Positions 1 through 64,000 are shown, numbered from the stretch's first letter. The stretch: DNA of 64,000 nt from an uncultured Desulfobacteraceae bacterium (GCA_903839535.1 CAIMCT010000153.1:1-64000); one strand, 5' to 3'. Notes: a model not told the origin generated them from the letters alone. A program made the numbers and translations.

Positions 1-71
1 CCTCCCTCCCTCCCTCCCCCGCCGAGAGAGGGAGCATAAGGAAAGTACGAATTATGCCCTTTCGCAGTATA
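1..71 (+). repeat. Truncated copy of a ~105 bp MITE-like repeat (family 1, copy A)
   Basis: C-rich core 'ccctcccccgccgagagagggag' and right end 'aattatgccctttcgcagtata' match copies at 51369 and 61284; cut by the window edge. Confidence 0.6.
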
Positions 72-318
72 TCTACAGCACAATGAACCTATAACCAAGA
101 ACTGTCAAGTTTGGATAGGCAATGAAGCGGAATTTCAAACGGATACAGGTAAGCAAGTGTAATGGAAAGAGATGCCTGAAGGATGATTTTTATCACTCGG
201 AATTTGGACTGTTTCAGAAGATTCTTGAAAAAAACCAGAATGCCAAAAAAATATTTTATTTTTGTTGATTTCTGTTTTTTGTAATGTTAGAAGGGGGAGA
301 TAAGAAGATGATGAACAA

Positions 319-391
319 GCCAGCGTAGCTCAGTTGGAAGAGCTACTGATTTGTAATCAGTGGGTCGGGGGTTCGAGTCCCTTCGCTGGCT
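319..391 (+). tRNA. tRNA-Thr (UGU)
   Basis: Cloverleaf GCCAGCG...CGCTGGC; anticodon stem ACTGA-TTTGTAA-TCAGT; T-arm GGGTTCGAGTCCC. Confidence 0.93.
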
Positions 392-444
392 TCATCAGGC
401 AGGTTTTAGTGCCTGAATTAAATGAATTAAGTTAAATAAAAAAA

Positions 445-529
445 GGTGGGGTTCCCGAGTGGCCAAAGGGAACAGACTGTAAATCTGTCGGCGAAGCCTT
501 CGGAGGTTCGAATCCTCCCCCCACCACCA
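445..529 (+). tRNA. tRNA-Tyr (GUA)
   Basis: GGTGGGG...CCCCACC acceptor, long variable arm, anticodon loop CTGTAAA, 3' ACCA encoded. Confidence 0.93.
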
Positions 530-693
530 GCCTCAATAAATGTTGTATGTAGGAGATTTTGCTGACAAGATCAAGCGAAATCATTATTGGACTACATAGC
601 TTCATCTGCAGCGCGTAGAGCTTCTTGAGGAAGCAGGGTTGTCCCCGAACAGAAGCCGGGGGGGTCTGTAGGGTATAATAAGGATGCCTGTTG

Positions 694-768
<75 letters not shown>

Positions 769-814
769 AATTTCAACAGCCTGGTATCCTCGGATTACCC
801 CAATTTGCATTATT

Positions 815-891
815 GCCCACGTAGCTCAGTTGGTAGAGCGCTTCCTTGGTAAGGAAGAGGTTCATCGGTTCGACTCCGATCGTGGGCTCCA
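815..891 (+). tRNA. tRNA-Thr (GGU)
   Basis: GCCCACG...CGTGGGC acceptor, loop TTGGTAA, CCA encoded; conserved Thr-Tyr-Gly-Thr-tuf order. Confidence 0.93.
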
Positions 892-1013
892 ACACAATGG
901 ATAAAGACCAAAAGATAAGGACTGGGACAGTGCAGATGGGAACTATCGTAAAAAAGACAAATGGTTAAGCCTGAGCATCCGTTTAATCATTATTTGGCAG
1001 GGAGGACAGTGAA

Positions 1014-2207
1014 ATGGCGAAGGAAAAGTTTAATCGGTCGAAACCGCATGTGAATGTGGGAACGATAGGACATATTGATCACGGGAAGACAACGCTTACA
1101 GCGGCGATAACCAAACATAACGGTTTGAGGGGGATGGCCACTTACGTTCCGTTTGACCAGATTGACAAAGCGCCCGAGGAAAAAGAGCGCGGAATCACGA
1201 TAGCGACCGCGCATGTGGAGTACGAGACCAAGAATCGCCATTACGCACATGTAGACTGTCCTGGCCATGCGGACTACATCAAGAACATGATCACAGGTGC
1301 GGCTCAGATGGATGGCGCTATATTGGTAGTAGCGGCAGACGATGGTCCCATGCCGCAGACCCGTGAACACATTCTGCTGGCGCGTCAGGTTGGAGTGCCG
1401 ACCATGGTGGTCTTTTTAAACAAATGCGACATGGTGGATGATCCGGAATTGATTGAGCTGGTGGAGCTGGAGCTTCGCGAGCTTTTAAGCAAATATGATT
1501 TTCCAGGAGATGATACGCCGATAATTCGAGGAAGTGCATTAAAAGCCCTTGAGAGCGATGATCCGGACAGCGAAGAGGCCAAGTGCATATTTGAATTGAT
1601 GGCGGCAATAGATTCTTTCATTCCTGAACCCAAGCGTGATATCGACAAGCCATTTTTAATGCCGGTGGAGGATGTGTTCAGCATATCTGGTCGAGGGACT
1701 GTCGTTACAGGTCGCGTGGACCGCGGTATTGTGAAAGTTGGCGAGGCTGTAGAGATCGTGGGGATTCGGACAACGCAAAAGACAGTTTGCACTGGTGTTG
1801 AAATGTTCAGAAAGCTTCTGGATGAGGGCCGTGCGGGAGACAACATCGGGGTTCTTCTGCGGGGCACCAAGCGCGAAGAAGTTGAGCGAGGGCAGGTGGT
1901 GGCGCATCCTGGAACGATTACGCCACACACCAAGTTCAAGGCTGAGGTATATATTCTGAGTAAGGAAGAAGGCGGAAGACATACGCCGTTTTTCAATGGG
2001 TACAGGCCTCAATTTTATTTTCGAACAACGGATGTGACGGGGATTCTTTCACTGCCGGAGGGGATCGAGATGGTAATGCCCGGAGACAATGTGGCGATAA
2101 CGGCAGATCTGATCACTCCGATCGCCATGGAAAAAGAGCTTAGGTTTGCGATTCGTGAAGGTGGCCGAACCGTAGGCGCGGGCGTTGTCAGCGAAATTCT
2201 GGAATAA
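1014..2207 (+). CDS. tuf: Elongation factor Tu, copy 1
   Basis: [32 protein letters not shown] motifs; downstream of the tRNA cluster. Confidence 0.98.
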
Positions 2208-2222
2208 TAAAGGAGCCTTGTC

Positions 2223-2372
2223 GTGAGAGTGATTGTTACCCTTGCATGTACAGAATGCAAAAGAAGAAACTACACCACAACCAAAAATAAGCGGACAACA
2301 CCAGACAAGCTGGAATTCAGCAAATACTGTCGATTCTGCAAAAAACATATTTCGCACAAAGAAACCAAATAG
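2223..2372 (+). CDS. rpmG: 50S ribosomal protein L33 (49 aa, absent from the ORF track)
   Basis: GTG start: [49 protein letters not shown]; two CxxC pairs; canonical tuf-rpmG-trnW-secE position. Confidence 0.95.
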
Positions 2373-2434
2373 CCGAGTCTCGGAATCCATTTATCAGCAA
2401 TGCAAATGGATTACTTTGTGATAAGGATTAAAAC

Positions 2435-2510
2435 AGGCCAGTAGCTCTAACGGTAGAGCGTCGGACTCCAAATCCGAGTGCTGGGGGTTCGAATCCCTCC
2501 TGGCCTGCCA
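2435..2510 (+). tRNA. tRNA-Trp (CCA)
   Basis: AGGCCAG...CTGGCCT acceptor, anticodon loop CTCCAAA, CCA encoded. Confidence 0.94.
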
Positions 2511-2524
2511 TATCATTTGATGAG

Positions 2525-2591
2525 TAAAGCTCAAAGAAGGTCACTGGTGGATACCGGCTGACATCGTCCACTTTGAGCTTTCACTTTTTTT
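2525..2591 (+). terminator. Terminator/attenuator between tRNA-Trp and secE
   Basis: taaagctcaaag...ctttgagcttt stem followed by cactttttttt. Confidence 0.6.
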
Positions 2592-2600
2592 AGGAGAACA

Positions 2601-2993
2601 ATGGGACGGTTACTCAAAAAAAAAGAACCAAGCCAGAAAAAGAAAAACAAGTGTGATGAAAAAAAATCTGCTGAATCCGAAACTGAAGCAGCGGGATTGA
2701 ACTTCACAAATCAAACGACTGCCGGAACTGTAAAAGAAAATCAACAGAAAATTGCTCCCGTAAAAAAAGCAATTGCCGGTGGCTCCATGTATAAAATCAA
2801 TAATAAATATGTTGACCAAGCACTGCAATTTCTCAGAGAAGTCAAGGTTGAATTAAAAAAAGTTGCCTGGCCTTCCCGAAAACAGGCAATGGGCTCTACC
2901 ATTGTGGTTGTCATGCTGGTGTTGCTGGTGTCATTTTTCTTGGGCATCGTAGATATCGGATTGTCCAGCCTGATCAAAGCTGTTCTGAGCTAG
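2601..2993 (+). CDS. secE: Preprotein translocase subunit SecE (charged N-terminal extension)
   Basis: C-terminal FLREVKVELKKVAWPSRKQAMGSTIVVV; precedes nusG. Confidence 0.95.
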   Translation: MGRLLKKKEPSQKKKNKCDEKKSAESETEAAGLNFTNQTTAGTVKENQQKIAPVKKAIAGGSMYKINNKYVDQALQFLREVKVELKKVAWPSRKQAMGSTIVVVMLVLLVSFFLGIVDIGLSSLIKAVLS

Positions 2994-3004
2994 GAGAAAA
3001 GCAA

Positions 3005-3535
3005 GTGTCTCTTAAGTGGTATATTGTCCATGTCTATTCTGGATTTGAAAATAAAGTTAAGCTGGCACTGGATGAACGCATAGCGACTTCCCCACACCCA
3101 GAGAAGTTTGGTGAGGTGCTTGTGCCAACTGAACAGGTTGTGGAACTGGTTAAAGGGAAACGGAAGGAATCCTCACGGAAATTTTATCCCGGCTATATCC
3201 TGGTCAGAGTGGATTTAGACGATGAAACCTGGCATATTGTCAGTGATACGGCAAAGGTAACGGGATTTCTGGGAGGAAAAGAAAAACCAACACCGCTTTC
3301 AGATGAAGAAGCTACCCAGATATTGAATCGCATGGAGGCCGGGAAACAGAAACCCAAACCTAAATTTTACTTTGAACCCGGCGATGAAATTCGTGTTGTA
3401 GATGGACCTTTTTCAAATTTTAATGGAACAGTTGATGAAGTTAACCCGGAAAAGGGAAAAATCAGGGTTCTGGTGAGTATTTTTGGGAGAGCCACGCCGG
3501 TTGAATTGGAATTTGTCCAAGTCATCAAGTTATAA
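3005..3535 (+). CDS. nusG: Transcription termination/antitermination protein NusG
   Basis: WYIVHVYSGFENKVK, FYPGYILVRV, KOW motif FEPGDEIRVVDGPFSNFNGTV. Confidence 0.97.
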   Translation: MSLKWYIVHVYSGFENKVKLALDERIATSPHPEKFGEVLVPTEQVVELVKGKRKESSRKFYPGYILVRVDLDDETWHIVSDTAKVTGFLGGKEKPTPLSDEEATQILNRMEAGKQKPKPKFYFEPGDEIRVVDGPFSNFNGTVDEVNPEKGKIRVLVSIFGRATPVELEFVQVIKL

Positions 3536-3629
3536 ACACTAGGGTGCGTGGGGCAGGTCAGGGGCTGGTGCAGAAAACATGCGCCCAGTATCTGCTTCCA
3601 GCCACCTTTATCAGGAGTATTGAGATACA

Positions 3630-4052
3630 ATGGCAAAAAAGGTGATTGCACAGATCAAGTTGCAGGTAACGGCTGGAAAAGCCAACCCTTCACCCCCGAT
3701 CGGTCCGGCGTTGGGCCAGCACGGGGTTAATATCATGGAATTCTGTAAGGCGTTTAACGCCAGGACCGCCAATGACGAAGGCATGATCATACCGGCTGTC
3801 ATCACGGTGTACCAGGACAGGTCCTTTACTTTTATCACAAAAACGCCTCCTGCATCTGTTCTCCTAAAGAAAGCAGCCAAAATTGCCAAAGGTGCCGGGG
3901 ACCCCAAACGTGACAAGGTCGCTAAACTGACAATGGATCAGATTACAGAAATCGCCAGGCTGAAGATGGTTGATTTAAATGCGAATGATATGGATGCAGC
4001 ATGTAAAATTATCATGGGTACAGCCAGAAGTATGGGGATTGAGGTTGGTTAA
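3630..4052 (+). CDS. rplK: 50S ribosomal protein L11
   Basis: [34 protein letters not shown]. Confidence 0.98.
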
Positions 4053-4075
4053 AGTAAAAAGGAGTTAAAGGGATT

Positions 4076-4780
4076 ATGCCGAAGCGGGGGAAAAAATACT
4101 TAGAATCACAGAAGAAAATTGACATAACTAAACGGCATGCCTTGACCGAAGCAGTCCAGGTAGCTCTTGAATCGTCTTTTGTCAAATTTGATGAAACGGT
4201 TGACGTGGCCGTTCGTCTGGGTGTTGATCCAAGACACGCAGATCAAATGGTTCGAGGAACAGTCGTTCTGCCCAATGGATTGGGCAAGGAAGTGAAAATT
4301 CTTGTGTTTGCCAAAGGCGAAAAGGAAAAAGAAGCGCTTGACGCAGGGGCTGATTTTGCTGGCAATGACGAGTTGATAGAAAAAATCAAGGCGGGCTGGA
4401 CAGGTTTCGACAAGGCTGTGGCAACTCCAGATATGATGGGTACGGTTGGTAAAATTGGAAAAATATTGGGACCCAGGGGACTGATGCCCAATGCCAAAAC
4501 TGGAACAGTGACATTCGATGTAGCAAGAGCAGTAAGTGAGCTTAAAGCCGGAAAAATCGATTTTCGAGTTGAGAAGGCGGGAATTGTTCATGTTCCGGTA
4601 GGAAAAGTATCCTTCGGAGTGGAAAAGCTTGTCCAGAATGTTACGGCCTTTCTTGAAACCATTATTCGCATAAAGCCTTCCACAAGTAAGGGAACATATC
4701 TGAAGGGATTGGCTATTTCTACAACCATGGGGCCAGGTGTCAAGGTGGATGCCGCATCATTGAAAGATGTGATCCGGTAG
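4076..4780 (+). CDS. rplA: 50S ribosomal protein L1
   Basis: [29 protein letters not shown]-type motifs. Confidence 0.98.
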
Positions 4781-4949
4781 TGCGATCCTGCCTTAATTGG
4801 TCAAGAGCTCTTTTGGCCGCATAATTCAGAATGCGGGGCAGAGAAATACAATCTGTTCGGCTTGCTTGGCAAGGGGGTGACTCAGAGTCAGTGCAGCGGT
4901 CGAGTGCTTCCCGAGGCTGAGCAGTGTTTATCATAAATTATGCATCTGT

Positions 4950-5130
4950 ATTATCCTGTCCGAGACCGTAGGTACACACTTTTGGTGTTTAATTGGCATT
5001 GCTGGCCTACCGAGATGGGTTTTAACGAACTGAAAGAAGATGGCGGATGGTTCTATTTCAATCCTGTCCAAAAACCTTGAATCGTAATTACCTCCGGTGG
5101 ATAACAGTTGAAGAAAGGAGGTGTAATTAA
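4950..5130 (+). promoter_or_regulatory. Putative L10 autoregulatory leader with SD-sequestering hairpin
   Basis: 354-nt rplA-rplJ gap containing 'ccgagaccgtaggt...ttggcattgctggcctaccgagatggg'; aattacctcc (5086-5095) can pair with the SD ggaggtgtaatt (5117-5128). Confidence 0.65.
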
Positions 5131-5133
5131 TCT

Positions 5134-5664
5134 GTGAAATTAGAGAAAAAAAAGCAGATCGTTGAGGATCTTGAAGAGAAATTTGCAAGATCCAAGATCG
5201 TCATTTTGACAAATTTTAATGGACTCAATGTGGCGACCATGAGTTCTTTGCGCAGACAGCTCAGAGAAGCCAAGGTTGAATATAGAGTTGTTAAAAACTC
5301 TTTGCTTGCACGTGCTTCCGAAAACAATTCGGTTGCATTGATCAAAGATAAATTAAAAGAAGCTAGCGCGGTTGCGTATAGTTTTGATGACCCTGTGGCT
5401 CCTGCAAAAGTATTAAGCGCTTTTGCAAAGGAGAATGAAAAATTTAAGATCAAAGCAGGCGTTATGCAGGGCAAAGTGTTGAATGCAGACGCTATTCTTG
5501 CTCTATCGGTGCTGCCATCCCGCGAAGTGTTGTTGGGACAGTTGCTATCCGTCATGCTCGGTGTGCCGACAGCGATGGTGCGCGCGTTAAGTAATGTTCC
5601 CAAAAAATTGCTGTATGTATTGACCGCCTTAAAAGATCAAAAAGAACAGGCGATTACAGAATAA
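5134..5664 (+). CDS. rplJ: 50S ribosomal protein L10
   Basis: KKQIVEDLEEKFARSKIVILTNFNGLNVATMSSLRRQLREAKVEYRVVKNSL; precedes rplL. Confidence 0.97.
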   Translation: MKLEKKKQIVEDLEEKFARSKIVILTNFNGLNVATMSSLRRQLREAKVEYRVVKNSLLARASENNSVALIKDKLKEASAVAYSFDDPVAPAKVLSAFAKENEKFKIKAGVMQGKVLNADAILALSVLPSREVLLGQLLSVMLGVPTAMVRALSNVPKKLLYVLTALKDQKEQAITE

Positions 5665-5703
5665 GTTGTTTGATGTTGAAGTGTAAACTGGAGGAAACTA
5701 ACG

Positions 5704-6084
5704 ATGGCTGATATTACAAAAGCAGATGTTATTGAATTTATAGCAAATATGACAGTTTTGGATCTTTCTGAACTGGTTAAGGAAATGGAAGAAAAATTTG
5801 GTGTTTCTGCAGCAGCGCCTGTTTCGATGGTTGCGGCCGCCAGCTCTGCTGTGGCGGCACCGGTCGAGGAACAAACCGAATTTACGCCAATACTTATCAG
5901 CTTTGGAGATAAAAAAATTCAGGTTATCAAAGAAGTAAGAGCGCTAACCGGTCTGGGATTGAAAGAAGCCAAGGATCTGGTTGACGGGGTGCCAAAACCC
6001 GTCAAAGAAGGGGTATCCAAGGATGAGGCTGAAAAAATTAAAGCCGTAATCGAAGAAGCTGGCGGCCAGGTTGAAATAAAATAG
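5704..6084 (+). CDS. rplL: 50S ribosomal protein L7/L12
   Basis: [67 protein letters not shown]. Confidence 0.98.
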
Positions 6085-6113
6085 CATCAAGCAAGTTTTC
6101 AGGGATTACAAAT

Positions 6114-6161
6114 GGAGATGGGATGAAAGGACTCAGGCCTTAAATCCCATTTCCGCTTTTT
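6114..6161 (+). terminator. rplL-rpoB attenuator-like hairpin
   Basis: ggagatgggat...atcccatttcc stem followed by gcttttt. Confidence 0.55.
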
Positions 6162-6185
6162 CGAAACCTTTAATTTGGAGCTGCC

Positions 6186-9100
6186 ATGACGGAACGCCCT
6201 TTGGCATCGAAGCGTATCAGAAAAAACTTTGGCAAGATTAGTAAAATTGTTGAAATTCCCGATCTTATTGGTATGCAACGGGAGTCATTTCGGCGGTTTT
6301 TGCAAATGGATGTCCCAGCGGACAAACGCAAGGATATCGGGTTGCAGACAGTTTTTAATTCCGTATTTCCGATTAAGGACTTTACGGGGAGCGCCTCTCT
6401 TGAGTTTGTTGATTATCGTTTTGCAGAGATCAAACACGGTGTTGAAGAATGTATCCACAGGGGCATGAGCTATGAAATTCCTGTAAAAATCACAGTCCGC
6501 CTGCAAGTTTACGATATGGATAAAGAAACCGGTAAATCCACTCTCAGGGACATCAAGGAACAGGAAATTTATTTCGGAACAATTCCTTTGATGACGGAAA
6601 AAGGGACTTTTATCATAAATGGTACTGAGCGGGTTGTGGTCAGCCAACTGCATCGCTCCTCCGGTGTATTTTTCGATCACGACAAAGGAAAAACACATAC
6701 CAGCGGCAAGGTGATTTACACATCTCGTATTATTCCGGTTCGGGGTTCCTGGATTGATATGGAAATTGACCCTAAGGATATTGTGTATATCCGTATTGAC
6801 CGTCGCAGAAAATTTCCGGTTACATTGCTTTTCAAGGCATTTGGCTATACGCCAGAAGACCTCCTGTCATATTTTTACGAATCTGAAAAAGTTATTGTGA
6901 ATAGAGATCTTTTGGTCAGCCGCTATTTTAAAGCGTTTAATGAAGAATTTCTGAAAGGTTCCCGGGCGACCCAGGATGTGATAGACCCCAATACCGGAGA
7001 GGTCGTTGTCAAAAAAGGAAGGGTGTTTACCCAGCGAATACTCAAGCGAATGAAGGTCGATAAACTGGATGCCATTCCCATTACCCTTGAAGAGCTTTAT
7101 GACAAAATTATAGCTACGTCCATTCTGCATCCTGTCACACTTGAGGTGGTTGCAAGGGCCAATGAAACTGTCAGTGAGGACTTGCTGAGTCGATTAACTA
7201 AAGCGGGCATTACAGAGTTTGAAATCCTGTTCATTGATGGAACAACCATAAGCGATTCGATTCGAAAGACGCTGATTTTAGACAAGGTCCAGTCCAAAAA
7301 AGAAGCCCTTCTTGAAATCTATCGCAGGCTTCGCCCGGGTAACCCTGCAACGCCTGAAGTTGCACAGGATTTTATGGATCATCTGTTTTTTAAATCCGCA
7401 TTTTATGATCTTTCCAGTGTGGGCAGACTTAAAATCAATCAGAGTTTGGGAATAGACAGCAATATCGATCTGCGGATTCTGCGCAAAGAAGACATTTTGT
7501 TAACCGCCAAAACCCTTATCAGACTGCGAGACACTCAGGGAGTTGTGGATGACATTGATCATCTCGGCAATCGTCGGGTGCGGGCGGTGGGTGAATTGCT
7601 GGAGAACCAGTATCGAATCGGATTAGTCCGTATGGAGCGGGCCATCAAAGAGAGGATGAGCCTTCAGGAGGTTGATTCCCTGATGCCGCACGATCTGGTG
7701 AATCCCAAGCCCGTGTCCGCCGTGGTTAAGGAATTTTTTGGAACTAGCCAGCTTAGTCAGTTTATGGATCAAACCAATCCGCTCTCTGAAACAACACACA
7801 AACGCCGTCTCAGCGCACTGGGCCCTGGTGGGCTCACCCGGGAGCGTGCTGGATTTGAGGTTCGCGATGTTCATCCCTCTCATTATGGCCGTATTTGCCC
7901 GATTGAAACGCCCGAGGGACCCAATATAGGGCTGATCGTCTCGCTGAGTACATATGCCCAGGTGAATGAATATGGATTTATCGAAACTCCATACCGGGTG
8001 GTGTCTGATGCTGCGGTCACCAGTGATGTGCGGTTTCTAAGCGCCTTTGATGAAAAGTCTCATGCCATAGCTCAGGCCAATGCAGCCATGGACAAAAATG
8101 GGAGTTTTACCGAGACGGAAATTAACTCCCGGGTTGCCGGTGAGTTTACGATGGCGAAACGCGATAATATCGCGTTAATGGATGTTTCACCCAACCAGCT
8201 AGTCAGTGTTTCTGCATCGCTGATTCCGTTTCTGGAAAATGATGATGCGAACCGTGCGCTTATGGGCTCCAATATGCAGAGACAGGCCGTACCGCTTCTG
8301 GTTAGTCAAGCACCTCTGGTCGGAACAGGCATTGAAGGGGTAGTCGCCAAGGATTCGGGCGTGGCTGTGGTTGCCAAGCGGGATGGAGTTGTCGAGGATG
8401 TTGAAGCGGACCGCATTGTTGTTCGCCACGATGTGATGGTTCAGAATGCCGACCAGGAGATATTTTGGCCGGTTACTATCTATAATCTGTCCAAATTTAT
8501 CCGATCCAATCAGAATACTTGTTTCAATCATCGGCCAATTGTAAAAAGGGGTCAGCACGTCAAGGCTGGCGAAGTTATAGCCGATGGGCCCGCCACAGAC
8601 AAGGGCGAGCTGGCGCTGGGCAAGAACGTCACGGTGGCGTTTATGCCCTGGGGCGGGTACAATTTCGAAGATTCCATTCTCGTTGGTGAACGTCTGGTTC
8701 GGGAAGGTGTCTATACATCCATTCATATTGAAGAGTTTGAATTGGTCTCAAGGGATACCAAGTTGGGCAAAGAGGAAATTACCCGTGATATTCCCAATGT
8801 CGGGGAAGATGCCCTGAGAAACCTGGATGAGAGTGGGATTATTATGCTGGGGGCGGAGGTTGTGCCAGGCGATATTCTTGTTGGCAAAATCACACCCAAG
8901 GGCGAAACTCAGCTTTCTCCCGAAGAAAAACTTCTTAGGGCCATTTTCGGTGAAAAGGCAGGAGACGTTAAGGATACTTCCTTGAGGGTGCCGCCGGGGA
9001 TTCAGGGAATTGTGATTGATGCCAAGATATTTTCCAGAAGAGGTGTGGATAAAGATGACCGGACACGGAACATTGAAGACAGTGAGATAGCTTTTTTGGA

Positions 9101-10316
9101 ACGCGACATGAAGGACGAGCTTCTGGTGATCAGTGAAGTTGTTCAGTCAAGGGTGTTCAGCCTGATCAAGGGCCAGGTTTGCAGCGTGCCGTTTAGAAAA
9201 GGAAAGAAGGTGTTGATTCCAAAAGGAGTGCTGATTGATGATGAGATCATCGCGGATATCTCCATAGATCAGCTTGAGGGTATTGTGCTGAACAGTCAGG
9301 AAATATCAGAGCAGATTAACCAGATATTGGTGCAATACCGGGAACAGTGCGCTCATTGCAGGAATAATTTTGAAAGACAGGCCACCCGGTTTGAAAAGGG
9401 AGATGACCTGGCCCCCGGTGTCATCAAAATGGTTAAAGTGTATGTAGCCATGAAGCGCAAACTCTCCGTAGGGGACAAAATGGCTGGCCGCCATGGAAAT
9501 AAAGGCGTTGTTTCCCGAATACTGCCTCAGGAAGATTTGCCCTATTTTGCCGATGGAACCCCAGTGGACATGGTATTGAACCCGCTGGGCGTGCCTTCTC
9601 GAATGAATGTAGGGCAGGTACTTGAGATTCACTTGGGCTTTGCTGCAAAAGGCCTGGGTGATCAGATCAACAGCTTGGTTGAGCAAAAGAAGTTGAGCGA
9701 TCTTCGGGATAAATTCGCCAAAATTTTTTCATCACCGATGCAGGAAGATTCCGAAATTCGAAATCGGGTTGCCGATATGTCCGATGACGATCTGCTTGGT
9801 TTCGCCGCACAATTCAAGCAGGGAGTTCCCATGGCGACACCGGTTTTTGACGGTGCCAAGGAAAAAGAAATCAAGGATTTGCTTCAGGAGGCCGGATTGG
9901 ACAGATCCGCGCAAAGTACGCTGTATGACGGGCGGACCGGGGAGCCTTTTAAGGAAAAGATCACGGTTGGGACCATGTATATGCTGAAGCTCCACCACTT
10001 GGTTGACGATAAAATCCATGCCAGGTCCATTGGTCCGTATTCACTGGTCACACAGCAGCCATTGGGGGGGAAAGCACAGTTCGGAGGTCAGCGTCTGGGA
10101 GAAATGGAAGTGTGGGCAATGGAGGCGTATGGAGCTTCCCATGCACTTCAGGAATTTTTGACTGTGAAATCCGATGATATGGCAGGAAGAACCCGAATGT
10201 ATGAAAAGATCGTAAAAGGTCAAAATTCGCTTGAACCCGGTATTCCAGAATCATTTAAAGTTTTGACCAATGAATTGATGAGTCTGGGATTAGACGTTAC
10301 GCTGCTCGAAGATTGA
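6186..10316 (+). CDS. rpoB: RNA polymerase subunit beta
   Basis: [68 protein letters not shown]. Confidence 0.99.
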
Positions 10317-10467
10317 TGACTGCGTAAGAGACTGTTCGCTGCGCTATCGACAAACCTTTTCGCAATAATAACTGGCAATAGCTTCAAAGTTTTTCGCGTT
10401 GCGGATGGCATGGAGATTCAGATTCTAACGCCATACGGTTTCAGATAGAACAATAAGGAGAGAATTT

Positions 10468-13400
10468 TTGGAAACGCTATACGATTTTTTCGCTAAACCC
10501 ATGGATCCCAAACGGTACACAGGTGTACGAATTGCACTGGCATCTCCGGAGCAGATACTAAAATGGTCCCACGGTGAGATAAAGAAACCGGAAACCATTA
10601 ATTATCGAACGTTTAAACCCGAACGCGATGGGTTGTTCTGCGCAAAAATATTTGGCCCTACAAAAGACTACGAATGTAATTGCGGAAAATACAAACGAAT
10701 GAAACACAGAGGTGTCATTTGTGAAAAATGCGGTGTGGAGGTCATACAGTCCAAAGTCCGCCGAGAACGCATGGCGCATATTGAGCTGGCTTGCCCCGTG
10801 GCGCATATCTGGTTTCTCAAAAGTCTTCCCAGCAAAATCGGTAATCTGCTGGATCTGACGCTCAAAAACCTTGAAAAGGTTCTGTATTTCGATAGTTATA
10901 TCGTCATTGATCCGAAAGAGACCCCTTTGGTGCGCGGCCAGCTTCTTTCGGATGATAAATACCGTGATGCTCTTGAGGCATTTGGTCCCAAATTTGAAGC
11001 CGGCATCGGTGCAGAGGCCATAAAAACTCTGCTGGATGACATTGACCTTCAGACGATTTATCAGGAGCTTCGCGTCGAAATCCGCACAAGCAATTCATCT
11101 GCCAAACGCCAAAAAATGGCTAAACGGTTGAAAATCGTGGATGCATTCAGGCGATCCGGCATTGATCCAACCTGGATGATTATGGATGTCATTCCTGTAT
11201 TGCCTCCGGACCTGCGGCCTCTGGTTCCCCTTGAAGGTGGACGTTTCGCAACTTCCGACCTCAACGATCTATATCGACGGGTCATCAATCGGAACAACCG
11301 GTTGAAACGCCTGATCGAACTGCGGGCCCCGGATATCATCATTCGAAATGAAAAGCGCATGCTGCAGGAGGCTGTAGATGTACTTTTTGACAACGGCCGG
11401 CATGGGAGGGTCATAACCGGAACAAATAAACGCCCGCTGAAATCGCTTAGCGACACGCTGAAGGGAAAACAGGGTCGTTTTCGCCAGAATCTGTTAGGAA
11501 AACGCGTGGACTATTCCGGCAGAACGGTTATTACCGTGGGTCCGAATCTCCGGCTTCATCAGTGTGGTCTTCCCAAAAAAATGGCGCTTGAACTTTTTAA
11601 GCCTTTTGTCTATTACCGCCTGGAACAAAAGGGGCTGGTGCAAACGGTCAAAGGTGCCAAAAAAATGGTTGAAAGTGAGGACCCCCAAGTTTGGGATACC
11701 CTTGATGAAGTGGTGCGCGAGTATCCGGTTATGTTGAACCGTGCGCCCACGCTCCACCGGCTGGGAATTCAGGCTTTTGAACCGATTTTAATTGAGGGAA
11801 AAGCGATTCAGTTGCATCCGCTTGTGTGTACGGCCTTCAATGCCGATTTTGACGGCGACCAAATGGCGGTACACATACCTCTTTCGGTAGAATCTCAGAT
11901 TGAAGCCCGCATACTCATGCTCTCCAGTAACAACATCCTTTCACCCGCAAACGGGAGTCCCATCATCGTTCCCAGCCAGGACATTGTTCTGGGCATTTAT
12001 TATATGACCCGCGAGGTCGCGGGAGCCAAGGGCGAAGGTATGTTGTTTGCGGGTCCCGAAGAAGTGAGATCGGCTTATGACACCGGAATTGCCGCCCTTC
12101 ATGCCGGGATAACGGTGCGTATTCATGGAAAACGTCTTAAGACAACCGTGGGCAGAATGCTTTTGTGGGAAATCATGCCCAAGGATACGGTGATGGTGCT
12201 TCGTCGCGTCATGACGGCGACACGCGAAGAAGCCCTGCAGGTAAAGGAAGAACTTGGTGATGACACTTCATTTGTGGCATTGGTCCAAAAGTATTCTCAG
12301 CATCCGGACAAAGCACACAAGGGACTGATCGGTCGGCTTAGAAGCGAGGAGTTCAAACGGGTATTTCCGGCAACCGAAGAAGAAGCTGACGTGTTGTTTT
12401 CGTTGAACCCCGGCGATACCAGCGAGATTATGAGCTTTGATGAGGCTTACCATATTTTTGAAGTCGTTGACCGTATGCCGGAAATTCCTTTTGAAGTAAT
12501 TAATAATGTGATGGATAAGAAGTCGCTCCGCGACTTAGTGGACTACGCATACAGGAACCTGGGGCCGAAATCCACTGTTATTCTGGCGGATCGGATTAAA
12601 GACATTGGCTACCGATATTCGACTGAGGCCGGTCTTTCCATTTCAATTGACGCGATGATTATTCCGGATGCAAAAGCAAAAATATTAAAACTTGCCGAAG
12701 AACGGGTCAAGGAAATTGAAAAGCAATACACGGAAGGGCTGATCACACCGGGCGAAAAGTATAACAAGGTCGTCGATATTTGGGCCAAGGGGACGGATGA
12801 TGTAGCCAACGAAATGATGGAAGCCATGAAAAAGGAAATCATTTTTCCTGTGCAAGATTGTATCGAAAAATGGGTCAAAGATTTAGCCAAGGAAATGATG
12901 AATGCCAAGAAAAAGGAGGACATTCACGATGTGCAAGCAATAATAGTGCAACTTGTCGAAGAACGGCCCAAGAATATCGAAAAGAATTATATCGAAGAAT
13001 TGAATGAACTGGATAAAAAATTCCCAGAGTACTACAAGTCAAGAAATGGATATAGTGAAAGATATGATAAGGCTAAGGCTATGATTGGGAGCAAAAAAGA
13101 TGTAGCCAGCGAAATGATGAAAGTTATGGAAACTGAGATTAGTTTTGTTGCTAAAATATTGAAACTTGCTGAAGAACGAGTTAAGGAAATCGAAAAACAA
13201 TGCACGGAAGGTTTGATTACATCGGATAATAAGAATAACAAGATCGACGGTATCAGGAAGGATGCCGAGTATGCTGTGACCGATATTTTGTTAGAAGCCA
13301 TGAAAAAAAATGGATCCTCTATGGAGGAAAGCCTGAATCCAATTTACATGATGGCCGATTCGGGAGCTAGGGGCAGCAAGGATCAGATGCGCCAGCTTGC

Positions 13401-15336
13401 GGGCATGCGCGGGCTGATGGCCAAGCCTTCAGGTGAAATCATTGAAACGCCGATTACGGCGAATTTTCGTGAAGGGCTCTCGGTTCTTCAGTATTTTATT
13501 TCGACGCACGGCGCTCGAAAAGGCCTTGCCGACACGGCATTAAAAACCGCCAACTCAGGATACCTGACCCGGCGACTTGCGGATGTGGCTCAGGATTGCG
13601 TGGTCAGCGATGATGACTGCGGAACGTTGATGGGGGTCGATGTAGAGCCTTTGACTGAAGGTGGGGAAGTGATTCAACGCCTTGGAGACCGTATTCTGGG
13701 GCGCGTGGCCTGTGAAGATATTTTGGATCCCTATACCGACGAAGTCCTGATCACGACGGGAACCGAACTGGATGAAGTTGCGGTCAAGATCATTGAAGAC
13801 GCAGGCCTGAAAAAAGTTCGGATTCGAAGCGTTCTGACCTGTAAATCCGATCATGGTGTTTGCGCCAGGTGTTATGGTCGCGACCTAGCGCATGGCCGCA
13901 CCGTCGAAATCGGACAGGCAGTCGGCATTCTTGCGGCCCAGTCCATCGGGGAGCCTGGAACCCAGTTGACGATGCGCACCTTTCATATCGGTGGAACAGC
14001 CAACCGCCGCGTGGAGCAGGCGGATATTCGAGCAAGGGTGGACGGAACAGTAAAATTTCAAGACCTGGTTGTCGAGGCGAATTCTGAAGAACATGAAATT
14101 GTCATGAACCGGAAAGGTGGGGAATTTGCTATCATTGGTGAAACTGGGCGAAAACTGGAACAGTTTTCCGTGATCTTTGGTGCCAATGTACATGTGAAAG
14201 ACGATCAGAAAGTAAAGATCGGAGATTTACTGGCAACCTGGGATCCCTTTACCACCCCGATTATTTCGGAAGTCAGGGGCATTGTAAAATTTGGTGATAT
14301 TACACAGAACAAAACCATGCAGGAAAAGGTGGATCCGGTTACCCTGAAATCGAGCCGCACCATTGTAGAGTCCAAAAATATCGACGAACGGCCTAGAATT
14401 TCGATAAAGGATGACGACGGAAAAACCGCCAAGCTGCCAAGATCCAGCGGATGGGCCAGGTATATGCTGCCAGTGGATGCCATTTTGCTGGTTGAAGAAG
14501 GGGACGAAGTTAAGGCTGGCGATGTGGTTGCCAAGCTACCACGGGCTACGACCAAGACAAAAGACATTACCGGTGGTCTTCCCCGTGTGGCCGAACTGTT
14601 TGAAGTCCGAAAACCTAAGGACATTGCTGTCCTTAGTGAAATCGATGGCTATGTAGCGATTGCAAAGAGCAGCAAGAAGGGAAAGCAGAAGGTGACCATC
14701 ACACCGGTCGATGTCGGCGAGAAGAAAGAGTACCTGATTCCCCGCGGAAAACATATCAATGTGATTGAAGGGGATTATATCCGGGCCGGGGAACCGCTCA
14801 TCGGTGGATCCAAAATTCCCCAGGATATTTTAAATATCAAGGGCGAAATCGAACTGGCGCGATATTTGGTGAATGAAGTCCAGGAGGTTTACCGGCTTCA
14901 GGGCGTACGCATCAACGATAAGCATATTGAGGTCATTGTTCGACAGATGATGCGCAGGGTGAAGATTACGCAGGTCGGAGACACTGATTTTATTCAGGAT
15001 GAGCAGATCGACAAGCTCCGGTTCCAGGAAATCAATGCGGCAATTGTCGATAGAATTTTCGAGGAAGAGGACAGTGTCGGCAAAATTGTCGCCAGACATG
15101 GAGTTCCTGCAAAGGCAGAGCCGCTTATCCTGGGCATCACTAAAGCATCTCTGAGTACTGAAAGCTTTATTTCAGCAGCATCTTTTCAGGAAACCACAAA
15201 GGTTTTGACGGATGCAAGCATTGCAGGCGCCGTGGACTGCCTTCGCGGTCTGAAAGAAAATGTGATCATGGGAAGAACCATTCCAGCAGGCACAGGATTT
15301 CCGGCGTATCGCGAAATCAGAATAGATGCATCCTGA
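10468..15336 (+). CDS. rpoC: RNA polymerase subunit beta' with two unusual internal insertions
   Basis: [12 protein letters not shown] catalytic motif, zinc-binding [32 protein letters not shown]; 1622 aa. Compared with recalled E. coli beta', two extra blocks are present (see findings). Confidence 0.99.
12181..12483 (+). other. Parvulin/PpiC-like domain inserted within rpoC
   Basis: [101 protein letters not shown] sits between the rpoC motifs [12 protein letters not shown] and [17 protein letters not shown]; order of elements matches rotamase (F..LA..YS..P....G.LG.......F...F.L.PG..S......GYHI..V). Confidence 0.75.
12661..13320 (+). repeat. In-frame amplification of the RpoC rim-helix segment
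   Basis: Copy 1 [59 protein letters not shown]; partial [19 protein letters not shown]; copy 2 [24 protein letters not shown]...[29 protein letters not shown]; copy 3 [54 protein letters not shown]. Nucleotide similarity between copies 1 and 3 is obvious. Confidence 0.9.
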
Positions 15337-15466
15337 TTCCAGTTCGAACTCAATCAGACTGCCTTTGTCAGCTTCTCTGTGCTGCAACTCGACGTAATGA
15401 AGGACCGTCTCATCGTTGCTTGTTTTCGTGGTCTCAGCTTGAATGAGCAGTGAAGAGACAAAAGAC

Positions 15467-15493
15467 TTGACAAATTGAACGAATCTATATAAA
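15467..15493 (+). promoter_or_regulatory. Possible sigma70-type promoter upstream of rpsL
   Basis: TTGACA at 15467 and TATAAA/TAAAAG about 15-17 nt downstream in the 221-bp rpoC-rpsL gap. Confidence 0.4.
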
Positions 15494-15557
15494 AGTACTA
15501 ATTTTGCTTTATGCAAGTTCTAATTATGTTCCAATTGAAGCGATCGAAGGGGAGAAA

Positions 15558-15929
15558 ATGCCTACAATTAACCAGTTGGTAAGAAAGGGAAGAGATCGGG
15601 TCAAGAAGAAGACCAATACGCCTGCGCTGAAAGGAGCACCTCAAAAAAGAGGGGTTTGCACCCGAGTTTACACTTCAACGCCCAAAAAGCCGAACTCAGC
15701 GCTCAGAAAAGTCGCCAGGGTGAGGCTGACAACAGGTATTGAAATCACAGCGTATATTCCGGGCATCGGACATAACCTTCAGGAACACTCAGTTGTTCTG
15801 GTTCGCGGGGGCCGCGTGAAAGATCTTCCTGGTGTTAGATATCACATCATTAGAGGAACATTGGATACGTTAGGTGTGGATGATCGGAAGCAGAGCCGAT
15901 CAAAATATGGAGCCAAGAAACCCAAATAA
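15558..15929 (+). CDS. rpsL: 30S ribosomal protein S12
   Basis: [12 protein letters not shown]...[17 protein letters not shown]...; start placed at ATG 15558 rather than the longer ORF start. Confidence 0.97.
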
Positions 15930-15988
15930 ATTAAGATATCGATCGCTTAAGGGTTAACAAGTAACTTTTAGAGAAAATGGTGTAGGAT

Positions 15989-16459
15989 ATGCCCAGACGA
16001 AGAGAAATCGCTGAAAGAGTAATCATCGCAGATGCAAAATACGACAGTAAGCTGGTGGCAAAATTTATCAAGTCAATCATGCGTGATGGGAAGAAGAGTA
16101 TCGCAGAATCAATTCTCTACAATGCTTTTGGTATTATCGAAAAAAAGACGAGTGAGGCGCCGCTGAAAACATTCGAGCAGGCGGTTGATAATGTCAGGCC
16201 CATAATTGAGGTAAAATCTAGGCGCGTAGGTGGATCTACTTATCAGGTACCCACGGAAATCCGGCAGACTCGGCGGACGGCTTTGGGAATTCGATGGCTC
16301 ATCGGCTTTGCAAGAAAACGATCCGAGAAAAGCATGGCGGAAAAACTTGCTGCGGAAATAATGGATGCCGCCAACAACAAAGGATCTTCTGCGAAGAAAA
16401 AAGAAGATACTCACAAAATGGCTGAAGCCAATAAAGCCTTTGCGCATTACCGGTGGTAG
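15989..16459 (+). CDS. rpsG: 30S ribosomal protein S7
   Basis: [12 protein letters not shown]...[41 protein letters not shown]. Confidence 0.98.
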
Positions 16460-16519
16460 TATCTGGCCGCTGGAAGCATGAAAGAAACGGATTGACCGTA
16501 AAAAAAGGAGGACGGTGAA

Positions 16520-17713
16520 ATGGCGAAGGAAAAGTTTAATCGGTCGAAACCGCATGTGAATGTGGGAACGATAGGACATATTGATCACGGGAAGACAACG
16601 CTTACAGCGGCGATAACCAAACACAACGGTTTGAGGGGGATGGCCACTTACGTTCCGTTTGACCAGATTGACAAAGCGCCCGAGGAAAAAGAGCGTGGAA
16701 TCACGATAGCGACCGCGCATGTGGAGTACGAAACTAAAAATCGCCATTATGCACATGTGGACTGTCCTGGCCATGCGGACTACATCAAGAATATGATCAC
16801 TGGTGCGGCTCAGATGGATGGCGCGATACTTGTAGTGGCTGCAGACGATGGCCCCATGCCGCAGACCCGTGAGCATATTCTGCTGGCGCGTCAGGTCGGG
16901 GTCCCGACCATGGTGGTCTTTTTAAACAAATGCGACATGGTGGATGACCCGGAATTGATTGAGCTGGTGGAGCTGGAGCTTCGCGAGCTTTTAAGCAAAT
17001 ATGATTTTCCGGGCGATGATACGCCGATAATTCGTGGAAGTGCATTAAAGGCCCTCGAGAGCGATGATCCGGACAGCGAAGAGGCCAAGTGCATATTCGA
17101 GTTGATGGCGGCAATAGATTCTTTCATTCCGGAGCCCAAGCGTGATATCGACAAGCCGTTTTTAATGCCGGTGGAGGATGTGTTCAGTATATCGGGTCGG
17201 GGGACTGTTGTTACAGGTCGTGTGGACCGCGGTATTGTGAAAGTTGGCGAGGCTGTAGAGATTGTGGGGATTCGGACGACGCAAAAGACAGTTTGCACTG
17301 GTGTTGAGATGTTTAGAAAGCTTCTGGATGAGGGCCGCGCCGGAGACAACATCGGGGTTCTGCTGCGTGGCACCAAGCGCGAAGAGGTTGAGCGAGGCCA
17401 GGTAGTGGCGCATCCTGGAACGATTACGCCACACACCAAGTTCAAGGCGGAGGTGTATATTCTGAGTAAGGAAGAAGGCGGAAGACATACGCCGTTTTTC
17501 AATGGGTACCGGCCGCAGTTTTATTTCCGAACAACGGATGTGACAGGGATTCTCTCACTGCCAGAGGGGATCGAGATGGTGATGCCCGGAGACAATGTGG
17601 CGATAACGGCAGATCTGATCACTCCGATCGCCATGGAAAAAGAGCTTAGGTTTGCGATTCGTGAAGGCGGCCGAACCGTGGGCGCAGGCGTCGTCAGCGA
17701 AATTCTGGAATAA
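16520..17713 (+). CDS. tuf: Elongation factor Tu, copy 2
   Basis: Amino-acid sequence appears identical to the 1014-2207 copy; DNA differs at scattered synonymous sites. Confidence 0.98.
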
Positions 17714-17730
17714 GAAGAGAGACGAAAACC

Positions 17731-18042
17731 ATGATTATGAATAATAAAATCCGAATCAGACTTAAGGCTTACGACCATAAACTGCTGGATCAATCAGCAT
17801 CGGATATTGTGGATACCGCCAACAAAACTGGGGCGAAAGTCATTGGTCCGATTCCGCTGCCGACCACAATCAATAAAATATGTGTGCTGCGATCTCCGCA
17901 TGTTGACAAAAAGTCTCGCGAACAATTTGAGATGCGGACGCACAAACGACTAGTTGATATCCTGGAGCCAACACAACAGACGGTAGATGCGCTAATGAAG
18001 CTGGATCTTTCTCCAGGTGTCGATGTTGAAATTAAATTGTAG
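17731..18042 (+). CDS. rpsJ: 30S ribosomal protein S10
   Basis: [42 protein letters not shown]. Confidence 0.98.
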
Positions 18043-18057
18043 GGGAACAAAAACGCG

Positions 18058-18702
18058 ATGTGCAAAGGAATGATAGGAAAAAAACTGGGGATGACAGGTG
18101 TTTTCTCTCCAGAAGGGCGACATATACCGGTGACAGTTCTTCAAGTGGGACCTTGCGTTGTGACACAGATTAAAACTGTGGCGACGGATGGTTATAATTC
18201 ATTGCAGCTGGCCTTTGGCTCCAAAAAGAAAACGCATGTAAACAAGCCGATGCTTGGCCATTTTGGCAAATCCGGCGGCGAAGTATATGCGCATGTTATG
18301 GAGTTTCATGTGGACAATCCTGCAGAATATACTCTGGGTCAGACGATCCCATTGGATATGTTTGCCATCGGGGATCTGGTCGATGTTTCTGGGGTCAGCA
18401 TCGGAAGGGGCTTTTCCGGTGTAATTCGACGTCATGGGTTCAGCGGCGGCAGAAATACACATGGCAGTCACTGTCTCAGAATTCCCGGTTCCATTGGGTG
18501 CAGTGCTTGGCCTTCACGTGTTGTCAAAGGAAAGAAGCTGCCCGGCCAGTTTGGGAATGTACATAAAACGGTGAAAAACTTGATGATTGTGGATATACGG
18601 CCGGAGGAGCAGGTTATTCTGCTAAAAGGAGCAGTTCCAGGAGCTGAGTCCGGAATTGTCACCATCAAAAAAGTGAAGACCATCAAGAAGGTCAGTGCAT
18701 AA
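18058..18702 (+). CDS. rplC: 50S ribosomal protein L3
   Basis: [16 protein letters not shown]...[29 protein letters not shown]. Confidence 0.97.
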
Positions 18703-18762
18703 AAGAATCATTGATGATTCGATTGTGAAGGGTATCCAGTGCCAACGAATGCGAGGGGATAT

Positions 18763-19386
18763 ATGGCTGTTGTAGATGTATTCAATAGTAAAGCAGAAAA
18801 GGTTTCACAGGTGGAATTAGTGGAGGACATTTATAATGTCCCGGTCAAGTCCTGTGTTCTGCACGAAGTCGTAACTATGCAGTTAGCCAATCGACGTGCA
18901 GGCACAGCATCTGTAAAAACCCGATCAGATGTGCAGGGCAGCACCAGAAAACTTTTTAAACAAAAGGGGACCGGTCGTGCCCGCAGAGGGGATATCAAAA
19001 GTCCGCTACTGCGTGGAGGTGGGGCGGTTTTTGGGCCTCATCCAAGATCTTATGTTTACAAGGTTCCCAAGAAAGTCAGGCGACTTGCGTTAAAAATGGC
19101 TTTAAGCACCAAGGCACAAAGCCAATCCCTTCTGGTGTTGGACAAGTTTGACCTTGAACAAGTCAAAACCCGGCAGGTTGTCCAAATTCTGAATGCCTTG
19201 AAAGTTGAAAGGGCGCTGATAGTCGCCGACACGGGAGATGAATTTTTGAGGCTATCCTGTAGAAATCTACCTCACGTCAAGGTATTGAAACCTGAAGGAC
19301 TCAATGTTTATGATATTTTGAAATACAAACACCTGCTGCTGGTTGAGCCTTCAATAAAAGCCATTGAAGGGAGGCTTCTGAAATGA
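18763..19386 (+). CDS. rplD: 50S ribosomal protein L4
   Basis: [54 protein letters not shown]; start at ATG after gagggg SD. Confidence 0.96.
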
Positions 19387-19670
19387 ATTATCATGCCATC
19401 ATAAAACGTCCAATAGTCAGTGAAAAGTCAACCATGCAAAGGGAAGTTTCAAACCAGTTTTCTTTTGAGGTGGATAGAAAAGCCAATCGGGTCGAGATCA
19501 AAAAGGCAGTACAAAACCTCTTCAGTGTTCAGGTGGATGGTGTAAGGACACTGCAAATCAAAGGCAAATACAAACAACGAGGCCGAATTATTGGAAAACG
19601 TAGAGACTGGAAAAAAGCAATCGTCACGCTGAAACCGGGTGAACGTATAGAATTCTTTGAAGGGATATAA
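19383..19670 (+). CDS. rplW: 50S ribosomal protein L23
   Basis: [16 protein letters not shown]...[24 protein letters not shown]. Confidence 0.97.
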
Positions 19671-19685
19671 ACCGGGGAAATAACC

Positions 19686-20510
19686 ATGGCTGTTAAGAAG
19701 GTAAAACCAACATCACCAGGACGCAGATTTCAAGTGTATTCTACATTTGAAGAAATCACGCGATCAACGCCCGAAAAAAGCCTCTTGAGAGTTTCAAAAA
19801 ACAAGGGTGGGCGAAATTCCTATGGCAGAATCACCAGTCGGCATATCGGTGGGGGACATAAGCAGCATTACCGAGTGATTGATTTCAAGCGGGATAAAAC
19901 CGGCGTACCAGCCAAGGTTGCCACCATTGAATATGATCCGAATCGTTCATCGAGAATTGCCCTGCTGCACTATGCAGATGGTGAAAAAAGGTATATTCTG
20001 GCTCCTGTGAATCTCTCCGTCGGCGATACTGTCATGTCTGGCCCGACAGCGGATATCAAACCTGGCAATAATCTGCCGCTGATAAATATTCCGTTGGGAA
20101 CTCAGATACACAATATTGAGCTAAAAAAAGGAAAAGGTGGGCAGATTGTCCGGAGCGCGGGTACGTTTGCGCAGTTGATGGCCAAAGAGGATCGCTATGC
20201 GCTTCTTAAACTGCCATCAGGCGAGGTTCGAATGGTACTCCTGACTTGTCAGGCAACTATCGGCCAAGTTGGCAATGTCATTCATGAAAAGCTGTCTTTG
20301 GGTAAAGCCGGGCGGAAACGTTGGTTAGGAAAACGTCCCAAGGTCAGAGGTGTTGCGATGAACCCCGTTGATCACCCCATGGGAGGCGGCGAGGGCAGGT
20401 CGTCCGGTGGACGGCATCCTTGCTCTCCTTGGGGTACTCCATCAAAGGGGTACAAGACCCGGAAAAATAAACAGACGACTAAATTCATAGTTAAAAAACG
20501 GGTGAAATAA
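19686..20510 (+). CDS. rplB: 50S ribosomal protein L2
   Basis: [25 protein letters not shown]...[26 protein letters not shown]. Confidence 0.98.
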
Positions 20511-20669
20511 GTATATGGCGATTTGCTATATATTTTATGGAATGGTTTTAAGAAGGCCGCAGAGGGGGCAGTAATTTTTGTACATCCCTGACCGGCAATG
20601 CAACCCAAAGATTTTCTGTGTGTCTATAGTTGATGGATAGAGTAAGAACTGACAAACTCAGGAGAAGTT

Positions 20670-20951
20670 ATGCCACGGTCGCTAAAAAAAGGTCCATTCA
20701 TTGATTTGTTTTTGTTGAAAAAAGTAGTGATTGCCCAAGAAACTCGGAGCAATCGTGTGGTGAAAACCTGGTCACGTCGTTCTACTATTGTACCTGAAAT
20801 GGTGGGCATCACGATGGCCGTACACAATGGTAAGAAATTTGTGCCCGTATTTGTTTCAGAAGATATGGTAGGCCACAAACTTGGAGAGTTTTCGCCAACA
20901 AGGACGTTTTATGGCCACACCGGAGATAAAAAAACCAAAGTCAAGAAGTAA
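20670..20951 (+). CDS. rpsS: 30S ribosomal protein S19
   Basis: [18 protein letters not shown]...[28 protein letters not shown]. Confidence 0.98.
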
Positions 20952-20965
20952 TATTGGAGCAAAAA

Positions 20966-21313
20966 ATGGCTGAGTTAGATGTGAAAGCTGTGTCAAGGTT
21001 TGTGCGAATTTCTCCTCGAAAAGTTCGAATACTTGTTGACACCGTAAAAGGGAAACCGGTCGAAAAAGGTCTGTATATTCTGAAATTTATGCCACAGAAA
21101 GCGGCTGCAATAGTGGAGAAAATCGTCCGATCTGCTGTTGCCAATGCTGGACAGCGTGCGGGAGTTGATGTAGATGCGCTAATTATCAAGAATATCACTG
21201 CTGATCAGGGGCCTTCTCTGAAACGTTTCTGCGCCAGAGCTAGAGGCCGTGGAACTCAAATCATCAAAAGAACATCACACATCACGGTAACGTTAGCACA
21301 AAAATCGTTCTAA
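20966..21313 (+). CDS. rplV: 50S ribosomal protein L22
   Basis: FVRISPRKVRILVDTVKGKPVEKGL...GPSLKRFCARARGRGTQIIKRTSHITV. Confidence 0.97.
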   Translation: MAELDVKAVSRFVRISPRKVRILVDTVKGKPVEKGLYILKFMPQKAAAIVEKIVRSAVANAGQRAGVDVDALIIKNITADQGPSLKRFCARARGRGTQIIKRTSHITVTLAQKSF

Positions 21314-21328
21314 AAAGGAGGATATCGC

Positions 21329-21976
21329 TTGGGCCAGAAAGTAAATCCAATTGGGTTGAGATTGGGAATTGTCAAAACTTGGGAGTCACGTTGGTTTGCC
21401 AGTAAAAAATATTCGGCTTATATTCTCGAAGATTTTAATATCCGAAAATACCTGAAGAAGAAACTAGGTCACGCTGGAGTTTCCAAGATTGAAGTCGAAA
21501 GATCATCCAAGCGCGTGAGACTACGCATATTCACATCCCGACCCGGAATCATTATTGGAAAAAAAGGCGCAGAGATCGTTCAGCTCAAGCAAGATGTTGA
21601 AAAAATGATTTCTCAGGATGTTATTATCGACATTCAGGAAATCAGAAAACCTGAATTGGATGCCCAACTGGTGGCGGAAAATATTGCCCTGCAAATCGTA
21701 CGGAGAGTGGCTTTCAGGCGTGCGATGAAAAGGGGAATTGCATCAGCAATGCGATTTGGCGCCCAAGGCGTTAAAGTGATCTGCTCTGGCAGGCTTGGTG
21801 GCGCTGAAATGGCCAGAACCGAACTGTACCGCGAAGGAAGGGTTCCTCTGCATACACTCAGAGCCGATATCGATTATGGATTTTCAGAAGCCAATACTAC
21901 CTATGGGATAGTCGGGATAAAGGTTTTCATATTTAAGGGCGAAATTCTGAAAAAAGATGCGGTTGAAGTCAGATAG
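21329..21976 (+). CDS. rpsC: 30S ribosomal protein S3
   Basis: [38 protein letters not shown] motif [16 protein letters not shown] start. Confidence 0.98.
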
Positions 21977-21998
21977 TAATGGATAGGAGATATAGGGC

Positions 21999-22415
21999 AT
22001 GCTGAGTCCCAAAAAGGTAAAGTTTCGAAAACAGCAACGTGGACGCATGAGAGGGTTATCCAAGCGTGGTGCTACGTTAAATTACGGAGATTTTGGATTG
22101 CAGGCGGTTGAATGTGGTGCAATCAGCTCAAAACAGATTGAGGCCGCCCGAATTGCCATGACTCGACATGTAAAACGAGGCGGGAAGTTATGGATTCGGA
22201 TTTTCCCTGATAAGCCTTTTACGAAAAAACCCGCCGAAGTCCGGATGGGTAAGGGCAAAGGCGCGCCTGAAGGTTGGGTTGCTATTATTCGTCCTGGCAG
22301 AATCCTCTATGAAATGGAAGGCATTTCAAAAGAGCTTGCTGTGGAAGCTCTAAGACTTGCATCTCACAAGCTGTCCATAAAAACCCGATTTATAGAGAGG
22401 AGCGAGGTGCAATGA
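21999..22415 (+). CDS. rplP: 50S ribosomal protein L16
   Basis: [38 protein letters not shown]. Confidence 0.98.
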
Positions 22416-22612
22416 AGGCCGGTGAAATCAGAAAGTTGACTCCTGAAGAAATGGAACTGAAAGTTGCCAGTATGCAGCAGGAATTGTTCAATCTGCGATT
22501 TCAGCACGAAATTGGTCAGCTTGAAAATCCCAAAAAGTTAATGTTTATCAAACGGGATATCGCAAGACTAATGACCATAAAGAACGAATTTAGGATGTCA
22601 CAAGACAGCTAA
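22412..22612 (+). CDS. rpmC: 50S ribosomal protein L29
   Basis: [56 protein letters not shown]. Confidence 0.96.
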
Positions 22613-22615
22613 CCC

Positions 22616-22897
22616 ATGAACTCAAAAGAGAACAGCAACATGAAAACTCGAGGAATGAGAAGGCAGATGGTTGGAAAAGTCATCAGTAACAAAATGGATA
22701 AATCCGTTGTTGTTCAGGTTGAAAGGCTTGTAAAGCACAAGGTGTATCATAAATTTGTAAAGCGCCGTGCAAAATTCGCCGCCCATGACGAAACCAATGC
22801 CTGTAGTATTGGCGATAAGGTATTGATTACTGAGTCCAGACCCATCAGTAAAACTAAAAGATGGCGCGTTAGTGAAATCGTCGAAAAAGCCATTTGA
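22616..22897 (+). CDS. rpsQ: 30S ribosomal protein S17
   Basis: [40 protein letters not shown]. Confidence 0.96.
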
Positions 22898-22918
22898 TGA
22901 TAAAGGAAGGCAAAGAAG

Positions 22919-23287
22919 ATGATTCAGTCAGAGACCCAATTAACAGTGGCGGATAATTCTGGAGCCAAGACTGTTTACTGTTTGAAAGTATTAGGCGGTT
23001 CCAGAAGACGGTATGCAAGTGTTGGCGACGTAATCGTCGTGTCTGTTAAGGAAGCCATCCCCAACGCCAAAGTAAAAAAAGGGGAAGTTTTAAAGGCTGT
23101 TGTCGTTCGTACAAAAAAAGAAATCAGAAGACCGGATGGCTCGTTTATCAGATTCGACGATAATTCCGCTGTACTGATTAATGCTAACCAGGAACCTATC
23201 GGAACACGTATTTTTGGCCCGGTGGCCAGAGAGCTTCGATTAAAACGTTTCATGAAAATTATTTCACTGGCTCCAGAAGTCCTTTAG
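22919..23287 (+). CDS. rplN: 50S ribosomal protein L14
   Basis: [44 protein letters not shown]. Confidence 0.98.
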
Positions 23288-23316
23288 AAATACACTGTCT
23301 GTCGGAGAAGCTGCTC

Positions 23317-23673
23317 ATGCTAAGAAATACATGTCACTTGAAAAAAGATGAAAATATATGTCATTTGAAAAAAGATGATAAAGTAAAAGTAATTACCGGC
23401 AAAGATTCTGGTAAGATCAGTAAGGTGTTGAAAGTTAATCGTAAAAAATGTCGCGTTTTGATCGAAAGCGTTAATATCGTGAAACGACATACTAAACAGA
23501 GCGCAAAAAACAGACAGGGTGGCATCGTTGAGAGTGAAGCGCCGATTCATTGGTCAAATGTTCTGTTGATGTGCAATAAATGTATGATGCCGGTGCGGCT
23601 CAAAATCAAAAGCCTCGACGATGGTAAAAAAATTCGGGTATGTCGAAAATGCAACGAATTCATTGATAAATAG
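23317..23673 (+). CDS. rplX: 50S ribosomal protein L24 (N-terminus tandemly duplicated)
   Basis: [49 protein letters not shown] zinc motif; [17 protein letters not shown] duplication. Confidence 0.95.
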
Positions 23674-23695
23674 GATCGTTTGCTGGAGGATTATC

Positions 23696-24235
23696 ATGTC
23701 TCAGTTGAAAGAATACTACGGAACGGAAGTTGTCCCCAAGTTGGTTGATACCTTCCAATACAGAAATAGGATGGAAATTCCAAAACTTGATAAGATTGTT
23801 CTGAATATGGGTTTGGGTGAAGCCATTCACAATATCAAGATTATGGATTCGGCAGTTGAGGAACTGAAAGCTATTTCTGGTCAGAAGCCGGTCATTACCC
23901 GATCTAAAAAATCGATTGCTGCTTTCAAGCTTAGAGAAAATATGCCTATTGGATGTATGGTCACATTGCGGCAAGACCGAATGTACGATTTCTTTTATAA
24001 ACTGGTAAATGTGGCGCTTGCGCGGGTTCGCGATTTTAAAGGAATCTCCGGAAAAGCCTTTGATGGAAGAGGCAATTATACCCTCGGCATTAAAGAGAAC
24101 ACCATTTTCCCAGAATTGAGTTATGATACGATTGATGTGATCAAGGGGCTGAATGTTACGGTTGTCACAACTGCGAAAACTGATAAAGAGGGCAAAGAGC
24201 TTCTGAAACTTTTAGGCATGCCATTTCGAAATTAA
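23696..24235 (+). CDS. rplE: 50S ribosomal protein L5
   Basis: [44 protein letters not shown]; start refined to ATG after ggagga. Confidence 0.97.
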
Positions 24236-24291
24236 TAATGATTGCAGCTCAAAAAGTGCTAAGTGATAACTATTTATAAGGGGAGGATGAA

Positions 24292-24477
24292 TTGGCAAAA
24301 AAATCGCTGATGAATAAGGCATTGAGAGTTCCTAAGTTCGGGGTCAGGGCGTATAACCGGTGTCCAATGTGTGGGAGGCCCAGAGGATTTATTCGAAAGG
24401 TCGGGATATGCCGGATTTGTTTTAGGAATTTAGCCTCTCAAGGCTCTCTTCCTGGCATAACCAAATCGAGCTGGTAA
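24292..24477 (+). CDS. rpsN: 30S ribosomal protein S14, zinc-binding type
   Basis: [61 protein letters not shown]. Confidence 0.97.
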
Positions 24478-24530
24478 CAGTGCAGGGTTTATGAAAATTC
24501 AAATATTGCAAAATGTTATGGGAGAAAGCA

Positions 24531-24929
24531 ATGGCGATTAGTGACCCAATTGCAGATATGATTACAAGGATTCGAAACGCTGGAAAAGCAAAATTCACCA
24601 GTGTGGATATTCCGGGTTCGAAGCTGAAAGTCGAGCTGGCCAAAGTGTTGAAAAACGAGGGCTATATTCGAAACTATAAGTTCGTTAAGGATGAAAAACA
24701 GGGTATATTGCGAGTTTACTTAAAATATGCCCAGGGAAACACGAACGCTATCTATGGACTGGAGCGTGTGAGTAAGCCCAGCAGGCGGATATATACAAAG
24801 GGTAAGGATATCAAGCCTGTTCTGAATGGACTAGGCATTTCCATTCTTTCGACTTCAAAGGGAATATTGACCGACCGACAAGCTAGAAATGAAAATATCG
24901 GCGGAGAAATTCTCTGTAAAATATGGTAG
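24531..24929 (+). CDS. rpsH: 30S ribosomal protein S8
   Basis: MAISDPIADMITRIRNAGKAKFTSVDIPGSKLKVELAKVLKNEGYI. Confidence 0.97.
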   Translation: MAISDPIADMITRIRNAGKAKFTSVDIPGSKLKVELAKVLKNEGYIRNYKFVKDEKQGILRVYLKYAQGNTNAIYGLERVSKPSRRIYTKGKDIKPVLNGLGISILSTSKGILTDRQARNENIGGEILCKIW

Positions 24930-24944
24930 GATGAGGAGTAATAC

Positions 24945-25484
24945 ATGTCCAGAATAGGTAAAAAGCCGATCATGATTCCCGATAAAGTCCAGCTTTCCCT
25001 TGCTGGTAGCCAGATCACGGTTCAGGGCGAGAAAGGGAAATTGACCCATTCACTTCATCCATCTGTTGAATTGCGGGTAGATGGTGGAGTCGTTACAATC
25101 ATTAAAAAAGATGAAGGTAAAAAAACGGACGCTCTCCAAGGGTTGACACGAAGTCTGGTCGCCAATATGGTAACCGGTGTCCATGCTGGGTTTCAACGGA
25201 ATCTGGAGGTAAACGGGATCGGATATCGCGCTTCAGTCAGTGGCAATGTATTGGTGATGAGTCTTGGGTATTCTCATCCGGTCAATTATGATCTACCCGA
25301 TGGTATCAGCGCCTCGGTCGATAAGAGCAACGTGATTACGCTTTCTGGTATAGACAAAGAACTTCTTGGCCGAACTGCCGCAACGATCCGACAATTTAGA
25401 TCTCCGGAACCTTATAAGGGCAAGGGGATTAAATACGCAGAAGAGCGTATTCAACGAAAAGCTGGAAAGACAGGGACTAAATAG
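24945..25484 (+). CDS. rplF: 50S ribosomal protein L6
   Basis: MSRIGKKPIMIPDKVQ...; C-terminal EPYKGKGIKYAEERIQRKAGKTG. Confidence 0.98.
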   Translation: MSRIGKKPIMIPDKVQLSLAGSQITVQGEKGKLTHSLHPSVELRVDGGVVTIIKKDEGKKTDALQGLTRSLVANMVTGVHAGFQRNLEVNGIGYRASVSGNVLVMSLGYSHPVNYDLPDGISASVDKSNVITLSGIDKELLGRTAATIRQFRSPEPYKGKGIKYAEERIQRKAGKTGTK

Positions 25485-25555
25485 CAAGTGAATGAGAGTG
25501 CAGTTTCTTGAACGACCTGCTGAACAAGTTGTAAACTGATAAAGGAATAAACAGG

Positions 25556-25924
25556 ATGAGTTCAGTTGATGAAAAAAAACAAGCGCGCTTAAAACGAAAG
25601 CAGAGAATTCGAAAAAAACTTTCTGGCACATCCGAGCGCCCGAGGCTCTGCGTCTTTCGCAGTGCAAAGCATATTTATGCCCAAATTATTGATGATTCGA
25701 AAGGGCTAACGATGGTGGCCATATCTACCCTTGATCCGGCTGTAAAAGTTCTGGACAAATTTGACAATAAAGTCGCAAAAGCGGTTTTTATTGGAAAATT
25801 GCTCGGAGAAAAAGCCGTCAATATGGGAATTAAAAAAGTCGTTTTTGATCGCAACGGGTTTCTGTATCATGGTCGGGTTAAGGCGGTCAGCGATGGCGCC
25901 CGTGAAGCCGGTCTAGATTTCTGA
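25556..25924 (+). CDS. rplR: 50S ribosomal protein L18
   Basis: [40 protein letters not shown]. Confidence 0.97.
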
Positions 25925-25941
25925 TCGAAGGAGGAATACAC

Positions 25942-26439
25942 TTGTTCAAACAAGATAATGTCGACAATCAACTGATTGACAAGGTCGTTCATATCAACCG
26001 GGTTGCAAAAGTTGTGAAAGGCGGGCGTAGATTCAGCTTCAGTGCTATCGTTGTCGTTGGTGACGGGAAGGGTAGTGTCGGATACGGCCTGGGAAAAGCA
26101 GGTGAAGTTCCGGAGGCGATTCGAAAAGGCGTCGAGCAGGCCAAAAAAAACATGTGCAGTGTTCCTTTGATCGAAGGCACTATCCCCTATGAGATTCTGG
26201 GGAGGTTCGGTGCGGGCAAGGTTTTTCTGAAACCCGCCGCCAATGGGACGGGTTTGATTGCCGGCGGTGCAGTTCGTGCTGTACTGGAAGCTGTCGGGGT
26301 TCAGAATATACTGACCAAGTGCATGGGATCAAATAATCCGCACAATGTGGTCAAAGCGACTATTGAAGGCCTTAGAAAACTCCAAAGCCGCGAGCAGGTA
26401 GCAGCAAGACGGGGTAAACGGGTGGAAGAACTCTATTGA
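25942..26439 (+). CDS. rpsE: 30S ribosomal protein S5
   Basis: [53 protein letters not shown]. Confidence 0.98.
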
Positions 26440-26450
26440 AGGGAAAAGCG

Positions 26451-26633
26451 ATGTCCGGTATCCTTACGGTTAAACTGATTAAAAGTATGATTGGCAGGCC
26501 AGAAAAACACAGAAAAGTGCTAAGAAGCCTGGGATTGACAAAAATAAACCAGGCGAAAGAACATGCGGATACCCCTTCAATCAGGGGGATGATCAATACC
26601 GTATCTCACCTGGTGAAAGCCGAGGAGAAGTAG
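26451..26633 (+). CDS. rpmD: 50S ribosomal protein L30
   Basis: LTVKLIKSMIGRPEKHRKVLRSLGLTKINQ. Confidence 0.95.
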   Translation: MSGILTVKLIKSMIGRPEKHRKVLRSLGLTKINQAKEHADTPSIRGMINTVSHLVKAEEK

Positions 26634-27077
26634 ATGAGCTTAAATGAATTGTCCCCAGCGATTGGAGCCAGAAAAGATCGTAAAAGATTGGGAAGAGGCA
26701 TGGCCTCCGGCACGGGTAAAACCTCAGGGAAAGGGGCCAAGGGACAGAAAGCCCGTTCTGGCGGCGGTGTGAGGCCAGGATTTGAAGGTGGTCAGATGCC
26801 GATCCATCGCAGACTGCCTAAACGAGGATTTACCAATATCTTTAAAAAAGTCTATGCCATCGTCAATTTGCGTGATCTTGCTGTGTTTGAGACTGGTGCG
26901 GTCGTTGATGAAGCCAGCTTGATTCAGCGAGGAATTGTCAAGGGCAAATTTGACGCTATCAAGGTTTTGGCAAATGGCGAAATTACCTCTTCGATTACCC
27001 TGATGATAGGGCATATCAGTATGGGGGCGAAGGCAAAAATTGAAGCTGCAGGCGGAACCGTCGAGGTAACAGCATGA
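26634..27077 (+). CDS. rplO: 50S ribosomal protein L15
   Basis: [50 protein letters not shown]. Confidence 0.98.
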
Positions 27078-28390
27078 TTGGTGGCGGGTTTCAGAATCTT
27101 TTTAAAATTCCTGAGCTAAAAAAACGTGTACTGTTCACCCTATGCTTGCTTATCGTTTACCGTATTGGGGTTCATGTTCCGGTTCCTGGAATTGATGCAG
27201 TGGCTTTGGCCAGTTTCTTCGCCAAAGCCAAGGGAACAATACTGGGTCTCTTTGACATGTTCTCCGGAGGCGCGTTGGAGCGATTGTCCGTTTTTGCTCT
27301 GGGCATTATGCCGTATATTAGCGCATCCATTATTCTTCAGCTTCTTACCGTTGTTGTGCCGCACTTGGAACGTTTGTCCAAGGAAGGTGAGCAGGGGCGG
27401 AAAAAGATCACTCAGTACACGCGGTACGGTACGGTTGTTTTGAGCATTATTCAGGGGTTTGGTATCAGCGTTGGTTTGGAGAGTATGATGGCTCCCGGCG
27501 GCGCGCCGGTTGTCCTTGTTCCAGGATGGGGTTTTCGCCTCTTAACCATGATCACTCTTACTTCCGGAACTGCTTTTATCATGTGGCTGGGGGAACAGAT
27601 CACGGAAAGAGGGATCGGCAATGGTATTTCACTGATTATTTTCTCTGGAATTGTGGTTCGAATTCCAAATGCGATCTCCAATTCGTTCAGGTTGCTGTCA
27701 ACAGGCGAACTCAGTATTTTCCCGTTGCTGTTACTAATTGTACTGATGGTTGCAGTGATTGGCTTTATTGTTTTTATCGAACAGGGTCAGCGACGTATTC
27801 CGGTACAGTACGCCAAACGGGTGATCGGCAGAAAGCTTTACGGTGGTCAAAGCACCCATCTTCCACTTAAGATCAATACTTCAGGGGTTATACCGCCTAT
27901 ATTCGCTTCTTCTATCATCATGTTTCCGGCAACTATAGCCAGCTTTATCAACGTTGATTGGATTCAGAGCGTGGCGGGGGCTATTAAACCTGGGAATTTT
28001 TCCTATGAGCTGCTTTTTGTTGGATTTATATTTTTCTTCTGCTACTTTTATACCGCTGTTACGTTTAATCCCGTTGATGTTGCAGAGAACATGAAAAAAC
28101 ATGGTGGGTTTATTCCCGGAATACGGCCGGGAAAAAGGACAGCCGATTATATTGACCGGGTTCTTACCCGCTTGACATTGGGCGGTGCTTCTTATGTGGC
28201 TGCCGTATGCGTTCTTCCTTCAATTCTTATTTCAAATTTTAATGTTCCGTTTTATTTCGGTGGCACTGCTTTGATGATTGTGGTCGGCGTTGCCATTGAC
28301 ACGATGTCGCAGATGGAATCTCACATGCTGACGCGACATTATGAAGGATTCTTGAAAAAAGGCGGTGGTCGATTAAAGGGAAGAACTTAA
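27074..28390 (+). CDS. secY: Preprotein translocase subunit SecY
   Basis: [30 protein letters not shown], multiple TM helices. Confidence 0.98.
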
Positions 28391-28417
28391 TTATTTGCGT
28401 TAGCGGGGTTAATGTGT

Positions 28418-28636
28418 ATGCCTAAGGAAGAAGCGATCAAAGTTGAAGGAAAGGTGCTTGAGACCCTTCCGAATGCCATGTTTAAAGTCGAGTTGGAGAA
28501 TAAACATCAGATACTCGCGCATATTTCCGGGAAAATGCGAATGCATTTCATAAAAATACTGCCTGGAGATAAAGTGACGGTCGAACTGTCTCCATATGAC
28601 CTTACCCGGGGCAGGATTACTTACAGATCCAAATAA
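28418..28636 (+). CDS. infA: Translation initiation factor IF-1
   Basis: [70 protein letters not shown]. Confidence 0.97.
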
Positions 28637-28707
28637 TTATTATCCCTGAGGTACTGGAAATAGTTATGATTCCATAGATAGACCGCGGGGAACAGGAGCG
28701 AAGCTTA

Positions 28708-28821
28708 ATGAAAGTAAGGGCATCAATTAAAAAAATATGCAGCAAGTGTAAGATAATTCGTCGTAAACAGGTTTTACGCGTCATTTGTGAAAATAAGCGA
28801 CATAAACAAAGGCAGGGATAG
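28708..28821 (+). CDS. rpmJ: 50S ribosomal protein L36 (37 aa, absent from the ORF track)
   Basis: [37 protein letters not shown]; canonical infA-rpmJ-rpsM position. Confidence 0.96.
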
Positions 28822-28835
28822 AGGAGGATTTAGCT

Positions 28836-29216
28836 TTGGCTAGAATTGCTGGTGTAGATTTACCGAAGCGTAAACGGATTGAAGTTGGGCTCACCTATAT
28901 TTTTGGAATTGGGCTGACCACATCAAAAAGCATCCTGAACAGACTGAACATAAACCCGGACACAAAAGTAGATCAGCTTTCAGATATAGATGTCAACAAT
29001 ATCCGAAAAATTATTGACAGCGATTTAAAAGTTGAGGGTGAACTCCGGACCCAAATATCCATGAGTATTAAGCGTTTGATGGATTTAGGATGCTATCGTG
29101 GGCTTCGTCATCGAAAATCGCTTCCGGTACGGGGTCAACGGACCAAGACCAATGCGCGTACCCGTAAAGGGCCTAAACGGGCTGCTGTCAAAAAGAAAGT
29201 TGCAGCTAAAAAATAG
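28836..29216 (+). CDS. rpsM: 30S ribosomal protein S13
   Basis: [26 protein letters not shown]...[16 protein letters not shown]. Confidence 0.98.
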
Positions 29217-29245
29217 GGAACCATAGGAAACAGGGGCTTTAATCA

Positions 29246-29632
29246 ATGGCAAAAAGAACCCGTATCAAGAAGAAAGAAAAGAAGAACATATCCAGTGGGG
29301 TAGTTCATATTCAGTCCACTTTTAACAATACGATCGTTACGATTACCGATCCGGTTGGCAATGTTCTGTCGTGGTCCAGCTCTGGTGTCCAGGGATTTAA
29401 AGGTTCTCGAAAGAGTACGCCTTTTGCTGCGCAACTAGCTGCTGAGGATGCTGTTAAAAAAGCAATGGAATATGGTATGAAAACTGTTGAGGTATTTGTT
29501 AAAGGACCCGGCGCTGGACGTGAGTCCGCTCTTCGATCTTTGCAGTCTGCTGGATTTAATATTGTTTCAATCAAGGATGTTACGCCAATCCCGCATAATG
29601 GCTGCCGACCACCTAAAAGGCGGCGCGTATAG
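29246..29632 (+). CDS. rpsK: 30S ribosomal protein S11
   Basis: [56 protein letters not shown]...PPKRRRV. Confidence 0.98.
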
Positions 29633-29682
29633 TTTGTGCTGTTTTGACGTTATAGAGTCAACTGGATATAAAGGAGGATGAC

Positions 29683-30312
29683 TTGGCAAGATATATTGGT
29701 TCGGTATGCCGGCTATGCCGACGCGAAAATCTGAAACTCTTTTTGAAAGGGGATCGATGCTATTCAGACAAATGTGCTTTCGATCGCCGCAGTTTCCCCC
29801 CTGGGCAACATGGGCAGCGAAGAGGCAGGAAAGTCTCTGACTACGGTATCCAGCTTCGTGAAAAACAAAAAGTCAAACGCATGTATGGGCTGTCAGAAAA
29901 ACAGTTTCATCTGTTTTTTGAAAGGGCCGAACATCAGAAGGGTATAACAGGATCGAATCTGCTGATAATGTTGGAAAGGCGGCTGGATAATGTCATATAC
30001 CGACTTGGTTTTACGAATTCCAGAACTCAGGGAAGGCATTTTGTCAGACATGCCCATTTTAAGGTCAACGGGACCAGGGTTGACATTCCATCATTTTTGG
30101 TTAAGGTCGGGGATGTTATTGAACTTCGGGAGTCCAGCAAAGAGATCAAGGCGATTAATGACTCTCTTGAGGCTGTAGTCAGAAGAGGCGTACCACAGTG
30201 GCTTGAATTAAAAAAAGATGTATTTACTGGCAATGTTAAAGGATTGCCGGTCCGCGAGGACTTGACCATGCCAATTCAGGAGCAGCTTATTGTCGAACTT
30301 TATTCAAAATAA
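29683..30312 (+). CDS. rpsD: 30S ribosomal protein S4
   Basis: [69 protein letters not shown]. Confidence 0.98.
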
Positions 30313-30402
30313 GCGTACTTCTCGGAGTTTATCAACTGTCGTGCTATGTTCATCAGCAATTAATATCTGAGAATCCTCTGAAAACAGTCTGGAGAAATCA
30401 TA

Positions 30403-31431
30403 ATGCCAACCAATGAACTTATGACAATCAACTGGCAAAATTTGGTTATGCCGGGAAAGGTTCATGTTACAAGCTCGCCGGTGTACGGCAAGTTTGTTTG
30501 CGAGCCTCTCGAAAGAGGATTTGGAATCACAATCGGGAATACCCTTCGACGTATATTACTCTCTTCTTTGCACGGTGCTGCTATCGTATCTGTTAAATTT
30601 GAAGAAGTGATGCATGAATTCAGCGTCATTCCTGGTGTTCTGGAAGATGTTTCTGAGATTATTCTGAATCTTAAATCTGTGCGGGTCAAGGTAAAGGAAG
30701 CAGGCCCTCATACGATTCGTATCCAGCGATCTGGAGAATGCATAGTTAAAGCCGGTGATATAATCAGTGAGGATGGACACTGTGCAATTCTGAATCCGGA
30801 CTTGCACATTGCTACCTTATCCGAAAAAGCGACGCTGAATATGACGATGACCGTAAGGCTGGGTAAGGGTTTCGCATTATCTGAAGTCAATAAGGACATG
30901 AATGAGCCGGTCGGGACCATTCCGATTGATTCTGTGTTTTCGCCGATTAACAAAGTGGTTTATGTTGTTGGAAATGCCAGGGTTGGTCAGCGAACCGACT
31001 ACGACAAATTGACAATGGATGTCTGGACTGATGGAAGCGTTCTTCCCGAGGATGCAGTATCTTACGCTGCCAAGATCATGAAGGAGCAACTGTCTAAATT
31101 TGTCAATTTTGATGAACATTTGATTCCACCCACCGCGGATCCGCCGACAGGTCCCACTGATCCGCGATCTAAAGAAATTGAAATAAATCTGCTCAGAAGT
31201 GTCGAAGAACTTGAGCTTTCCGTTCGCAGCGCCAATTGTTTAAAAAATGCTGATATTTTTCAAATTTATCAACTTGTCAGTAAAACTGAAGCTGAAATGC
31301 TGAAGACAAAAAACTTTGGCCGCAAGTCATTAAACGAAATCAAAGCGGTTCTGAGTGAAATGAAACTATCTTTGGGGATGAAGCTGGAAGGTTTTAATAC
31401 TCCTGAGGATGATACACAGCAAGGAGAGTAA
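30403..31431 (+). CDS. rpoA: RNA polymerase subunit alpha
   Basis: [31 protein letters not shown]; alpha-[45 protein letters not shown]. Confidence 0.98.
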
Positions 31432-31439
31432 ACAGGGCT

Positions 31440-31934
31440 ATGAGACATGGAAAAGCCGGATTAAAATTAGGACGTTCAAGCAGCCATCGTAAAGCGATGT
31501 TCAGAAATATGGTCACGTCCTTGTTTAAGTACGATCGCATTACGACAACGGATGTTAAGGCAAAAGAACTTAAACGATGGGCCGATGATCTGATCACTCT
31601 GGCAAAACGTGGCGATCTTCATGCTCAGCGCCAGGCGCTTGCGATCATCACTGAAAAAGAAGTCGCCTATAAGCTTTTTAATGAGGCTGCCGATCGTTAT
31701 GGCGATCTTCATGGCGGTTACACGACCACCGCAAAAATAGGAAACCGTCCTGGTGATTCGGCTCCTATTTCCGTTATCGAGCTGGTTGCCAGAGGAAAAA
31801 GCATGCCGCTTCAGCCTCGATCCCGTAAGTCCGCCAAATCGGACGAAACCAAAAAGAAGGCCGAAAAAACGAAAGAAGTATCGATAGAAAAACAGGTACC
31901 TACAGTTCCGGAGACGCAAACGGAAAATGCATGA
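31440..31934 (+). CDS. rplQ: 50S ribosomal protein L17
   Basis: [49 protein letters not shown]. Confidence 0.97.
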
Positions 31935-31993
31935 TTATTGCTGTGTTCTGCGCTGAATCTTTTTTTATAAAATCTTTTCGACATCCATATTTT

Positions 31994-32030
31994 AAGGGTT
32001 CCGAGCTTCTTTAGCTCAGTACCCTTTTTT
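31994..32030 (+). terminator. Rho-independent terminator after rplQ
   Basis: aagggttccgagcttctttagctcagtaccctttttt: imperfect stem plus T-run. Confidence 0.8.
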
Positions 32031-32180
32031 ATTGTTAGTTGCAATAAAATGAGACATCATGACCATGCTTTAGTAGCTGAAAGATGATGAATGGTTTTGC
32101 AGTTGCTTTATGGTAAGTGTTGTTCATTTTAGTCTTTGGTGGTTGGAATTTTTTGCCGCCCTTGGAAAGGATTACTCAAG

Positions 32181-33092
32181 GTGACGACTTCAAAATTGAT
32201 GGACATGACTGATGCCATATCCCGATGGGTGGTGGATGGATGTTCCGTTGCAATCGGCGCGAATCTGGAAACCGCCATTCCTTTTGCGGCGGGGCATGAG
32301 ATCATGCGTCAGGAGAAGAGGAGACTGACCCTGATTGGGCCGATATCCGATATCCTTTTTGATCAGATTATTGGCGCCGGATGCGTCCAGCGCGTTCAGG
32401 CTGCCTGGGTTGGTAATGTGATTACTGGCGTTGGATATAACTTTCGTCGGGCCGTGGAACAGGGCCAGATCAATGTCGAGGACCATTCAAATTTGACTAT
32501 TTCGATGGCTCTTCAGGCCGGGGCGATGGGCGTGTCTTTCTTGCCGTCCCGAACCGCCCTGGGCAGCGATCTGTTTGCGACAAACCCTGGATTGAAGTTT
32601 GTTACATGCCCGTTTACAAGTCAAAAACACGCAGCAATCGCCGCTATTGTTCCTGATGTAGCTATTGTTCATGTTCAACGATCGGATTTATTCGGCAATG
32701 CCCATGCTTGGGGCAATATGGGGATTACCCGCGAGGCCTGTCTCTCAAGCCGGAATGTGATTCTGACTGCGGAAGAAATTGTGTCCACCGAAATGATCAC
32801 TCGCGATCCCAATCGCATTCTGACACCCGGATTCAAGGTCAGCGCCGTAGTTCATGCTCCATGGGGAGCCCACCCCTCTCCGATGCCTGGATATTATAAC
32901 CGGGACCATGCTGTTTTTTTGGACTACCAGACTCAAAGCCGAACCCCGGAGCTGTTTGCGTCATGGATGAATCAATGGGTTCGCTCCATTTCTTCGATTC
33001 ATCAGTATGCTGAAACACTGGGGGATGCGTATTTGTCGCGACTTTCGATAACCCATCATGACTATTCGGAGCCTGTTGATTATGGATACTGA
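32181..33092 (+). CDS. Glutaconate-type CoA-transferase, alpha subunit
   Basis: CoA-transferase family I pattern VQRVQAAWVGNVITGVGYNFRRAVE...MALQAGAMGVSFLPSRTALGSDL; start placed at GTG 32181 (ORF opens at 32136). Confidence 0.8.
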   Translation: MTTSKLMDMTDAISRWVVDGCSVAIGANLETAIPFAAGHEIMRQEKRRLTLIGPISDILFDQIIGAGCVQRVQAAWVGNVITGVGYNFRRAVEQGQINVEDHSNLTISMALQAGAMGVSFLPSRTALGSDLFATNPGLKFVTCPFTSQKHAAIAAIVPDVAIVHVQRSDLFGNAHAWGNMGITREACLSSRNVILTAEEIVSTEMITRDPNRILTPGFKVSAVVHAPWGAHPSPMPGYYNRDHAVFLDYQTQSRTPELFASWMNQWVRSISSIHQYAETLGDAYLSRLSITHHDYSEPVDYGY

Positions 33093-33855
33093 TTCGGTCT
33101 ATACCCGATCTGAGTTGATGGTTGCCGCCGCGTCCCGTCAAATAGCCGATGGGGAGGTTGTATTTGTTGGCATGCGGCTTCCGCTTCTGGGTTTTCTGGT
33201 GGCCAAAAGTCTCAGGGCTCCGAATGCCGTTGGAGTTTATGAGCTGGGAATCATCCGCGACACTGTAGCTTCGGAACCTATACTTACGATGGGTGACCTG
33301 CCAAATCTGTACAGGTCTCAGTGGTTGGCGGATACTCGGGATACTATGTCGCTGCTGCAGCAGGGGCTTGTGGATGTCAGTTTTATTGGCGGTGCGCAAG
33401 TGGATCGATTTGGAAACTTGAACACCACTTTGACAGGCAGTTCCGTAAACATTACAACCAGGCTTCCGGGCAGCGGGGGGGCCTGTGACTTGGCATGTCT
33501 GGCGCACCGCCATATCATCATCATGGCCCATGAGAGGCGTCGGTTTATGCCTAGGGTGGATTATATAACCTCCCCCGGATATGGAGATGGCAAGGGCTGG
33601 CGCGAGTCGGTTGGTTTGATTCGCGGCGGGCCGTCTGCCGTCATCACCACAATGGGAATATTCGCTTTTGATCATGAAACTTGCGAAATGGTGCTTACTT
33701 CACTCCATCCCGGAGTCACTGTGGAAATGGTGCAAGAACAAACCGACTGGCCAGTGCGCATTTCAACGGAACTATCTCAAACGCCCTTACCTACCCACCA
33801 GGAGCTTTCCACCCTGCGCCGATTCGATCCGAATGGATACTGGACAGGCAAATAG
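33082..33855 (+). CDS. Glutaconate-type CoA-transferase, beta subunit
   Basis: VDVSFIGGAQVDRFGNLNTT...GSGGACDLACLAHRHIIIMAHERRRF; overlaps the alpha subunit. Confidence 0.82.
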   Translation: MDTDSVYTRSELMVAAASRQIADGEVVFVGMRLPLLGFLVAKSLRAPNAVGVYELGIIRDTVASEPILTMGDLPNLYRSQWLADTRDTMSLLQQGLVDVSFIGGAQVDRFGNLNTTLTGSSVNITTRLPGSGGACDLACLAHRHIIIMAHERRRFMPRVDYITSPGYGDGKGWRESVGLIRGGPSAVITTMGIFAFDHETCEMVLTSLHPGVTVEMVQEQTDWPVRISTELSQTPLPTHQELSTLRRFDPNGYWTGK

Positions 33856-33862
33856 AAATCTT

Positions 33863-35152
33863 ATGATCTCTGATGCTAAAACCCGGCAATATCGCTGGAT
33901 CATTTTCTGGGTTCTGGCTTTTGGCTACATACTGGTGTATTTTCACCGGCTATGTCCGGCTGTTGTCGCCGTCGATATGATGAAAGATCTTCAGACCGGG
34001 GGAGGCCTGACCGGTTTTTTATCCGCCGCTTATTTTTATTCGTATGCAGCCATGCAGCTTCCGGCTGGGCTGCTTTCCGATTCCTGGGGACCTCGCAACA
34101 CGATCACGGTTTTTTTCCTTGTGGCCTTTGTTGGCTCCGTTATGTTGGGGTTTGCCTCATCTGCAGCTATGGCTATTGCCGGACGTTTGCTGGTCGGAGT
34201 CGGAGTGGCCATGCTCTTTGTGCCGACCATGAAGATACTGTCTGAATGGTTCACGCCCGTCGAGTTTGCTCCCATGACCGGGATTCTGATGGCCATGGGC
34301 GGCATTGGCTCCCTGTCGGCTGCAACGCCGCTGGTTTTGCTCTCCGGTGCTATCGGGTGGCGGATGTCGTTTGTCGCTGTGGGGGTACTCACCCTGGTTT
34401 TGTCACTGCTGGTATGGATATTTGTCAGGGACTGCCCCGAGGACATGGGCTGGGTGTCCCTTAACGCCTCTGTAAAGGCATCATCCGCTGCCATTAGCCT
34501 GATGGCAGGCTTTCGCACGGTCGTTTCCTGCCCGCATTTCTGGCCCTTGGCCATCTGGTTTTTTTTCGACTGTGCTGTGTTTTTTACTTTTGGCGGACTG
34601 TGGGGCGGACCATATTTCATGCACATTTACCATTTGTCCAAAACCCAGTCCGGCTATATTCTTTCGATGCTGGCTGTCGGCATCGTCATCGGCGGTCCAC
34701 TTCTCAGTTTTCTATCCAACCGGGTATTTCACGCCCGAAAACCCGTTCTTCTCATCTCAACATTAATTTTACTGACAATTACCGCAACACTGTCATTTGC
34801 AACTGATCGCATTCCCGTGTTCGGATTGTATTTGATATGCCTTGGTCTGGGAATGTTTTCCAGCTCCATCGTGGTCATTGGATTCACTGCGACCAAAGAG
34901 CTGTTTCCGGTGCAAATTGCCGGAACCGCCACTGGCCTGGTCAACCTGTTTCCTTTTGCAGGTGGAGCCATATTCCAGCCATTTGCCGGTTTTTTGCTGG
35001 AGAGGTCTGGCAGTGTGGAAGGGGCTTTTACACTGGCCGGATATCAGCAGATTTTCAATTATCTGCTGATCAGTGCTGCTATCGCGATGCTTGCCTGCTG
35101 TTTTATTAAGGAAACTTTCCCCACTGCTTCAGCCAGATCATCTGTACCCTGA
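33863..35152 (+). CDS. MFS transporter
   Basis: ~12 TM helices; YFHRLCPAVVAVDMMKDL, PAGLLSDSWGPRNTI, GRLLVGVGVAMLFVPTMKILSEWF; start refined to ATG 33863. Confidence 0.88.
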   Translation: MISDAKTRQYRWIIFWVLAFGYILVYFHRLCPAVVAVDMMKDLQTGGGLTGFLSAAYFYSYAAMQLPAGLLSDSWGPRNTITVFFLVAFVGSVMLGFASSAAMAIAGRLLVGVGVAMLFVPTMKILSEWFTPVEFAPMTGILMAMGGIGSLSAATPLVLLSGAIGWRMSFVAVGVLTLVLSLLVWIFVRDCPEDMGWVSLNASVKASSAAISLMAGFRTVVSCPHFWPLAIWFFFDCAVFFTFGGLWGGPYFMHIYHLSKTQSGYILSMLAVGIVIGGPLLSFLSNRVFHARKPVLLISTLILLTITATLSFATDRIPVFGLYLICLGLGMFSSSIVVIGFTATKELFPVQIAGTATGLVNLFPFAGGAIFQPFAGFLLERSGSVEGAFTLAGYQQIFNYLLISAAIAMLACCFIKETFPTASARSSVP

Positions 35153-35172
35153 TTTTTCCGGAGCTGCGATAT

Positions 35173-35327
35173 TATACTGTCAACGGTTATAATCTTAATT
35201 TTTGAACCCCTACCCCAGCCCTCCCCCGCTGGAGGCGGAAAACGCAGGTAGAGCCGGCATCCTGCCGGCTGCTGCAGCCGGCAAGATGCCGGCTCTACGA
35301 CGAAAGATTATGTCTGTTCGCAGTTTA
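35173..35327 (+). repeat. Family 1 MITE-like repeat, copy B, interrupted by a nested palindrome
   Basis: tatactgtcaacggttataatct...gaacccctaccccagccctcccccgctgg...gattatgtctgttcgcagttta. Confidence 0.65.
35248..35298. repeat. Palindromic REP-like element
   Basis: gtagagccggcatcctgccggct-gctgc-agccggcaagatgccggctctac: 23-bp arms with one mismatch, 5-nt loop. Confidence 0.85.
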
Positions 35328-35384
35328 GGTGAAAATGACCATGACCGTTTTAGATGCTCAATTTTGCTTTTGGTGAAATTATTC

Positions 35385-35414
35385 TTGACAAAGAATAAAA
35401 TAGCTGCAATATAG
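35385..35414 (+). promoter_or_regulatory. Predicted sigma70 promoter of the TRAP operon
   Basis: TTGACA (35385) - 17 nt - AATATA/ATATAG. Confidence 0.55.
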
Positions 35415-35485
35415 CTTATAAATTACCTTTGGCAAATGAATCTTATTTATTAACTTAAGATCAGGCAAACAGTAAGGAGGCAAGC

Positions 35486-36571
35486 ATGACAGGAAAAAAA
35501 TCGACAACCATTATGGCCCTATGTTTACTCAGTCTGTTTTTGATGGTCAGTTTCGCAGCAGCCGCGGGTCCCCCGCCCATAGATCAATGGAAGCCAGCTT
35601 TTGATCCTTCAACAGCCAAGTACAAGGCAACGTTTTCAAATGTTTCGCATCCGGCGATCCGTGGGGTATATTTCGGTTTTGCCTTGCGTGATGAATTGTG
35701 GAAACGTACCAATGGTCAGATATTCATTGATTACAAACCCTTTTCGATGCTGGGCGGCGAAGTTGAGGTCTTAAATCAGCTCCAGATGGGTGCCCTCCAG
35801 GGAATGGGTGTCAGTTCCGTGGCTTCCACAAATCTGGGGCCCCGGTTCGGTGTGGTAAATCTGCCATTCCTGATTGACTCCTTTGACAAGCTCGATAAAT
35901 TCGTCGCGAACGAAAAGCTCTTTGGCCATTTCATGAATGCCATGGATCATCAGGGCATCATGGGCTTGGATATCACCGGATACGGCAATTACGGCTGGGC
36001 GACGATGACTCCGGCCGCGACTATTGATGATGCCAAGAAACTCAAAATACGGATTGCAGAAGCTGCTGTTAATCAGCTTCTTTACAAGTCATGGGGATTT
36101 AACCCAGTGGTCATGCCCTGGCCGGATGTCTCCATTGCACTGAAACAGGGGGTAATTAACGGTCTGGATCACACTCCCATGGTGTGCAACATCACAAAAA
36201 AATTTGAGGATGCCAAGTTCTTTACCCAATTGAATTACGCCCAGGGCTTGTTTATCTGGGTTGTAAACAAGGCGTGGTTTAACACTCTTCCCGCTGATCT
36301 GCAGAAAATTTTCAAGGAAACCGCAAAAGAAATCGCTGCAAAGATTCGCCAGGAAACCCGTCAGCAGGAAGCTGACGAGATCGAAAAAGCCAAGGCTGCC
36401 GGCATTCAGTTTTTCAAACTCTCAGACGCTGAAATGGCGATTCTGGATAAGCAGGGAGACGTTGCCCATAAACAGTATGCAGCGGAAATCAATAAACTGT
36501 ATGAGGGCGATAAATACCGATCGGCAAATTATCTGAAAGAAGTGCAGGATTTCATGGGATATCAGCCCTGA
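35486..36571 (+). CDS. TRAP transporter periplasmic substrate-binding protein (DctP family)
   Basis: Signal peptide; GGEVEVLNQLQMGALQG, LPFLIDSFD, KLKIRIAEAAVNQLLYKSWGFNPVVMPWPDVSIALKQGVINGLDHT; followed by DctQ and DctM. Confidence 0.93.
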   Translation: MTGKKSTTIMALCLLSLFLMVSFAAAAGPPPIDQWKPAFDPSTAKYKATFSNVSHPAIRGVYFGFALRDELWKRTNGQIFIDYKPFSMLGGEVEVLNQLQMGALQGMGVSSVASTNLGPRFGVVNLPFLIDSFDKLDKFVANEKLFGHFMNAMDHQGIMGLDITGYGNYGWATMTPAATIDDAKKLKIRIAEAAVNQLLYKSWGFNPVVMPWPDVSIALKQGVINGLDHTPMVCNITKKFEDAKFFTQLNYAQGLFIWVVNKAWFNTLPADLQKIFKETAKEIAAKIRQETRQQEADEIEKAKAAGIQFFKLSDAEMAILDKQGDVAHKQYAAEINKLYEGDKYRSANYLKEVQDFMGYQP

Positions 36572-36674
36572 TTAAAGCTGTCTGAAGGTGTTAAGGCTGA
36601 AGACTGAAGGAAAAACGGTGATGAATTGTCTGGTTGATCGCCGTTTCGACCACTGCATGTCTTCCAGGTATGAG

Positions 36675-36701
36675 ATTTCCTCCTTTGACAAAGGAGGAAA
36701 T
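36675..36701 (+). promoter_or_regulatory. Perfect hairpin upstream of dctQ including an SD-like sequence
   Basis: atttcctcctttg-a-caaaggaggaaat. Confidence 0.6.
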
Positions 36702-36716
36702 TAAAAGGATAAATTC

Positions 36717-37220
36717 ATGTTTAAACAGATAATAAATACTGTGGATAAATGCCTGACATTATTTGAGGACTGGACCCTGTTTCTGACGGTAATGGCGGCT
36801 TTATTAGCCTTATTCGCCAATGTGATTTTGCGGTATGGCTTCGATTACAGCCTGGCCTGGTCTGAAGAACTCGTCAAACTTGTGATTATCTATACGACTT
36901 TTATTGGTTGCAGCGCCTCAATCAGAAACAGGTCCATGATTAAGGTGGACGTGCTGCTGCAACTTGTTCCCAAAACCCGGTTTCCCCTGATTGTTTTCAG
37001 CCATCTGGCGATTGCTGTGTTTTCGCTGATAATGTTGTTCTTCGGGTGGAAGATGGCTGTTCAGCAGGCAACCACCGGACAGGCGACCATTATCATGCAG
37101 ATTCCGATGGTTTATCTTTACGCCTTGATGCCGCTGATGGGCGGCTTGATGCTGATACGGACCCTTCAGGCGCTATATCAGGATATTGCCGCAGAAATGG
37201 TTCCAAAATCAAAGACTTGA
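36717..37220 (+). CDS. TRAP transporter small permease (DctQ)
   Basis: Four TM helices, RYGFDYSLAWSEELVKLVIIYTTFIGCSASIRNRSMIKVD. Confidence 0.92.
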   Translation: MFKQIINTVDKCLTLFEDWTLFLTVMAALLALFANVILRYGFDYSLAWSEELVKLVIIYTTFIGCSASIRNRSMIKVDVLLQLVPKTRFPLIVFSHLAIAVFSLIMLFFGWKMAVQQATTGQATIIMQIPMVYLYALMPLMGGLMLIRTLQALYQDIAAEMVPKSKT

Positions 37221-37291
37221 AATCAACAGAAAACTGAACGTTTTGTCATTGGCTTTCTGATTTTACCGACTGAAATGGAGATATCTGTTTT

Positions 37292-38614
37292 ATGGAATGG
37301 AGCTATATAATTCCGCTGTTGATTTTACTGGGTACCATGGCCGCATTTATTCCGGTGTTCATGTGCCTGTTCTATACCTCTTTGCTTTGCGTTCTGGCGT
37401 TTACCGATTACCCCATCATCCTTCTGGTTCAGAGTATTTTCAAAAGCATGGACAATTTCGCCCTGGTCGTGGTGTTGTTTTTTGTTCTCTGCGGCAATAT
37501 CATGACTACCGGCACCATCGTTGAAAAACTGATCAAGTTTACCAATGTGCTTGTGAGCTGGCTGCCCGGCGGATTGGGGATGGCCGGTGTCATCGCCTGC
37601 GCCATATTCGGTGCGATTTCCGGCTCAACCGTTGCAACGGTCGTGGCTCTGGGCGGGTTTATGATCCCGGCGCTGCTCTCCAATGGATATCCTGAAAACT
37701 ATAGCGTCGGGCTTATGACGACCGCCGGAAACCTGGGTGTTATCATTCCGCCCAGCATCGGCATGATTCTCTTCAGCATGATCAGCAACTGCTCGCTGCA
37801 GGGGCTGTTTTTAACCGGGTTTGTTCCTGGTATCATGATTACGTTGGTTACCTGCATCTATACATATTTTGTATTCTGGAAAGATAAGACGATTGTCCGG
37901 ATGCCGGTTCCAAAGTTTGATGACATCTGGGTAACATTCAAGGATTGTTTCTGGGCGCTGATGCTCCCTGTGGTGATTTTTGTCGGCATTTACACAGGGA
38001 TATTCACAGCAAACGAGGCTGCGGTTATTTCATGCGTCTATGCGTTTATTGTGGAGCTTTTTATCCATAAATCCATGAAATTTGAGCAGGTGAAAAAAGT
38101 GGTCGTGGGTTCCGCCGTCACGTCTGCCTCTCTTTTGATCATAGTAGGTGGCGCTACCTGTTTTGGCAGGTATCTGACCCTCGAATCCATTCCCGCAAAA
38201 ATCACTGAAGCGGTTACAGCGGGCATTCATTCGCCTATGGTCTTTCTTCTGGTGATCAACCTGGTTCTTCTTGTGGTTGGCATGCTGATGGACATCATCT
38301 CCGCTACTCTGATTATAGGACCGATCTGTATTCCGTTGCTGATTGCCTTTGGAATCGATCCCATCCACTTCGGACTGATCATGACGGTCAACTTGGCTAT
38401 CGGGTATTGCACGCCGCCGGTAGGGGTTAGTCTCTACATTGCGGGAGCCATAGCCAAGCGCGATATTGTGTTTGTCACCAAATCGTCAATGCCATTTCTC
38501 ATAATTCAGATTTCCATTCTGTTCCTGATCACCTTTTTTCCGGAACTGATCATGTGGCTGCCCAGGCTCTTTGGGTTTGAAACCGGTGTGGCATCTGTTG
38601 GCGGCGGTAACTGA
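37292..38614 (+). CDS. TRAP transporter large permease (DctM)
   Basis: GLGMAGVIACAIFGAISGSTVATVVALGGFMIPALLSNGYPENYSVGLMTTAGNLGVIIPPSIGMI. Confidence 0.95.
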   Translation: MEWSYIIPLLILLGTMAAFIPVFMCLFYTSLLCVLAFTDYPIILLVQSIFKSMDNFALVVVLFFVLCGNIMTTGTIVEKLIKFTNVLVSWLPGGLGMAGVIACAIFGAISGSTVATVVALGGFMIPALLSNGYPENYSVGLMTTAGNLGVIIPPSIGMILFSMISNCSLQGLFLTGFVPGIMITLVTCIYTYFVFWKDKTIVRMPVPKFDDIWVTFKDCFWALMLPVVIFVGIYTGIFTANEAAVISCVYAFIVELFIHKSMKFEQVKKVVVGSAVTSASLLIIVGGATCFGRYLTLESIPAKITEAVTAGIHSPMVFLLVINLVLLVVGMLMDIISATLIIGPICIPLLIAFGIDPIHFGLIMTVNLAIGYCTPPVGVSLYIAGAIAKRDIVFVTKSSMPFLIIQISILFLITFFPELIMWLPRLFGFETGVASVGGGN

Positions 38615-38690
38615 TTACATTTTCTGTATCATTCTTAAATTTCAACGAACGCTCTTGTGCCCGCTAATCACAAATAGAATCGAAAGGATT

Positions 38691-38776
38691 CCCCCCTTTG
38701 AAAAAGGGGGGCCAGGGGGGATTTAGGAGCTATCCACCTGGAAAATCCCCCTCGATCCCCCTTTTCCAAAGGGGGA
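38691..38776. repeat. G/C-tract inverted repeat (family 3)
   Basis: cccccctttgaaaaaggggggccaggggggattt ... aaaatccccctcgatcccccttttccaaaggggg. Confidence 0.75.
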
Positions 38777-38997
38777 AGTATCATTTTCATATATGGGGGG
38801 ATCGAATTTAAGAAAGATACCATTTTCTTTTGTCTTGACAATAGCAGGTTTGATCTACTACACGGCGAACATGAATGCTTTGATCTTCAAGTTTTCACAG
38901 TTCGAAACAAGGGCGCCATGATCTATACATTGCATAACGAAGAATACTGTTATACCTATTTCAGGCGATCTGCCCGATAACGCGCCTTTGAAATCAG

Positions 38998-39046
38998 GCC
39001 GTGGGCGGACCGCAGAAGCGGGCTGTCCACGGCTTTTTTGTTTTTG
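38998..39046 (+). terminator. Terminator 1 in the leader of the Liv operon
   Basis: gccgtgggcgg...ctgtccacggcttttttgttttt. Confidence 0.7.
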
Positions 39047-39047
39047 T

Positions 39048-39078
39048 GAGCCGTGGTTTTTAGCCACGGCTTTTTTTA
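39048..39078 (+). terminator. Terminator 2 in the leader of the Liv operon
   Basis: gagccgtggtttttagccacggcttttttta. Confidence 0.75.
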
Positions 39079-39127
39079 TGCCGTTCAAACAGGTTTTTTT
39101 TACATCTTACAGAAAGCAGGAGATAAT

Positions 39128-40300
39128 ATGCGTCGATTGAAAAAATGGTGGGGAGCCGCTGGATTGCTCTTGTTGGGAATTTTGTTTCATTTTGCTGCGC
39201 CGCCTTTCGGATGGACAGTCGAATCGCCTTACCGGATCGGAGCGGTGTTTTCCATCACCGGAGTCGGATCGTTTCTGGGGGAACCGGAGAAAAAGACTGC
39301 GGAAATGATTGTTGAAGAGGTGAATCAAAAAGGGGGAATCAACGGACATCCGATTGAATTGATTATCTACGATGATGAAAGTGACGCCACCAAAAGCAAT
39401 TTGGCGGTAAAAAAGCTCATCAAGAAGGATGAAGTTCCCGTGATTATCGGGCCAACCCGAAGCGGAGAGAGCCTGGCCGTTGTAAGTGTAGCCGAAGAAG
39501 CTCATGTCCCCCTGATTTCTTGCGCCGCCAGTTATAAAATTGTAACCCCGATAGAAAGCCGCAAATGGGTTTTCAAGGTTGCCGGCTCGGATAGCCATGT
39601 GGCTGGAAAGATGTACGATTATATGAAATCCAAAGGAATTCAAAAAATTGGAATCATGACCGATTCCACTGGCTTCGGGGCCAGCGGGCGTGAAGAATTG
39701 CTGCGATTGGCGCCTGAATATGGCATTACCATTGCGGCGGATGAACGGTATGGCCCACAGGACACTGATCTATCCGCCCAGCTTACCAAAATCAGGAGCG
39801 TGCAGCCCCAGGCTGTTGTCAACTGGTCTATAGGCCCTACTCAGGTGCTTGCTGTAAAAAACTGGCGGGATCTGGGCATGGGATACACCCCACTCTTCCA
39901 GAGTCATGGTTTCGGAAACCGGAAAAATCTGGAACTTTGCGGAACGGCTGCCGAAGGCGTGTTGCTGCCCTTGGCAAGGGTGAATGTCGGAGCCCTTCTT
40001 GCGGACGCACAACCGCAGAAAAAAGTCATTATGGAATATACAAAGTCTTATGAAGATCGTTATAAAGAGCCAATTTCTTCTTTCGGCGGTCATGCCTGGG
40101 ATTCCCTGCACCTGGCTATAGCGGCATTGAAATCAGTGGGGCCGGATCGCGCTAAAATTCGGGATTTTATCGAAAAGACACAGAAATTTGTTGGACAACA
40201 TGGCGTATTTAACTTCACGCCTCAAGATCACAATGGCCTCAGCAAGGACGATCTGGAAATGGTCGTGGTTAAAAATGGGGATTGGGCGCTTGCACCATGA
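39128..40300 (+). CDS. Branched-chain amino acid ABC transporter substrate-binding protein
   Basis: YRIGAVFSITGVGSFLGEPEKKTAEMIVEEVNQKGGINGHPIELIIYDDESDATKSNLAVKKLIKKD; Liv cluster; start refined to ATG 39128. Confidence 0.93.
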   Translation: MRRLKKWWGAAGLLLLGILFHFAAPPFGWTVESPYRIGAVFSITGVGSFLGEPEKKTAEMIVEEVNQKGGINGHPIELIIYDDESDATKSNLAVKKLIKKDEVPVIIGPTRSGESLAVVSVAEEAHVPLISCAASYKIVTPIESRKWVFKVAGSDSHVAGKMYDYMKSKGIQKIGIMTDSTGFGASGREELLRLAPEYGITIAADERYGPQDTDLSAQLTKIRSVQPQAVVNWSIGPTQVLAVKNWRDLGMGYTPLFQSHGFGNRKNLELCGTAAEGVLLPLARVNVGALLADAQPQKKVIMEYTKSYEDRYKEPISSFGGHAWDSLHLAIAALKSVGPDRAKIRDFIEKTQKFVGQHGVFNFTPQDHNGLSKDDLEMVVVKNGDWALAP

Positions 40301-40486
40301 TCGATCGCCATTTCTCATTTTTTCGAATATGCGTGTTGAAATTTATATTGTGATTAAGGTATAAGGGGGGTTTACAGAGGATATTCTTGGCTGTGGTGCC
40401 AAAGTATCCGACCAATAACCCAATTTCGGCGTTTTCCGTGTGTCAACCGAAGCGCAAGTCGAAATCATGGTTTCCGGGGGACTTCA

Positions 40487-41371
40487 TTGGGAACAGACTT
40501 TTTGCAATATACAATCACTGGTCTTACTGTTGGCGTCATTTATGCGATGGTGGCCATCGGATATAATATAATTTACAATGTCACTGAAATCATCAACTTC
40601 GCTCAGGGAGAGTTTGTGATGCTGGGCGGGCTGTTTGCAGCCTTCTTTGTCGGAACACTTCACTTGCCGGTATTCCTGGCTTTTTTTGCAGCGGTTATAG
40701 CCACCGGCTGTGTGGGTTTTGCCATGGAACGGTTTGTCATCCGCAGAGCCAGAAATGCCGGCGTTCTTTCCCTGATTATTATCACAATTGCTGTATCTAT
40801 TCTCCTGAAGGGTTCCGCAATGCTCGGATATGGAAAAGATCCCCATTGTCTGCCCGCTTTCAGCACGAGAGGTCCGATTATGATAGCCGGGGCTGTCTTA
40901 CAGCCACAGGTTCTCTGGATATTCGGGGTCAGTGCTCTTGTTGTCATTGCACTGTCGTTTTTTTTCCACCGATCTTTCTACGGCAAGGCCATGCTGGCCT
41001 GTGCGGACAATCCCATCGCAGCCCGAATGGTGGGTATTCCCGTGCGGCAAATGGTGCTTCTGGCCTTCATCCTTAGTGCGTCTATTGGTGCTGCCGCAGG
41101 TGTCATCATCACGCCGATTTCCCTGATGGATTACGACAGGGGCGCCATGCTGGGGCTGAAGGGTTTTGGCGCAGCCGTGCTTGGCGGATTGGGCAATTTT
41201 TACGGCGCGCTGTTGGCGGGCTGTGTTCTTGGCCTTGCTGAATCATATTGCGCCGGCTATCTTTCTTCAGGTTATAAAGATGCCGTGGCATTGATTTTTC
41301 TGCTCCTGGCGCTCTTTTTCAAACCAGAAGGTCTTTTCGGCTCCGAAGCAGCCACTTTGAAAAAGTTTTAA
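40487..41371 (+). CDS. livH: Branched-chain amino acid ABC transporter permease LivH
   Basis: ITGLTVGVIYAMVAIGYNIIYNVTEIINFAQGEFVMLGG. Confidence 0.93.
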   Translation: MGTDFLQYTITGLTVGVIYAMVAIGYNIIYNVTEIINFAQGEFVMLGGLFAAFFVGTLHLPVFLAFFAAVIATGCVGFAMERFVIRRARNAGVLSLIIITIAVSILLKGSAMLGYGKDPHCLPAFSTRGPIMIAGAVLQPQVLWIFGVSALVVIALSFFFHRSFYGKAMLACADNPIAARMVGIPVRQMVLLAFILSASIGAAAGVIITPISLMDYDRGAMLGLKGFGAAVLGGLGNFYGALLAGCVLGLAESYCAGYLSSGYKDAVALIFLLLALFFKPEGLFGSEAATLKKF

Positions 41372-41402
41372 AAATTATCGGGATTTTCATCCAGGGGCTA
41401 TT

Positions 41403-42380
41403 ATGAATAAAAAAGACCGATGGGCATTTGTGGGAATGGGACTGTTAATTGCAGTTTTTCCAGGGGTCGCCCTGAATGTGAAGTGTATATCCCACTACGT
41501 CGATGTAATGGTCTTTGCCGGTATTTTCAGCCTGGTCAGCCTTGGACTTTGCATGCTCATGGGCTATGCGGGCCAGGTTTCCATGGCTCAGGCGGCTTTT
41601 TTCGGAATCGGGGCTTACAGTTCCGGAATCCTGACCAGCCGTCTGGGATGGAATCCATGGATGGCCATGCCCGCCGGCGCAGGTGTGGCCGCCCTGGTCG
41701 CATGGATCATCGGCGTTCCCGCCCTTCGCCTCAAAGGGCACTATTTGGCCATGGCTACACTAGGATTTGGCGTGATTGTTCACATTATCCTGGGCGAGGA
41801 AGTGAAATGGACAGGCGGACCTTCAGGCATGGTCGATATTCCGGGGCTGCAAATTGCGGGCTGGAAGCTGACAAGTGAAGTGGCATGGTATTACATGATC
41901 TGGTCAGTTGTGTTTATGGCTCTGCTGTTCTGTCTTCATGTGATCTACTCCAGGGTGGGCCGTGGACTCAGAGCCATTCATGAAGAGGAAATGGCGGCGG
42001 AATCCATGGGCGTTCCCACAGCTTGTTACAAGGTTCAGATATTTGTATTCAGCGCTATTCTATCAGCCATTGCCGGAAGTTTTTATACCCATTACGTTAC
42101 ATGTCTGAATCCGGGGTCTTTCAATCTTATGTGGTCCATCCGTTTTGTGCTGATGGTCATGGTGGGGGGAACGCAAAGTCTCTGGGGAGCGATTCTTGGC
42201 GCGGTTCTGCTTACCTTTGCGGGTAATGAATGGCTTCAGATTTTTTCTGACTTTGAAATTCTTGTGTATGGTGCGATGTTGCTGTGCGCGGCACTTTTTT
42301 TACCCGGAGGCTTGGCTTCCCTGGTTCCAAAGGTCATCGGCGTTTTCCGGAACTCTCTGACCCATCTTTGCAAACGATAA
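41403..42380 (+). CDS. livM: Branched-chain amino acid ABC transporter permease LivM
   Basis: LGLCMLMGYAGQVSMAQAAFFGIGAYSSGIL...GGTQSLWGAILGAVLL. Confidence 0.93.
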   Translation: MNKKDRWAFVGMGLLIAVFPGVALNVKCISHYVDVMVFAGIFSLVSLGLCMLMGYAGQVSMAQAAFFGIGAYSSGILTSRLGWNPWMAMPAGAGVAALVAWIIGVPALRLKGHYLAMATLGFGVIVHIILGEEVKWTGGPSGMVDIPGLQIAGWKLTSEVAWYYMIWSVVFMALLFCLHVIYSRVGRGLRAIHEEEMAAESMGVPTACYKVQIFVFSAILSAIAGSFYTHYVTCLNPGSFNLMWSIRFVLMVMVGGTQSLWGAILGAVLLTFAGNEWLQIFSDFEILVYGAMLLCAALFLPGGLASLVPKVIGVFRNSLTHLCKR

Positions 42381-42386
42381 AGCACC

Positions 42387-43172
42387 ATGCAAGAAGCCTG
42401 CTGTCCCGAGTTATCTTCCATTCTTGAAATTAGTGATGTTCAGATGCATTTTGGCGGCATTGTTGCGCTGAAAGGTATCCGGTATGCTGTGCCACCTGGC
42501 ATCATTCAGGCGCTGATCGGCCCAAATGGCGCTGGAAAAACAACTCTTTTTCACTGTATCAGCGGATTGATCCAGCCCACATTCGGTCATGTTCTGTTCG
42601 AAGGCAGGCAGATCGACGGTATGCTCCCCCACAAGATTGCTCGGCTTGGCATCTCACGCACCTTTCAGCATGTGGCCCTTTTTAAATCCATGACAGTACT
42701 GGAAAACATCATGCTGGGACGGCACCCGAAAACAAAAAGCGGCTTCTGGGCAACTGGTTTGAGGCTACCTGCCATGCGCCGGGAAGAACGCAAAATCCTG
42801 GAAACCGCCAGATATCATCTGGACTTTGTAGGGTTGGGGGATTCGGCGAATCTTCCTGCCGGAACGCTTCCGCTGGGCAAACAGAGGATACTTGAAATTG
42901 CAAGGGCCTTGGCTACTGATCCCAGACTACTGCTTCTGGATGAGCCTGCCGGAGGGCTCAACATCCGGGAGACTGAAGTTCTGGGAGATCTGATTCAGCG
43001 TATCAGAGCCTGTGGCGTGACGGTAATCCTGGTAGAGCATGATATGAATCTGGTCATGGAGATTGCGGACAGGATTCTGGTGCTGCACTATGGGTCACAA
43101 TTAGCTTCGGGGACACCGATGGAGATTATGGATCATCCCGCTGTGATCGAAGCCTATCTGGGAGGTGGATAA
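42387..43172 (+). CDS. livG: Branched-chain amino acid ABC transporter ATP-binding protein LivG
   Basis: GPNGAGKTTLFHCISG, LLLLDEPAGGLN. Confidence 0.94.
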   Translation: MQEACCPELSSILEISDVQMHFGGIVALKGIRYAVPPGIIQALIGPNGAGKTTLFHCISGLIQPTFGHVLFEGRQIDGMLPHKIARLGISRTFQHVALFKSMTVLENIMLGRHPKTKSGFWATGLRLPAMRREERKILETARYHLDFVGLGDSANLPAGTLPLGKQRILEIARALATDPRLLLLDEPAGGLNIRETEVLGDLIQRIRACGVTVILVEHDMNLVMEIADRILVLHYGSQLASGTPMEIMDHPAVIEAYLGGG

Positions 43173-43186
43173 TTGGAATTCTTTCA

Positions 43187-43960
43187 ATGCTGACGGTCTC
43201 TGATATCCACACCTATTACGGGAATATCCATGCTCTCAAGGGGATATCGCTTCAGGTACGGAGCGGGGAGATGGTTGCTCTGATCGGCGCCAATGGTGCC
43301 GGAAAAAGTACGCTTGTTCATACCATCTGCGGCCTTATACGGCCGGAAAAAGGCACCATCATGTTTCAGGGAGCCGCCATCCATGGGCTATTGCCCGAAT
43401 CTATTGTTGAACGCGGAATAGCAGTTGTGCCGGAAGGCAGGCATGTTTTTTCGACCCTGTCCGTGGAAGTGAACCTGCAGATGGGGGGCTTTGTCCATAG
43501 AAGAAACAGCAGCCAGATTCAGGAAGACATCCACTGGATGTTTGACATCTTTCCCATTTTGCGTCAAAGACGGCTTCAACTTGCTGGAACCCTCAGCGGC
43601 GGAGAGCAGCAGATGCTGGCCATCAGTCGGGCGCTGATGTCCAGGCCACAGCTTCTCATCCTTGATGAACCATCCATGGGTCTTGCTCCGCTGGTGATCA
43701 AGGAGATATTTCGCATTATCCTGGATCTGAAAGAGAAAGGTAAAACGATCCTGCTCATCGAACAGAACGCCAGGGCTGCACTCCAGATTGCCGACAGGGG
43801 ATATGTTCTTGAAACCGGAAGAGTGGCTCTCGAAGGGGAGAGTGCAATGCTCCTTGAACACAAGGATGTGCAGCGGGCTTATCTGGGTCAGAAAGGCCAT
43901 CTTTCCACGGTTCCGTTCGCCGCAAAGGCGCAAAAAAGACAACGCTCTTGTGGCGGCTAA
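43187..43960 (+). CDS. livF: Branched-chain amino acid ABC transporter ATP-binding protein LivF
   Basis: GANGAGKSTLVHTICG, LSGGEQQMLAISRALMSRPQLLILDEPSMGLAP; C-terminus runs into a repeat. Confidence 0.94.
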   Translation: MLTVSDIHTYYGNIHALKGISLQVRSGEMVALIGANGAGKSTLVHTICGLIRPEKGTIMFQGAAIHGLLPESIVERGIAVVPEGRHVFSTLSVEVNLQMGGFVHRRNSSQIQEDIHWMFDIFPILRQRRLQLAGTLSGGEQQMLAISRALMSRPQLLILDEPSMGLAPLVIKEIFRIILDLKEKGKTILLIEQNARAALQIADRGYVLETGRVALEGESAMLLEHKDVQRAYLGQKGHLSTVPFAAKAQKRQRSCGG

Positions 43961-44037
43961 TTTCATTGAATATTTTCTTTGCGATCTTTGCGCCTTTGCG
44001 GCGAATAAAAACCAAGTAATTGACCGCCCAAAGTAAC
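43916..44037 (+). repeat. Family 2 repeat, copy G
   Basis: ttcgccgcaaaggcgcaaa...tttgcgcctttgcggcgaa ends; internal gacaacgctcttgtggcggctaatttcattgaatattttctttgcgatctttgcg identical to 46937-46992. Confidence 0.85.
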
Positions 44038-44100
44038 ACATCGCAGTCGAAGCGATCCTGCCTCCAGCACTCACCTTTCTCTGATCCCAGCCTTTTTTTT

Positions 44101-44748
44101 TCAGCAAGCAGTCATGTCAACAGGCAGTATGATGAGCAGTTCCCGGTGTTGCGAATTGGCGGACTGGGTAGCCTTCAGGTAGCTAAGCAGGTCAATGGCG
44201 CGGCCATCTGTTACCGGAACATCGACAGGAGAAAAAATAACGGCGGTGCCTTCCTGTTGAGGTCGAAGGGTAAGGGTAATTTCTTTTTCCGTACCTGCTC
44301 TTTCAAGGATTTCTTTGATGTACAACCAGATAAGATTTTCAAGATAAAACATATGGGTTGTTACGCAAATCGTTTGTGGAGGCGGTTTAAAGATCAGCGT
44401 GACGCACTTCATGGCGGCAAGCCTGGAAGATAGCGCAACGATCAGCGCCATAGTTTCTCCGAGATCTATACATTTCACTATCTCATCGGTGCTGTGAGCA
44501 AAACGGTTCATATTTCGGATAATATCGTCAGCACGCTGAATCTGCTTGCCGATGTTGGCGGCTAAACTTTTCAGTTTGGCAGGATCAAGGGGCAGCCCTT
44601 TTCCCGCCATGAAAGACAGATCTTCCAGTAGCCCCGCGTTTTCATTGATGATGGCCAGGGCGTTTTTTAGTTCGTGCGAAACGGATGCCGATATGGACCC
44701 AAAACAGTGAAGGCCGCATGCTCCAATGGATTCCTGATAATCGCTCAT
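44101..44748 (-). CDS. Degenerate histidine-kinase-like protein (DHp-like helix, no clear ATP-binding motifs)
   Basis: SISASVSHELKNALAIINENAGLLEDL resembles the HisKA H-box; no N/G1/G2 box seen; overlaps the adjacent receiver gene. Confidence 0.6.
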   Translation of the reverse strand: MSDYQESIGACGLHCFGSISASVSHELKNALAIINENAGLLEDLSFMAGKGLPLDPAKLKSLAANIGKQIQRADDIIRNMNRFAHSTDEIVKCIDLGETMALIVALSSRLAAMKCVTLIFKPPPQTICVTTHMFYLENLIWLYIKEILERAGTEKEITLTLRPQQEGTAVIFSPVDVPVTDGRAIDLLSYLKATQSANSQHRELLIILPVDMTAC

Positions 44749-45119
44749 TTTCCGTCTCCTTGTTGTTGCATCACCTCATTCATTTTTTCAAGCAGGGACT
44801 CGATTTTTACCGGCTTGACCAGATAAAAATCCTTGCCGGCTTCTGCAGTCCCGATATTAAAATCATCTTCAGAACCATGCCCGGTCAGGAAGATGAACTT
44901 CATAGCCGGGCGCAAAACCTGAAGTCTTTTTTTCAGCTCCAAGCCGCTGATTTTGGGCATTTTGACATCAAGAATAGCCAAATCAAAGGACTCGGTTTCA
45001 ATCAGTTCCAGGGCTGCCGTGCTGCTTGTGACCCAATTGGCATGGATCCCTCTGAAAGCCAGGCGTTCTGCCAGTGTTGAAACCAATTGCTCTTCATCAT
45101 CAACCAGCAATACGCGCAT
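44745..45119 (-). CDS. Response regulator receiver protein
   Basis: RVLLVDDEEQLVSTLAERL...LAILDVKMPKISGLEL...FLTGHGSEDD...YLVKPVKI. Confidence 0.9.
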   Translation of the reverse strand: MRVLLVDDEEQLVSTLAERLAFRGIHANWVTSSTAALELIETESFDLAILDVKMPKISGLELKKRLQVLRPAMKFIFLTGHGSEDDFNIGTAEAGKDFYLVKPVKIESLLEKMNEVMQQQGDGK

Positions 45120-46851
45120 AACCCTCTCCTTTTTTCTTTATATATGTCAATGGCAGAATGATCGTAAATCGTGTACCCTTGCCGACCGTGCTTTTTACCT
45201 GAATTTTTCCGCCGATTTCCTGTACCAGTCCATACGTGATGGACAAGCCCAGACCGGTACCGCCGGTTCGGCTTTTGGTTGTAAAAAAAGGTTCGAAAAC
45301 CCGTTTCATATCAGACTCTGAAATCCCGCATCCGTCATCTGATACCTCAATGGAAACCTCATTGTCGCCGTGCTTTGAAACCCAGATTTCCAGTTTGCCG
45401 CCATCTGTCATGGCGGCAAAGGCGTTGTTGATCAGATTCAGAAAAATCTGCTGAAGTTTTCCACGATCACTTTCAAATTCGGGAATATCATCGGGAATAT
45501 CAACCGAAATAGTGATGCTTTTGTATTCAGCCTCCTTGCTCATAAATCCCAGCACGTCCTGAATGACGGATTTTACGCTGAGTTTCTGGACGCTCACTTC
45601 GATGTGTCGGGCAAAGTTGAGCAGCCGCTTGGTGATGGTTCCGCATCGTTCCACAGTTGAAATAATGGAATCGACCAGACCATTCAGTTTTGAGTCATTA
45701 CCATAATCTTTTCGAAAGGTGAAGATGTCTTTGATCAGGCCTGCTTTTTCATTGATAATGGCCAGGGGATTGTTGATTTCATGAGCTACTCCAGCGGCAA
45801 GGCGTCCGATGGAGGCAAGTTTATTGGCATATTCGACCTGATGAAGGGTCATGACTCGCTTCTGATCCGCCAGAAAAATATTGTTGACCAGATACGTGGA
45901 TACGCCGATAATTACCACCAAAATGGCTGAAATGCTGACTCCCAGAAAACCGATCAATTGAGAGCGGGTTTTAAACCAGGGTTTCATCAGCTCTGTTTTC
46001 TGCTTGGTTACGACCAGGACAAAAGGGGTATCCGTGATATAGGCATAACCGACAATCAGTGCTTTTTCATTCCTGTCCAATGTCTGGTAAACGATCGTCT
46101 TGGGGGAATATTCCGGAACCGGGAGCGGAATTTTTTCCAGCACAGTGGTCTGGTATCGGGAAGGCGTTTGAAGAATGCCGTTATGGTTGATAATAAACGC
46201 ATCCCCCATCCCCCCAACCTCCATTTCCGATAAAAGCTCCTTGAACCGCTCCAGGTCCAGAGATGCCCGTAGAACAAAAGAAGATCCGTCCGGCGCACTG
46301 TGCTTTATGGCGATTACAAAATGGGGAACATTGCGAAGACCAAGAAAAACATCGCTGATGTAAATATTGCGTTCCTGAACCTCCCGATACCAGGCATGAG
46401 TACTGTAGTCCACACCGATGAGTTGATATGGTCCGATATAGTTGAATTGAACGCCAGAGTCGTTTATAACGCCCAGATCACAAAAACCACCCAGGCTTTT
46501 TTTAAAATTTTCCATAATTGCAGACAGGCGTTCCGGGTTTTTTAGGCTTTCGGGGGTGTTGTCATTAACTATGAAATTCAGGGCGAATTTACGTTCATCC
46601 AGAAAAAAAGACAGGGTCCGTCTGGTATTTGAAACCAGACTTGATGTTCTGAGCAGAATTTCCGATTCAACTGCATTCTGGGTGACGTTGTAGTCGATAA
46701 TCGCCATGAAAATCAGAGGGATCAGGGCGACTGCTGCAGTCAGAAATGCTGCCTGTTTCCAGATTCTTCGAAAATTGAACAAGGATTTGAATGGACCTGC
46801 TGCAGCATCCTGGTGATCCCAGAACTTGGGTTTGAAACGGATTGTCATCAT
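45100..46851 (-). CDS. Sensor histidine kinase with N-terminal extracytoplasmic (Cache-like) sensor
   Basis: Two TM segments; AAGVAHEINNPLAIINEKAGLI; NLINNAFAAM; DDGCGISESDMKRVFEPFFTTKSRTGGTGLGLSI. Confidence 0.92.
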   Translation of the reverse strand: MMTIRFKPKFWDHQDAAAGPFKSLFNFRRIWKQAAFLTAAVALIPLIFMAIIDYNVTQNAVESEILLRTSSLVSNTRRTLSFFLDERKFALNFIVNDNTPESLKNPERLSAIMENFKKSLGGFCDLGVINDSGVQFNYIGPYQLIGVDYSTHAWYREVQERNIYISDVFLGLRNVPHFVIAIKHSAPDGSSFVLRASLDLERFKELLSEMEVGGMGDAFIINHNGILQTPSRYQTTVLEKIPLPVPEYSPKTIVYQTLDRNEKALIVGYAYITDTPFVLVVTKQKTELMKPWFKTRSQLIGFLGVSISAILVVIIGVSTYLVNNIFLADQKRVMTLHQVEYANKLASIGRLAAGVAHEINNPLAIINEKAGLIKDIFTFRKDYGNDSKLNGLVDSIISTVERCGTITKRLLNFARHIEVSVQKLSVKSVIQDVLGFMSKEAEYKSITISVDIPDDIPEFESDRGKLQQIFLNLINNAFAAMTDGGKLEIWVSKHGDNEVSIEVSDDGCGISESDMKRVFEPFFTTKSRTGGTGLGLSITYGLVQEIGGKIQVKSTVGKGTRFTIILPLTYIKKKGEGYARIAG

Positions 46852-46867
46852 GATTTCCTCAAGGTGT

Positions 46868-47034
46868 TATACTGTACGCGGGCATAAACTACACTTTATC
46901 AATTCACAGCAAAGACGCAAAGGACGCAAAGAAGACAACGCTCTTGTGGCGGCTAATTTCATTGAATATTTTCTTTGCGATCTTTGCGATCTTTGCGGTG
47001 AACAAAAACTCAGTCATTGACCGCTAAAAGTATA
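46868..47034 (-). repeat. Composite repeat, copy F: family 2 core inside a terminal-repeat element
   Basis: tatactgtacgcgggcataaactacacttt...[family 2 core]...actcagtcattgaccgctaaaagtata; ends match 61388-61456 (reverse complement), which lacks the core. Confidence 0.75.
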
Positions 47035-47112
47035 CTCCGAAACGCAAGCGTTCAGCCCCATCCCGCTGGGATGGGGAGTGAACGGTTACTCGTAAACAGT
47101 CAAATCCATTCA

Positions 47113-48342
47113 TTAGGCACCGGTTTTTTTCTTCCGTGTTTGAATTTTTTCATTGGCTTTTTTCAAGGTGGCGCTCAGAACATCTATGTCAACAGGTTTC
47201 TGCAGGTAGGCAAAGGCTCCCAGGTTCATGCAGGTTTCCCTGTCCGTTTCCGAACCATGTCCGGTAAGGATAATGACTTCAATTCCGGGCTGAGTTTCCT
47301 TAACCCTTCGAAGGACTTCGATGCCGTCTATGCCAGGCATTTTGAGATCCAGAATCATCACCTCGGGTTCTTCCTCATGAACCAGTTTAAGTGCTGATTC
47401 TCCGTCAAACGCTACGACAGAGCCCATGTCCCGAAGGATCAGGCGTTCGGACAGGGTTTGAACAAATTCCCGTTCGTCATCTACGAGCAATACTTTAGAA
47501 GGGACTTCAAAATCAAATTTTCGATAAATATCAGACTGATGAAAGCCCTTCCCCACGCAGGTCTCTATAGTTTTTACGCCTGGAACAATTCCGGCAATGG
47601 ATTTTAGCTCCTGTTCCAGTCGGCTTAGCATCAGCACATTCTTGTTGATTGTCAGGGTAACTGCGCCGCTTGCAGCGCTGACGCCCACCTGATGGCCTTC
47701 GTTGGCCAGGGCGACTTCCACCTGAGCGGAAAGGAGGAAATCATCGACGGTTTTACGAGAATTTTCAGTCTTTCTAAGCACATCCTTGTTCAGATTGTTC
47801 AAAATCAGTTGAATGGCATCGTTCGTATTGGTTTTGTTCATGGGCAGGATCATGTCGTAAAGAACAGAATCCCACGGATCAGCCAGATTGAATAAGGTGT
47901 TGATCCAGCTCGCGCAGTCTTCATCGTGACGGTGTATCCATTTTGCTGCTTCTTTTTCTGATAATCCCTCGGCTTTTGCAGCCAGGGCAACCCTGAAACC
48001 CATGTCTGCAATAAGACATATCCGCAGAACATGACTGATCGCTTTGGGTATCAAATGTCCGGAAAAACCAGATAGCAACAGATTATCATCTGTCAGTTTT
48101 TCAGCCAGCGCCAGCTTTAGATAGGCAATCGAACGTTCTTTTTCATGCGTAAACTTATTGAATATCGATGTTCGAGATACAAAGGCGCGGCTGATTTTGG
48201 ATGCATCTATTCCCGAAAGTCTTGCTGCATCGTTTGTAAGTTCGCTGTCTGTAACCGGTTTATATCCGGTATGAGTGATAAGTTCCTGAAGAACGACATC
48301 TTCATTGCAGAACGTACCTGGGAAAATCGTAATTATTGGCAT
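47113..48342 (-). CDS. Cytidylate-kinase-like domain fused to a C-terminal receiver domain
   Basis: N-term MPIITIFPGTFCNEDVVLQELITHTGYKPVTDSEL...FVSRTSIFNKFTHEKERSIAYLKLALAEKLTDDNLLLSGFSGHLIP; C-term KVLLVDDEREFVQTLSERL...VMILDLKMPGIDGIEVLRRVKE...ILTGHGSETD...LQKPVDID. Confidence 0.75.
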   Translation of the reverse strand: MPIITIFPGTFCNEDVVLQELITHTGYKPVTDSELTNDAARLSGIDASKISRAFVSRTSIFNKFTHEKERSIAYLKLALAEKLTDDNLLLSGFSGHLIPKAISHVLRICLIADMGFRVALAAKAEGLSEKEAAKWIHRHDEDCASWINTLFNLADPWDSVLYDMILPMNKTNTNDAIQLILNNLNKDVLRKTENSRKTVDDFLLSAQVEVALANEGHQVGVSAASGAVTLTINKNVLMLSRLEQELKSIAGIVPGVKTIETCVGKGFHQSDIYRKFDFEVPSKVLLVDDEREFVQTLSERLILRDMGSVVAFDGESALKLVHEEEPEVMILDLKMPGIDGIEVLRRVKETQPGIEVIILTGHGSETDRETCMNLGAFAYLQKPVDIDVLSATLKKANEKIQTRKKKTGA

Positions 48343-48403
48343 TTAATACCCCTTATCATTTGAATTATGAATTATGAATTGTGAATTATGAGATAATGTG
48401 AAT

Positions 48404-48513
48404 CCCCGAATTGCATAAGTATTGGCCATTATTCCCATGCAATTCCACCAGTCTTTGCCATTGCTACAAATGTCGCTAAACTCAAATGTGGCCAATACTT
48501 ATGCAATTCGGGG
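48404..48513. repeat. MITE-like element with perfect 25-bp terminal inverted repeats
   Basis: CCCCGAATTGCATAAGTATTGGCCA (48404-48428) and its exact reverse complement (48489-48513), ~60-bp interior. Confidence 0.85.
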
Positions 48514-48537
48514 AATTATACTTTTTTACGCCGGCAA

Positions 48538-50670
48538 TCAATTCAGGTTGCAGACCGTTAAAGGGCACGTTGGTTCATCGCCATCCCTGTGTGTGGGTTC
48601 ATAAATGGCGTGAATGGCTTTTTCCATTGTCGGGAATAGGTGATCCGCGCCTATTTTTGCAGTCAGGTGGGTACGGCTAAGCACTTTCATGACCACTTCA
48701 TTCACCCCGCTCAGGGAAATGTCCAATCCTGCGCTGCGGATTCTGTCTATCAGTAAAGATAGCGTTTCTTCCCCTGATGCGTCAATATCATTAATGCCAT
48801 TGGAGACAATTAAAATGTGTTTGAGTGTTTCCCTGCTAAGCATCAGTTCAGTAATCTGATCATCCAGATAGCTGGAATTGGCGAAAAACAGGGGTCCGTC
48901 AAACCGGATCAGGGAAATATATTTACATTCATTCAAGCCGTGAGTCGTAACACACCGGAGCGCATCATCTTCGTCTCTGGCAAGGGATGCTACGTTTGGC
49001 CTCATGCTTTTGTAGAGAAAAACCATCAGGGAGAGGGTAACACCCACCATAATCCCTTTATCCAGATGCGGTGCAAACCACAGGGTGCAGATAAAGGAAA
49101 TGATGGAAATGGCCCCGTCATATTTTTGCGCTTTCCAGGCATGGACAAAACCGGATATATTTATCAGGCCAATCACGGCCAACATGATGACAGCAGCCAG
49201 AACAGACTGAGGAAGATGATAGAGCAAAGGAGTAAAGAACAGCAGGGCGATTACCACAGCAATGCTGGAAAAGACACTGGAAAGTCCGGATACTGCGCCT
49301 GCCTGAAGATTTACGGCGGACCTGGAAAATGAACCCGATGTCGGATAGCTTTTTCCGATTGCCCCCAGGATATTGGCCAGCCCCTGACCGATGAGTTCCT
49401 GATTGGGATCCAGTCTCTGGCCGGTTTTTCCGGCCATGGCTTTTGCGATGGAAATGGCTTCCATAAATCCCAGAAGGGAAATAATGGCCGCATAAGGAAA
49501 TAGTTGGACGATAATATTCAGGCGAATGGTTGGAATGGTAAACGCAGGAAGTCCACTGGGAACCATCCCGACAACTTCACCGCCACCAATCATTCGAATT
49601 TTATCTAATTTCAGCGGCGAATTTCCCAAACGGATACGCCATATCCGCCCATCGGTTTTTACACCTTGCTGCAAGTTGTCTTTGGGTAAAAATTTCAGGG
49701 AGCCGTCTGTCTGTTCAACGCCGACAAATAAAAAATTACGGATTTCTTCCCGATAAATCTGCACGTCATAATTGATCAGATCGCTTTTGGTGGAAAGCAT
49801 TTTATCCTGATGTTCAGCTTCAAGGGTACCCAGCAGATCATGTCTGTGTTTGGCATCTTCGATTTGTTTATTGAATTCAGTCCGCTTTTCAGCGATGGGG
49901 GGCAGGGAATTGACAGCGGAATTGAATTTGTCCACCATTTCAAGGGCTCTTTTGGAATTGATGGCTGTGATATTTGCGGTAATGTCATGCTCGAAATTCA
50001 AGGCCCATGAAAGGACTGTGGTAATGACGACGGCCACCAGAACATTGGGAATTTTCGGCACCATCCGTTTCAGTCCATACATGATTGCGAATGCCAGAAC
50101 ACCCATGGCCAAGGTAGGCCAGTGGGTGTAATGAACGGCTGCTTGTACAACGTTAATGATGGTTTCATAATGATGGGGGGCATTGTCAACGTTCACGCCA
50201 AACATTTTTGAAAGCTGTGAAGTTGCAATGATAATGGCGGCGGCATTGGTAAAACCGTTAACCACCGGATGGGAAAGAAAATTGACCACTAGGCCAAGCC
50301 TGAGAACTCCGAGGCTTAGCTGAAAAACGCCCACCATCAGCGCCAGCAAAATCGCATAGACAATGTAGCCTTCACTTCCGGCAGTGGCCAGTGGTGCCAG
50401 AGACGCCGAAGTCATCAGGGAGACCACCGCAACTGGTCCGGTTGCAAGCTGACGGCTGGAACCAAAAAGAGAGGCGATCATGGGTGGGAGAAATGAAGCA
50501 TACAGACCATAGTAAGGCGGCAGACCGGCAAGCTGCGCATAAGCCATGGATTGAGGGATCAATACGAGCGCCACTGTCAACCCGGAAAGCGCATCAATTC
50601 TGAGGTCTGATACAGTGTAGTTTTTAAACCAGATCAAAAACGGGAAAAATCGTTTATACATGCCTTCCAC
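48538..50670 (-). CDS. SulP family anion permease with STAS domain and a large internal insertion
   Basis: DALSGLTVALVLIPQSMAYAQLAGLPPYYGLYASFLPPMIASLFGSSRQLATGPVAVVSLM; C-terminal STAS-like region; ~135-aa insert before VVGMVPSGLPAFTIP. Confidence 0.92.
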   Translation of the reverse strand: MEGMYKRFFPFLIWFKNYTVSDLRIDALSGLTVALVLIPQSMAYAQLAGLPPYYGLYASFLPPMIASLFGSSRQLATGPVAVVSLMTSASLAPLATAGSEGYIVYAILLALMVGVFQLSLGVLRLGLVVNFLSHPVVNGFTNAAAIIIATSQLSKMFGVNVDNAPHHYETIINVVQAAVHYTHWPTLAMGVLAFAIMYGLKRMVPKIPNVLVAVVITTVLSWALNFEHDITANITAINSKRALEMVDKFNSAVNSLPPIAEKRTEFNKQIEDAKHRHDLLGTLEAEHQDKMLSTKSDLINYDVQIYREEIRNFLFVGVEQTDGSLKFLPKDNLQQGVKTDGRIWRIRLGNSPLKLDKIRMIGGGEVVGMVPSGLPAFTIPTIRLNIIVQLFPYAAIISLLGFMEAISIAKAMAGKTGQRLDPNQELIGQGLANILGAIGKSYPTSGSFSRSAVNLQAGAVSGLSSVFSSIAVVIALLFFTPLLYHLPQSVLAAVIMLAVIGLINISGFVHAWKAQKYDGAISIISFICTLWFAPHLDKGIMVGVTLSLMVFLYKSMRPNVASLARDEDDALRCVTTHGLNECKYISLIRFDGPLFFANSSYLDDQITELMLSRETLKHILIVSNGINDIDASGEETLSLLIDRIRSAGLDISLSGVNEVVMKVLSRTHLTAKIGADHLFPTMEKAIHAIYEPTHRDGDEPTCPLTVCNLN

Positions 50671-51270
50671 CTATCCTTTAATGGGGTTATTTTCAAGCAT
50701 CCTCCTGCAGGATGCAATCAGTTCATTAAACAGCGCGCCAGCGTCATAAAGGTTATAGAGTTTAAAACGCACCAACCCATCCACCATAGTAAAAACAATC
50801 AAAGCGGTTTTTCTGGCAGGCATGGGACCGATGGATCCATCGGCCTGGCCGGACACTATGGCATGCTCAAAAATATCCACAAAGCAGTTGTAAATGGACT
50901 CCAAATGCTCCCGGCAAACCGGATTAACTTCCGCAAGTTCGTAAGGATATCTGCGGTGAAGCAGCAAAAATAAATCTTCTTTTAGCCCGGCCAGATAGAG
51001 ATAAAAAGATATTGCACCTTCCATCATCTCAATGCCGGTTTCAAATTTTCTGTTCGCGGTATAACTGTTAAATTCGGACAGAATGTCTTCTTTTGCAGTT
51101 TTTAATATTTCCAGAAAAATGCCCTGTTTGGTTTTGAAATGATAAAAAATCGTGCCTTCAGCCGCACCGGTGGTTTTTGACAGTTCGGCCATTGAGGTGT
51201 CTTTGAATCCTTTTCTGGCGAAAAGCTGCATTGCCACTCGAAGAATAATCTCTTTTTTTTTCATCGGCAT
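50671..51270 (-). CDS. TetR/AcrR family transcriptional regulator
   Basis: KKKEIILRVAMQLFARKGFKDTSMAELSKTTGAAEGTIFYHFKTKQGIFLEIL. Confidence 0.93.
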   Translation of the reverse strand: MPMKKKEIILRVAMQLFARKGFKDTSMAELSKTTGAAEGTIFYHFKTKQGIFLEILKTAKEDILSEFNSYTANRKFETGIEMMEGAISFYLYLAGLKEDLFLLLHRRYPYELAEVNPVCREHLESIYNCFVDIFEHAIVSGQADGSIGPMPARKTALIVFTMVDGLVRFKLYNLYDAGALFNELIASCRRMLENNPIKG

Positions 51271-51286
51271 ATCCCTATAAAATTAT

Positions 51287-51300
51287 ACTGAGTACTCAGT
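51287..51300. promoter_or_regulatory. Palindromic operator candidate for the adjacent TetR regulator
   Basis: Perfect 14-bp palindrome ACTGAGTACTCAGT 17 nt upstream of the tetR-type start. Confidence 0.55.
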
Positions 51301-51368
51301 CAGTTTTTTTAAATAGCGCAATAATACGGACGTGTCAACTTAAAAAAATAACTTCCAGGAAAGATGAT

Positions 51369-51474
51369 TATACTGCAAAGGGGTATAATCTGCATTTTTG
51401 AACCTCCACCCCAACCCTCCCCCGCTGAGAGAGGGAGTTTATGGAAAGTTCAAATTATACCCGTTAGCAGTATA
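51369..51474 (+). repeat. Family 1 MITE-like repeat, copy C (intact)
   Basis: TATACTGcaaaggggtATAATctg...gaacctccaccccaaccctcccccgctgagagagggag...aaATTATacccgttagCAGTATA. Confidence 0.75.
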
Positions 51475-51737
51475 TTTGCGGAAACCTGAGGCGCGGAGGT
51501 AGCCAGAAAAATTCCATCACAAAATGCTGCACAATGAGACAGTCTTCGCCATCCAGCACCGCCCGCAGTGGGATGGGATCACCACCGTCATCCTGCCCAT
51601 AAAAATGAGAATATAGATAAAATTTCGCATTGGCTTTTTGTGATAACATGGGTATGGTAGCTTTCATGATCGGAGCATGTACCTCATGTTAATCGACTAA
51701 AAAATATGCTGCCAGAACACACAGGGGATAAAAGAAA

Positions 51738-52667
51738 ATGAAAGCTAAATATTCGGGCAAAAGCATCGGAACTTTGGTTGTTGCAGCCGCTTTGGTTGCG
51801 TTTCTTGTATTCGTCGCATGGATTCTTTATATAAAACCGAAAATGGCGGATATCTTCTTTGAACCGGTTTTTATTAATGATGTCAAGAAAGCCCGGCTGG
51901 TGTCCGGGATGCGGGTAAATCTGAATGCATCTGTCGAGGCGGAAAAAAGCGCCGTCCTGGCTGACACCGATGATGCCTCTATCGTTTATGCGGACCAGGC
52001 ACTGGAGTTTTCGGCTGCCGTGGAAGAGGCCAGGCTTGAACTTGAAGTGTTGATTGAAACAGAAAAAATGGGTCGGGAGGTGGATATTCTTAGTGAGTTC
52101 AGCGCCTGCTGGGAGAGGTTTCAGCAAATAGACCGGGAATTATTGCCGCTGTCCGTACTGAATACGAACCTGAAGGCGTACGATCTTTCTTATGGTTCGG
52201 CAGGCAAAGCCCTCAAACAATTGGAGCAGGCTCTCAACGTCCTGATGAACAGCAAGGTTTCAAAGGACAAGACATGTGAAATCGGCAGATTATCTTTGCG
52301 GACGCTGTCCGCTGCGCTAAAGATTCATGCGCTGCAATCTCCCCATATTGCCGAGAGTCGGGAAGAGAAAATGGACGAAATTGAGACAGCGATTCAAACA
52401 AATGATGCGCTGATCAATCAGTCTTTGGATGCCCTGTCGTTTTTGATGAATCCGGCGGACAAGCCGCTGTTTGAGGTGGCGAAATCAGCATATACGGAGT
52501 TCTGGATGATCAACACGGAAGTGATGAAGCTCTCTCGCCAGAACAGCAATGTCCGATCCCTTGCACTATCTCTGGGTCAAAAACGCAAAGCCACGGTTCA
52601 GTGCCAGGATGTTCTGGCGGCTCTTGAGGAAGCCATTCAGAGCAAGGCGTATAAGGCCACAAGGTAA
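51738..52667 (+). CDS. Membrane-anchored helical protein, possibly a four-helix-bundle sensor-like domain
   Basis: N-terminal TM helix (TLVVAAALVAFLVFVAWILYI) followed by ~270 aa of predicted amphipathic helix; no HAMP, MCP or kinase module. Confidence 0.55.
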   Translation: MKAKYSGKSIGTLVVAAALVAFLVFVAWILYIKPKMADIFFEPVFINDVKKARLVSGMRVNLNASVEAEKSAVLADTDDASIVYADQALEFSAAVEEARLELEVLIETEKMGREVDILSEFSACWERFQQIDRELLPLSVLNTNLKAYDLSYGSAGKALKQLEQALNVLMNSKVSKDKTCEIGRLSLRTLSAALKIHALQSPHIAESREEKMDEIETAIQTNDALINQSLDALSFLMNPADKPLFEVAKSAYTEFWMINTEVMKLSRQNSNVRSLALSLGQKRKATVQCQDVLAALEEAIQSKAYKATR

Positions 52668-52836
52668 CCAATCTTTTGATTCACGAATACACGGAAGAAC
52701 ATGCCTCGAAAACGGAATTCGATATTGTAATTGATGGCACCTCCAGGCTAACTTGGGGAATAGGAGCAAAAGGTCGCCGCCGCTTTGAAGTCTGACACAT
52801 GAGAACACTGAGGAGTTACCGTCAATGTTCTCCAGA

Positions 52837-53037
52837 TCATTTCAACATCCATTGATGGATAACAGCCGCCCCCAGCCATGAGCCAAAGCTTGCAATTAGG
52901 ACGACCGACAGTGGAAGATGCTTTTTAAAACAGATAAAAGCTACAAGATAAAAGAGAACGCTCGGCAAAATTCCCCAAATTCCTATTCCTATGCTGCTAA
53001 AAAACATCCGTATTAGAATCAAGGTCGCCTCATCCAC
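52837..53037 (-). CDS. Small integral membrane protein (66 aa)
   Basis: MDEATLILIRMFFSSIGIGIWGILPSVLFYLVAFICFKKHLPLSVVLIASFGSWLGAAVIHQWMLK; two TM segments. Confidence 0.45.
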   Translation of the reverse strand: MDEATLILIRMFFSSIGIGIWGILPSVLFYLVAFICFKKHLPLSVVLIASFGSWLGAAVIHQWMLK

Positions 53038-53140
53038 AACGAGATCAGATTATCATCCATGCTGTTTCACGGTTTCTTTACCATACTTTCTTTCAAGGCT
53101 CTGGTTAATAAAATGTAAATGCGCCATCCTGAAAATGACT

Positions 53141-54934
53141 CTATCTTCTATCAACAAACATCCGAATAATTTTTCCAATCGAATCATCAAGTTGATCGAA
53201 AAGGTATTCGAGTGATCCTTGAGATGTCTCGTTGGCGGTTGGTGCGAGAGACAAAACTCCCTGAACAGTGTTGCTTGGCATTCGGACGAGGTCTTCAGGC
53301 GCGCCATAAGGCACATTGACCTGCCAATATGGTCGCTCTCCAGGATGGATAATCCATAACTGATCTGCAACATTTCGAAGCCCTATACTCTCAAAAAGTT
53401 GACTCTGATATTTCTCTACATCATTCCAATGTACTTCCAGAATTCGTGAAGTGTACTTGCAGTCGATGACTATACCATATTCAAGGTTCGGAGACTCTGT
53501 TGTTCCAGATAATATTTCGATGAAAATATCAGGCACTAATGGTTTACTGCCCCTTAATGTTGAACGAATAAATCTACTACCGATCTTTTCAGCTTCGGTT
53601 TTTGTGAAAAAGGTTGGTTCGTAGTGAATCGCGACTTTGAAACCGTTTTGGGCCAAAAAAATTATGTGATCACCGGAATTGATATTTAAAGCATATCGAT
53701 CTTTGTTACTTGTAGGATTCAGGAAAGGTGCTTCTGTTGTAGCAGATAAACATAAACGTTTTTTTAGGTAAAAAAAGATTAAGAGAAAAATCCAGTATTC
53801 GTAAAGTTTTGAAGTGTCCTTGAGCTTTTGTTCAAGTATTCCGTTATCAAATATCAAACCGTTATTGCTTATGAATTCGATCATTACAGAGTAGGCATGC
53901 GAATAAAAGAGATCTCTCATGAATTTTGGCGTTGGCTTTAAATCAAGTTTGGATTTGCTGACTCCTTCAAGGAAAACAAAACGTTTTGGATATAGGGATA
54001 GCCGTCGCTGTATTTTGCGACAAGAATCAATTGATCTTTCCAATTGAGTTATTCGTGGAGCATCTTCAATGTCCCATAACGAGATTTTTCCTTTTGGAGC
54101 AAGCCTCCTCCATTGTTTATCCCTTTTTATGGTATCAATTTGAATTTGAGCTTTACTTGCAACGAGAGACGATCGATCGGCAACCCAGTTACACAATGCA
54201 GATATCTGCCGATTTTCCCAAATATCAAAAGTTCTTTCTTTTCTTTGAATTTCACATTGAAATGGCCTTCTATATCCTTTTTTTCTGGGATCTGATCCGC
54301 TACGACTCATTTGTGCAAGCGATTTTGGTGTGAAATTTTCTTGGCCATAGCAAAGCGATTGAATATTCATAACCGTTAAGCGATTGCCAGGGTCTCTGTT
54401 GATTCGTTCGAGGATAGGCTCAAATTGGCTCAGGAATTGATTGATAAGGAGATATTCTTCAACACCGGATAATTCATCGACAGACTTCGTGGCTACCCAA
54501 CCGAAGAAAGAGCTGGTTTTGGAGACAATATCAAGCAGGAGCCCCCTGGATATTGTAGAAATATCCTGGAGCATTATTTTGTACTGTTGCCTGGTGATTT
54601 TACTGGGATAACAGAAAACTTCAACCAAAAAGACCGCCTGCCAAATATTCGAATCTTTACTTCTTACTTCGAGAACAATTTGTACCTTGCCTATACAATT
54701 TGAGAGGTATTGAGATTTTTCCCATTCCATAAATTGTCTATAATTCATTGCATCAGGAAGCTGTTTATCCCCAATATGAAGACGAAAATCAACATGCTCG
54801 GGATAATCTTCTATTGTAAAGCTCAAGGAATCCGTTTCTTCCAGTGCTTCATTCAATAAAAATACTCGATACGTTGATAAATCAATCTGTTCAGAAACCA
54901 GATTGTTGATACCCTTGTGGATGGTAAACAGCAT
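53141..54934 (-). CDS. McrC-like/DUF2357-type PD-(D/E)XK nuclease
   Basis: Candidate catalytic core VPDIFIEILSG...YGIVIDCKYTSR; 6 nt downstream of an McrB-like AAA+ gene. Confidence 0.72.
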   Translation of the reverse strand: MLFTIHKGINNLVSEQIDLSTYRVFLLNEALEETDSLSFTIEDYPEHVDFRLHIGDKQLPDAMNYRQFMEWEKSQYLSNCIGKVQIVLEVRSKDSNIWQAVFLVEVFCYPSKITRQQYKIMLQDISTISRGLLLDIVSKTSSFFGWVATKSVDELSGVEEYLLINQFLSQFEPILERINRDPGNRLTVMNIQSLCYGQENFTPKSLAQMSRSGSDPRKKGYRRPFQCEIQRKERTFDIWENRQISALCNWVADRSSLVASKAQIQIDTIKRDKQWRRLAPKGKISLWDIEDAPRITQLERSIDSCRKIQRRLSLYPKRFVFLEGVSKSKLDLKPTPKFMRDLFYSHAYSVMIEFISNNGLIFDNGILEQKLKDTSKLYEYWIFLLIFFYLKKRLCLSATTEAPFLNPTSNKDRYALNINSGDHIIFLAQNGFKVAIHYEPTFFTKTEAEKIGSRFIRSTLRGSKPLVPDIFIEILSGTTESPNLEYGIVIDCKYTSRILEVHWNDVEKYQSQLFESIGLRNVADQLWIIHPGERPYWQVNVPYGAPEDLVRMPSNTVQGVLSLAPTANETSQGSLEYLFDQLDDSIGKIIRMFVDRR

Positions 54935-54940
54935 TTATTC

Positions 54941-57421
54941 CTATACCATAGAATAATTGAAAAAATCCATTGCGATCGGAGCTTCAGCAATGAGTTTGAT
55001 TCTTGATGAAGACCTGTTGTAATTTCTCAATTCTGTTATTTCGATTAATTTGAAAAGCATTTCTCTGAATTGCGTGGAGTGTCCTCTCAACCCGGGCAGT
55101 ATCTTTTGAAAAATTGCATAATCCATAGCCTCTTCATCGGACTCCATAACCCCTCTGGCATTTGAAACATATCTGCAAATGGATTTAAATGTTCTCGGTG
55201 ATATTCTCAATCCCATCGCGGAAAGAAGACATTCAATTTCGTTTATGCTCTTTAATACATATTCCTGTACAAGTCCGGGTTCCTGTGACCATGAATAGTA
55301 AATGCGTGTTGAAATGGGTGTGCCAATTGCTGAATTGTCTGGTTGGTGCTCATTCCATGAGTTGATATTTGATAATGCTACAGGTCCCATTTCAATAATA
55401 TGCACACGATCAAGAACTTTAGGGCTAAAGAACTTCGTGGTTTCATCAACATTTACAGTACCACAAAAACGAAGGGACGAAGGAAGATGAATCTGGTGGA
55501 AGTCTCTGTATGGATCATCAATACGGCAGAGATTTTTATCGAAGAATATTATCTGTCGATCCTCCATGGGTGCTTGAAGCAGAACAAGAAAATCTGCAAA
55601 GTATTGCTCGACATAAGATAAATTCATCTCATCCAAACAACAGATGTAAACGCCATTTTCAGGTTCAAGCGACTCACTGTGTGAAGCGACAAGGAATTGG
55701 TAGAAACCACTACTTGATGGTTGAAAACGCCCGTCAAGAGCATTGAAATATCCTATCAATTCCTGGCTGTCCAGCCAGCCGGGCTTAACTGATATGGAAA
55801 GATAACGCATTTTCCCTTCAGCACTCCCATGTAAAGCTTGAGAATAAAATCGTGGAAGTGATGACTTACCGATACCGCTTGGGCCTGTCAATATATTGAA
55901 ATTCTCGGATTTGGTACAGACATGGAAGTTTCTTAGATCTTTTTCATTATACGAAAATCCGGAACCATTAACCCATTTTATCCAGTAATCCATAAATTCC
56001 GATTCAGATAACGACTTTGGAATTCCATGAAAAGGTAAATAAGGACAAATATTGATAGTTTCAGTTAACTCTTTTTTCTTTTCTGTCAGTACAGTTTCAT
56101 CTGATTTATCCGCCGTTGTGCGAAATCCCATTTCTTGGAGAATCGGCATTAAGCCAATCAACTGAGCAACAATTTCATCACGGTTTTGATTCAGTTTACC
56201 TACAAGGTTGGAAAAATACTCCTGTTTTCCTATAAATTCTTTTTCTTTTTTTAATATTTCATCTTCTCTTTGCCGAAATAATTCATCAAGTTCAGTTTTT
56301 TTATTATTTAGAGTCCGTTCATATTCTCGAAATTTCTCTTTTTTTTCTGTCTCAATTAACGATTGAAGGGCATTAAAGGATTTATCTAAATCCGAAAGTT
56401 CCTTCTTTTTTTGAAATATCTTTTCATTTGCTTGGCGATCAAGGTCTTTCCTATTCTCTTCTATGTGATAATCGACTCGTTCTTTAATTCGATCCTGAAG
56501 TAATGCCTTTAATCGCTCTTCCTCGAGCAAGGTGTCAAGCAATTCACGAATGATTTTTTCGTTTTCCTCAACTTTATTGGCAATTTCCAGAATGCGATCT
56601 TTATTCTTGTGAACCCTATCAAGACCTGGATCTGCACGGTGTATCTCATCGACCAGCCTGGTAAGAGCTTGTTTATCAGCCCGTGACCATTTCAACTCCT
56701 TTACAACTTCACTAACTACCATTTTGTCAGATCGCAGATCAATTTTTTTTCCAATATCAGTCGATAGTACTCTTTCAAGTCTATCCTTTGGAATAAAGGT
56801 ATATTCAATTTCAATTTGGTTTCGTTCATGAGTTTCAGTGTAAATTATCATTGGAACAACACGTGGTTGAGCTATATTAATAAACTCCTGATATTTCATC
56901 TTTCGTAAGGGTTGACCTCCCCAGCAGGGAGAAAGATTAAGAAAAACGGCAATCTTTTCATCTTTAATCGGTTCTACTCCCGTTGCTGTGAAGGGGCCAA
57001 TTACTAATGTACCAAATCTGCAAAAGACAGCCCCATTTCGAATTGGATGATTACATTTTAGCCGCCCGGTCTCAACAAGAGATGTTGGAGAAAGCGAGGC
57101 ATCCGTTCCTACGATTTCAGCAATATAACTTTCAGCTCCTGTCACAGTTCCCAAAGAAGCCTGAAAAAAATCTTTATTGGGATCAGACTTGTCAAAACCG
57201 TTGGCTGGCTCTATCTCAACAGAAATAATTCTTCCGAGAGTGGTGTAGCCTAAGTCTTCATTTCTCACTTTCCACCAAACTCTGCCCCTATTATAGAATT
57301 CTGATGGTTCTATTTCGTCGCCTGATATATCCGCTATAGGTTTCAGCGTACAGAAATTTCCAGTTGCTGTCGGCCAATAAGACTCATGCACTACTGCAAT
57401 AATTCTATCACCAATATCCAT
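54941..57421 (-). CDS. McrB-like AAA+ NTPase with long central coiled coil
   Basis: Walker A NILTGPSGIGKSSLPRF; Walker B ICCLDEMNLSYVEQYFADFL; GTVNVDETTKFFSPKVLDRVHIIEM; coiled coil EENEKIIRELLDTLLEEERLKALLQDRIKERVDYHIEENRKDLDRQ.... Confidence 0.78.
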   Translation of the reverse strand: MDIGDRIIAVVHESYWPTATGNFCTLKPIADISGDEIEPSEFYNRGRVWWKVRNEDLGYTTLGRIISVEIEPANGFDKSDPNKDFFQASLGTVTGAESYIAEIVGTDASLSPTSLVETGRLKCNHPIRNGAVFCRFGTLVIGPFTATGVEPIKDEKIAVFLNLSPCWGGQPLRKMKYQEFINIAQPRVVPMIIYTETHERNQIEIEYTFIPKDRLERVLSTDIGKKIDLRSDKMVVSEVVKELKWSRADKQALTRLVDEIHRADPGLDRVHKNKDRILEIANKVEENEKIIRELLDTLLEEERLKALLQDRIKERVDYHIEENRKDLDRQANEKIFQKKKELSDLDKSFNALQSLIETEKKEKFREYERTLNNKKTELDELFRQREDEILKKEKEFIGKQEYFSNLVGKLNQNRDEIVAQLIGLMPILQEMGFRTTADKSDETVLTEKKKELTETINICPYLPFHGIPKSLSESEFMDYWIKWVNGSGFSYNEKDLRNFHVCTKSENFNILTGPSGIGKSSLPRFYSQALHGSAEGKMRYLSISVKPGWLDSQELIGYFNALDGRFQPSSSGFYQFLVASHSESLEPENGVYICCLDEMNLSYVEQYFADFLVLLQAPMEDRQIIFFDKNLCRIDDPYRDFHQIHLPSSLRFCGTVNVDETTKFFSPKVLDRVHIIEMGPVALSNINSWNEHQPDNSAIGTPISTRIYYSWSQEPGLVQEYVLKSINEIECLLSAMGLRISPRTFKSICRYVSNARGVMESDEEAMDYAIFQKILPGLRGHSTQFREMLFKLIEITELRNYNRSSSRIKLIAEAPIAMDFFNYSMV

Positions 57422-58055
57422 AAATTATTCCTAAAAACAGGTTATTGAGAGAAAACAACGATTATTACCTTGCCGTTATATTTTGAAAAGATACCATCTG
57501 TAACCGAACTATACCATATCAAGTGGGATATCAAAAGCCCCCAGTATCAGCCAACAAGAAAAGTAACTCTGCATGCGCGAAATATCCTCTTCATTGACCA
57601 GGTTGATAAAACGTCTCCTGCGTCAAATTGAGAAGGTTAAAGAGTCAAACAAAAATAGAATCTACTGGAGAATTAATAACATGAAAATATTTTCAGAAGC
57701 AAGCAGCCAAGCAAAAAACAACAGCTTCTCTATAAAACGTGATCATTTTGACAGATAATAAGTACTCGTGCAAGATAACAGAAGAGCTGCTGAAAAATAA
57801 AATAAGCAAATTTACCTAAAAAGCAGGAATTTCCAGGGAGTAACCAGTGTCCGTTTTTTCAATTTTTTCATGATCATTTTGGCGAATAATCCGAGATCAA
57901 GCAAGCCTTTGTCTCCAGGTAGTTTTTGATGCAAAACCTCCCCCTTTTGGTCATTTTTTGGACAAAAGCGGGGTGGAAAATAAAAAGTAGCTTAAAAATG
58001 AGCGAAAGGTAAGAAAATAGTAAACTTAAAATATTAATAGCGTCTCCAGCGTCCC

Positions 58056-60566
58056 TTATCTCATGAGCGGCTGGATTGTCAGCTCATTTCCGTCCGTGTT
58101 GATTTGAACCGCACCGTGTATTGCGGTATTCAGCAGGGTTGCGCCCATATCCTGATAACGCTTTACAACTGATGGATGTGGAAAATTAAAGTGATTCTTC
58201 AAGCCGGTTGTAAAAATCACAGTATCCGGCCTTATTGTATCAATAAAAGCTGGGGTACTCGATGTTTTGCTGCCGTGGTGGGGGGCAATCAGAACCCGGC
58301 TTTGAAGGCGAGCTCCATACAGGGTGACCATTTCCTTTTCAGCTCCGGATTTGATGTCTCCTGGGAAAAGCATGGAGACAGTTCCAAAACTGGCCTGAAC
58401 CACAAGGGAATTGTTGTTGATATCCCGCCAGGTTTCATTATGCCGCCTCTCCATGAAATCAGGCGGAGGGTTGACGATATCCAGGGACACGCCATTGATT
58501 TCATGATGTCGGGGAAAGGTTTTAAAGTCCACGGGAAACAGGCTGCATTGCCGAAGAACATCCATGAATCGCAGATATCCGGAGCTGTTTTCCGGCTCTG
58601 CGTTAGCCCATAAGGCTTTCACATGGAAATGCTCGGCGATGTAGGTCATTCCATTGACGTGGTCGCTGTTGGCATGGGACAGTACCAGAATGTCCACAGA
58701 CCTGATTTTTTTCCGCCACAACAGCGGCGCTACGACCATTTTCCCCATATCAAACGCGGAAAAACCCACAAAACCACCTGCATCAATCAGCATGACCTGT
58801 CCCTTGGGAAATTCCAGAAGACTGGCGGTACCCTGGCCGACATCCAGGACTGTCACCCTGAAATCGGAGCGGAAAAAGCGTTGATATCCCCAGTAAACCG
58901 CATCCACGCCAAGTGTTATTGCCGAGGCGACAGACAATACAATCAAAATGTTTTTTACGCCAGTTGACAAGCCTTCCTTCTTTCGCAGTGTAAGAGATTT
59001 TAACATCTGTGAATCCGAAACATATTTTTGCTTTAATGTGATCAACGTCAATAACAGTGTATAAAAGCAAATCACTTCCAGCAAGGAAGGTGTTATGGTC
59101 TTGACAGCAGAAAACGGAAGGTTTGCAAAAAAATCAGTGATGTTCAGGGATATTTTCAGAATTGCAGCAGCAAGTTCAAGTCCCCACAGGGAAGCGATTG
59201 GTGAAATCAGCGATATGCAGGCGAAGACCAGTCCCAGCGGGATCACCCCAAAACCCACAAGCGGAACCAGAATAAAATTGGCAATCGGACTGATCAGGGA
59301 TATCTGGTTAAAATAAACCATCACGAGCGGCTGAACGCCAAGGGTCGCAGACAGGGTAATCCATAGGGACGAGTAACTGTAATTCTTGATGCGCTTTCGG
59401 ATATTTGTGGCATCATCGTCCGGCTGCCAGAACCTGGGAAGAAAATAGAGAATAGCGAAAACCGATGCAAAGGAGAGCTGAAAAGAAATGGCGAAAAGGG
59501 AGGGTGGGTGAAGCATCAGAATCAGGATTGCCGCTGTGGCCAAGGTGTTTAACGACTCGTGTTCCTTATGAATCAGAAATGTCATCAAGAAGATGACGAT
59601 CATTATAACGGCTCTTTGGGTAGATGGCGACATGCCGGAAACAAGGCCATATCCCAGAACCGGGATCATGGATAAAATTGCGGCACCTTTTCGCGTCCAG
59701 GCGCGCCAGAGGAAGAACGGAAACCAACTGAGCATCCATCGAAACATGAAAAAAGAAGTCGTTGCAACAATCCCGACATGAAGTCCGGAGATGGCCAGTA
59801 AATGACTGACTCCGGCTTTGCTGAAATTCTCCATTATCAGGTCTGAAACATCGCTGCGTTCTCCTATGAGAAGTGCTTTTAAAACCGCCCGTTCAACTGC
59901 TTCGCCGATATTGTCCAGGGTTCGTGATACGGTCTTTCGAATGCGGTAAATCCACTGAAAAAAACCGCTCAGATGTGGCGCTGTCTGTTTGATCTTGCTG
60001 CTTTGAACGAAAACAGAGCCGTAAATACCGTTAAATGCCATGTACTGCCGGTAGTCGAACCCGCCAGGGTTTTGAAAATTGCGGAGCGGGTGGATTTTGC
60101 CTGTAAAGCAGATACTATCCCCCATGTTCAGATCCAGTGGCTCCCCATCAAGGGTCACCCTGAGTTTGCCAGTAACCGGAACAATATTGTTAGCGCTTTC
60201 CAGGGTTTCAACCGTTAAATCGAATTTCTGGCGCTGGTTATCAGTCCAGGCGGGAGAGTCCATGATGCCGGCTATGTTCAACAAGGCAGAGTTGCTAAAG
60301 TGTGAAATATGGCGATCTGGTAGTTGGGAAGTTACCCACGGCTGAATTGAAAAATAGCCTGCAGCGACAAAGAGGATAAGTGGCGAAAACCGTATCGGTG
60401 AGCTACGAATAATTCCGTAAAGTATCCCTGATATTCCGGCCAGAGCCAGGGGCCATACCCATAAACAATGGTCAGGCGCTCCGTAGCCCGTCAGAATACC
60501 GACCATTAGGGCTACTAACAGAGCGGCCAGCGGCCTGGAATAATACGAAACCGGTGAGTTTAGCAT
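58056..60566 (-). CDS. DNA internalization-related competence protein ComEC/Rec2
   Basis: FSKAGVSHLLAISGLHVGIVA; SGMSPSTQRAVIMI; C-terminal metallo-beta-lactamase-like VLDVGQGTASLLEFPKGQVMLIDAGG...LVLSHANSDHVNG...APHHGSKTSST. Confidence 0.95.
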   Translation of the reverse strand: MLNSPVSYYSRPLAALLVALMVGILTGYGAPDHCLWVWPLALAGISGILYGIIRSSPIRFSPLILFVAAGYFSIQPWVTSQLPDRHISHFSNSALLNIAGIMDSPAWTDNQRQKFDLTVETLESANNIVPVTGKLRVTLDGEPLDLNMGDSICFTGKIHPLRNFQNPGGFDYRQYMAFNGIYGSVFVQSSKIKQTAPHLSGFFQWIYRIRKTVSRTLDNIGEAVERAVLKALLIGERSDVSDLIMENFSKAGVSHLLAISGLHVGIVATTSFFMFRWMLSWFPFFLWRAWTRKGAAILSMIPVLGYGLVSGMSPSTQRAVIMIVIFLMTFLIHKEHESLNTLATAAILILMLHPPSLFAISFQLSFASVFAILYFLPRFWQPDDDATNIRKRIKNYSYSSLWITLSATLGVQPLVMVYFNQISLISPIANFILVPLVGFGVIPLGLVFACISLISPIASLWGLELAAAILKISLNITDFFANLPFSAVKTITPSLLEVICFYTLLLTLITLKQKYVSDSQMLKSLTLRKKEGLSTGVKNILIVLSVASAITLGVDAVYWGYQRFFRSDFRVTVLDVGQGTASLLEFPKGQVMLIDAGGFVGFSAFDMGKMVVAPLLWRKKIRSVDILVLSHANSDHVNGMTYIAEHFHVKALWANAEPENSSGYLRFMDVLRQCSLFPVDFKTFPRHHEINGVSLDIVNPPPDFMERRHNETWRDINNNSLVVQASFGTVSMLFPGDIKSGAEKEMVTLYGARLQSRVLIAPHHGSKTSSTPAFIDTIRPDTVIFTTGLKNHFNFPHPSVVKRYQDMGATLLNTAIHGAVQINTDGNELTIQPLMR

Positions 60567-60697
60567 GGAATGGCTTTTGTCGAGTAGTCAGGTTTTTCCG
60601 GCCTGGGTAAATACAAGTGGGTCTTTATCATTGCAGGTGGTCGGAGGTCAGATATTTTTTCCGATTTTCGACTTTATATCAATTATTTTCTGAGTTA

Positions 60698-61228
60698 TCA
60701 ATAATTTATAGCCGGTTCAAAGTAAAAGAAAACCCCGTTTACATGAATAACCAACCGCCTGTCTCTCAATCGCAAGTATTCTGCAAATCCAGGCAGGTTG
60801 CAATCGGTCTTAATCACCTCAAAAGTTTCATCCACAATATTAAGCAGTTGTGATGTAATATGAAAGACATTGTTCAAGTATTCTTTCGTTTTTACTGTTT
60901 CCTTTTTAAAAATGACATTGCTGCATTTATTGCCATCAAAGGTAATCGTTGTTGCAGTTATGTCCAATGGCTTAAAAAGCATATTGCGTGCTTCTTCATT
61001 CCCCCACAGCGCATTTGCGCCTATTTTATATTCGGAGACTGTCCACAAAACACGCATGGAAACACTACCCTCCATCGTCTGTGGTTTCGGTTGAATAATG
61101 TCTTCCGCGGTGGTTTTCGCGGTTGTTGAGCCGCTCGTCTGACCGGTATCCAGAACAGATGCGGTCCATGCAACCAATGTAAACATCAGAATAATGAAGC
61201 AGAAAGCACTTATGAATGATATTTTCAT
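60698..61228 (-). CDS. Exported hypothetical protein (176 aa)
   Basis: N-terminal signal-like KISFISAFCFIILMFTLVAWTASV; no family recognised. Confidence 0.5.
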   Translation of the reverse strand: MKISFISAFCFIILMFTLVAWTASVLDTGQTSGSTTAKTTAEDIIQPKPQTMEGSVSMRVLWTVSEYKIGANALWGNEEARNMLFKPLDITATTITFDGNKCSNVIFKKETVKTKEYLNNVFHITSQLLNIVDETFEVIKTDCNLPGFAEYLRLRDRRLVIHVNGVFFYFEPAINY

Positions 61229-61283
61229 GCTGTTTTCCTTTTTTTGATGTTAGCAATTTGTGGGTACTCTGAATGTATCCTTC

Positions 61284-61387
61284 TATACTGCGAACGGGCA
61301 CAATCTGAACTCTCCATAAACTCCCTCCCCAGCGGGGGAGGTTTGGGTGGGGGTTCAAAACTGCAGATTATGACCGTTGACAGTATA
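61284..61387 (-). repeat. Family 1 MITE-like repeat, copy D (inverted relative to B and C)
   Basis: TATACTGcgaacgggcacaatct...ggggttcaaaactgcagattatgaccgttgaCAGTATA. Confidence 0.75.
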
Positions 61388-61456
61388 TATACTTTGAGCG
61401 GTCAATGACTTAATTTTTAGAATTGAAAAGTGCAGTTTATGTCCGCGTACAGTATA
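61388..61456 (+). repeat. Short element, copy E: core-less relative of copy F
   Basis: tatactttgagcggtcaatgacttaatttttagaattgaaaagtgcagtttatgtccgcgtacagtata; abuts copy D. Confidence 0.7.
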
Positions 61457-61583
61457 ATCTTAAAATAATAGGGTTTTGATTTTTTTTAATCTCGACCATT
61501 GACTCTCGTGACTTGAACTAATATTGGCCATGTCCCTTAGCAGTCTGTCCTGTTTTTTTGAGGGAATGATAGTTTATGTCACC

Positions 61584-64000
61584 CTATATTCCCCCATATT
61601 GTCCAATGGTGAATACTGTCGGGATATTGATCGTTCCATCTGAACTATTCGTCAGATTGGTGACGACCGCACTTAACGAATCAATCGAAAATTCGTATGT
61701 AACGGGAGTACCACCAGGGAAACGATTTCGAAGGTCGTCCCCTTTGATGGTGGTTGTACCGTGATTATTGAGTTTCAGCGCTGCGGCACCTACGGATTCG
61801 GAGATAATATTTCCGTCCATATTCCTGGCGGTAATGGTTATACTTGTCCCACCAGATGGGATGCCGCCGGACATATCCGTAATTTGAATGGTATTCAGAT
61901 CACTGACATAGTTGGTCGTATAGTTGGTTATCCCACTGGTGTAAACTGTTGGGATATTGATGATGCCGTCCGAGCTGCTTTTGACATTGGTAATCAATAT
62001 CTTTGATGACCCGACGGTAAACTCGTATGTCATGGGTGAACCGGAAGAGAACCGACTGGCCAGCTCTGCACCAGTGATTTTTACCGTTTTGTAATTGAAA
62101 ATTTTATAAGAACCGATAGATTTGGACTCGGGTATTTCCGTTCCCGAAACATCCCATGCCCTGATGCTGATAGCAGCTCCGCCTATATCCAATGTACCCG
62201 AAAAATCAGAAATATAGATGGAATTTCGCAAACCAATTGAGTTTGCTACAAAATTGCTTACCCCAATCGGATAGACGGTTGGAATGTTCAGCGTTCCATC
62301 GCTGCTGTTTTTCACATTCGAAATAATTAGCTTTGGCGAACCGATACTAAACTCATAGGTCATTGGCGTACCAGATGGAAAACGGGCGGAAATGGATGAC
62401 CCGGCAATGGTAGTTGTGCCATGGCTGTAAAGTTTCAAGGTTTCCGCAGATGCGGATTCCGGAATTGCCTTACCTAATGCATCCCAGGCTGTAACGGTTA
62501 TTGCAGCGCCGCTGCTGGCAATGGCACCGGACATATCTGTTATTTTAACGGTGTTTCTGGAACCGATGGAGTTGGAGACGAAGCTACTCAGCCCGTTTGA
62601 ATAAATGATGGGTACCTTAACAGCGCCATCAATGCTGTTATTGACATTGGTGATGAACATCTTCGATGACTCGACTGAAAAGCTATATGCCGCCGGAGCG
62701 CTGTCAGGGAATCTATCCTTGATATCCGCACCCGGAATGATTGTCGTACCGTGGTTGATAATGGATAATGGCAAGGCAGACCCCGCCTCTGTGAGCTGCT
62801 TTCCGTCTTTATCCCAAGCCCTGACGCTGACAGCGCCGCCAACATCAGGAAGCGAACCCGACATATCCGTAATCTTGACCACATCTATCGAGTCAATTGA
62901 ATTTGAACCAATTAAATGAATAGGGCTGCCCAAATAGACGGGGCTCGTCCACGCCTGATAAATCCTGTCCTGTCCCTGCAGTCTGGCTCTGGCATATATA
63001 AAGTGTCTGCCGGAAGCCAAATCAAAGGTGCGGTCTATCTGGCTGCCTGCCGCATTTGCTATAAAACACCCATCAACAATGATGTCAATTCGCTCCACAT
63101 TGGTGCTGGCTAAGGCTCTGACACGAACTGATCCACCGTTGAAAGACAGGAAATCACCCATAAGCAGATTCTGTCCGCCAGCCTCCACTGACAAAAGCAG
63201 GGGGATTTTTGTTCCAGTGGAACTCGCCTGAGTGTGTCTGGATGACAATGAAGACCACAAGTTGTTCCTGGTCAAAGTGGGGGTGGCTATTCCTGTCAAT
63301 CCTCCGAGATAATGCATGCCTGGGTCGCAGTAATCATCGAGCCAGCTTCCAGGATGCCCCCTATGATTATCAGTGCCTCCGATAAAAGATAGCAAATACA
63401 AAGTATTACCTTCAGTTATCCATTTTTGGTAAAGGACGTTGCGCAAAGTATTTGCAACCAGGATTTCCGCATCCACGTTTTCAATTGGGACATCCGCCTG
63501 GGGGCAGTTGGCGGATACAGGCTGCGTCCCTTCTGAATTGCCCCATTTGGATATGATTTCCGCGTGCTTGGTAAAATCAGAATCCATTACATTCCAGTCG
63601 GTGATATGATTGGTTGTGGTTGAGCCCTGTTCCGGTCCCAGATGCGCCGGCGTATGAATGAGAGTAAAAGCCTTGGGTTCAAGGCCGGGCGATGGTCTGA
63701 AATCAAATAAATAGTTCCATAGTTCCTGAGCATTGACAGCTTGTCGGCCCGGAAGCATGGAGCATGCCCCGATGCGAAAAGCAAAAACTTCAGTCAAGCT
63801 TTTGAATACAACATTTTTATGCCCATACCCAGTACTCCCTGTGCAATTAGGCACCCCCCTGGTGTTGGTATATTCCCAACCAGGAAAGACAATGAACACT
63901 TTTCCGGCAGAAGCATCCTCGTTATTGTATAGCGCGCTGATACGAAGGCTGCTCTGCCAGAGATCAGTATCCTGACTGGGAAGGGCAGCCATATTCTCAA
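61584..64000 (-). CDS. PHP/DUF3604-like metallohydrolase with four C-terminal tandem repeats (5' end outside window)
   Basis: FPGWEYTNTRGVPNCTGSTGYGHKNVVF, SFIGGTDNHRGHPGSW; then 4x ~110-aa repeats (ITDMSG...ITAWD..G..I.ES...GTTTI.G..I..RFP.GTP.TYEFSI.S....NV.NSSDGT.NIPTVY). Frame stays open to the window edge. Confidence 0.65.
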   Translation of the reverse strand, partial: ENMAALPSQDTDLWQSSLRISALYNNEDASAGKVFIVFPGWEYTNTRGVPNCTGSTGYGHKNVVFKSLTEVFAFRIGACSMLPGRQAVNAQELWNYLFDFRPSPGLEPKAFTLIHTPAHLGPEQGSTTTNHITDWNVMDSDFTKHAEIISKWGNSEGTQPVSANCPQADVPIENVDAEILVANTLRNVLYQKWITEGNTLYLLSFIGGTDNHRGHPGSWLDDYCDPGMHYLGGLTGIATPTLTRNNLWSSLSSRHTQASSTGTKIPLLLSVEAGGQNLLMGDFLSFNGGSVRVRALASTNVERIDIIVDGCFIANAAGSQIDRTFDLASGRHFIYARARLQGQDRIYQAWTSPVYLGSPIHLIGSNSIDSIDVVKITDMSGSLPDVGGAVSVRAWDKDGKQLTEAGSALPLSIINHGTTIIPGADIKDRFPDSAPAAYSFSVESSKMFITNVNNSIDGAVKVPIIYSNGLSSFVSNSIGSRNTVKITDMSGAIASSGAAITVTAWDALGKAIPESASAETLKLYSHGTTTIAGSSISARFPSGTPMTYEFSIGSPKLIISNVKNSSDGTLNIPTVYPIGVSNFVANSIGLRNSIYISDFSGTLDIGGAAISIRAWDVSGTEIPESKSIGSYKIFNYKTVKITGAELASRFSSGSPMTYEFTVGSSKILITNVKSSSDGIINIPTVYTSGITNYTTNYVSDLNTIQITDMSGGIPSGGTSITITARNMDGNIISESVGAAALKLNNHGTTTIKGDDLRNRFPGGTPVTYEFSIDSLSAVVTNLTNSSDGTINIPTVFTIGQYGGI

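Follow-up and report, generated by a model that had tools for sequence, protein, structure and literature searches.

Among the McrB GTPases, Bell et al. (2024, PMC11090510) described one branch in which an NxD signature, usually followed by E or D, is strictly conserved; a large part of it, a clade distinguished by long coiled coils, constitutes the CoCoNuTs. As of 2024 no NxD McrB had been characterised, and we came across no experiment on one. According to the same study, Type I systems consist of two genes, one for a protein composed of an OB/CSD module, a coil and the GTPase, the other for a McrC homologue with an Ig-like N-terminus, which in Types I-B and I-C resembles RhoGDI. In Type I-C (CnuB plus CnuC) a YTH-like domain is frequently, though not universally, found between OB domain and coil (PMC11090510).

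The pair of genes presented here was found in an uncultured Desulfobacteraceae bacterium and is, with good probability, a mobile two-gene system of the McrBC type which belongs to the NxD branch and has the architecture of a Type I CoCoNuT. This assignment is based on the NxD motif, the GTPase tree, the domain models, the catalytic residues and the match to the published anatomy. It would make the pair a new example of a recently described kind, leaving the range of known system kinds unchanged, and would extend the CoCoNuT-like group to Desulfobacterota, Poribacteria and Planctomycetota. Within the window, i.e. the whole stretch of 64,000 nt that was analysed (GCA_903839535.1 CAIMCT010000153.1:1-64000), the two ORFs are located on the minus strand: the first, for 826 aa, at 54941–57421 and the second, co-directional and downstream, for 597 aa, at 53141–54934, with a gap of 6 nt. 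These ORF calls bear out the gene coordinates and the spacing given in an earlier note on this DNA. The note had read the locus as a variant McrBC of a coiled-coil NTPase and a DUF2357-type nuclease, a reading that motifs, Pfam matches and tree all support.

The 826-aa protein is McrB/CnuB-like, with a beta-rich N-terminus, a coiled coil and an NxD GTPase, as judged from the ORF, PADLOC and hhalign. Its McrB-type AAA+ GTPase domain (residues 481–826; 54944–55981, minus strand, as are all features below) is recognised by the family profile and hhalign, and it contains Walker A (GPSGIGKSS, residues 513–521; 55859–55885), Walker B (LDEMN, residues 596–600; 55622–55636) and the stretch GTVNVDETT..FSPKVLDR. 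Both Walker motifs are thus present as the earlier note had given them, and the catalytic residues, among them D, E and N of Walker B, are invariant in seven homologues. The note had considered this Walker A atypical, but our motif survey shows the form GxSGxGKS/T to be usual in the NxD branch. It had also taken the sensor region for McrB-type; the motif is there, but it reads N657-V-D659 (55445–55453) and is one residue shorter than the classical NxxD, which had been overlooked. In the motif survey NxD occurs in every homologue with a recognisable motif, the only exception being a canonical McrB (L040_1, NTAD). The distance from Walker B to NxD is 59 aa, compared to 53 in L040_1 and 45–65 in most relatives; the helical insert at this place, which defines Type I-A, is absent from the 826-aa protein. 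Pfam AAA models match weakly. The best solved structure found in the PDB with a seven-member family profile is E. coli McrB (6hz4, E 5e-5), to which the GTPase domain also aligns by hhalign (E 8e-7). A strong match was obtained with the PADLOC model PDC-M26A (E 5.8e-43). Since all of the NxD coiled-coil GTPases that were tested match this model, it carries no information on the subtype, and the likeness to the phage defence candidate PDC-M26, for which a literature search found no paper, is limited to the GTPase gene, because no PADLOC model matches the partner.

Upstream of the GTPase domain lies a charged region poor in proline and glycine (residues about 223–430; 56132–56755), assigned as coiled coil from its composition (E 15%, K 13%, L 13%, P 1% and G 2% over residues ~225–430) and from a heptad scan, which exceeds shuffled sequences at residues 329–358 only. 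The coil expected from the first reading is therefore present, but with about 200 aa it is longer than the ~150 aa assumed there. The N-terminal part was modelled with AlphaFold2 (residues 1–262, 20 natural sequences in the alignment; mean pLDDT 86, pTM 0.80). Two small beta domains are predicted, in keeping with the earlier description of a beta-rich N-terminus unlike the reader domain of E. coli McrB. Domain 1 (residues 1–108; 57098–57421) is an OB-like barrel, with the strand order b1-b2-b3-a-b4-b5 of OB folds at residues 6–105. The Foldseek matches of the N-terminal model are weak (E about 0.01–0.05) yet repeatedly OB-fold proteins, namely Streptomyces SSB, agrin NtA, baculovirus LEF-3 and phage SSBs. 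Antibodies and riboflavin synthase also came up (TM about 0.1–0.2) and were discarded as generic beta likeness. Domain 2 (residues 109–222; 56756–57097) forms a second barrel in the AlphaFold2 model, whose order b-a-b-b-b-a-b-b at residues ~100–220 is possibly compatible with a PUA/YTH-like fold. Neither Foldseek on the N-terminal model nor Pfam nor the PDB sequence search gave a YTH or EVE match for this domain, Pfam and NCBIfam returned nothing usable for the module as a whole, and its profile found no match among PDB sequences. Compared with the copy from the same genus, domain 2 is less conserved (70% aa identity) than domain 1 (81%).

The 597-aa partner is McrC/CnuC-like, with Pfam matches above cut-off to DUF2357 (E 4.4e-11) and PDDEXK_7 (E 9.4e-6). 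Its AlphaFold2 model, of moderate confidence (pLDDT 73), consists of an N-terminal beta-sandwich (residues 1–110; 54605–54934), a helical DUF2357 bundle and stalk (residues ~113–360; 53855–54598) with long helices at 239–271 and 286–313, and the PD-DxK nuclease domain (residues ~370–530; 53345–53827). RhoGDI (5fr1) was among the top Foldseek matches, although weakly by its E value (prob 0.98, E 0.018), and McrC was not among the top 50. The relation to E. coli McrC is also faint by hhalign of the partner family, which aligns the nuclease core alone (probability 8%), and a PDB sequence search with the partner profile found no match. The catalytic site is nevertheless complete: E379, P468-D469 (53528–53533), D491 and K493 (in D491-C-K493; 53456–53464) are invariant in 18 partner homologues. 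Hence the PD..(E)..DCKY core recognised earlier is a full PD-DxK site, and the DUF2357 assignment is confirmed. As the nuclease is intact, the published rule asks for no second one, and no second nuclease gene was found beside the pair in the window.

The phylogeny against McrB clades, proposed earlier as a check, places the variant in the NxD branch, which is split from NxxD McrB with 100/100 in both GTPase trees. The larger of these comprises 62 rows with E. coli McrB as the outgroup. Here, the window clade, its distant kin, the OB-coil systems from prophages, Klebsiella and Desulfobacterales, and the L161/L201 pair form one group (99/96). With weak support (80/22 and 80/96), this group is joined next by the Type II/III-like CoCoNuT systems, a label given by gene content (genes for a UPF1-like helicase, CARF and DUF2357): all have the helicase, among them the relatives L041, L042 and L062, some a recognisable DUF2357 gene and one a CARF/sigma-54 regulator. 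In a first, sparser tree the window clade was nearer to the Type II/III and methyltransferase groups, and when sampling was denser it joined the OB-coil systems, now better supported. The details of the placement therefore vary with the sampling; the nine nearest rows may or may not form a separate clade (p 0.36).

Of the named systems, Type I-C appears to be the closest one, a likeness drawn from the predicted domains and the published anatomy. Both have two genes only. In both, the GTPase protein combines a predicted OB/CSD-like N-terminus, a second domain, a coil and an NxD GTPase that lacks a helical insert between Walker B and NxD, and the partner combines a predicted Ig-like sandwich resembling RhoGDI with DUF2357 and PD-DxK. 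They may differ in the second N-terminal domain, which is frequently YTH-like in Type I-C and here is a beta domain without a YTH match. Type I-A shares the two genes and the coil and predicted OB/CSD-like domain on the GTPase, but besides the helical insert the pair also lacks the zinc ribbon (CPxC; there is no CxxC in the partner) and the coil/CSD insert of the I-A partner. Types II and III have genes for a UPF1-like helicase and HEPN proteins in the operon, both of which are absent from the pair and from its neighbourhood in the window. The NxD signature and the coil region of the GTPase protein are CoCoNuT features. We would give about one chance in four to a more specific view, in which the window clade (Desulfobacterales and Poribacteria, close to which stand Planctomycetota and an alphaproteobacterium) represents a Type I subtype that has not been listed so far and its second barrel an undescribed reader domain with a target of its own; the clade is separate from the OB-coil clade of prophages and Klebsiella.

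Rather unlikely, in our judgement, is an ordinary McrBC directed against modified cytosine, with an exchanged reader domain that binds modified double-stranded DNA, a mode of action identical to that of E. coli McrBC, and with the coil as a mere spacer. E. coli K-12 McrBC, a Type IV restriction system, indeed shares with the window pair the McrB-type GTPase, a partner with DUF2357 and PD-DxK, and the order B then C; the complete nuclease site and the lack of an RNase gene beside the pair fit this explanation as well. The two differ, however, in the NxD instead of NxxD motif, in the long coil and in the additional beta-sandwich of the partner, and the ADAM/DUF3578 reader domain of the K-12 system is missing. 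Together with the 100/100 split from NxxD McrB, the replacement of the E. coli-type reader by an OB-like module argues against it.

If the pair works as a Type I CoCoNuT, a mechanism can be outlined from the literature, in which OB/CSD and YTH-like modules are predicted to bind RNA or single-stranded nucleic acid, and from the structures of E. coli McrBC (cited in PMC11090510), which suggest a hexameric ring and a stalk. The conserved sequences make it probable that the pair binds and hydrolyses GTP and that its nuclease is competent. Located at the end of the coil, the beta module would bind foreign or altered nucleic acid, upon which the GTPase might assemble into hexameric rings. The DUF2357 stalk would then enter the ring and stimulate GTP hydrolysis, which may drive translocation and bring the PD-DxK domains together, and these would cut, most likely DNA. 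In the end, phage or other incoming elements could be restricted; an antiphage activity of the pair is what we infer. RNA sensing by CoCoNuTs is a proposal, and few versions would be simpler to express for testing it than a cassette of two genes whose nuclease is intact.

The locus itself has marks of a mobile cassette. Its GC content is 38%, whereas the window has 46% and the adjacent comEC gene 48%. Two out of nine genomes of the family have the system, with flanks that are not shared. The alignment to the same-genus copy covers 53142–57455 and otherwise a dispersed repeat alone; comEC, the common element of the relatives compared at this locus, is about 22 kb away from the system in the same-genus relative, and the flanks again differ. 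In the other relatives scanned, the neighbours are unrelated metabolic, transport or signalling genes. Conserved housekeeping synteny, which the earlier note had named as speaking against its reading, was thus not found: homology is confined to the two genes, and in the relatives examined these have other neighbours. In comparison with the same-genus copy, the GTPase gene has a dN/dS of 0.13 and the partner gene one of 0.11, with the lowest value, 0.08, in the GTPase and DUF2357 domains, so the pair is, judged by these ratios, under purifying selection. Low GC, patchy presence and unshared flanks, together with homologues on IMG/VR contigs and on plasmids next to tyrosine recombinases, suggest that it behaves as a maintained, horizontally moving cassette.

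It is improbable that the two genes are a co-opted or housekeeping McrB-family pair without a role in defence. Purifying selection would suit such a role, as would the missing defence island (the pair has no recognised defence gene next to it, either in the window or in the handful of relatives whose neighbouring genes were scanned), and there is a precedent in PcdA, co-opted for cell division in Staphylococcus (PMC10602043). However, the patchy occurrence, the low GC content and the unconserved neighbours speak against it, and here the McrC partner, which PcdA lacks, and the GTPase motifs, which PcdA lost, are both intact (PMC10602043). Least probable of all is a methyltransferase-associated, non-CoCoNuT NxD McrBC that lost its methyltransferase, since, despite the common NxD motif and an intact PDDEXK_7 nuclease as in L036 and L068, grouping the window clade with these systems was rejected (AU p 0.001), their stretch from Walker B to NxD is mostly 75–102 aa against 59 here, and the methyltransferase of their operons has no counterpart adjoining the window pair.

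A palindromic repeat of ~101 bp flanks the cassette at a distance, with inverted copies at 51369–51475 and 61287–61387, and one copy was seen near the same system in L027. As ends of a mobile unit these repeats were rejected: they have 42 matches in the genome and stand off from the cassette by about 1.7 kb on one side and 3.8 kb on the other, and so belong to a general dispersed repeat, which looks like a REP-like element. At the start of the window there is a cluster of tRNA genes (Thr, Tyr, Gly, Thr; 318–891), followed by tRNA-Trp (2435–2510).

Kin of the pair are spread over Poribacteria, Planctomycetota and one alphaproteobacterium. Full-length homologues were found in the same genus (L027/L047, 81% identity), in a genome of the same order (L028, 45%), three times in Poribacteria (31–35%) and in one Planctomycetota and one Neomegalonema genome (27%); an additional planctomycete copy is L193. 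Full-length homologues in several phyla and the dN/dS of 0.11–0.13 together indicate that the two-gene match is not due to chance. The family is rare: not one of 369 gammaproteobacterial genomes contained a full-length member, and in 289 genomes of the Neomegalonema class the already known one was the sole full-length member. A fragment of the system at 97–98% identity is present on a short contig of another MAG, binned as Bacteroidales (L048), a case of either misbinning or recent transfer. In a planctomycete protein (L209:751-2925, G1161) the same beta-plus-coil N-terminus occurs without a recognisable Walker A. Its GTPase is decayed or lost, which recalls Druantia I/II, the 'Type IV CoCoNuT', for which an inactivated CnuB has been reported (PMC12458937).

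More distant two-gene kin with OB domain and coil are located on IMG/VR contigs (predicted prophages) and, with tyrosine recombinases next to them, on plasmids of Klebsiella. The window GTPase is matched by 163 Klebsiella plasmid records. In one of the plasmids, of IncF type (L153, NZ_CP107354.1), the related OB-coil pair at 7611–11938 is likewise situated beside tyrosine recombinases and is annotated merely as an AAA ATPase and a hypothetical protein.
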